This document shows positions 1 through 37,141 of a stretch of DNA of 37,141 nt, in pieces. A program made the position numbers and the translations under genes. The stretch lies in contig CALUOK010000020.1 of the NCBI GenBank assembly GCA_944322255.1, positions 1 to 37,141 of the forward strand, in the 5' to 3' direction. The stretch's first letter is position 1; every line of letters begins with the position of its first letter. The notes under the pieces are model-generated. The model was not told where the DNA came from and searched no databases. It saw nothing but the letters and a program-made list of their open reading frames with translations. The DNA is from Candidatus Methanomethylophilaceae archaeon (lineage in GTDB: Archaea > Thermoplasmatota > Thermoplasmata > Methanomassiliicoccales > Methanomethylophilaceae).

Positions 1-6872: not shown

Positions 6873-8605
6873 ACGCCCGCCTCCAGCTGTGATTCGGCTA
6901 TCTCGCGGTACAGTGGACAGGAGCGCATCAGCTCCGCATGGGTCCCCTGCCCGACGACCCTGCCGCGGTCGAGGACGACTATCCTGTCGGCGTCCATGAT
7001 GGTGCCGACCCTCTGGGCGACCACTATCCTGGTGGCCCCGCGGGTCTCCCTGTCCAGGGCCTCCCTCAGGTCCCTGTCGGTGCGGTAGTCCAGGGCGGAG
7101 AAGGTGTCGTCGAAGATGTAGATGCTCGGTTTCCTGCACACCGCGCGTGCTATGACCAGGCGCTGCCTCTGACCGCCTGAGAGGCTCCAGCCGTGCTGGG
7201 ACAGGTCGGTGTCGATGCCCTCCGGCATGGTGCGGACGTGGTCCAGCAGCTGGGCGATCCCCAGCGCCCTCTCCACCTCCCGGTCGGTCGCCCCATCCGC
7301 CCCGCCGTAGGCCACGTTCTCCCTGACGGTCCCCTTGAAGACCACCGGGGTCTGGGGCACGTAGCCGATCCTCGAATACAGGTCCTCCAGCCGGTACTCC
7401 CTGACGTCCACACCGTCCACGGTGACCCTTCCGGAGGTGACGTCGTACAGCCTCGGGACCAGGTTCACCAGCGAGGACTTCCCGCTGGCCGTCGGACCGA
7501 TGACCGCCACGGTCTCCCCGGGAGAGGCCGAGAACGTGACGTGCGACAGTACCTCGCGGTCTGTTCCCGGGTATGTGAAGCTGACATCCTCGAAGCGCAC
7601 CTCCCCTTGGATTCCTGTATCAGGGGCCCCTGGACCGTCGGTCACGGACGGCTCGTGTGTCACGACCTCCTCGATGCGCCTGGAGGACACCATGACCCTC
7701 GGCAGGCCGCGGAGGATGCCGGTGGACATCATCACCGCGGAGATGACCTGGGTGGCGTAGGATGTGAAGACCACCATGTCCGAGAACAGGGACATCTGCT
7801 CGGCCTGCCCGCCCGCCGACTGGATGAGGCCGGCCCCGATCCAGTATATGGCCAGGATCAGGAAGTTCATCATGGAGGAGGCCATGGCGTGCATCGGCGA
7901 CATTATGCGGACCTGGCTCAGGCTGTTGTCGAGGAGCCTGCCGCTGGCTTCTGCCAGCCTGGCCTCCTGCCTGGGCTCGGCGTTGTAGGCGCGGATCCCC
8001 CTGGTCCCCTCCAGCCCGTCGCGGGTTATGCGGTTGACCGAGTCCACGTACCTCTGGGTCCTGCGGATGTAGGGCATCCCGCGCCACAACATGACCGAGA
8101 ACGCCGCCAGCATGACCAGCATGCACACCACCGTCGCCGCGGTCCACTCGAAGGCGCTGCCGCTGATCTTCCAGACGGCCAGGACCGCTATCAGCGGGGC
8201 CTTGACCACAATGGATATTGCGCGGGGCAGAAACTGCTGGATCTGGTAGACGTCGTTGGTCGACCGGGTTATCAGGCTGGCCGCGGAGAAACCGTCCATA
8301 TCCTGCCTGGAGAAGGAGCCGACGCTCTCGAAAAGCATGCTGCGCAGCCTGTTGCATAGCGAGGACGACACCCTGGCCGCCAGGACCACGGTGCCCAGGG
8401 CGGCCGCCACGCTGGCGAACGCGCACAGGAGCATGCGCTCCCCGTCCCTGACCACGACCTCCGTTGCGGTCCCCGCCTGCAGATGGTCGGTGATCCCGCT
8501 CATGTACTCGGGGATGCGGAGGTCCAGGTAAACCTGGAAGGCGATGAGGACGACGCATGCCGCGACCATTAGCCTGTCGCGTCCGCTCAGGTACCTGAGT
8601 ATCAT
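6869..8605 (-). CDS. ABC exporter half-transporter, degenerate-site subunit
   Basis: A 578-residue partner with the same architecture. Walker A is GPTASGKSS and the signature is a perfect LSGGQRQR. The ATPase core is degenerate: Walker B ends FDDTFSALD (Asp replaces the catalytic Glu), and the switch motif is VVAQRVGTI (Gln replaces His). Together with LSAGQ in the partner, this puts all defects in one of the two ATP sites, as known for heterodimeric exporters such as TM287/288, LmrCD and BmrCD. ATG at 8605 was chosen because hydrophobic helix 1 follows at once and a TATA-like TTTATC lies about 36-41 nt upstream. It is the first gene of the two-gene operon. Confidence 0.9.
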   Translation of the reverse strand: MILRYLSGRDRLMVAACVVLIAFQVYLDLRIPEYMSGITDHLQAGTATEVVVRDGERMLLCAFASVAAALGTVVLAARVSSSLCNRLRSMLFESVGSFSRQDMDGFSAASLITRSTNDVYQIQQFLPRAISIVVKAPLIAVLAVWKISGSAFEWTAATVVCMLVMLAAFSVMLWRGMPYIRRTQRYVDSVNRITRDGLEGTRGIRAYNAEPRQEARLAEASGRLLDNSLSQVRIMSPMHAMASSMMNFLILAIYWIGAGLIQSAGGQAEQMSLFSDMVVFTSYATQVISAVMMSTGILRGLPRVMVSSRRIEEVVTHEPSVTDGPGAPDTGIQGEVRFEDVSFTYPGTDREVLSHVTFSASPGETVAVIGPTASGKSSLVNLVPRLYDVTSGRVTVDGVDVREYRLEDLYSRIGYVPQTPVVFKGTVRENVAYGGADGATDREVERALGIAQLLDHVRTMPEGIDTDLSQHGWSLSGGQRQRLVIARAVCRKPSIYIFDDTFSALDYRTDRDLREALDRETRGATRIVVAQRVGTIMDADRIVVLDRGRVVGQGTHAELMRSCPLYREIAESQLEAGV

Positions 8606-8607
8606 GA

Positions 8608-8681
8608 TTCAGACCATTATCTGAAACATTGTCTGAAAAAGATAAACTCTATCTGGAAATCCGTCGACTTCCAGATAGAGT
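8608..8681 (-). promoter_or_regulatory. Promoter/operator of the ABC exporter operon
   Basis: TTCAGA (8608-8613), TCTGAA (8620-8625) and TCTGAA (8632-8637) are spaced 12 bp apart; the first pair is a perfect inverted repeat over the likely transcription start. Further upstream a perfect 13-bp inverted repeat, ACTCTATCTGGAA (8646-8658) with TTCCAGATAGAGT (8669-8681), spacer 10, abuts the TATA-like TTTATC (plus-strand GATAAA, 8641-8646). Half-sites share TCTGRA. The large repeat may also terminate gpmA, since a T-rich stretch follows it on the minus strand. Confidence 0.6.
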
Positions 8682-8694
8682 CGGGAAAGGACAG

Positions 8695-9450
8695 TCACTT
8701 GGACTTGCCCTGGTTGGCCACGGCGTTCATCTTCGCCGCCACGGCGTCCTGGTCGCCCAGGTACCTCTTGGAGACGACGTTGAAGTCCCTGTCGAACTCG
8801 TAGACCAGGGGGACGCCGGTCGGTATGTTGACTCCGACGATCTCGTCCTCGGACATGCCGTCGAACACCTTGACCAGGGCCCTCAGGGAGTTGCCGTGGG
8901 CGGCGATGAGCACCCTCTCGCCGGCCAGCATCCTGGGCTTGATCTCCTCGTCGAAGTAGGGGACGGCCCTGGCAACCGTCTCCTTGAGGCTCTCGGTGAG
9001 CGGGAGGCACTCCTTCGGGACGGTCCTGAACATCTCCTGGTTGGCGGGGTTGCGCTCGTCCTCGGGGGACAGCTCCGGCGGTGGGGTGGCGTAGGACCTC
9101 CTCCAGACCTTGACCTGCTCCTCCCCGTACTTGGCGGCGGTGTCGGCCTTGTTCAGGCCCTGCAGGGCGCCGTAGTGGCGCTCGTTCAGCTGCCAGGCCT
9201 TGACGACGGGCAGCCACTCCCTATCCATCTCCTCCAGCGCGAGGTTGAGTGTGTGGATGGCCCTCTTGAGGAACGACGTGTAACAGACGTCGAAGTCCAG
9301 CCCCTCCTCCCTCATGAGCCTGCCAGCGGCCCTGGCCTCCTCCCTCCCCTTGTCGGAGAGGTCGACGTCGGTCCAGCCGGTGAACAGGTTCTCCTTGTTC
9401 CAGACGCTCTCCCCGTGGCGGAGGAGAACGAGCCTCATGGTGTCAGACAT
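8695..9450 (-). CDS. gpmA: 2,3-bisphosphoglycerate-dependent phosphoglycerate mutase
   Basis: A 251-residue histidine-phosphatase-superfamily enzyme interconverting 3- and 2-phosphoglycerate. The catalytic motif [10 protein letters not shown] (phospho-His) is at residues ~9-18, [10 protein letters not shown] follows, the acid is in [10 protein letters not shown], and the second His is in [14 protein letters not shown]. These are bacterial-type dPGM signatures; most archaea use the unrelated cofactor-independent enzyme, so bacterial origin is likely. The ATG at 9450 (MSDTMRLV) gives the family's usual length of about 250; an in-frame start six codons upstream is possible. It is upstream of the ABC operon on the same strand, but the hairpin between them suggests separate transcription. 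Confidence 0.93.
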
Positions 9451-9492
9451 GTGAATCGGGACCCCCATCTCGGACAGTCTTGATAATCCCTT

Positions 9493-9996
9493 TCAGGGGA
9501 GCTCCCTGAACTCCAGCGACCTGCAGCTGTCCCCGATGACCGACACCAGGTCGTCCGACCCGATCCACACCGTGCAGGTGTTGTCGTTGGGATGGATCCC
9601 CAGAACCGAGCCCTGGAAGAACGAGTCGATGGTGACCGACACCCTCCCCTCCGGGTCGTTCAGCACGCCGAAGGGCGTCACGGCACCCTTCCGGAGCTTC
9701 AGGAACTCCCACAGGTCGTTCTCCGAGGCCATGCTCAGGGGCCTGGAGCCCAGCACCTCCCTCAGCGCCTTCAGGTCCACCTTCCTGTCCTCCCTGGAGA
9801 CCACCAGGTAGTAGTTCCTCTTCTTGTCGTCCCTCAGGAACAGGTTCTTCGCGATGTGCTCCGAGTCGGGCATGTCCAGCGCGAGCATCTCGTCTATGGT
9901 GTACACCGGGGGGTGGTGCATCTCCGTGAAGGGGATCCCCTGGGACCTCAGGAGCGAGAGGACCTCCTCCTGGCCGTACGGTCTTTCGTCGTCCAT
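9493..9996 (-). CDS. Free-standing prolyl-tRNA editing deacylase (YbaK/ProXp-ala type)
   Basis: A 167-residue trans-editing protein of the INS/YbaK superfamily, closest to the PrdX/ProXp-ala group that removes alanine from mischarged tRNA-Pro. Signatures are HPPVYTIDEM near residue 28, AKNLFLRDDKKRNYYLVV (with the conserved Lys of the pocket), DLKALREVLG, and KLRKGAVTPFGVLND near residue 105. Start ATG 9996 (MDDERPYGQEEV) is the only one consistent with the family N-terminus; the open frame upstream runs into the neighbouring methyltransferase and was ignored. The gap to that gene is 37 nt on the same strand, so co-transcription is plausible. Confidence 0.85.
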   Translation of the reverse strand: MDDERPYGQEEVLSLLRSQGIPFTEMHHPPVYTIDEMLALDMPDSEHIAKNLFLRDDKKRNYYLVVSREDRKVDLKALREVLGSRPLSMASENDLWEFLKLRKGAVTPFGVLNDPEGRVSVTIDSFFQGSVLGIHPNDNTCTVWIGSDDLVSVIGDSCRSLEFRELP

Positions 9997-10033
9997 GTCC
10001 CGCGGATTGGGATGCGGGGATATCGTTGTTCCG

Positions 10034-11089
10034 TCAGGCCCTTTCCTTCCAGAACTCCGTGCCCGCCAGACCCATGGCGATGGTGTTGGCGTCCGGCGTG
10101 TCCCTGGGGATCTCGCATCCGGAGGAGAGGATGAACCCTCCATCCAGCCCGGCCTTCTCGATGCAGTCGTAGCTCTCCCTGCGGACGTCCTCCGGCGTCC
10201 CCTGCATCAGGGTGGTGACCGGCGCCACGTTGCCCATGAGCGCCATCCTGCCCTTCACGTTGGGGTAGGCCTTGGCAAGGTCCACGGCGGAATCGCAGCT
10301 GAAGCAGTCCACCCCTATGTCAGGCAGGAGCTGCATGGTGTCCGTGGTCTCTCCGCACATATGGATCATTATGGGCACGTCGGCGAACTCCTTCACCCTC
10401 CTGATGACCTCCGCGACGGGTCCGAGCTCGAACCTCCTGTACTCGTCGGGGGAGATCAGGTCCTGGGAGGCGGTGGGGTCCGACATCCACATGACTGTGG
10501 CGCCGCAGTCGATGCACTTCCTCTGGATGTCGGCTGTGAACTTAGTGACCTTGGAGATCATCTTGTCCGCCAGTTCCGGCTCCAGGAAGGAGTCCATCAG
10601 CAGCTGGTCGGCGCCGCGGATGTACCCGGCCATGGTCAGCGGGCCCCATGAGAACCCGCAGACGTGAAAGTCCTCGTCCATCATGGACGCCAGACCCTCG
10701 AGGTTGGCCACGTAGGAGTTGGTGAACAGGGGGCACTCCTCGGCGGCGAAGGGGTCGTAGACGGCCAGTGCGTCCACGTCCTCGGGCGTGGGGGCCAGGG
10801 GCTTGGAGACCCTGCAGTAGTTGTCGTCGGGGATGTTCACCTGCACCCCTATGTCCTGGAAGATGGCCTGGGAGTCGATTACCGGCTTGACGAAGTCAGA
10901 GTGGGTCATCTTGGCGTATCTCAGAGAGGACTCCGCGGAAGCCTTGGCGTTGTTGCGGACGTCCTTGAACATGTGGCCCGCGGAATGGGCCGCGACTATG
11001 TTGGAGAAGTTGTTGACCGGTGTGCGACCGTCGAAATCCAGCTCGAAAGCGGCGTCAACCGCTGACCTGTGACCAGTTTCCTGGATCAT
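10034..11089 (-). CDS. Methylcobamide:coenzyme M methyltransferase family (MtaA/MtbA, UroD fold)
   Basis: A 351-residue uroporphyrinogen-decarboxylase-fold protein. The zinc site is visible as H-x-C in MIHMCGETTD (~235) and a distal Cys in SSGCEIPRDTPD near the C-terminus, the pattern of MtaA, MtbA and CmuA enzymes that move a methyl group from a methylated corrinoid protein to coenzyme M. FSWGPLTMAG is another family motif. In a methanogen this would feed methanogenesis from methanol, methylamines or methyl sulfides; the specific corrinoid partner is not in the window. The ATG at 11089 (MIQETGHRS) is chosen over one seven codons upstream because AGGTG lies 7 nt before it. A TATA-like GTTAAAG is at 11124-11130. 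Confidence 0.85.
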   Translation of the reverse strand: MIQETGHRSAVDAAFELDFDGRTPVNNFSNIVAAHSAGHMFKDVRNNAKASAESSLRYAKMTHSDFVKPVIDSQAIFQDIGVQVNIPDDNYCRVSKPLAPTPEDVDALAVYDPFAAEECPLFTNSYVANLEGLASMMDEDFHVCGFSWGPLTMAGYIRGADQLLMDSFLEPELADKMISKVTKFTADIQRKCIDCGATVMWMSDPTASQDLISPDEYRRFELGPVAEVIRRVKEFADVPIMIHMCGETTDTMQLLPDIGVDCFSCDSAVDLAKAYPNVKGRMALMGNVAPVTTLMQGTPEDVRRESYDCIEKAGLDGGFILSSGCEIPRDTPDANTIAMGLAGTEFWKERA

Positions 11090-11254
11090 TCTTAACACCT
11101 GGTTATGCATCGACGCGGGACACGTTAAAGGTTCGCTATGGAGGATTTCCGATGCCTCCAGAGATGCGACATCCAGGTCCCGACAGCCTCAGGACCCGGG
11201 CCCGATGATCACCGTCGCCAACGTTGATTTAGGAGTTGGGCGTACACCGCGACC

Positions 11255-12064
11255 ATGACGGACGGACACCCTGAACTGGCGGAGACCATCGAGGCGGCGG
11301 TGCGCCGCATGTCCGAAGGGAAAAGAGTGGCCGTCGCATTCTCGGGCGGTCTCGACTCGGGCCTGGTGGCGGCACTGGCCTCCAGGTACGCCGAGTCCGT
11401 GACCCTCTACACCTGCGGATCCGAGGGATCCTTCGACGTCGTTGCCGGCAGGGAGCTGGCCGATAGGCTCGGGCTGCCCTGGATGCACCTGGAGATTTCA
11501 GTGGACACCGTGGAGGACGAGATCAGGAGGCTCATCGCGGCCACCGGCACCGACGACCCGTTCACCATCTCCTACGAGCTGCAGCTGTTCACCGTCTGCG
11601 AGTACTGCGACGAGGACACCGTGCTCAGCGGCCAGGGTGCCGACGAGTACTTCATGGGCTGCGCCAAGTACGTGGAGTGCGCCGACTGCGACTACATGGC
11701 CTACGTGAAGGACGGGAAGAAGCGTCTGACGGAGGTCTCCGTCCCCTGCGAGCTCGCCCTGGCCTCCCACTTCGGCAGGACACTCTCGTACCCGTACCTG
11801 GACCCCGAGGTCGTCCGCGTCTCTGAGTCCATCGACCCCTGGGAGATGAGACCCGCCGACATGGACTCCCGCAAACGGATCCTCAAGGACGCGGCGATAC
11901 GGCTGGGCTACCCGTTCCTGGCGGAGAGGACCAAGAAGTCGTCGCAATACGGATCGGGGACCACCGACATAATCCGCGCCCTCGCCAAGAGGAGGGGGCT
12001 GATGTACAACAGGTACATCCAGTCGGTCTACGACGAGGTGTTCCCCCCGTCGGACGGAGAATGA
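11255..12064 (+). CDS. Asparagine-synthase-like PP-loop ATP pyrophosphatase
   Basis: A 269-residue protein with the PP-loop SGGLDS at residues ~30-35 and a second ATP-binding segment LSGQGADEYFMG, the hallmarks of the asparagine synthetase B synthase domain. There is no N-terminal glutaminase domain, so the enzyme would need free ammonia or another amide source; it may adenylate a carboxylate other than aspartate. Four Cys occur in the middle (CEYCD and CAKYVECADCD), perhaps a metal site. A TATA-like TGATTTAG at about 11223-11230 places transcription start near the ATG. The direction is divergent from the methyltransferase gene. Confidence 0.78.
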   Translation: MTDGHPELAETIEAAVRRMSEGKRVAVAFSGGLDSGLVAALASRYAESVTLYTCGSEGSFDVVAGRELADRLGLPWMHLEISVDTVEDEIRRLIAATGTDDPFTISYELQLFTVCEYCDEDTVLSGQGADEYFMGCAKYVECADCDYMAYVKDGKKRLTEVSVPCELALASHFGRTLSYPYLDPEVVRVSESIDPWEMRPADMDSRKRILKDAAIRLGYPFLAERTKKSSQYGSGTTDIIRALAKRRGLMYNRYIQSVYDEVFPPSDGE

Positions 12065-12080
12065 TGGTCTGCACCATCCT
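12062..12080 (+). terminator. Small hairpin at the PP-loop gene stop
   Basis: GATGGT-CTGC-ACCATC starts inside the stop codon. The stem is only 6 bp and lacks a T-run, so it is a weak candidate. Confidence 0.3.
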
Positions 12081-12136
12081 GGAAGGAGTGTCCTCTTCGG
12101 AAACCATGCGGGAATCGCCTTGCCCCCTTACCAACA

Positions 12137-12187
12137 TTTAATATGGTACCGCTCTTAAGGGGTCCTCAGAAGGATAAGGTGTAAATC
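12137..12187 (+). promoter_or_regulatory. Promoter and ribosome binding site of the FBP aldolase/phosphatase operon
   Basis: TTTAATAT at 12137-12144 is a good TATA box. AAGGTG about 6 nt before the ATG at 12188 is a strong Shine-Dalgarno, so this transcript has a leader of about 20 nt, unlike many neighbours. Confidence 0.6.
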
Positions 12188-13333
12188 ATGCCTGCCGAGA
12201 AAGTCACAGTTTCAGTCATCAAGGCCGACGTCGGTTCCGTCGTCGGACACTCGAGGCCCCACCCCTCGATGCTTGAGGCCAGCAAGGAGATCCTGACCGA
12301 CGCCCAGAAACAGGGCATCATCGAGGACTTCTACGTCACCCGCGTCGGCGACGACATCAACCTCTACATGACACACTACAAGGGCGAGGGCAACAAGGAC
12401 GTCCACGGCGCTGCCTGGGAGTGCTTCCAGAAGGCCGCCAAGATCGCCAAGTCCATGAAGCTCTACGCCGCCGGACAGGACATCCTGACCGACGCGTTCT
12501 CCGGCAACGTCAAGGGAGCCGGACCCGGCTCCGCCGAGATGTCCTTCGAGGAGAGGGGATCCGAGCCCCTGCTGTTCTTCATGGCCGACAAGACCGAGCC
12601 CTCCGCGTACTCCCTGCCCCTGAGCAGGATCTTCCTCGACCCGTTCACCACCACCGGACTGGTCGTCGACGCCAGGGCAAAGAAGGGATTCGACGTCGAG
12701 ATCCAGGACGTGATCGGACACAAGAAGGTCACCATGTCCTCCCCCGAGGAGACCCTGAGCATCCTGAGCCTGCTTGGAGACACCTCCAGGTACGCCATCA
12801 AGAGGATCACCTCCAGGAGCGGAATCGGACCCGCCTGCGTCGTGTCCACCGACAAGCTCAACCTCACCGCCGGAAAGTACATCGGAAAGGACGACCCCGT
12901 GTGCATCTGCCGCGCCCAGTCCGGACTGCCCTCCGTCGGAGAGTACCTGCAGCCCTTCATGAACACCACCTTCCTCGTCGCCGGATGGATGAGGGGATCC
13001 CACTACGGAGCGTTCTACCCCTGCTCCCCCGAGGAGTCCGACCCCGTCTACTTCGACGGACCCCCAAGAATCTGCTGCCTCGGCTTCCAGCTGAACGAGG
13101 GCAAGCTCCAGGGACTCGAGCCCATGGGAGCCAAGAACGGTGACCACATCCCCGTGGACTTCTTCGGCAACAACACCTGGGACATGGCCAGGCAGAACTC
13201 CATCAAGGCCAGCAGGTTCATCAGGAGCCAGGGACCGTTCATGCCGTCCATCCTGGGACCCGAGGAGATGGAGTACACCTCCAGGCCCGAGGTCCTCAAG
13301 GAGCTCACCGAGAGGTTCGAGGACCTTGAGTGA
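12188..13333 (+). CDS. Fructose-1,6-bisphosphate aldolase/phosphatase (bifunctional, archaeal)
   Basis: A 381-residue enzyme of the archaeal type V FBPase family, which both condenses dihydroxyacetone phosphate with glyceraldehyde 3-phosphate and dephosphorylates the product, making gluconeogenesis one-directional. The N-terminal KVTVSVIKADVGSVVGHSRPHP with metal-binding Asp/His is diagnostic; TDAFSGNVKGAGPGSAEM, FLDPFTTTGLV and DHIPVDFFGNNTWDMARQ match later family motifs. Codon use is strongly biased to C-ending codons, suggesting high expression. It overlaps the next gene, TIM, by 8 nt; TIM supplies one substrate, so the pair makes metabolic sense. Confidence 0.96.
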   Translation: MPAEKVTVSVIKADVGSVVGHSRPHPSMLEASKEILTDAQKQGIIEDFYVTRVGDDINLYMTHYKGEGNKDVHGAAWECFQKAAKIAKSMKLYAAGQDILTDAFSGNVKGAGPGSAEMSFEERGSEPLLFFMADKTEPSAYSLPLSRIFLDPFTTTGLVVDARAKKGFDVEIQDVIGHKKVTMSSPEETLSILSLLGDTSRYAIKRITSRSGIGPACVVSTDKLNLTAGKYIGKDDPVCICRAQSGLPSVGEYLQPFMNTTFLVAGWMRGSHYGAFYPCSPEESDPVYFDGPPRICCLGFQLNEGKLQGLEPMGAKNGDHIPVDFFGNNTWDMARQNSIKASRFIRSQGPFMPSILGPEEMEYTSRPEVLKELTERFEDLE

Positions 13334-14003
13334 ATTCCGCCCCCCGACGATAGTCGTCAACTTCAAGGTCTACGCCGAGGTCGAGGGCTCCAGGGCCCTC
13401 ACCCTGGCCAAGACCTGCCAGAAGGTCTCCAAGGAGTCCGGGGTCGAGATCGCGGTCTGCCCGCCGGTCATCGGACTGGCGCTGGTCGCCCACGCCCTCG
13501 ACATCCCGGTCTACTCCCAGAACGTGGACCCACTGAAGCCCGGGTCCGGGACCGGATACGTGACCCCCTCCATGCTCCACTCCACGGACGTGAGGGGAAC
13601 CCTGGTCAACCACTCCGAGCACAGGCAGCCCACGGAGGACATCGCCACCTGCATCGAGATGTGCAAGTACCTGAGCCTGGACGTCTGCGCCTGCGCGGAG
13701 TCCGTCGACAAGGCCAAGGAACTCGCCGCCTTCGGTCCGCAGATGATTGCGGTCGAGCCCCCGGAGCTCATCGGAGGCGACGTCTCGGTCACCACCGCCA
13801 ACCCCAGGATCGTCTCCGACACCGTCGAGGCCGTCCACTCCGTCAACCCTGACGTGGCAGTGCTCTGCGGAGCCGGCGTCAAGAACGGGGAGGACGTGAA
13901 GGCCGCGCTCGACCTCGGGGCCAGGGGAGTCCTGCTGGCATCCGGTGTCGTCAAGTCCAGGGACCCGGAGGCCGTCCTCAGGGACCTGATCAAACACATC
14001 TGA
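13326..14003 (+). CDS. tpiA: Triosephosphate isomerase (archaeal short type)
   Basis: A 225-residue enzyme interconverting dihydroxyacetone phosphate and glyceraldehyde 3-phosphate. The N-terminal PPTIVVNFKVYAE carries the substrate Asn and Lys, the catalytic His is in GTLVNHSEHR, the catalytic Glu in IAVEPPELIGG, and the phosphate-binding loop is LCGAGVKNGEDVK plus GVLLASGVV. The length fits archaeal TIM (~220-230). No ATG exists near the conserved N-terminus, so the start is taken as TTG at 13326, inside the FBP aldolase gene and just after a GAGG segment; this overlap suggests translational coupling. Confidence 0.94.
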   Translation: MSEFRPPTIVVNFKVYAEVEGSRALTLAKTCQKVSKESGVEIAVCPPVIGLALVAHALDIPVYSQNVDPLKPGSGTGYVTPSMLHSTDVRGTLVNHSEHRQPTEDIATCIEMCKYLSLDVCACAESVDKAKELAAFGPQMIAVEPPELIGGDVSVTTANPRIVSDTVEAVHSVNPDVAVLCGAGVKNGEDVKAALDLGARGVLLASGVVKSRDPEAVLRDLIKHI

Positions 14004-14020
14004 CACCCGTCTGGGTGTCA
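14001..14020 (+). terminator. Hairpin terminator spanning the tpiA stop codon
   Basis: TGACACCC (14001-14008) and GGGTGTCA (14013-14020) pair perfectly over a 4-nt loop. The stem includes the TGA stop. Confidence 0.5.
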
Positions 14021-14336
14021 CGCCAAACCCCTTTACCCATCCAGCTTCTCGACCGCACCAGCATCCTGGTACGTCAGCTTCCACCCCTGCCGTCGATCAT
14101 AGCAGAGACTTTCCCCGGAACCGCTCCCGCTCGTCCGGAATCATGGGGAAACATGAAGCTTCACAGCCGTCGCGACGGCCCCATTCGCGGAACCTGCGGT
14201 GATAAACGATGTGGACATTATATGTAGCCCAAAATCGAGCATATCCCGCAAAATCCGATGGTACAACGTGCCTATATACACAAGATAGCTGTTTTTAACA
14301 TCTTGTTTTATAATTCCCTATAATAATTACCAATTC
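14021..14336. other. Intergenic region without a recognisable gene
   Basis: About 316 bp. It holds two perfect palindromes, TGAAGCTTCA at 14154-14163 and GCCGTCGCGACGGC at 14166-14179, and then turns AT-rich from about 14210. The last 60 bp carry the promoter of the next gene: an inverted repeat ACAAGAT (14280-14286) with ATCTTGT (14300-14306), then a TATA box in TTTTATAATT (about 14307-14316), 20-29 nt before the ATG at 14337. No tRNA or C/D boxes were seen. Confidence 0.5.
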
Positions 14337-15389
14337 ATGGTTTGCACCTGCTCTTGCGGAAAGGAGTACGGATTCGAACCTATGGGCTACTGGTTCTGCC
14401 ACAGATGCTGGTGCCTCAACGACTCGGGACGCATAAGCGCCGTGGCTTCCGAGTCGATAATCGAGCCAGACGTGGCGGAGGGGATGCTCCGTTCGGAGAC
14501 GGACTTCCATATCGAGGCGGATTCCAGCCTGCGCGCCAACATGAACAGCTGGAAGGCCTGGTACGCATCCGGCCTTGCCTATGCTGCCCGGGGGAACCTA
14601 ACCCAGGCGTGCACGTTCTGGACCGTGGCGCTTATGAACATAACAGACGACGTGGAGGCAGGGGAGTTCGTCACCAGGACCCAGAGCATCCTCGTGGAGA
14701 TCATGGTTGCCGACCGCGTCGCCGGCCGCAAGTTCATGCTCCCGTACCCGTCCTCCATGGAGTACCACTGCATGAGGCGCTTCCCCGACCGGAGGGGGTA
14801 CTGCGACGTCCTGGCCGACTCCCTGTTCGAGGCCTCGTCGTCCCTGTCTAGGGAGACCAGGTTCAGCCTCGTGAACACCTGCTCGCTGATCCGGATCTCA
14901 TCGCTAAAGGTGCATCCGGACCTGAAGTACCACCGCGACTGCTTCTCACGCATCATCAGGGATGTGGATTCCTTCTGCTTCCCTAAGGACGGGACCATCG
15001 GGCCCATAGGGAACGTGGTCTTCAGACACACGAAGCAGCTCACGCTGTGGCTGACAATGCCGTACAGGGTGGCCCTCAACGACACCGAGCGCGTCATATC
15101 CGACACCACAATGGACGAGATCCACAGGCTGGGGTCCCTGCAACCCGACGACGGGACCGCGGGGTTCGTCAACCATCTGATGAACGCCGTCACCGTCTCT
15201 GCCGACCTGGCGCACATGCGCTCGCAGAGGAAGAGGGACGAGGCTAAGGTCACGGAGCTGGAGGACAGGGTGTTCGACGAGATCAGACAGTACTTGGACA
15301 AGTACATCTCCGGCGACCCGTCCCCGGTTCCGGAGAACAAGGTGTACCTGGAGTCAACTTTAAATCCAACCTTGACCTCCTCTCGGTGA
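14337..15389 (+). CDS. Unknown protein with N-terminal Cys cluster
   Basis: Unrecognised 350-residue protein, predicted cytoplasmic (no signal or membrane helix). Residues 3-26 carry six cysteines (C3, C5, C7, C21, C24, C26) in a zinc-ribbon-like arrangement. The rest is mostly helical: a TPR-like segment at ~60-90 (SWKAWYASGLAYAARGNLTQ), a middle region with scattered Cys, and a charged coiled region near 300-325. Transcription probably starts near the ATG, given the TATA box about 25 nt upstream and an inverted repeat beyond it. The reading frame ends just before the aldo/keto reductase gene, whose promoter may lie inside this gene's last codons. Confidence 0.7.
   Translation: MVCTCSCGKEYGFEPMGYWFCHRCWCLNDSGRISAVASESIIEPDVAEGMLRSETDFHIEADSSLRANMNSWKAWYASGLAYAARGNLTQACTFWTVALMNITDDVEAGEFVTRTQSILVEIMVADRVAGRKFMLPYPSSMEYHCMRRFPDRRGYCDVLADSLFEASSSLSRETRFSLVNTCSLIRISSLKVHPDLKYHRDCFSRIIRDVDSFCFPKDGTIGPIGNVVFRHTKQLTLWLTMPYRVALNDTERVISDTTMDEIHRLGSLQPDDGTAGFVNHLMNAVTVSADLAHMRSQRKRDEAKVTELEDRVFDEIRQYLDKYISGDPSPVPENKVYLESTLNPTLTSSR
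15358..15365 (+). promoter_or_regulatory. TATA-like box for the aldo/keto reductase gene
   Basis: CTTTAAAT lies within the 3' end of the preceding gene, 48 nt before the proposed ATG at 15413. GGTGA 4 nt before that ATG is the ribosome binding site. Confidence 0.4.
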
Positions 15390-15412
15390 CGTCACAGACG
15401 CCGGGTGAACTC

Positions 15413-16540
15413 ATGGAGAACGTTTTCGGAGATATCGGCAAGCTGGGCTTCGGACTGATGCGCCTGCCCACCGGAGAGGATGGGAAGATCGACATAGAGC
15501 AGACCAAGACAATGGTCGACCTGTTCATGGATGCGGGATTCAACTACTTCGACACCGCGTGGGCCTACGCCGGGAGCGAGGACGCCATCCGCCAGGCCCT
15601 GGTGGAGCGCTACCCCAGGGAGAGCTACAGACTGGCCACCAAGAACGCTGCCTGGATCAACTGCGCCACCCGCGAGGAGGCCGTGTCCCAGTTCGACGTG
15701 TCCCTGAGGCAGACCGGCGCCGGGTACTTCGACTTCTACCTCCTGCACAACCTGGGCGAGGGCCGCACCCACTTCTTCGACGACTACGACATGTGGTCCT
15801 TCGTGAGGGACCTGAAGGAGCAGGGCAAGGTCAGGCACATCGGCTTCTCCGCCCACTGCTCCGCAGACGAGCTGGACCAGATCCTCACCGCCCATCCGGA
15901 GGCGGAGTTCGTGCAGCTCCAGATCAACTACGCCGACTGGGAGAGCCCCTCGGTCCAGTCCAGGAGATGCTACGAGGTCGCCAGGAAGCACGGGAAGCCC
16001 GTCATAGTCATGGAGCCCGTCAAGGGCGGTATGCTCGCCACACCTCCCGAGGAGGTCCGCCAACTCTTCGAGAAGGCCGAGCCCGAATCCACACCCGCAT
16101 CCTGGGCGTTCAGGTTCGCAGCCGACCTCGACGGGGTCGTCACCGTCCTGTCCGGCATGAGCAACGTCCCCCAGATGGAGGAGAACATAGGCGTGCTGAA
16201 GGGGTTCGACCACCTCACCGATGAACAGAAGGCCGTCATCAGGGATGCCACGGAGGCCCTCGGCAGGTACCCCGTCATCCCGTGCACCTCCTGCGACTAC
16301 TGCGCCAAGGTGTGCCCCAGGAACATCGGGATCTCCGGGACCTTCACCGCCGACAACTACCTGACCCTCTACGGCAACATGGCCATGGCTCTCAACCAGG
16401 AGAACTGGCTGGTGGCCATGCACGGAAAGGCTCGTGCCGACGAGTGCATCAAGTGCGGGAAGTGCGAGGACGCCTGCCCGCAGCACATCGCCATCACGGA
16501 CATGCTGGACAAGTGCGTGTCAGACCTCGGCATTCAGTGA
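15413..16540 (+). CDS. Aldo/keto reductase with C-terminal 2x[4Fe-4S] ferredoxin domain
   Basis: A 375-residue oxidoreductase. The AKR barrel (~8-290) shows GFGLMRLP at the N-terminus, catalytic Asp and Tyr in FDTAWAYAGSE, Lys in LATKNAAW and His in FYLLHNL. The C-terminal part has two cluster motifs, CTSCDYCAKVCP and CIKCGKCEDACP, so electrons probably come from or go to ferredoxin-type carriers rather than only NAD(P)H. Substrate unknown. The ATG at 15413 is preferred over GTG at 15386 because GGTGA precedes it and because the conserved barrel start follows directly. A separate promoter and an operator-rich gap separate it from the peroxiredoxin. Confidence 0.88.
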   Translation: MENVFGDIGKLGFGLMRLPTGEDGKIDIEQTKTMVDLFMDAGFNYFDTAWAYAGSEDAIRQALVERYPRESYRLATKNAAWINCATREEAVSQFDVSLRQTGAGYFDFYLLHNLGEGRTHFFDDYDMWSFVRDLKEQGKVRHIGFSAHCSADELDQILTAHPEAEFVQLQINYADWESPSVQSRRCYEVARKHGKPVIVMEPVKGGMLATPPEEVRQLFEKAEPESTPASWAFRFAADLDGVVTVLSGMSNVPQMEENIGVLKGFDHLTDEQKAVIRDATEALGRYPVIPCTSCDYCAKVCPRNIGISGTFTADNYLTLYGNMAMALNQENWLVAMHGKARADECIKCGKCEDACPQHIAITDMLDKCVSDLGIQ

Positions 16541-16547
16541 TGGTTCA

Positions 16548-16606
16548 TATTTAGTCTTACCTAAATAATAGTAAGTAACGGCGTTTAATATACATTCACG
16601 CCGTTA
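16548..16606 (+). promoter_or_regulatory. Peroxiredoxin promoter with nested palindromes
   Basis: Three inverted repeats are packed here: TATTTAG-TCTTAC-CTAAATA (16548-16567), overlapping CTTAC...GTAAG (16556-16575), and TAACGGCGT (16576-16584) with ACGCCGTTA (16598-16606). The last pair brackets the TATA box TTTAATAT (16584-16591), so a bound protein would block transcription. GAGGTG lies 7 nt before the ATG at 16625. A metal- or redox-responsive repressor is a reasonable guess, but no known consensus was matched. Confidence 0.6.
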
Positions 16607-16624
16607 ATATGAACGAGGTGTGAA

Positions 16625-17311
16625 ATGGACAGCGAAGACCACAGCCAGTTCAGAATGCCCCTGATTAACGACGACGCCCCCGCCTTCAAGGCGGTCACGA
16701 CCCAGGGGGAGATCAGCTTCCCCGAGGACTACAGAGGGAAGTGGGTCATCCTCTTCTCCCACCCTGCCGACTTCACCCCGGTCTGCACCACCGAGTTCAT
16801 GACCTTCGCATCGATGATACAGGAGTTCAAGGACCTCAACACCGAGCTGATCGGACTCTCCGTGGACTCCCTCTACGCCCACATCGCATGGCTCAGGAAG
16901 ATTCAGGAGCTCGAATGGAACGGCATAAACGGACCAGAGGTCACGTTCCCGCTCATAGAGGACATCAGGATGGATGTCGCCAGGAAGTACGGCATGATCC
17001 AGCCTGGCGCCTCCACCACACAGGCGGTAAGGTCTGTGTTCTTCATCGACCCAAAGGGCAAGATAAGGGCCATCATATACTACCCGCTCTCCCTCGGCAG
17101 GAACTTCGATGAGATCAAGAGAGTCATCCAGGCCCTTCAGAAGGCCGATGCCGACAACTGCGCCACACCCGCCGACTGGAGACCTGGGGACGACGTCATC
17201 GTCCCCACAGCGGGATCCTGCGGAACCGCCAAGGAGCGCGTCGAGTCTGACGACCCCGACATGTATTGCCTGGATTGGTTCATGTGCTTCCGCAGGGAGA
17301 AGAAGCAGTAA
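16625..17311 (+). CDS. Peroxiredoxin (Prx6/archaeal type)
   Basis: A 228-residue thiol peroxidase that reduces hydrogen and alkyl peroxides. The peroxidatic Cys54 is in HPADFTPVCTTEF, with the supporting Arg in QAVRSVFFIDPKGK. The extended C-terminal domain (NCATPADWRPGDDVIVP) and the pair of cysteines in MYCLDWFMCF match thermophilic archaeal peroxiredoxins in which a C-terminal Cys resolves the sulfenic acid. In an anaerobe it protects against oxygen exposure. It is monocistronic, with a palindrome-rich promoter and a clear terminator after it. Confidence 0.94.
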   Translation: MDSEDHSQFRMPLINDDAPAFKAVTTQGEISFPEDYRGKWVILFSHPADFTPVCTTEFMTFASMIQEFKDLNTELIGLSVDSLYAHIAWLRKIQELEWNGINGPEVTFPLIEDIRMDVARKYGMIQPGASTTQAVRSVFFIDPKGKIRAIIYYPLSLGRNFDEIKRVIQALQKADADNCATPADWRPGDDVIVPTAGSCGTAKERVESDDPDMYCLDWFMCFRREKKQ

Positions 17312-17327
17312 CCGACACTACTGATAC

Positions 17328-17356
17328 AAAGGGGGCGGACACACGCCCCCGCCTTT
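17328..17356 (+). terminator. Terminator of the peroxiredoxin gene
   Basis: GGGGGCG (17331-17337) pairs with CGCCCCC (17344-17350) around a 6-nt loop. It is flanked by AAA before and CCTTT after, giving a strong hairpin with a short T tail. Confidence 0.65.
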
Positions 17357-17446
17357 ACATCATCCCTGTTCCGCATTCAGACATTCTGATTCCACATGCC
17401 CTGTAAACACCCCGCAGCCATAACATGCTTCAGCGCGGTTTCAAAT

Positions 17447-17473
17447 ACTTGAACAGTTGTTCATATATTCAAG
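17447..17473 (+). promoter_or_regulatory. ArsR/SmtB-like operator over the metal-efflux promoter
   Basis: TGAAC-AGTT-GTTCA at 17450-17463 is a perfect palindrome and closely resembles the TGAACA...TGTTCA/TATTCA operators of ArsR/SmtB metal sensors (for example SmtB and CzrA sites). It is nested with a second inverted repeat: ACTTGAA, beginning at 17447, pairs with TTCAAGT, beginning at 17468. The TATA-like CATATATTC is part of the operator, so a metal-free repressor would exclude TBP. No ArsR-family gene is in the window. Confidence 0.65.
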
Positions 17474-17482
17474 TGATTGAAA

Positions 17483-17707
17483 ATGAAAGCCGTACTGAAG
17501 CTTGAAGGCCTGGACTGCGCCAACTGCGCGGCGAAGATCGAGAACGAAGTGCAGAGAATTCCCGGTGTCGAGGAAGCCGCGGTGACCTTCATGACACAGA
17601 AGATGACCATCGTCGCTCCTGACGAGGACATCGAACGCATAGTCGAGGAGGCCACCAGGCTGACGAAGAAACTCGAAGGCGACGTGGTCGTGAAGAGGAT
17701 CAAGTGA
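17483..17707 (+). CDS. Heavy-metal-associated (HMA) domain protein
   Basis: A 74-residue single-domain metal-binding protein with the ferredoxin-like HMA fold. The metal site is GLDCANCAAKIE (C12, C15), followed by IPGVEEAAVTF, the usual second helix/strand. The Asp before the first Cys (DCxxC) is typical of HMA domains that bind zinc or cadmium rather than copper. The ATPase that follows lacks its own N-terminal HMA domain, so this small protein probably provides the detached metal-delivery domain. ATG at 17483 with AGTGATT upstream is chosen over TTG two codons earlier. A 10-nt gap links it to the ATPase gene. Confidence 0.88.
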   Translation: MKAVLKLEGLDCANCAAKIENEVQRIPGVEEAAVTFMTQKMTIVAPDEDIERIVEEATRLTKKLEGDVVVKRIK

Positions 17708-17717
17708 AGTGATCCGA

Positions 17718-19634
17718 ATGGACAGATTCGTTGGCAGGATCGCAGCCGGCGCAGTCCTCTTCGCAGTCGGCATGGTCCTGCACTACATCATCGATGCTTC
17801 CGAGCTTGTTCAGCTCGCGGTGTTCCTCCCCGCGTACCTCATCGTCGGGTACGATGTGCTGCTGAAGGCCGCACGCAACATCGCCCACGGCCAGGTGTTC
17901 GACGAGAACTTCCTCATGATGGTCGCCACAGTGGGGGCGTTCCTTCTTTCGGCGCTTCCTGGAGTCACCGACGTCATGTTCCCCGAGGCGGTCGCCGTCA
18001 TGCTGTTCTTCCAGGTGGGCGAGTGGTTCGAGAAGCGCGCCGTCGGCAGGACCAGGCAGTCCATATCGGACCTCATGGACATCCAGCCCGAGATCGCGCA
18101 TGTCCTGAGGGACGGCGGCCTCGAGGATGTCGACCCGGAGGAGGTATCCGTCGGCGACACCATAGTCGTGCTCCCGGGAGAGAAGGTGCCGCTGGACGGC
18201 AGGGTGGTCGATGGCACATCCACATTGGACACCCGCGCACTCACAGGGGAGTCCATGCCCAGGGACGTGTCCCCGGGCGAGGACGTCGTCTCAGGAACCG
18301 TCAACCTCTCCGCCAAGATCACGATGGAGGTCACCCGCGAGTACGAGGATTCCACGGCCACCAAGGTGCTGGAGCTGGTGGAGGAGTCGGTGTCCAGGAA
18401 GGCCCCCACCGAGAAGTTCATCACGAAGTTCGCCAGGTACTACACCCCTGCGGTGGTCGGCGCCGCGCTGGTCATCGCCGTGATCCCCAGCCTCGTGCTC
18501 GGAGACTGGGTGACCTGGATCTACAGGGCCCTCACGTTCCTCGTGGTGTCGTGTCCCTGCGCCCTGGTCATCTCCGTTCCGCTGAGCTATTTCTGCGGCA
18601 TCGGAGCCGCATCCAGACTGGGGATCCTCGTCAAGGGCAGCAGCTTCCTGGAGTCCCTGTCCAAGACGGACACCGTGGTGTTCGACAAGACAGGCACCCT
18701 CACGGAGGGGAGGTTCGAGGTTTCCAGGGTGCATTCCGTCGGGATGGCCGAGGACGAGCTGCTGGAGACCGCAGCACAGGCGGAGTCCGTATCCAACCAT
18801 CCCATCTCCAGGTCGATCATCGAGGCTCAAACCTCCGGTTTCGACGCCTCGGCGGTGGAATCCGCGGAGGAGATCCCCGGAAAGGGCGTGCGCGCCGTGG
18901 TGCATGGCAGGACGGTGCATGTCGGCAACCACAGGCTCATGAACGACATCGGAGCGGAGTACTGCGACGAGGAGGTCGCCGGCACGAACGTGCACGTGGC
19001 CGTCGACGGCAGGTACATGGGGCACATAGTGGTGTCCGACGTGGTCAAGAGCGATGCGGCCGAGGCGGTCGCAACACTGAAGGCCATCGGCGTCAGGAGG
19101 ACCGTCATGCTGTCCGGAGATTCCGCTCGCATCTGCACCGACGTGGGAGGCAGGCTGGGCATCGACGACATCCGCTACGAGCTCCTGCCCGCGGACAAGA
19201 CCGAGGCCCTGGAGAGGGTCATGGAGGACACCCCGGAGAACCGCACCGTCGTCTACGTGGGCGACGGCATAAACGACGCCCCGTCCCTGGCCAGGGCGGA
19301 TGTCGGCATCGCCATGGGAGGCCTCGGTTCCGATGCCGCCATCGAGGCGGCTGACGTGGTGATCATGGACGACGCGCCGTCGAAGATACCGACCTGCATA
19401 GACCTGTCCAAGAGGGTCAACCGCATCGTCATGCAGAACATAGTGTTCGCCCTGGCGGTCAAGTTCGGGCTCCTGGCGCTGACGCTGTTCGGCTACACCA
19501 ACATGTGGGTGGCCGTCTTCGGCGATGTGGGTGTTTCGATCATAGCCATCCTCAACGCCATGAGGTGCATGAACATCAGCAGGTACATCGTCGGTACAGA
19601 GAAAGGCTCCGGAAGACCCGCAGCCGACGCCTAA
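17718..19634 (+). CDS. P1B-type zinc/cadmium efflux ATPase
   Basis: A 638-residue membrane pump. Landmarks: TGES actuator motif at 176-179, SCPCALVISVP in helix 6 (CPC at 279-281), phosphorylation site DKTGT (D323), HP at 361-362, GDGINDAP at 515-522 and FGDVGVS in the last helices (D603). The CPC plus the Lys (AVKFG, ~582) and Asp near helices 7-8 match the P1B-2 group (ZntA, CadA) that exports Zn2+, Cd2+ and Pb2+. It lacks the N-terminal HMA domain, found instead as the separate upstream gene. Start ATG 17718, with AGTGATC just upstream, is preferred to GTG at 17709. Confidence 0.93.
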   Translation: MDRFVGRIAAGAVLFAVGMVLHYIIDASELVQLAVFLPAYLIVGYDVLLKAARNIAHGQVFDENFLMMVATVGAFLLSALPGVTDVMFPEAVAVMLFFQVGEWFEKRAVGRTRQSISDLMDIQPEIAHVLRDGGLEDVDPEEVSVGDTIVVLPGEKVPLDGRVVDGTSTLDTRALTGESMPRDVSPGEDVVSGTVNLSAKITMEVTREYEDSTATKVLELVEESVSRKAPTEKFITKFARYYTPAVVGAALVIAVIPSLVLGDWVTWIYRALTFLVVSCPCALVISVPLSYFCGIGAASRLGILVKGSSFLESLSKTDTVVFDKTGTLTEGRFEVSRVHSVGMAEDELLETAAQAESVSNHPISRSIIEAQTSGFDASAVESAEEIPGKGVRAVVHGRTVHVGNHRLMNDIGAEYCDEEVAGTNVHVAVDGRYMGHIVVSDVVKSDAAEAVATLKAIGVRRTVMLSGDSARICTDVGGRLGIDDIRYELLPADKTEALERVMEDTPENRTVVYVGDGINDAPSLARADVGIAMGGLGSDAAIEAADVVIMDDAPSKIPTCIDLSKRVNRIVMQNIVFALAVKFGLLALTLFGYTNMWVAVFGDVGVSIIAILNAMRCMNISRYIVGTEKGSGRPAADA

Positions 19635-19650
19635 AACCCCTGAATTCGGG

Positions 19651-19665
19651 CGGTCCGGAGGACCG
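19651..19665 (+). terminator. Hairpin after the efflux ATPase gene
   Basis: CGGTCC-GGA-GGACCG, 16 bp past the stop, with GG and CC extending the outer stem partly. No clear T-run. Confidence 0.4.
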
Positions 19666-19704
19666 TCCGATACCCTTAACCCTGCACCGTGCATTCCTTA
19701 CATC

Positions 19705-21786
19705 ATGGATGCGCTCGGGAGATCACTTGCTGTTCTGGTGGCAGTGGCCGCCATCATCTGCGTCGTCCCCCTCGCCTCGGACTCCTTTGACGGAGCCGGC
19801 CAGGCGGACGGCCTCCTGCTTTACGAGGTCAACCCCTTCGACAACGAGGGTGTGTCCGTGTACAACTACGGGACCACCACCGTCGACCTGAAGGACTACA
19901 TCATCTCAGATAACCCTACCCTCGCCAAAGAGGGGTACATTCAGTTCACGGAATCCATCCTGGTCGAGCCCGGAAGCTTCGTCGTCATCGCCACCAGCAG
20001 CGGCGACATCAACAGCTTCATCGACAGGGAGGGAATCGAGAAGTACTACATCGGCACCCACGGGATAGAAGAGGTGAAGGACTTCGCCCTTGCCAACGAC
20101 GGCGACGACGTCTACCTCTTCCACGGTGACGAGATTATCGATGCCGTCTGCTACGGCGACGTTGTCATCGAGGACCGCAGCCTCTGGGCAAGCGACTTCT
20201 CCTTCTCGGACAAGAACGACACCTTCTTCCAGAGGAACGGCCCGGTGGACACCGACACCGAGGACGACTGGCACAACTACGGCCAGACCTACTACTCCTT
20301 CGACCCGAACTACAGGATCGACGCGACCGTGACCCCGTTCCTGTTCCCCGACAGCGGTGGCATACCCGTCTACGACGCCGTCGCCTCGGCCACCGAGTCC
20401 CTGTACATCAACGTGTACATCATATCCAACAAGAACATCTGCGGGCTGATACTCCAGAAGATGGAGGAGAACCCGGAACTGGACGTTGACATCATCGTCG
20501 AGGGAACCCCCGTGGAGGGATACGTTCAGAACGCCGAGACCCTGGTCGCATTGGCCCAGAACGGCGCCGATGTCAGGCTCATAGGCACGGGCGACAACGC
20601 CCGCTACGACCAGGACCACGCCAAGTACGCCATCGTGGACATGGAGACTGTGGTGGTCACATCCGAGAACTGGACCACCCAGAACCTCAACGGCAGCCTG
20701 GACGACGACGTCTACTCCGGAGATGACGGCAACCGCGGATGGGGAGCCGTCATCGAGAGCCGCGAGTACGCCGAGTTCATGTACCAGGTGTTCTGCAACG
20801 ACTTCAGCATGGAGTATGGCGATGTTACCCCGATTCTGGAGGAGTACAGCTACGCCAACCCCGAGACACCCTACTACGTGCCCGTCGAGGAGGCGCAGTT
20901 CGACTCGTACAGGGCGCAGGTCACTCCGATCCTCTCCAACGACAACTCGTTCGACTACACCCAGTACTTCATAGAATCCGCCCAGGAGAGGATCTTCTGC
21001 GAGCAGCAGAGCCTCAGCGGCACATACCAGGTCACAGAGGGCGACTCCCCCATCGTGTTCATGGACCAGCGCGCCAACGAGGGCGTCGATGCGAGACTGA
21101 TCATCAGCACCGGCGTTAGCGGCTACAACGACGTGGAGCTGTGGATCAACAGGTCCACGGCCATAAGCGCCGCCACCCTCACCAGCCCCTATGTGCACAA
21201 CAAGGGCATCGTCTCCGACGACGTCGCCGTGGTGTCCTCGGTCAACTGGACCCCCAACTCCTTCTTCAACAACAGGGAGTGCGCTGTCGCCATCTACTCC
21301 GCAGAGGTCGCAGACTTCTTCGCCGACGCATTCCGCGCCGACTTCGAGAGGTGCTATGACTACGATGGAGTCAGCGTCGACATCAGCGAGATAGAGTCCC
21401 ACTACCCCGCGGGAGAGGAGGTCACGTTCACAGTGACTGTAGAGCCCGCCGGCGACTACACCTACGTGTGGGACTTCGGCGACGGTTCCGAAACGCTCAA
21501 GACCATCCAGAGCCGCGTCACCCATATCCCCGACCTGGGAGGCGAGACAGGCGACACGTTCACACTGAAGGTCACCGTTCTGGACGACAACGTGCTGCTG
21601 GGCGAGAGGACCAAGACCTACTCAGTGGGGGATGTCGACGTCCCCGCCAACCCCGGATCCGACGAGGAGGGAACAGAAATCATGTCCCTCCTCTCAGAGT
21701 ACATGTACATCCTGGCTCCGATCGTCGTCATACTGCTGGCAATCGTCGGTGCTGTCAGCAGGAAGGGCAAGAAGAAGAGGAAGTGA
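19705..21786 (+). CDS. Exported PLD-family protein with lamin-tail and PKD-like domains
   Basis: A 693-residue surface protein. A signal peptide covers residues ~1-25; a lamin-tail domain ~36-150 (LLLYEVNPFDNEGV, VEPGSFVVIATSS); and two phospholipase-D-type half-domains follow, each with an HxKx4D motif: DHAKYAIVD (H305, K307, D312) and VHNKGIVSD (H498, K500, D505), each followed by an SxNWT segment. A PKD-like domain is at ~560-645 (YTYVWDFGDGSETLK) and a C-terminal membrane helix at ~667-685 ends in a basic tail. Both active sites look intact, so it is probably an extracellular anchored nuclease or phosphodiesterase; the lamin-tail plus PLD pairing recalls secreted nucleases. The acetyltransferase gene overlaps its stop. 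Confidence 0.85.
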   Translation: MDALGRSLAVLVAVAAIICVVPLASDSFDGAGQADGLLLYEVNPFDNEGVSVYNYGTTTVDLKDYIISDNPTLAKEGYIQFTESILVEPGSFVVIATSSGDINSFIDREGIEKYYIGTHGIEEVKDFALANDGDDVYLFHGDEIIDAVCYGDVVIEDRSLWASDFSFSDKNDTFFQRNGPVDTDTEDDWHNYGQTYYSFDPNYRIDATVTPFLFPDSGGIPVYDAVASATESLYINVYIISNKNICGLILQKMEENPELDVDIIVEGTPVEGYVQNAETLVALAQNGADVRLIGTGDNARYDQDHAKYAIVDMETVVVTSENWTTQNLNGSLDDDVYSGDDGNRGWGAVIESREYAEFMYQVFCNDFSMEYGDVTPILEEYSYANPETPYYVPVEEAQFDSYRAQVTPILSNDNSFDYTQYFIESAQERIFCEQQSLSGTYQVTEGDSPIVFMDQRANEGVDARLIISTGVSGYNDVELWINRSTAISAATLTSPYVHNKGIVSDDVAVVSSVNWTPNSFFNNRECAVAIYSAEVADFFADAFRADFERCYDYDGVSVDISEIESHYPAGEEVTFTVTVEPAGDYTYVWDFGDGSETLKTIQSRVTHIPDLGGETGDTFTLKVTVLDDNVLLGERTKTYSVGDVDVPANPGSDEEGTEIMSLLSEYMYILAPIVVILLAIVGAVSRKGKKKRK

Positions 21787-22256
21787 TCCGGACGTTCTAC
21801 ATACGCAGAATGACGGCGAACGACGTCGACGACGTCTTCGCCGTCCTAAACCTCAACCTCGGCGAGTACTTCGCCCCGGAGGTCATCCGGTTCTTCCTGG
21901 CCCAGTGGCCCGACGGGCAGTTCGTCGCCGAGTCCCTCACGGGACAGGTGGTCGGTGCGCTGTGCGGTTCGAAGCTCGCCGGCAACAGGGCGTCGGTGTC
22001 CCTGCTGGCGGTGGACTCCTCCGTGCGCGGGATGGGCGCCGGCACCTCCCTCATGGCCTCCCTCAGGCGGGCGTGCATGATGAACGGCATCGGCACCATA
22101 CAGCTGGAGGTCAGGACCACCAACGAGAACGCCATCAGGTTCTACAAGCGCCTGGGATTCTCGGTATCGGAGTTCCTCCCATCCTTCTACAACGACGGCG
22201 GTGACGGATACCGTATGGTCTCCGCCACGTTCTCATCCGGGGTCAGTCCCTCTTGA
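21783..22256 (+). CDS. GNAT N-acetyltransferase (RimI-like)
   Basis: A 157-residue acetyltransferase. The acetyl-CoA loop is in LLAVDSSVRGMGAGTSLM (R-x-x-G-x-G/A at ~83-88), and NENAIRFYKRLGF is the typical C-terminal motif of RimI/Ard1-like enzymes that acetylate protein N-termini. The start is GTG at 21783, overlapping the previous stop as GTGA, so translation is coupled; an internal ATG (MTANDVDD) would remove the first strand and is less likely. The 3' end overlaps the convergent surface-protein gene by 14 nt. Its actual substrate is unknown. Confidence 0.85.
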   Translation: MIRTFYIRRMTANDVDDVFAVLNLNLGEYFAPEVIRFFLAQWPDGQFVAESLTGQVVGALCGSKLAGNRASVSLLAVDSSVRGMGAGTSLMASLRRACMMNGIGTIQLEVRTTNENAIRFYKRLGFSVSEFLPSFYNDGGDGYRMVSATFSSGVSPS

Positions 22257-24165
22257 GCAGGATGTAGACCACTCCGGTCCCGACCACGACGATGACGACG
22301 GCCAGGATGATGTTGATCAGGTTCTCGCCGATGCCTGACCCATCTATCCCCTCCGGGGATACAGTGGAAAGGAAGTAGGTGCCGTTGCCGGAGGCGACGA
22401 ACGCCACCTCCCCGTAGGACCTGTCTACGATCTCCATGCTTTCGCTCTCCCCGGACACCCTGTCGTGGAGGTAGACGTAGCAGCTGCTGTCCGACGGGAT
22501 GTCGCAGGGGACGGTGACCTCGATCCTGAGGGATCCAAGGACGTTCTCGTCGATCCCCATTATCCTAAGCTCGTAGGACCCGTCGTCGCCCTTGACCTCC
22601 CTGAGGCTGATGACGAACTCGTCGCCTCCGACGTACAGAGTCTCGGGGACTGTGATCGTGACCTCCATGTCGCCGTTCTCCAGCAGCACCGAGATGCGGC
22701 TGATGTACACCGTGCTCTCGGTCCTGAGGACGACGGTGTCATCGTCTGAGGCCATGACGTCGATGGTGCCGTCCGAGGGGCTCAGATTGATGCAGTAGGC
22801 GACGTAGCCGTCGCCTGTGGGCTCGATGCCGGAGATGTGCCCGCCCTCGCGTTTCTCGATGATCCCGGTGTTGACGACCTCGCCGTTGTTCTGCAGGACG
22901 CCCACCAGCACCGTCTGGCCGGTGGTGACCAGCCTGCCGCCCATCTCGACGGTCAGCGTGGAGCCCGCGCTCACCATGAGAGAGGCGTCGACGTACAGGT
23001 ACTGCCCCACTCCCACGGTCATGTCCGAGGCGGAGGACCAGACCCCTCCCTCGCCGTACACGGGAAGCCTTGACGAAGTGTAGTTCAGGCAGTCGGTGCT
23101 GATCGACTTCGTCCTCGGGGTCCCGTCGAAGGTGTATGACGAGAACTGGTAGACGTTCCCCTGGGACCTGTTGGATGTGAGGAAGCACGTGTCCGGATAG
23201 AACACGGTGCCGTGGGCGTCGATCTCGACGTTGCTGCTCCCGGTCCCCTGGGGGGAGTCTCCGTTCCACAGGACACTGGGGATGTCCAGGATGCCGCCGC
23301 CCATGATGGCCTGCCTGATGCCCACGGTCTCGTCGATGTGCACGTGCACGTCGCCCTGGACGTAGAAGGTGTTGAGGTCCGATAGGTGGGCGTTGCCGCC
23401 GTTCTCGGTGTCGGCGCCGACGCTGAAGTAATCGACGTCGCCGCTCTGGAAATCGTATGACATGGATCCGACCACGGAGCGCTCGTTGGACATGTAGCCG
23501 ACGGAGCCGCCGGTGAGGAGGACGCTGACGCTGCCGTACCTCCCGTTGGAACCGGATGTCATCATCCTGTCCACCGTCATGCCGTCGCCGACCTCTATGC
23601 TCATCGAGTCGGCCGAGACCATGTCCTCGGTGGGCACCAGGTCGCCTATGCTCCCGTCCAGGAGCCTGAGCTCCACGTCCCCAAGGGGCGAGAACATTAG
23701 AGTGTAAGAGTTCTCCAGGCCGGAATCCAGGTTCGACGGGACCACGAGCACGTTGAGATCGGTAAGTGAGCCGCCGTGCATCTCGAACCTCACGTCGACC
23801 GGGGCGGAGTCGTCCAGCGCGTCCACCTGAATCAGGGCCAGGTCCCCCAGCGAGCCGCCGACCATGGCCACCGTCAGCTCTCCGGACAGCTCGGACAGCT
23901 TTGTCAGGTTCAGGCTGGAGCCCTGGGAGACCGTGCGCACCTCCCATGAGTACCCCTGCTGAGAGTCGTTGGGCACCTTGTGCGCCACCTGCACCATGGA
24001 CCGGCCGCTCTGGGATATGATGTAGTCAGCGTAGCCGTAGTCGTCCACCAGGTCCTGGTCCAAGGCAGCGGCGTCCGAACCGTCGTCGAGGACGGCCGGG
24101 CACAGGGCGAGAACCGCCAGCGCTGTGACAGCTAGAAGGATCAGGCGGCGGTTACCGGGGTCCAT
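22243..24165 (-). CDS. Large exported, C-terminally anchored repeat-rich surface protein
   Basis: Unrecognised 640-residue protein. A signal peptide (RRLILLAVTALAVLALCPAV) is at residues ~6-25 and a C-terminal membrane helix (LINIILAVVIVVVGTGVVYIL) is followed by KRD. The long middle is strand-rich, with recurrent short patterns such as GGSLGDLAL, GGSLTDLNV, DGSIGDLV and GGSVGYMS spaced about 30-50 residues apart, suggesting a beta-solenoid or similar stacked-strand fold. Such proteins in gut methanogens are often adhesin-like, but function here is inferred only from architecture. A TATA-like AT stretch (24190-24195) lies about 26-31 nt before the ATG, so it has its own leaderless promoter. 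Confidence 0.75.
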   Translation of the reverse strand: MDPGNRRLILLAVTALAVLALCPAVLDDGSDAAALDQDLVDDYGYADYIISQSGRSMVQVAHKVPNDSQQGYSWEVRTVSQGSSLNLTKLSELSGELTVAMVGGSLGDLALIQVDALDDSAPVDVRFEMHGGSLTDLNVLVVPSNLDSGLENSYTLMFSPLGDVELRLLDGSIGDLVPTEDMVSADSMSIEVGDGMTVDRMMTSGSNGRYGSVSVLLTGGSVGYMSNERSVVGSMSYDFQSGDVDYFSVGADTENGGNAHLSDLNTFYVQGDVHVHIDETVGIRQAIMGGGILDIPSVLWNGDSPQGTGSSNVEIDAHGTVFYPDTCFLTSNRSQGNVYQFSSYTFDGTPRTKSISTDCLNYTSSRLPVYGEGGVWSSASDMTVGVGQYLYVDASLMVSAGSTLTVEMGGRLVTTGQTVLVGVLQNNGEVVNTGIIEKREGGHISGIEPTGDGYVAYCINLSPSDGTIDVMASDDDTVVLRTESTVYISRISVLLENGDMEVTITVPETLYVGGDEFVISLREVKGDDGSYELRIMGIDENVLGSLRIEVTVPCDIPSDSSCYVYLHDRVSGESESMEIVDRSYGEVAFVASGNGTYFLSTVSPEGIDGSGIGENLINIILAVVIVVVGTGVVYILLKRD

Positions 24166-24202
24166 GTCGTCCCGTATCGGACGATGCGGTTAAATGGGTA
24201 TG

Positions 24203-24239
24203 GGGAGGTCGCTCGGAGAAAGTGCGCGGGCGACCTCCC
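24203..24239 (-). terminator. Terminator after the LonB-like ATPase gene
   Basis: GGGAGGTCGC (24203-24212) and GCGACCTCCC (24230-24239) form a perfect 10-bp stem with a 17-nt loop, 10 bp past the stop. It also separates this operon from the promoter of the next minus-strand gene. Confidence 0.6.
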
Positions 24240-24249
24240 GGGAAAGGGT

Positions 24250-25764
24250 TCAGTTGAACATCGTGTCGTCTAGATGCTCGGTCTGGAAGTAGTAGGACGA
24301 CCTCTCCTTCTGGGCGGAGGTGACGTCCTTGGACAGTCCCTTGTTGTAGGAGCCGTACCTCTCGCGGATCTGTTCCTCAACGCTCCTGGACCTCCTGAGC
24401 GCGCGGCGGATGTGGTCCCCGGTGATGTACTCGGAGCCCTCCATCACGGCTATGTCCCCGGCGGCGCGGATCAGTCCGCCCAGCTCCCTGAGCCTGAGGG
24501 TGAGCGAGTTGCCCTGGTTGTCGGCCTTGGCCCTGGCCTTGCCCTCCTGGATGATGAGCTCCACGGCCTCCACCGTGGCGTGGGGTATGTGGCCGTCGAG
24601 GTTGACCTCCTGGGCCACGAACTGGGCGTACTTGGCGCGGTTGCGGGGCGTGTCGGGCATGGCGATGTCCACCAGCACCTCGTACCCCCCGCCGATGATC
24701 CTCGACCTGAGGGGCGAAAGGATGTTCTCCAGATCCTGGATGTTGCACGCGGCCACCAGGATGAAGTCGCAGGGCACGTCGTCCACCTTGACGCTGGCGC
24801 CGGCGGACTGGGGGTTCCTCCCGACGATGGGGAAGGTCTTGTCCTGCATGGCTGTGAGGATGTACCTCTGGAGGTCACCCAGGTGGGAGATCTCGTCGAT
24901 GAACAGGACGCCCTCGTGGGCCTCGTGGATGGATCCCGCGACGATCCTCTCGTACGCCGGGGTCCCCAGCTTCTCGTGGCCGCCGTAGGGGTCGTGCCTG
25001 ACGTCTCCCAGCAGCTCGGTCTCCGAGGCTCCGGTGGCCAGCACGAAGGGGTCCCTGTGGAGCTTCACCAGGACCTTCTCGCTGCTGGTCCTCTTCAGCT
25101 CCGACCTCTTGTCGATGGCCTTCTGGTCCAGCATGCGGATGCGGTCCCCGGCCCTCTCGAATATGACGACCTCCTCCACGCCGTCCTTCGTGCGGGTGGT
25201 GTGGACCTTCTCCTTGCCGGCGGTGGCCTCGGGGAGGGCGACCTCGAGCATGCCCCCCAGCAGGTCCTGGAAGGGGTTGTTGCGCTTGAGGCCGTCGACC
25301 TTCATCTGGCTGCAGTGCGGACAGGTTAGGTCGGTGGGCATGGAGTACTTGCCGCAGGACTTGCACCTGTAGCCCAGGTGCTCCGCCACGTTGGGCGGGG
25401 CCTCCTCGGGCTTCAGGAGCACTCCCACGGACTCGGCGCGGATGCTCTCCTCCTTCTCCACCTCCTCGGCGTCCAGGACCTCCAGGAACGGCCTCTCGGG
25501 GTTCTCGGGGTTCTTGATCACCCTGACCTCCTGCCTGGGCTGGGGGAGGTTCATGGACAGCGCCCTGGCGATCATGGACTTGCCGGTCCCGGGGGGACCG
25601 ACCAGCAGCAGGTGCCTGCGCTGCCTGGCGGCTATCTTGGCCAGCTCTATGGCCTCCTCCTGTCCCAGCACGCGGTCCAGGGGGTCGGAAGGGATGAGGA
25701 TCTCATCGGTGGACGACATCGACGCGAAGTCGTCCCATGTCTCAACGGGTCTCTTCTCCGACAT
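24250..25764 (-). CDS. LonB-like AAA+ ATPase without protease domain, zinc-ribbon insert
   Basis: A 504-residue AAA+ protein whose sequence follows archaeal LonB: VLGQEEAIELAKIAARQRRH, Walker A GPPGTGKS (56-63), Walker B VLFIDEISHL, FPIVGRNPQSAGASV, PCDFILVAACN, and SLTLRLRELGGLIRAAGDIA near the end. Two differences stand out. Between Walker A and B, where LonB has membrane helices, there is a zinc ribbon (C134, C137, C148, C151). After the ATPase lid the protein ends, so the Ser-Lys protease domain is missing. It may be an unfoldase, remodeller or regulator. It lies 13 nt downstream of dnaG on the same strand, so the two are probably co-transcribed. Confidence 0.85.
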   Translation of the reverse strand: MSEKRPVETWDDFASMSSTDEILIPSDPLDRVLGQEEAIELAKIAARQRRHLLLVGPPGTGKSMIARALSMNLPQPRQEVRVIKNPENPERPFLEVLDAEEVEKEESIRAESVGVLLKPEEAPPNVAEHLGYRCKSCGKYSMPTDLTCPHCSQMKVDGLKRNNPFQDLLGGMLEVALPEATAGKEKVHTTRTKDGVEEVVIFERAGDRIRMLDQKAIDKRSELKRTSSEKVLVKLHRDPFVLATGASETELLGDVRHDPYGGHEKLGTPAYERIVAGSIHEAHEGVLFIDEISHLGDLQRYILTAMQDKTFPIVGRNPQSAGASVKVDDVPCDFILVAACNIQDLENILSPLRSRIIGGGYEVLVDIAMPDTPRNRAKYAQFVAQEVNLDGHIPHATVEAVELIIQEGKARAKADNQGNSLTLRLRELGGLIRAAGDIAVMEGSEYITGDHIRRALRRSRSVEEQIRERYGSYNKGLSKDVTSAQKERSSYYFQTEHLDDTMFN

Positions 25765-25777
25765 GTGAATCGTTGGA

Positions 25778-27370
25778 TCAGTAGAGGTCTTCCTTGGTCC
25801 AGATGGTTATGTTGGCGGGCATCTTGGTGATGTTGCCCTTCCTGGTCCCCACGACGGTGGAGATGCCGTTGTCGGCGGACACGTCGAGGATCCTCTGGGA
25901 GATGACGCCGTCGAAGACGATGGCCGCGACCCCCTCGGAGTCCTCCTTCAGGGAGTTGACCAGGCTCTTGACCGCGACCTCGCGGATCAGCTCGTTGTTG
26001 TCGCCGAGCACCTTGGCGTTGTGGGTGGTGGAGAGGTCCAGCAGCATGTCGCGGAAGGCCTCCTGCTCGGGGGTCAGCACCTTGTCGCTGGTCCTCTTGC
26101 CGCGGAGGGTCCTGGTCCTCTTGGGCTTGTCCTCCTTGGACTTCTTGGGCTTCTCCTCGGCGGGCTCCTCTGCGGGGGTCTCGGCGGGCTTCTCCTCGGA
26201 CGCGTCCTCGGCGGGTTCCTCGCGGACCATCAGGTGGGTCTCGCCCTTGACGGCGAGGGACCTCTCGGCGGCGGGCATCTCTATGACTTCGGGGACCTCG
26301 GGCTTCTCCTCCACGGGCTCCTCGGCAGGGGCCTCTGCGGGCTTCTTCCTGTACTTGTCGATGGCCTCGCTGTTGAAGCGCTCCTTCTTGTTCTCCCTCT
26401 CGCGCCTCTCCTCGCGGTCCTTCCTGCGCTCCCTGTGCTCCTCGTCGCGGTCCTTCCTCTCGCGGCGCTCGCGGCGCTCGTGCCTCTCCTCACGGTCCTC
26501 CTCCTCCTCGATCTCGTCGAGGGACCTCTGCTCGGTGACCAGTCCGTTCATCTCCATGTACTGGTCGCCGGGGACCTTGTTCCTGAGGCATTTGATGATC
26601 TGCTTGGCGGTGAGCTCCTCGACCTCGTGGGCGCGGGGCGCGCGGGCGACGAAGTCGACCTCGGCCACCTGGAAGAGCTCCCTGAGGATGAGCTCGCCTC
26701 CCCTGTCGCCGTCGACGAAAGCGGTGGCGACCCTCTCGCGGGAGAGCTCCTGGACGGTCTTGGGGATGTTGGTGCCCTCGACGGCGATGGCGTTCTTGAT
26801 GCCGGCCTTGAGGAGGTTGAGGACGTCGGACCTGCCCTCGACGATGATGATGGCCTCGGAGTCCTTCACGTTGGGTCCGGCGGGGCACCTGTCCTTTCCG
26901 TAGGTGGTGATCTCCTCGACCTGGACGCTCTGCCTGACGCTGTCGGTGAGGTCGAAGCTGGATCCCTTGGACTGCCTGATGAGCTCGTTGAGCAGCTCCT
27001 TGGCGCGCTCGACGACCTTCTCCCTCTTGGTGACGCGGACGTCCTCGATTCCGAGCACGTGGATGGACGCCTTGCAGGGACCGACGCGGTCGACGGTCTC
27101 CAGAGCGGAGGCGAGGATAACGGTCTCCACCTGATCCAGGCTGGAGGACATGTAGATGATACCCTCGGACTTGCCGCCCTTGGAGGTGACCTCGACCTCG
27201 ATCCTGCCGATCCTTCCAGACTTCTGCAGGTCCCTGAGGTCCAGCTCGTCCCCGAGGAGTCCCTCGGTCTGACCGAAGATGGCGCCGACGACATCGGGCT
27301 TCTCGACGATTCCGTCGGCGTTGATCTTCGCTTTAACCATGTACTTCGTTGTGTTTGGATCTATATTCAT
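25778..27370 (-). CDS. dnaG: Archaeal DnaG-type primase with long charged insert
   Basis: A 530-residue protein. The N-terminal archaeal DnaG region (residues ~8-165) precedes the Toprim domain at ~172-255, with EGRSDVLNLL (catalytic Glu179) and VDGDRGGE (D-x-D, 220-222). Archaeal DnaG has primase activity in vitro and is also a core part of the RNA exosome. Residues ~286-430 are an unusually long low-complexity linker: a block of alternating Arg/Glu (~292-332), then Pro/Glu/Ala repeats; a structured C-terminal domain resumes at ~430. Start ATG 27370 follows GGGAGGG 7 nt upstream; the open frame further upstream is not coding. Preceded by a structured ~240-nt region. Confidence 0.93.
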   Translation of the reverse strand: MNIDPNTTKYMVKAKINADGIVEKPDVVGAIFGQTEGLLGDELDLRDLQKSGRIGRIEVEVTSKGGKSEGIIYMSSSLDQVETVILASALETVDRVGPCKASIHVLGIEDVRVTKREKVVERAKELLNELIRQSKGSSFDLTDSVRQSVQVEEITTYGKDRCPAGPNVKDSEAIIIVEGRSDVLNLLKAGIKNAIAVEGTNIPKTVQELSRERVATAFVDGDRGGELILRELFQVAEVDFVARAPRAHEVEELTAKQIIKCLRNKVPGDQYMEMNGLVTEQRSLDEIEEEEDREERHERRERRERKDRDEEHRERRKDREERRERENKKERFNSEAIDKYRKKPAEAPAEEPVEEKPEVPEVIEMPAAERSLAVKGETHLMVREEPAEDASEEKPAETPAEEPAEEKPKKSKEDKPKRTRTLRGKRTSDKVLTPEQEAFRDMLLDLSTTHNAKVLGDNNELIREVAVKSLVNSLKEDSEGVAAIVFDGVISQRILDVSADNGISTVVGTRKGNITKMPANITIWTKEDLY

Positions 27371-27607
27371 GAGCACCCTCCCTGGGTGTTGAGGAGGGAA
27401 AAGCACCAATGCTCCTGCGGATTCCTTCTGCGTACCGTTCAGACCCCTAGGGTCGGGTACGTTCATGTGTAACCAAACCGGAGACACGTCGTTTGCCAGG
27501 TCGGAGCCCCGTTGCCTGCGTGTGCCGGTGTTCGCCGCATTCAAGGCGAGTGATGATTGTGATGATGTGACAGGAGGGATACGGTGCAGTCCCTCGAGCC
27601 ACCGTAT
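27371..27607 (-). ncRNA. Structured leader (or separate RNA) upstream of dnaG
   Basis: Five successive hairpins cover this gap. In plus coordinates: 27579-27586 with 27600-27607 (8 bp, perfect); 27532-27536 with 27545-27549; a long one at 27477-27529 (ACCGG and CCGGT ends with inner ACACG/CGTGT and CAGG/CCTG steps); 27431-27461 (CGTACC/GGTACG outside, GACCC/GGGTC inside); and 27371-27414, in which CCCTCC pairs with the GGGAGG ribosome binding site of dnaG. A TTTATAAA box at 27618-27625 would start a transcript close to the first hairpin. No known RNA family was recognised; it could be a regulatory 5' leader or contain a stable RNA. Confidence 0.5.
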
Positions 27608-27617
27608 GTATATGTTG

Positions 27618-27625
27618 TTTATAAA
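27618..27625 (-). promoter_or_regulatory. TATA box of the dnaG transcript
   Basis: TTTATAAA, self-complementary, lies about 250 nt upstream of the dnaG ATG. The sequence between carries hairpins rather than codons. Confidence 0.55.
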
Positions 27626-27657
27626 CGTGATTGTAAAATGGAACGGGAAATGGTTTT

Positions 27658-29868
27658 TCATCCGCTTAACGGCGTGACTTCGGATCGGGCGGACGTCATC
27701 GGAACCAGGGTGACCCCGTCCAGATCGGAGCAGATGCGCACGGTCTCGGCGTCGCAGGTGAACATCAGCACCTGCATCTCCGACGACAGCTCGGCCAGCG
27801 CCCGGCAGGCCCCGGCCTTCCTCTCGGAGTCGAAGGGCAGGAGAACGTCGTCCAATATGACTGGCACCTCGCCGCGACCCATCTCCCTGGCGACTGCCAG
27901 CTTGACGGAAAGCAGCACCTGCGCCCTCAGGCCGGAGCTCCATGCCCCTATGCCCTTGACCTCGTCGCCGGACCTGACCGCCAGGTCCTTGGAGCGGGGG
28001 TCGGTGTCGATCCTGTACCTGCCGTCTGTCATCATGGAGAGGTACCTGTCGGCGGTGGCGATGACCCCGGGCTGGACCCTGGAGTAGATCTCCTGGCAGG
28101 CCGAGTCGGCTATCGCGGCGGCCAGCAGTCCGACGGCGCCTTCGTCCAGAGCGTCAGCGAGCTCCGACTGAAGCTGGGCCCTGCGGTCCATCATCCTCTC
28201 CAGCTCGACGGTGTCCAGGATGGACCTCATCCTCTCCTCGAGGACACCGATCTCCTGGCGTACGTCCCCTATCTCGGAAGACACCGCGTCGCCCTCGTAC
28301 GACACGGGGCACTCGGGAACGTCGGGGTCGAGGCCGGCCTTGGTCAGGGCGTCCCTGATTACGGCTACCTCCCTGTCGATCCTCTCGGCCTCGCGGGTCT
28401 TCTGCAGGCATCTGGCGTAGCCCTCCTCCCCGGAGAACCTCTGGGCGAAGGTGAGCAGGCTGTTGCTGGCAGAGCCCTGCTCCATCCTGGCGCGCATTAT
28501 GTCGTTCTCGGTCTTGGAAAGTGCGGCTGCGGCATCCCTGGCCTTCGACAGGAACGCCACGTCGTCCTCGATACCGAAGGAGTCCATCTCCAGGTCGGAC
28601 ATCACCGACAGCACCTCGTTTTCGAAATGCGACATCCTCTCCCGGATGGCGTCGATCTCCCGGTCCAGGGAGTCGTCGACGACCGGCTTGGGCACCGGAG
28701 CGGCGTGCTTCGGTCTGAGGAGGCCGACAGCGGCGACCGCGGCACCGACCACCGACACGACGATGGCGTACGGCTCGGTGAGGAGCGCGGCCGCGATCCC
28801 CAGCACGATGATGGCGAGTCCGGCGGCCAGCAGGGCCATGGAGCCCCTCCTCCCTGTCCCGGGATCCCTGACGGGCTCCGGCGGAGCCTGTGCACGGGCC
28901 TCCTCCCTGCGGGCCTCCAGCTCCCTCAGCCTGCGTGAGTCCTCCCTGTAGGTGTGGAGCCTCCCGGGCATCGACTCTATCGTCTTCGAGTGGGCGGAGA
29001 CCCTGCGCCTGTCTGCGCCCATCAGGTCCCGCTCCTCCTCCCGCCTCCTGTCCAGAAGGTCCTGGAGGGCGGACTTCTTCTGCTCGGCCTCGGACCTCAG
29101 CTTCGCCATCTCATCCTCGTCTTCGGGGGTTACCGTGACGAACTCGCCGAGGTCCCGGCGACGCTCCCCGAGCTCCCTGAGCCTCCCGTAGTTCCCGATG
29201 TTGGACTGGTAGACGTCGTGGATCCTCTTGGTCTCCCTCAGAGATTCGGAGCTGCTCTCCAGCTCGGCGAGCTTCGACGAGAGCTCCGTCCTCCTCCTGT
29301 CCAGCTCCCCGTAGGAGTCGGTGAGCGACCTGGCCTGGGCGATCCTGTCGTCCATGTCGGAGATCTCCGCATCGAGGGAGATCGCCCTGCTGCGGGAGTT
29401 GGACCTCTTCCCCAGATTGGCGTCCCTCATCTCGTCGGCGGCCTCCCTAGCCGCCGGCATGGCCTCCCCTCCCGGGACGGTCAGGAACCTGGACCTTATC
29501 CCTCCCTCGGTCACCACCTTCTCGTCGTCGAGGTCCGACGACGTCATGGCGAAGACGCTGCGGAACAGCGAAGGGTCATCGGTTCCCACCGGCATCGACG
29601 GCCTCTCGCCCTCCACTGACTTCTGCACCAGACGGATGGTCCTCTCGGCGCCGTCCTGCTCGTAAACAAGCGTCCCTGAGTCAGTCTTCTCCCTGGCGGG
29701 GTACTGGTTCCTCTTGTTGGACGGGACCAGCGTGGTCCTGATGAACTCCATCAGGGTGGTCTTGCCGCTCTCGTTGGGGCCGTGGAACACGGTCATGCCC
29801 TCCCCCACGGAGAAGGTCCTGTCGCGCATCGCGCCGAAGGAGCCGATCCTGACGCCCCTTATCCTCAT
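27658..29868 (-). CDS. YhaN/Rad50-like ATPase with two membrane helices
   Basis: A 736-residue SMC/Rad50-family ATPase. Walker A is GPNESGKTT at 30-38, the degenerate signature region is GIGAWSSGLRAQ and Walker B is VPVILDDVLLPFD near the C-terminus. The arms are coiled coil (~165-330 and ~395-590). Instead of a zinc hook, two hydrophobic helices sit at ~343-363 and ~366-385 in the middle, as in Bacillus YhaN, so the coils are tethered to the membrane. Its ATG (29868) overlaps the stop of the Mre11-like gene (ATGA), so the two are coupled and likely form one complex. The frame stays open upstream but only as an antisense shadow of that gene. Confidence 0.87.
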   Translation of the reverse strand: MRIRGVRIGSFGAMRDRTFSVGEGMTVFHGPNESGKTTLMEFIRTTLVPSNKRNQYPAREKTDSGTLVYEQDGAERTIRLVQKSVEGERPSMPVGTDDPSLFRSVFAMTSSDLDDEKVVTEGGIRSRFLTVPGGEAMPAAREAADEMRDANLGKRSNSRSRAISLDAEISDMDDRIAQARSLTDSYGELDRRRTELSSKLAELESSSESLRETKRIHDVYQSNIGNYGRLRELGERRRDLGEFVTVTPEDEDEMAKLRSEAEQKKSALQDLLDRRREEERDLMGADRRRVSAHSKTIESMPGRLHTYREDSRRLRELEARREEARAQAPPEPVRDPGTGRRGSMALLAAGLAIIVLGIAAALLTEPYAIVVSVVGAAVAAVGLLRPKHAAPVPKPVVDDSLDREIDAIRERMSHFENEVLSVMSDLEMDSFGIEDDVAFLSKARDAAAALSKTENDIMRARMEQGSASNSLLTFAQRFSGEEGYARCLQKTREAERIDREVAVIRDALTKAGLDPDVPECPVSYEGDAVSSEIGDVRQEIGVLEERMRSILDTVELERMMDRRAQLQSELADALDEGAVGLLAAAIADSACQEIYSRVQPGVIATADRYLSMMTDGRYRIDTDPRSKDLAVRSGDEVKGIGAWSSGLRAQVLLSVKLAVAREMGRGEVPVILDDVLLPFDSERKAGACRALAELSSEMQVLMFTCDAETVRICSDLDGVTLVPMTSARSEVTPLSG

Positions 29869-31052
29869 CTGGACCCCTCCATCCTGGTGACGAGCATGCC
29901 AGTGGCCCTTTCCACGAGCGCCTTCAGCTCCTCGTCGCTCATCGACTCGAAATGCTCCCTGTGCTTCGCCGCGATGGTGTTGTCCAGGATGACCTCCAGG
30001 ATGGCGTCCCTCCCGGCGTCTGCAAGAGCCCTTCCCATCGCGATCGCCATGGCGGCCATGTCGGAGCCCTCGGCCCTGGCGTCCAGGTCTATGGCCGGGG
30101 TGGTGTCCACGGAGATCTCGCAAACCGTGCATCCCAGCACCTTCGAGAGGTACTCGGTGTTCTCCCTGGTGTGCAGCCTGAGCATCCCGTCCATCTCGCC
30201 CGACCCCGTGAACCTGAGCCTGACGATGTCTCCCTGGGTGACCCTTCCGCGCAGTTCGGTTATGACGTCCTCCATGCCCTTCCAGGTTATGTTGACCAGC
30301 AGGTCCCTCCACACGATACCCTGCGTGGGTACGAAGCGGAGCTCGGAGACGCGCCCGCCGTCGACGGTCACGAGGTAGCACCCCTTCTCGTCGGTCTCGG
30401 TGATCTTCCTGCCCTGGATGTTCCCGGGATAGACCACGTACGGGTCCTCCGAGAGCACCGCCCTCGTATGGACGTGCCCGATGGCCCAGTAGTCGACGCC
30501 CCTGCCCATCATGTCTGACAGCCTGCAGGGGGAGTAGTCGTACTGCGCGCCGACGGCATCCACGTCGCAGTGCATGCAGGCAACCGTGAACCTGTCCGGG
30601 GAACCCCTCACCATGGACGGGAGGTTGCGCTCCTCGTGCCAGTCGGCGAAGCTCACCCCGACGATCTCGACCCCGTCCAGGCCCTCCAGCTCTATGCTCT
30701 CCGGCTCCGTCCCGAACTCGTGCACGTTCGGGGGATAGGGTATGCTGGCCTCCCAGTCGGTGTGGGGGTCGTGGTTGCCCCTGGCTATGAAGCAGGGGAT
30801 GCCCAGGCGGGCCAGCTCGGTGACGAACCTGTGCCTGGTGGCGGGGGTTATGGTGGACTCGTCGAAGGCGTCTCCGGCGATGACCATGAAGTCCGCGCCC
30901 TCCGAGATCGCGAGGTCGACGATGCGCGAGAACGACTCGAAGACCGACTCCGTCATCCTCTCCCCGACATCCGGGTCCTTCGAAGAGACCCCCTTGAACC
31001 TGCTCCCCAGATGCAGGTCCGCGCAGTGGACGAATCTGAAATGTGCACCCAT
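29865..31052 (-). CDS. YhaO/Mre11-like DNA repair exonuclease
   Basis: A 395-residue metallophosphoesterase. All five motifs are visible: CADLHLGS (~10-17), VIAGDAFD (~57-64), ARGNHDPH (~94-101), ACMHCDV and AIGHVHT, giving the two-metal nuclease site of Mre11/SbcD. The C-terminal ~150 residues form a capping and partner-binding region. With the downstream membrane-tethered ATPase it matches the bacterial YhaO-YhaN pair more than the standard archaeal Mre11-Rad50. ATG at 31052 lies 25 nt from the TATA box, so the mRNA is probably leaderless. The promoter carries the 24-bp element shared with the Hjc-like nuclease. Confidence 0.9.
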   Translation of the reverse strand: MGAHFRFVHCADLHLGSRFKGVSSKDPDVGERMTESVFESFSRIVDLAISEGADFMVIAGDAFDESTITPATRHRFVTELARLGIPCFIARGNHDPHTDWEASIPYPPNVHEFGTEPESIELEGLDGVEIVGVSFADWHEERNLPSMVRGSPDRFTVACMHCDVDAVGAQYDYSPCRLSDMMGRGVDYWAIGHVHTRAVLSEDPYVVYPGNIQGRKITETDEKGCYLVTVDGGRVSELRFVPTQGIVWRDLLVNITWKGMEDVITELRGRVTQGDIVRLRFTGSGEMDGMLRLHTRENTEYLSKVLGCTVCEISVDTTPAIDLDARAEGSDMAAMAIAMGRALADAGRDAILEVILDNTIAAKHREHFESMSDEELKALVERATGMLVTRMEGSR

Positions 31053-31076
31053 GCCCGCACCACCGTCGCTATCGCT

Positions 31077-31109
31077 TATAAAGTAAATCAGGGGGTCACC
31101 GAAAACCCC
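31077..31109 (-). promoter_or_regulatory. Promoter of the YhaO-YhaN operon with shared 24-bp upstream element
   Basis: TATAAA (plus reading) at 31077-31082, then 3 bp, then the 24-bp element at 31086-31109, identical to 1094-1117 and including CAGGGGGTCACCGAAAACCC. Orientation and spacing relative to the TATA box are the same at both loci. The core reads GGGGT-N8-ACCCC in the direction of transcription. Confidence 0.7.
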
Positions 31110-31217
31110 GAAAAAGTATTAACGGACATTGAATCGTCATGCGGAGACCGCCGCCGGCATGCTGGCATCAAGAGCCATTATTATCTGGATTAGCCATCCA
31201 TCTCGTCGGAGAGCCAC

Positions 31218-33050
31218 ATGGACTGCATCAAGAAGAAGGTGAACGAGGAGCTGAAGGCCGGATGGATCGGCCCAAACCGGAGCTGCGACTACCACCCCAG
31301 CCACTTCGAGGGGCAGGACTGCACTTTCTGCTACTGCCCGTTCTACCCCTGCGAGGACACCGACCTGGGGGACTTCATAGTAGGCAGGCGCGGCAACAGG
31401 ATCTGGAACTGCTCCGACTGCCTCTTCATACACCGCACGCCCGTGGTGAAGTTCGTGCTCTCCGAGATCGAGCGCCTGGGCATCACCGAGGCCGGAGACC
31501 CCCGCTTCCCGGATGTCCTGGCATCGGCCAAGGAGAGGTTCTACCGCCCCGGCAGGGCCCTGATGGTCGTCGGCGCCACATCCGACGCGGGGAAGTCCGT
31601 CACGGTGGCGGCGATATGCAGGATCCTCCACAGGAGGGGCTTCCTGGTGGCCCCGTTCAAGAGCCAGAACATGAGCCTGAACTCCAAGGTCACCCGCTCC
31701 GGCTCCGAGATCGCCATGATACAGACCCTCCAGGCAAAGGCCGCCGGGCTGAAGAACCCGGACGCCCACATGAACCCCATACTCCTGAAGCCGAAGGGCG
31801 ACACCACGTCCCAGGTCATGGTCCTGGGCCAGCCCTACGGCGACTACAACGTCACCGACTACTACGGCAAGTTCGTCCCCGGGCCCGGCAGGGAGATCGT
31901 CCGCGAGAACGTGGACTTCCTGAAGGGCAGGTACGACTTCGTCATCATGGAGGGCGCCGGCTCCCCCGCGGAGATAAACATCTACGACAGGGACATAGCC
32001 AACATGGGCGCGGCGGTCATCGCCGACGCCGACGTCGTCCTGGTGGTCAACGTGGAGTGGGGAGGCTCCTTCGCATACGCCTTGGGCACCATAGAGCTCA
32101 TCCCCGAGGAGGACAGGAAGCGCATCAAGGGCGTCATATTCAACAACCTGCGCGGGAAGGCAGACAGCTTCAGGTCCGCCATACCGGAGTTCGAGAGGAT
32201 CTCCGGGGTGCCGGTCATCGGCGTGGTCCCCCATGCTGACGTGGTGCTGCCCTCCGAGGACTCGGAGGCCCTGCGCGGCATCCGCGGGAAGGGCGAGGGC
32301 AGGTGCCTCGTGGGAGTGGTCAAGTTCCCCAGGATCGCCAACTTCACCGACCTGGACCCGCTGTTCCTGGAGGATGTGTCCGTGGTGTTCGTGGAGAAGG
32401 CCTCGGACCTGGACGGCGTGGACGCGGTCGTGCTCCCCGGAACCAAGAACACGATCAACGACCTCAGATGGATGGACGAGCGCGGCATCTCCGACAGGCT
32501 CAGGGAGCTCCGCGGCAAGGTGCCGATCGTGGGCATCTGCGGGGGGTACCAGATGATGGGGACCACCCTGGACGACTCCCAGGGGATCGAGGGAGGTGTC
32601 AAGGATTGCGTGGCGAAGGGCCTCGGGTTCTTCGACAACGTCACCACCTTCGGCGAGTACTCCAAGAGGATAGTAAATAACACCGCCGAGATGCTGGTGG
32701 GAGAGGGCGGCGAGGTCACCGGATACGAGCTCCACATGGGTGTCACCGACGTGCATGAGAAGCCGCTGTTCAGGATGACCAACCGCTTCGGTCCTGACGC
32801 CGGCGAGGAGGAGGGCTCCGTCAGGGAGGACGAGATGCTCTTCGGCACCTACCAGCACGGGATATTCGACAAGATGCCCTTCAGGAAGTACTTCCTCTCG
32901 TTCGTCAGCCACGACGGCAAGAGGCCCGACACCTCCGACGTCAGGGACTACGACGACATAATCGAGGAGAACATCGACAGGCTGGCGGACGTGTTCGAGG
33001 AGAACCTGGACATCCCCGCGCTCCTGGGCATCCTGGGGGTGTCGGAATGA
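31218..33050 (+). CDS. cbiP: Cobyric acid synthase fused to an N-terminal Cys-rich domain
   Basis: A 610-residue amidotransferase that amidates adenosylcobyrinic acid a,c-diamide to cobyric acid in B12 synthesis. Residues ~19-75 are a small metal-binding-type domain (GQDCTFCYCPFYPC, then WNCSDCLFIH) not present in classical CbiP. The synthetase part begins at ~113 with P-loop GATSDAGKS, then FKSQNMSLNS and EGAGSPAEINI. The glutaminase-3 domain has C441 in GICGGYQMMG and H547 in GTYQHGIFD. GGAG lies before the ATG at 31218. The next gene overlaps it by 4 nt. Cobamides are essential here for methyl transfer, in line with the methyltransferase at 10034-11089. Confidence 0.92.
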   Translation: MDCIKKKVNEELKAGWIGPNRSCDYHPSHFEGQDCTFCYCPFYPCEDTDLGDFIVGRRGNRIWNCSDCLFIHRTPVVKFVLSEIERLGITEAGDPRFPDVLASAKERFYRPGRALMVVGATSDAGKSVTVAAICRILHRRGFLVAPFKSQNMSLNSKVTRSGSEIAMIQTLQAKAAGLKNPDAHMNPILLKPKGDTTSQVMVLGQPYGDYNVTDYYGKFVPGPGREIVRENVDFLKGRYDFVIMEGAGSPAEINIYDRDIANMGAAVIADADVVLVVNVEWGGSFAYALGTIELIPEEDRKRIKGVIFNNLRGKADSFRSAIPEFERISGVPVIGVVPHADVVLPSEDSEALRGIRGKGEGRCLVGVVKFPRIANFTDLDPLFLEDVSVVFVEKASDLDGVDAVVLPGTKNTINDLRWMDERGISDRLRELRGKVPIVGICGGYQMMGTTLDDSQGIEGGVKDCVAKGLGFFDNVTTFGEYSKRIVNNTAEMLVGEGGEVTGYELHMGVTDVHEKPLFRMTNRFGPDAGEEEGSVREDEMLFGTYQHGIFDKMPFRKYFLSFVSHDGKRPDTSDVRDYDDIIEENIDRLADVFEENLDIPALLGILGVSE

Positions 33051-33883
33051 GCAGGATCCTCGTTCTGGGCACGTCTTCCGGTGCCGGGAAGACCACGTTC
33101 TGCGCCATGCTGTGCCGGTACCTGGCCCGCAGGGGGCTGGACCCGGTGCCCTTCAAGGGGCTGAACCTGTCCCTGAACTCATACGCCACCGCCGACGGCG
33201 GCGAGATAGGCATAGGCCAGGCGTTCCAGGCCTGGTCAGCCGGGCTGGAGCCGGAGACCGACATGAACCCGGTGCTCCTGAAGCCCTCCGGCGGAGGAGT
33301 CATCCAGCTGGTCCTGAACGGGAGGCCGTCCCAGGACGTGTCCGAATCAAAGCCCATGGACAGGAAGGGGGCGCTGGAGGAGGCCGCCCAGGCTTTCGGC
33401 AGGCTCTCTGAGAGGCACGGGTTCGTCGTCTGCGAGGGCTCCGGATCCCCTGTGGAACTGAACATAATGGACGGCGACGTGGCCAACGTGGGCCTCATGC
33501 GCAGGCTGGGCGTCCCGGCGATCCTCGTAGGGGACATCGAGAGGGGCGGCGTTTTCGCGGCCGTCTACGGAACGTGGAGGCTGATCCCCGACGACGTCAG
33601 ACCGCTGCTGAAGGGTTTCGTGATCAACAGGTTCAGGGGCGACGCGTCCATCCTGGGCGACGGCATCAGGAGGATCGAGGAGCTCACCGGCATGAGGTGC
33701 CTGGGCGTGCTCCCATATATGGACCTCAGGTTCCCCGAGGAGGACTCGCTCTCAGACTCATCCGGCAGGCTCGAGGGCGGCGACGTCCGCTCGGCGTTCA
33801 TGGCAAACGTGGACGAGCTCACCGACAACGCGGAGAGGTCAGGATTCGACTTCGAATCTCTGATAAAATTCGCGGACGAGTGA
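33047..33883 (+). CDS. Second CobQ/CbiP-like synthetase without glutaminase domain
   Basis: A 278-residue protein matching the synthetase half of cobyric acid synthase: P-loop GTSSGAGKT at residues ~8-16, FKGLNLSLNSYA, MNPVLLKPSG, CEGSGSPVELNIMDGD and GDIERGGVFA. It ends about where the glutaminase domain would start, after a short tail. Translation is coupled to cbiP (ATGA overlap), so it may share that enzyme's glutaminase by forming a hetero-oligomer, or act on a different carboxylate with another amide source. All ATP-site motifs are intact, so it is not simply decaying. Confidence 0.82.
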   Translation: MSRILVLGTSSGAGKTTFCAMLCRYLARRGLDPVPFKGLNLSLNSYATADGGEIGIGQAFQAWSAGLEPETDMNPVLLKPSGGGVIQLVLNGRPSQDVSESKPMDRKGALEEAAQAFGRLSERHGFVVCEGSGSPVELNIMDGDVANVGLMRRLGVPAILVGDIERGGVFAAVYGTWRLIPDDVRPLLKGFVINRFRGDASILGDGIRRIEELTGMRCLGVLPYMDLRFPEEDSLSDSSGRLEGGDVRSAFMANVDELTDNAERSGFDFESLIKFADE

Positions 33884-34075
33884 TCATCCGCCGGAGGCCA
33901 CCCTCACGGCGCGGACCTCGGCGTCCTCGGGCGGCACGGTGTCCATGGGCACGGGCCTGCCCCCGATCATGAAGATGAACGCGTCCGGGTTCTGACCGGC
34001 CCTGACCGCGGCTGACTGGATCGTCTCGCCGGCCTCGATGGGGACCCTCGCATCGGATATCAGAAGGGATGCCAT
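33884..34075 (-). CDS. ThiS/MoaD-like ubiquitin-fold protein with C-terminal Gly-Gly
   Basis: A 63-residue beta-grasp protein: MASLLISDARVPIEAGETIQ (first hairpin and helix start), FIFMIGGRPVPMDT (the 'v.lNG..v..d' segment), VPPEDAEVRAVRVASGG at the end. The terminal Gly-Gly is what E1-like enzymes activate in ThiS, MoaD and archaeal SAMP proteins, used for sulfur transfer or protein conjugation. ATG at 34075 is chosen because GGAGG lies just before it and a TATA box (34097-34103) about 22 nt upstream; a longer start at 34150 lies upstream of that box. The stop codon abuts the stop of the convergent CobQ-like gene. No E1 gene is in the window. Confidence 0.75.
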   Translation of the reverse strand: MASLLISDARVPIEAGETIQSAAVRAGQNPDAFIFMIGGRPVPMDTVPPEDAEVRAVRVASGG

Positions 34076-34096
34076 GGCCCTCCATCCACCGCCCTC

Positions 34097-34103
34097 TATA
34101 TAA
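34097..34103 (-). promoter_or_regulatory. TATA box of the ThiS/MoaD-like gene
   Basis: TATATAA (plus reading) 22-28 nt upstream of the ATG at 34075. This spacing excludes the longer open frame as the real start. Confidence 0.55.
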
Positions 34104-34282
34104 CCGTGGCCGGCCCGCAGGTGGGATGATTCCTCCGATGCGTCCAACATGTCCGCTAACGGAACTTACTTTAATGCTGGGTGCCATCGCAGTTCACTAG
34201 ACAACCACATTCCTGGACGGCGTTTGACCGTCTCTCATCGGGCCGTGGTGCCCATTCAAACAGCTTTTGGGGAGAGAACAAG

Positions 34283-35644
34283 ATGAACAGCGACTACAAG
34301 AGATACATAGAGAAGAAGGCCGACATCTGCATGTCCGCGGACAGCTTCTCGCCCGACCTCTACGAGAAATACGACGTGAAGAAAGGTCTCCGCGACTCCA
34401 AGGGGAACGGTGTCGTCGTCGGCCTCACCACCGTGTCCGAGGTCAACGGGACCATCAAGGTGGACGGGGTGAAGGTCCCCTGCGAGGGCAGGCTCAAGTA
34501 CCGCGGGTACGACATCCGCGACCTCTGCGACGGGTTCATCAACAAGCGCTTCGGCTTCGAGGAGTGCACGTACCTACTGCTGTTCGGGTCCCTGCCCTCC
34601 AAGAAGGAGCTGGAGGAGTTCAAGTACTACCTGGCCGAGCAGAGGAGGCTGCCGATCAACTTCGTCAGGGACGTGGTGATGGTCGCCGCCAGCAAGGACA
34701 TCATGAACTCCATCACCAGGTGCATACTCTCCCTGGCCTCCTACGACAAGAAGGCCCTGAACAACAGCCTGGACAACGTCATCAGCCAGTGCATCTTCCT
34801 CATCAGCGTCTTCCCCATGCTCACCGTCTACAGCTACCACGCCTACAACCACTACATCAACGACGAGAGCATGTACATCCACAGGCCGGACCCCAAGCTG
34901 TCCACCGCGGAGAACCTCCTCCGCATGCTGAGGCCGGACAAGTCCTACACCTACCTGGAGGCCACCGTCCTGGACCTCGCCCTGGTCCTGCACATGGAGC
35001 ACGGCGGGGGGAACAACTCGACGTTCACCACCAGGGTCACCACGTCCTCCGGTTCGGACACCTACGCCGTCATCGCCGCCGCCATGTCCTCCCTGAAGGG
35101 CCCCAAGCACGGGGGAGCCAACCTGAAGGTCATGGAGATGATGGAGGACATCAAGAAGCACGTCAAGCACCCCGAGAACGAGAAGGACCTGAAGAAGTAC
35201 CTCAACGAGATCCTCGACAAGAAGGCCTTCGACCGCCAGGGCCTCATCTACGGGATGGGACACGCCGTCTACACCAAGTCGGACCCCAGGGCCGAGGTGT
35301 TCAAGTCCTTCGTGGAGAAGCTTGCCACCGAGAAGGGACGCCACGACGACTACATGATCTACGCCTCCATCGAGAGGCTGGCCCCGGACCTCATCCTGGC
35401 CAAGAGGCCCAACGCCACCAGCGTCTGCGCCAACGTCGACTTCTACAGCGGTTTCGTCTACGACATGCTGGACATCCCCAAGGAGCTCTACACGGCGCTG
35501 TTCGCCACAGCCAGGATCGTCGGATGGAGCGCCCACCGCATCGAGGAGATCGTCACCTCCAACAAGATCCTCCGTCCCGCCTACATCAGCATGTGCGAGA
35601 ACAAGGAGTACGTGGACCTGGACGACCGTGGAGAAGTACAATAA
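34283..35644 (+). CDS. gltA: Citrate synthase
   Basis: A 453-residue citrate synthase condensing acetyl-CoA and oxaloacetate. KYRGYDIRDL near residue 75 opens the family core; the active-site His are in EHGGGNNSTF and GPKHGGANLK, and the Asp/Arg segment is GMGHAVYTKSDPRA. The N-terminal ~60 residues extend beyond the minimal archaeal enzyme and, with the length, resemble larger Si-type homologues common in anaerobic bacteria. In a methanogen it would feed 2-oxoglutarate and glutamate synthesis. The ATG at 34283 follows GGGGAG by 8 nt. A TATA-like TTACTTTAA at about 34166-34174 implies a leader of ~85 nt. Confidence 0.92.
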   Translation: MNSDYKRYIEKKADICMSADSFSPDLYEKYDVKKGLRDSKGNGVVVGLTTVSEVNGTIKVDGVKVPCEGRLKYRGYDIRDLCDGFINKRFGFEECTYLLLFGSLPSKKELEEFKYYLAEQRRLPINFVRDVVMVAASKDIMNSITRCILSLASYDKKALNNSLDNVISQCIFLISVFPMLTVYSYHAYNHYINDESMYIHRPDPKLSTAENLLRMLRPDKSYTYLEATVLDLALVLHMEHGGGNNSTFTTRVTTSSGSDTYAVIAAAMSSLKGPKHGGANLKVMEMMEDIKKHVKHPENEKDLKKYLNEILDKKAFDRQGLIYGMGHAVYTKSDPRAEVFKSFVEKLATEKGRHDDYMIYASIERLAPDLILAKRPNATSVCANVDFYSGFVYDMLDIPKELYTALFATARIVGWSAHRIEEIVTSNKILRPAYISMCENKEYVDLDDRGEVQ

Positions 35645-35667
35645 ACCCGGAACCCCATCCGGATACC

Positions 35668-36126
35668 ATGTTCGGAAGAGTCTCCAAGGAGAAGGTCGTG
35701 GACAACGTCCGCCGCGCAGTCGAGGGCCTCGACCTCAAGTACGACGAGAGGGAGGACAACAGCATCGTACTGGGCGCCATGGGCGACGACAACCCCATAG
35801 GCATGGTCATCGTCACGGACGACGAGCACAAGACCCTGAACATCTACTGCTACCTGATGTTCGACATCCCGGAGGCTGCCAGGACCAAGCTGGTCCCCGA
35901 ACTGAACACCGTCAACAACACCATCAACAACGGCGGTTTCTACATGGCGGACGAGGAGCCCAAGATCTACTTCAAGATCGTCCAGAGCTACTACGACAGG
36001 GTGCCCTCCGTCGAGATGATAAGGCACCTGCTGACGGTGGCCTTCAAGACCGTCGACATAAACGACGGCAGGCTCAAGGACCTCATCCCGGCCGACTCGG
36101 TCAGGAAGGACCCCATGTTCTCATGA
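35668..36126 (+). CDS. YbjN-like protein
   Basis: A 152-residue cytoplasmic protein whose pattern (short helix, GLDLKYDERED, strands, MFDIPEAARTKLVPELNTVNNTI, NNGGFYMADEEPKIYFKIV, then a long helix MIRHLLTVAFKTVD) matches the YbjN family, which has a type III secretion chaperone-like fold and no clear biochemical role. It lies 23 nt after citrate synthase on the same strand and could be co-transcribed. It converges on nadA with a 6-nt overlap. The frame is open far upstream as an antisense-free shadow of citrate synthase; the ATG at 35668 is the first sensible start. Confidence 0.75.
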   Translation: MFGRVSKEKVVDNVRRAVEGLDLKYDEREDNSIVLGAMGDDNPIGMVIVTDDEHKTLNIYCYLMFDIPEAARTKLVPELNTVNNTINNGGFYMADEEPKIYFKIVQSYYDRVPSVEMIRHLLTVAFKTVDINDGRLKDLIPADSVRKDPMFS

Positions 36127-37023
36127 GCGCCTGATCATGCGCTCCACGGGCCTGCGGGCCCGCTCGACCACTTCCTCGGGAAGCTCCACCCTGTTGCCGA
36201 GATCCGAGAGCACGCTCTCCACGGTCTCGAGGGTGGCCATCTTCATGGCGCCGCACATGGCGGACTCCGGGAAGTGGAACCTCTTGCCGGGGCAGTTGAC
36301 CTCCAGCCTGTGGCGCATGCCGACCTCGGTCAGGACGATGAACTCGTCGAGGGACGACTCCCTGCAGTGGTTCAGCATCTTCTCCGTGGACCCGATCACA
36401 TCAGCCAGCGCCAGCACCTCGGCCCTGCACTCCGGATGGGCGAGCACCTCCGCGCCGGGATGGGCGGCCTTCAGCTCGCGGACCTGCTGCACGGATATGG
36501 ACTGGTGGATGGGGCAGAAGCCCTGCCAGAGGACGATGTCCTTGCCGGGGCACCTGGACGCCACGTAGGAACCGAGATTCCTGTCCGGGACGAAGACCGC
36601 GCCCTCGGACTTAAGCGAGGAGACGATGTCCACGGCGTTGGACGAGGTGCAGCAGACGTCCATCTCGGCCTTGCAGGAGGCGGTGGAGTTGACGTAACCC
36701 ACGACCTCCTTTCCGGGGTTCGCGGCCTTGGCGGAGACGATCTGCTCCGGGCTGCACATCTGCGCCATGGCGCAAACGGCGGCCGGGTCGGGGATGAGCA
36801 CGGTCTTCCCCGGGTTGAGGATCTTGGCGGTCTCGGCCATGAACGTGACGCCGCAGAACACGATGACGTCGGCGTCGGTCTCGGTGGCCCTGACTGAGAG
36901 ACCCAGTGAGTCCCCCACGTAGTCCGCAATGTCCTGCACCTCGGGCAGGCAGTAGTTGTGCGCCAGGATTACGGCGTTCCTCTCCCTCTTGAGCCTGACG
37001 ATCCTCTCGCCGACGGATTCCAT
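36121..37023 (-). CDS. nadA: Quinolinate synthase A
   Basis: A 300-residue [4Fe-4S] enzyme that condenses iminoaspartate with dihydroxyacetone phosphate to quinolinate, the first committed step of NAD synthesis. It has three repeats of the NadA fold. ILAHNYCLPEVQDIADYVGDS opens repeat 1, VFCGVTFMAETAKIL and AVCAMAQMC carry the first cluster Cys, NSTASCKAE follows, WQGFCPIHQ the second Cys, and SAMCGAMKMATLE the third. ATG 37023 is chosen because the TATA box at 37044-37049 lies about 21-26 nt upstream; the in-frame GTG at 37041 would be almost on the TATA box. Confidence 0.95.
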   Translation of the reverse strand: MESVGERIVRLKRERNAVILAHNYCLPEVQDIADYVGDSLGLSVRATETDADVIVFCGVTFMAETAKILNPGKTVLIPDPAAVCAMAQMCSPEQIVSAKAANPGKEVVGYVNSTASCKAEMDVCCTSSNAVDIVSSLKSEGAVFVPDRNLGSYVASRCPGKDIVLWQGFCPIHQSISVQQVRELKAAHPGAEVLAHPECRAEVLALADVIGSTEKMLNHCRESSLDEFIVLTEVGMRHRLEVNCPGKRFHFPESAMCGAMKMATLETVESVLSDLGNRVELPEEVVERARRPVERMIRRS

Positions 37024-37043
37024 GCCCGTGCATCGACCCACAA

Positions 37044-37049
37044 TATAAA
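37044..37049 (-). promoter_or_regulatory. TATA box of nadA
   Basis: TATAAA (plus reading) 21-26 nt from the ATG at 37023, giving a leaderless transcript. Confidence 0.6.
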
Positions 37050-37091
37050 GACATGACCGAGACCTGTGCAGAGTACACAGTTCGTGTGCGA

Positions 37092-37115
37092 GTGTCTCAC
37101 GCGCGCGTGAGACAC
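37092..37115. repeat. Perfect 24-bp palindrome upstream of nadA
   Basis: Arms GTGTCTCACGCG and CGCGTGAGACAC meet without a spacer. GTGCG at 37086-37090 and CGCAC at 37119-37123 extend the symmetry outward with a small offset. CTGTG...CACAG also lies at about 37065-37081. It is about 43 bp upstream of the nadA TATA box and may be an operator, or a terminator for a gene beyond the window. Confidence 0.6.
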
Positions 37116-37141
37116 GAGCGCACGTCCACTGTGACGGAATC

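Follow-up and report, generated by a model that had tools for sequence, protein, structure and literature searches.

A conserved, coevolving leader RNA upstream of dnaG in Methanomassiliicoccales and a proposed two-state model of dnaG translation

We describe a conserved and previously unlisted leader RNA directly upstream of dnaG in archaea of the order Methanomassiliicoccales, the existence of which we regard as nearly certain. In nearly all of 79 distinct leaders the start of the leader pairs with a U-rich strand near the dnaG start codon (helix P1), the strand that follows forms a second helix immediately within the first (P2), and this pairing is retained while the sequences of the paired strands vary widely. 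Sequence comparison and predicted folds incline us, somewhat beyond an even judgement, to the reading that the leader acts as a two-state translational switch governing access to the Shine-Dalgarno sequence (SD) of dnaG.

The leader and its place at the dnaG locus

The window, by which we mean the whole stretch of 37,141 nucleotides analysed, belongs to contig C20 of a draft genome. This genome, 1.88 Mb in size and 96% complete, is that of a member of the Methanomassiliicoccales close to Candidatus Methanomethylophilaceae. The features of the dnaG gene and its leader are as follows.

25778..27370, minus strand: dnaG coding sequence (archaeal DnaG, 530 aa; NCBIfam NF003108.1, 532 bits, E 9e-160; Pfam Toprim)
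27618..27625, minus strand: TATA box TTTATAAA of the dnaG leader (sequence; TATA-like box in relatives too)
27590..27595, minus strand: P1a 5' strand GAGGGA, where the transcript is expected to begin; partner 27399-27394 (cofolding, covariation, permutation z -8.4)
27583..27587, minus strand: P1b 5' strand GCACC; partner 27407-27403 (cofolding, covariation)
27571..27576, minus strand: P2 5' strand CUCCUG; partner 27417-27412 (permutation z -6.1)
27579-27574, minus strand: UCCCUC, pairing with the P1a 5' strand in an alternative local 5' hairpin (z -3.3, 1/2000; folding energy)
27551..27570, minus strand: single-stranded box UCACAUCAUCACAAUCAUCA, candidate binding site; order consensus UUCAC-n-AUCACNAUCA (near-invariant columns, UCAY clusters)
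27532..27549, minus strand: P3 hairpin UCGCC/GGCGA (96% paired, double changes in 5/5 pairs)
27477..27529, minus strand: P4, a 53-nt hairpin with stems 27529-27525/27481-27477, 27522-27519/27488-27485, 27518-27515/27500-27497 and 27511-27509/27504-27502 (conserved in the genus, unrecognisable in other genera)
27431..27461, minus strand: P5 hairpin CGUACC/GGUACG, inner stem GACCC/GGGUC (sequence; close relatives have comparable stems made of different bases, judged by eye)
27412..27417, minus strand: P2 3' strand CAGGAG (cofolding, covariation, permutation)
27403..27407, minus strand: P1b 3' strand GGUGC (cofolding, covariation)
27394..27402, minus strand: P1a 3' strand and U run, UUUUCCCUC (cofolding, covariation, permutation)
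27374..27388, minus strand: SD hairpin CACCC-AGGGA-GGGUG, 27388-27384 with 27378-27374 (permutation z -4.2, 0/2000)
27381-27377, minus strand: SD GGAGG, inside the SD hairpin

The fold is long-range: 27595-27571 pairs with 27417-27394 over a span of about 190 nt, the 3' strands lie 20-45 nt before the start codon, and the UCC of the P1a 3' strand can alternatively pair with the SD as a built-in anti-SD. Among 53 leaders, the P1 3' strand carries a U run of at least 4 in 37 and UCC in 45, a recognisable SD is missing in three, and the SD hairpin is weak, with 70% of its cells paired in the model alignment. P3 covaries throughout the order wherever it can be aligned; P4 and P5 are kept within the genus, other genera having a different body between P3 and P2'. 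The most constant stretch is the unpaired box between P2 and P3 (columns 31-34 and 47-53 are almost invariant in the 53 leaders), and UCAY clusters exceed their number in shuffled sequences, 3.81 to 1.99 within the order and 2.80 to 1.64 elsewhere in the class.

The good TATA box that an initial annotation of this DNA had reported is found at 27625-27618, and the long gap that it gave between box and ATG (about 240 nt) agrees with the roughly 225 nt that separate the expected transcript start from the dnaG ATG in the window. A TATA-like box precedes P1 in 48 of 52 relatives, with a median of 25 nt from box centre to P1 start (IQR 24-26); such a spacing of TATA box and transcription start is usual for archaea, and the dnaG transcript is therefore expected to begin at P1. 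Because P1 also ends only 15-28 nt before the AUG across leaders, there is no space for a second promoter after the element, and an RNA starting at P1 should run on into dnaG. Judged from sequence, the element should be part of the dnaG transcript.

The gene upstream of dnaG is SMC-like in 41 loci and is replaced by others in other clades, and the element keeps its position directly before dnaG through these changes; since dnaG is the constant partner, the element travels with dnaG. This bears on the reading of the element as an independent noncoding RNA, extending from the TATA box to the U run of the P1 3' strand with its ends paired, in which case dnaG would be expressed by read-through or processing. 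The long helix closing the ends, the U run of at least 4 in 37/53 leaders and the single copy per genome (see below) would all suit such an RNA, and termination at U tracts by aCPSF1 is known in Methanococcus maripaludis (PMC8716108). However, all confirmed loci lie directly before dnaG though the upstream genes vary, the 3' end of the element and the SD hairpin are in register with the ATG, 13 of the 53 leaders have no U run longer than 2, and an independent RNA would not need a 5' strand that holds the SD open, as the native strands do in silico. We consider this reading rather unlikely.

Several other features of the window and of the protein were recorded. The Rad50/SMC-like gene (907 aa, ending at 27658) and, before it, a gene for a Mre11-like phosphoesterase (395 aa) overlap directly upstream of dnaG (27658-31052, minus strand); their proteins score far under the curated Rad50 and Mre11 cut-offs, so that the two genes represent a divergent pair. 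The reading frame of 591 aa at 31140-32912 on the minus strand has no match in Pfam. An Rfam match to sR41, a C/D box RNA, is found at 453-505 on the plus strand with a score of 54.6 (gathering score 54) and recognisable boxes (C GATGATGA, D' CTGA, C' GTGATGA, D CTGA). In DnaG itself, residues ~330-390 of 530 are often unaligned among relatives and both ends are conserved.

Coevolution of the closing helices

The folding energy of the single sequence is ordinary when compared with dinucleotide shuffles (z -0.66; opposite strand z -0.99). As one sequence folds no better than its shuffles, the evidence must come from relatives, here 80 dnaG loci from the named genomes and further congeners, which yielded the 79 distinct leaders. 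Coevolution was assessed with an alignment-free permutation test comparing native 5'/3' ends with ends from other species in 27 dissimilar representatives (2000 permutations). P1 gives z -8.4 and P2 z -6.1, with 0/2000 each, and other pairings of the same segments range from z -1.6 to 0.5; over all 79 leaders the mean z is -1.51, with controls near 0. The local 5' hairpin, which excludes P1 and P2, coevolves as well in the 27 representatives (z -3.3, 1/2000), which is not required by P1 and P2 alone; the hairpin is also under selection. Pairing of P1' with the SD shows no significant coevolution (z -1.5, 139/2000), the SD being nearly constant and hence offering little covariation to expect. 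The 25 leaders that were not matched by our covariance model were thinned to a set of 20 dissimilar ones for a separate test; the P1/P2 end pairing in these model-independent leaders gives z -7.3 (0/5000) and the upstream control z -1.2.

A model-fitted alignment of the 53 leaders (A2) has double changes in 23 of the 29 model pairs. The double-change cells number 159, compared to 55 ± 6.6 in shuffled data, and collapse when the partners are slid by 1-3 columns; against a tree-simulated null, 9 of 22 testable pairs are significant. This alignment was built on the structure and is biased towards it, and for that reason is not used as sole evidence. Separate sequence-only alignments of the two ends gave no covariation result under a tree-based null; the helix strands slip in register in such alignments, which is why the alignment-free permutation tests were used instead. 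Within the helices G-U outnumbers A-C by 70 to 31; P1 and the SD hairpin show this best (in P2 and P3 the two are balanced), and the excess indicates that the constrained strand is the one transcribed into dnaG; the covarying helices thus lie on the transcribed strand. An antisense C/D-box RNA on the plus strand was considered and rejected, since the G-U excess places the constraint on the other strand and the C-box-like letters are not kept.

The covariance model, trained on 18 congeners, recovers the site in another 35 loci, each time at the start of dnaG, and in the fetched loci the sites end at the dnaG start codon or a few bases from it. It has a single match in the genome of the window; of 147 genomes of the order, 57 have a match, likewise a single one each, and not all of these were inspected by eye; one of the 57 (G104) is a 23-nt partial match. 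An origin of the hairpins by chance, without any function, would agree with the ordinary folding energy of the single sequence, but this is refuted by the covariation and permutation tests in relatives, and we accord it practically no probability.

A proposed two-state switch

Fifty leaders were folded by partition function with the 5' strand native, removed, swapped with that of another species, or shuffled. The SD is unpaired at 0.60 with the native strand, 0.34 without it, 0.40 with swapped strands and 0.33 with shuffled ones (Wilcoxon p 1.3e-9, 6e-11 and 4e-13 for removed, swapped and shuffled, respectively; 5e-5, 8e-6 and 4e-8 in 26 representatives), while removal of the 5' strand raises the pairing between the SD and the P1 3' strand from 0.06 to 0.33. 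For the window sequence the SD is unpaired at 0.60 with the 5' strand and 0.18 without it. As the native 5' strand keeps the SD open in these predictions, the conserved fold would be the open state. The 5' hairpin has a mean energy of -7.7 kcal/mol compared to -2.4 for shuffled strands, and the closed state, its energy computed by splitting the RNA, falls short of the global fold in predicted stability by a mean of 7.3 kcal/mol (5.0 in the shuffled control). It follows that without ligand a switch should be mostly ON, and that closing it needs either a factor or folding during transcription with the 5' hairpin forming first.

The model that we propose can be summarised in three steps. In the ON state P1 and P2 would be formed, joining the 5' start with the strands just upstream of the SD and leaving the SD mostly open. 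In the OFF state the 5' strand would be tied up in its own hairpin and P1 and P2 lost, whereupon the P1 3' strand, now free, rich in U and bearing UCC, would cover the SD together with its neighbours. The balance between the two would be set by a protein or other ligand reading the UCAC box between P2 and P3, and the UUCAC...AUCACnAUCA box is, from its conservation, the likely sensor. The two folds are mutually exclusive, both coevolve, and they are predicted in silico to alter access to the SD; the non-significant coevolution of P1' with the SD counts mildly against the switch.

Two further readings accept the structure and assign it a different role. Transcription attenuation would have P1 hide the U run from a termination factor and the 5' hairpin expose it, so that early termination competes with read-through; the U run does lie within the P1 3' strand and is retained in several lineages outside the order, and the exclusive 5' hairpin coevolves. 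However, U runs are absent or short in about one quarter of the leaders with the SD-linked features still there, and the predicted folding makes SD access dependent on the 5' strand, so that we hold attenuation to be unlikely. The closing helix at the very 5' end, strong and conserved, and the conserved single-stranded box could also belong to an element of mRNA stability or to a constant RNA-protein scaffold, such as a landing place for the exosome, without any switching. Coevolution of the alternative 5' hairpin (z -3.3) and the in silico effect on the SD speak against a static element of this kind, which we regard as very improbable.

The translational switch is also what the initial annotation had suggested, from a chain of five hairpins, and the comparison with relatives bears out the idea, in that covariation is strong and predicted SD access depends on the 5' end of the leader, but only about half of the anatomy. 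All five hairpins can be drawn, and the second (27549-27532), third (27529-27477) and fourth (27461-27431) are kept in close relatives. The first (~27606-27580) is not conserved among relatives, and the fifth, in which CCCTCC pairs with GGGAGG, is not the conserved arrangement, the coevolving partners being 27595-27571 and 27417-27394 and the z of P1' with the SD only -1.5; in the predicted folds the first and fifth approximate the closed state, and the conserved long-range helix would be the open state. The 53-nt hairpin, put forward as a ligand module, is not the best candidate, with conservation confined to the genus as opposed to the order-wide UCAC box. Of the checks named at the time, conservation and covariation in relatives proved strong (P1 z -8.4; independent leaders z -7.3), and the search of Rfam matched no family at the leader above its gathering threshold (best E 2.3, on the opposite strand; none at E 0.5 in 15 relatives).

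Among possible ligands for the proposed switch we favour, as one hypothesis drawn by analogy, feedback by DnaG or by the DnaG-carrying exosome, because proteins of RNA degradation are known to be sensed by the leaders of their own mRNAs. Such feedback is attractive in that the archaeal exosome contains DnaG as an RNA-binding subunit (PMC7667871). Only tentatively, and as a possibility that we rate well short of even, do we advance the proposal in full: an undescribed leader RNA as old as much of Thermoplasmatota, whose UCAC box senses DnaG, the DnaG-exosome or another ligand and switches dnaG translation.

Reach beyond the order and relation to known leaders

In several dnaG leaders from other orders and classes an A-rich strand ~100-250 nt upstream matches the U-rich strand before the SD, for example GGAAAGTAGTCTATC with GGTAGACTATTTTCC in L173, and likewise in L169, L151, L139, L196, L211, L193 and L205. 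A shuffled-null helix scan reaches p 0.05 in 10 of 32 testable class sequences, compared to 1/32 in the control; it replaces a duplex test over wide windows in the class, in which GC content made the controls significant too. Over 38 families the mean z is -0.71 (t -3.7) against -0.13 for the reversed control, and UCAY clusters are enriched in the class and hardly outside it. Several families, f14, f22, f28, f35, f44 and f50 among them, have dnaG leaders without a clear closing helix. From these sequence comparisons the closing helix likely extends to parts of the class, its extension to other classes of the phylum is suggestive, and the element may be as old as the phylum and lost in several lineages. 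Separately, we observed perfect or near-perfect complementarity of 12-21 bp between leader start and pre-SD region in L169, L170, L173, L174, L196, L205 and L211, from other orders and classes of Thermoplasmatota.

A literature search over main texts found no description of a dnaG leader. SnoRNA-like Rfam matches at permissive thresholds are at chance level and on the opposite strand only, and archaeal RNase P RNA (RF00373) was set aside, the copy of this genome being elsewhere (contig C15, 200.9 bits). The nearest working analogues are 1) the archaeal L7Ae leader, 2) archaeal ribosomal-protein leaders and 3) bacterial RNase leaders. The structure of the L7Ae 5' UTR controls downstream translation in archaea through feedback by the gene product (PMC5539422); the dnaG leader is likewise an archaeal mRNA leader with a structure that controls translation of the downstream gene (for dnaG, a prediction), but it differs in structure and gene, the L7Ae leader working by an L7Ae-bound kink-turn. 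Kink-turns (tandem G-A) are not enriched in dnaG leaders (11/53 vs 24% of shuffled sequences). The leaders of S15, eL15 and L4 are described in PMC7247131 as structured, detected by covariation and presumed to bind protein; they share with the dnaG leader that a structured archaeal leader of a conserved gene was found by covariation, and differ in belonging to other genes and lineages, dnaG being absent from the main text of that paper.

The third likeness, to the E. coli rne 5' UTR (Rfam rne5) and other RNase leaders, is by analogy that of a leader of an RNA-degradation protein with a feedback model. The rne element is bacterial and acts through mRNA decay, whereas the dnaG leader has no Rfam match. 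This analogy draws partly on PMC10989929. With translational riboswitches the dnaG leader shares a 5' element, a closing helix adjacent to the SD, two predicted, mutually exclusive folds and a conserved unpaired core; unlike typical metabolite aptamers most of its body between P3 and P2' varies by genus, and no Rfam riboswitch matches it.

Few cis-regulatory RNAs are known or predicted in archaea, according to PMC7247131; the dnaG leader is probably a genetic switch of great age, and archaeal examples of this kind are rare. It is unusually well supported by coevolution, comes with a concrete two-state model, and occurs once per genome throughout an order of methanogens of gut, rumen and termite. 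The leader sits on the gene of the primase-like DnaG, which is also a subunit of the RNA exosome, and thereby gives a handle on a possible archaeal control of the exosome cap; the same holds for translational switching in a setting where short mRNA leaders are common. If the proposal in full were true, the leader would be an archaeal counterpart to RNase-E-type feedback, or a new class of riboswitch.
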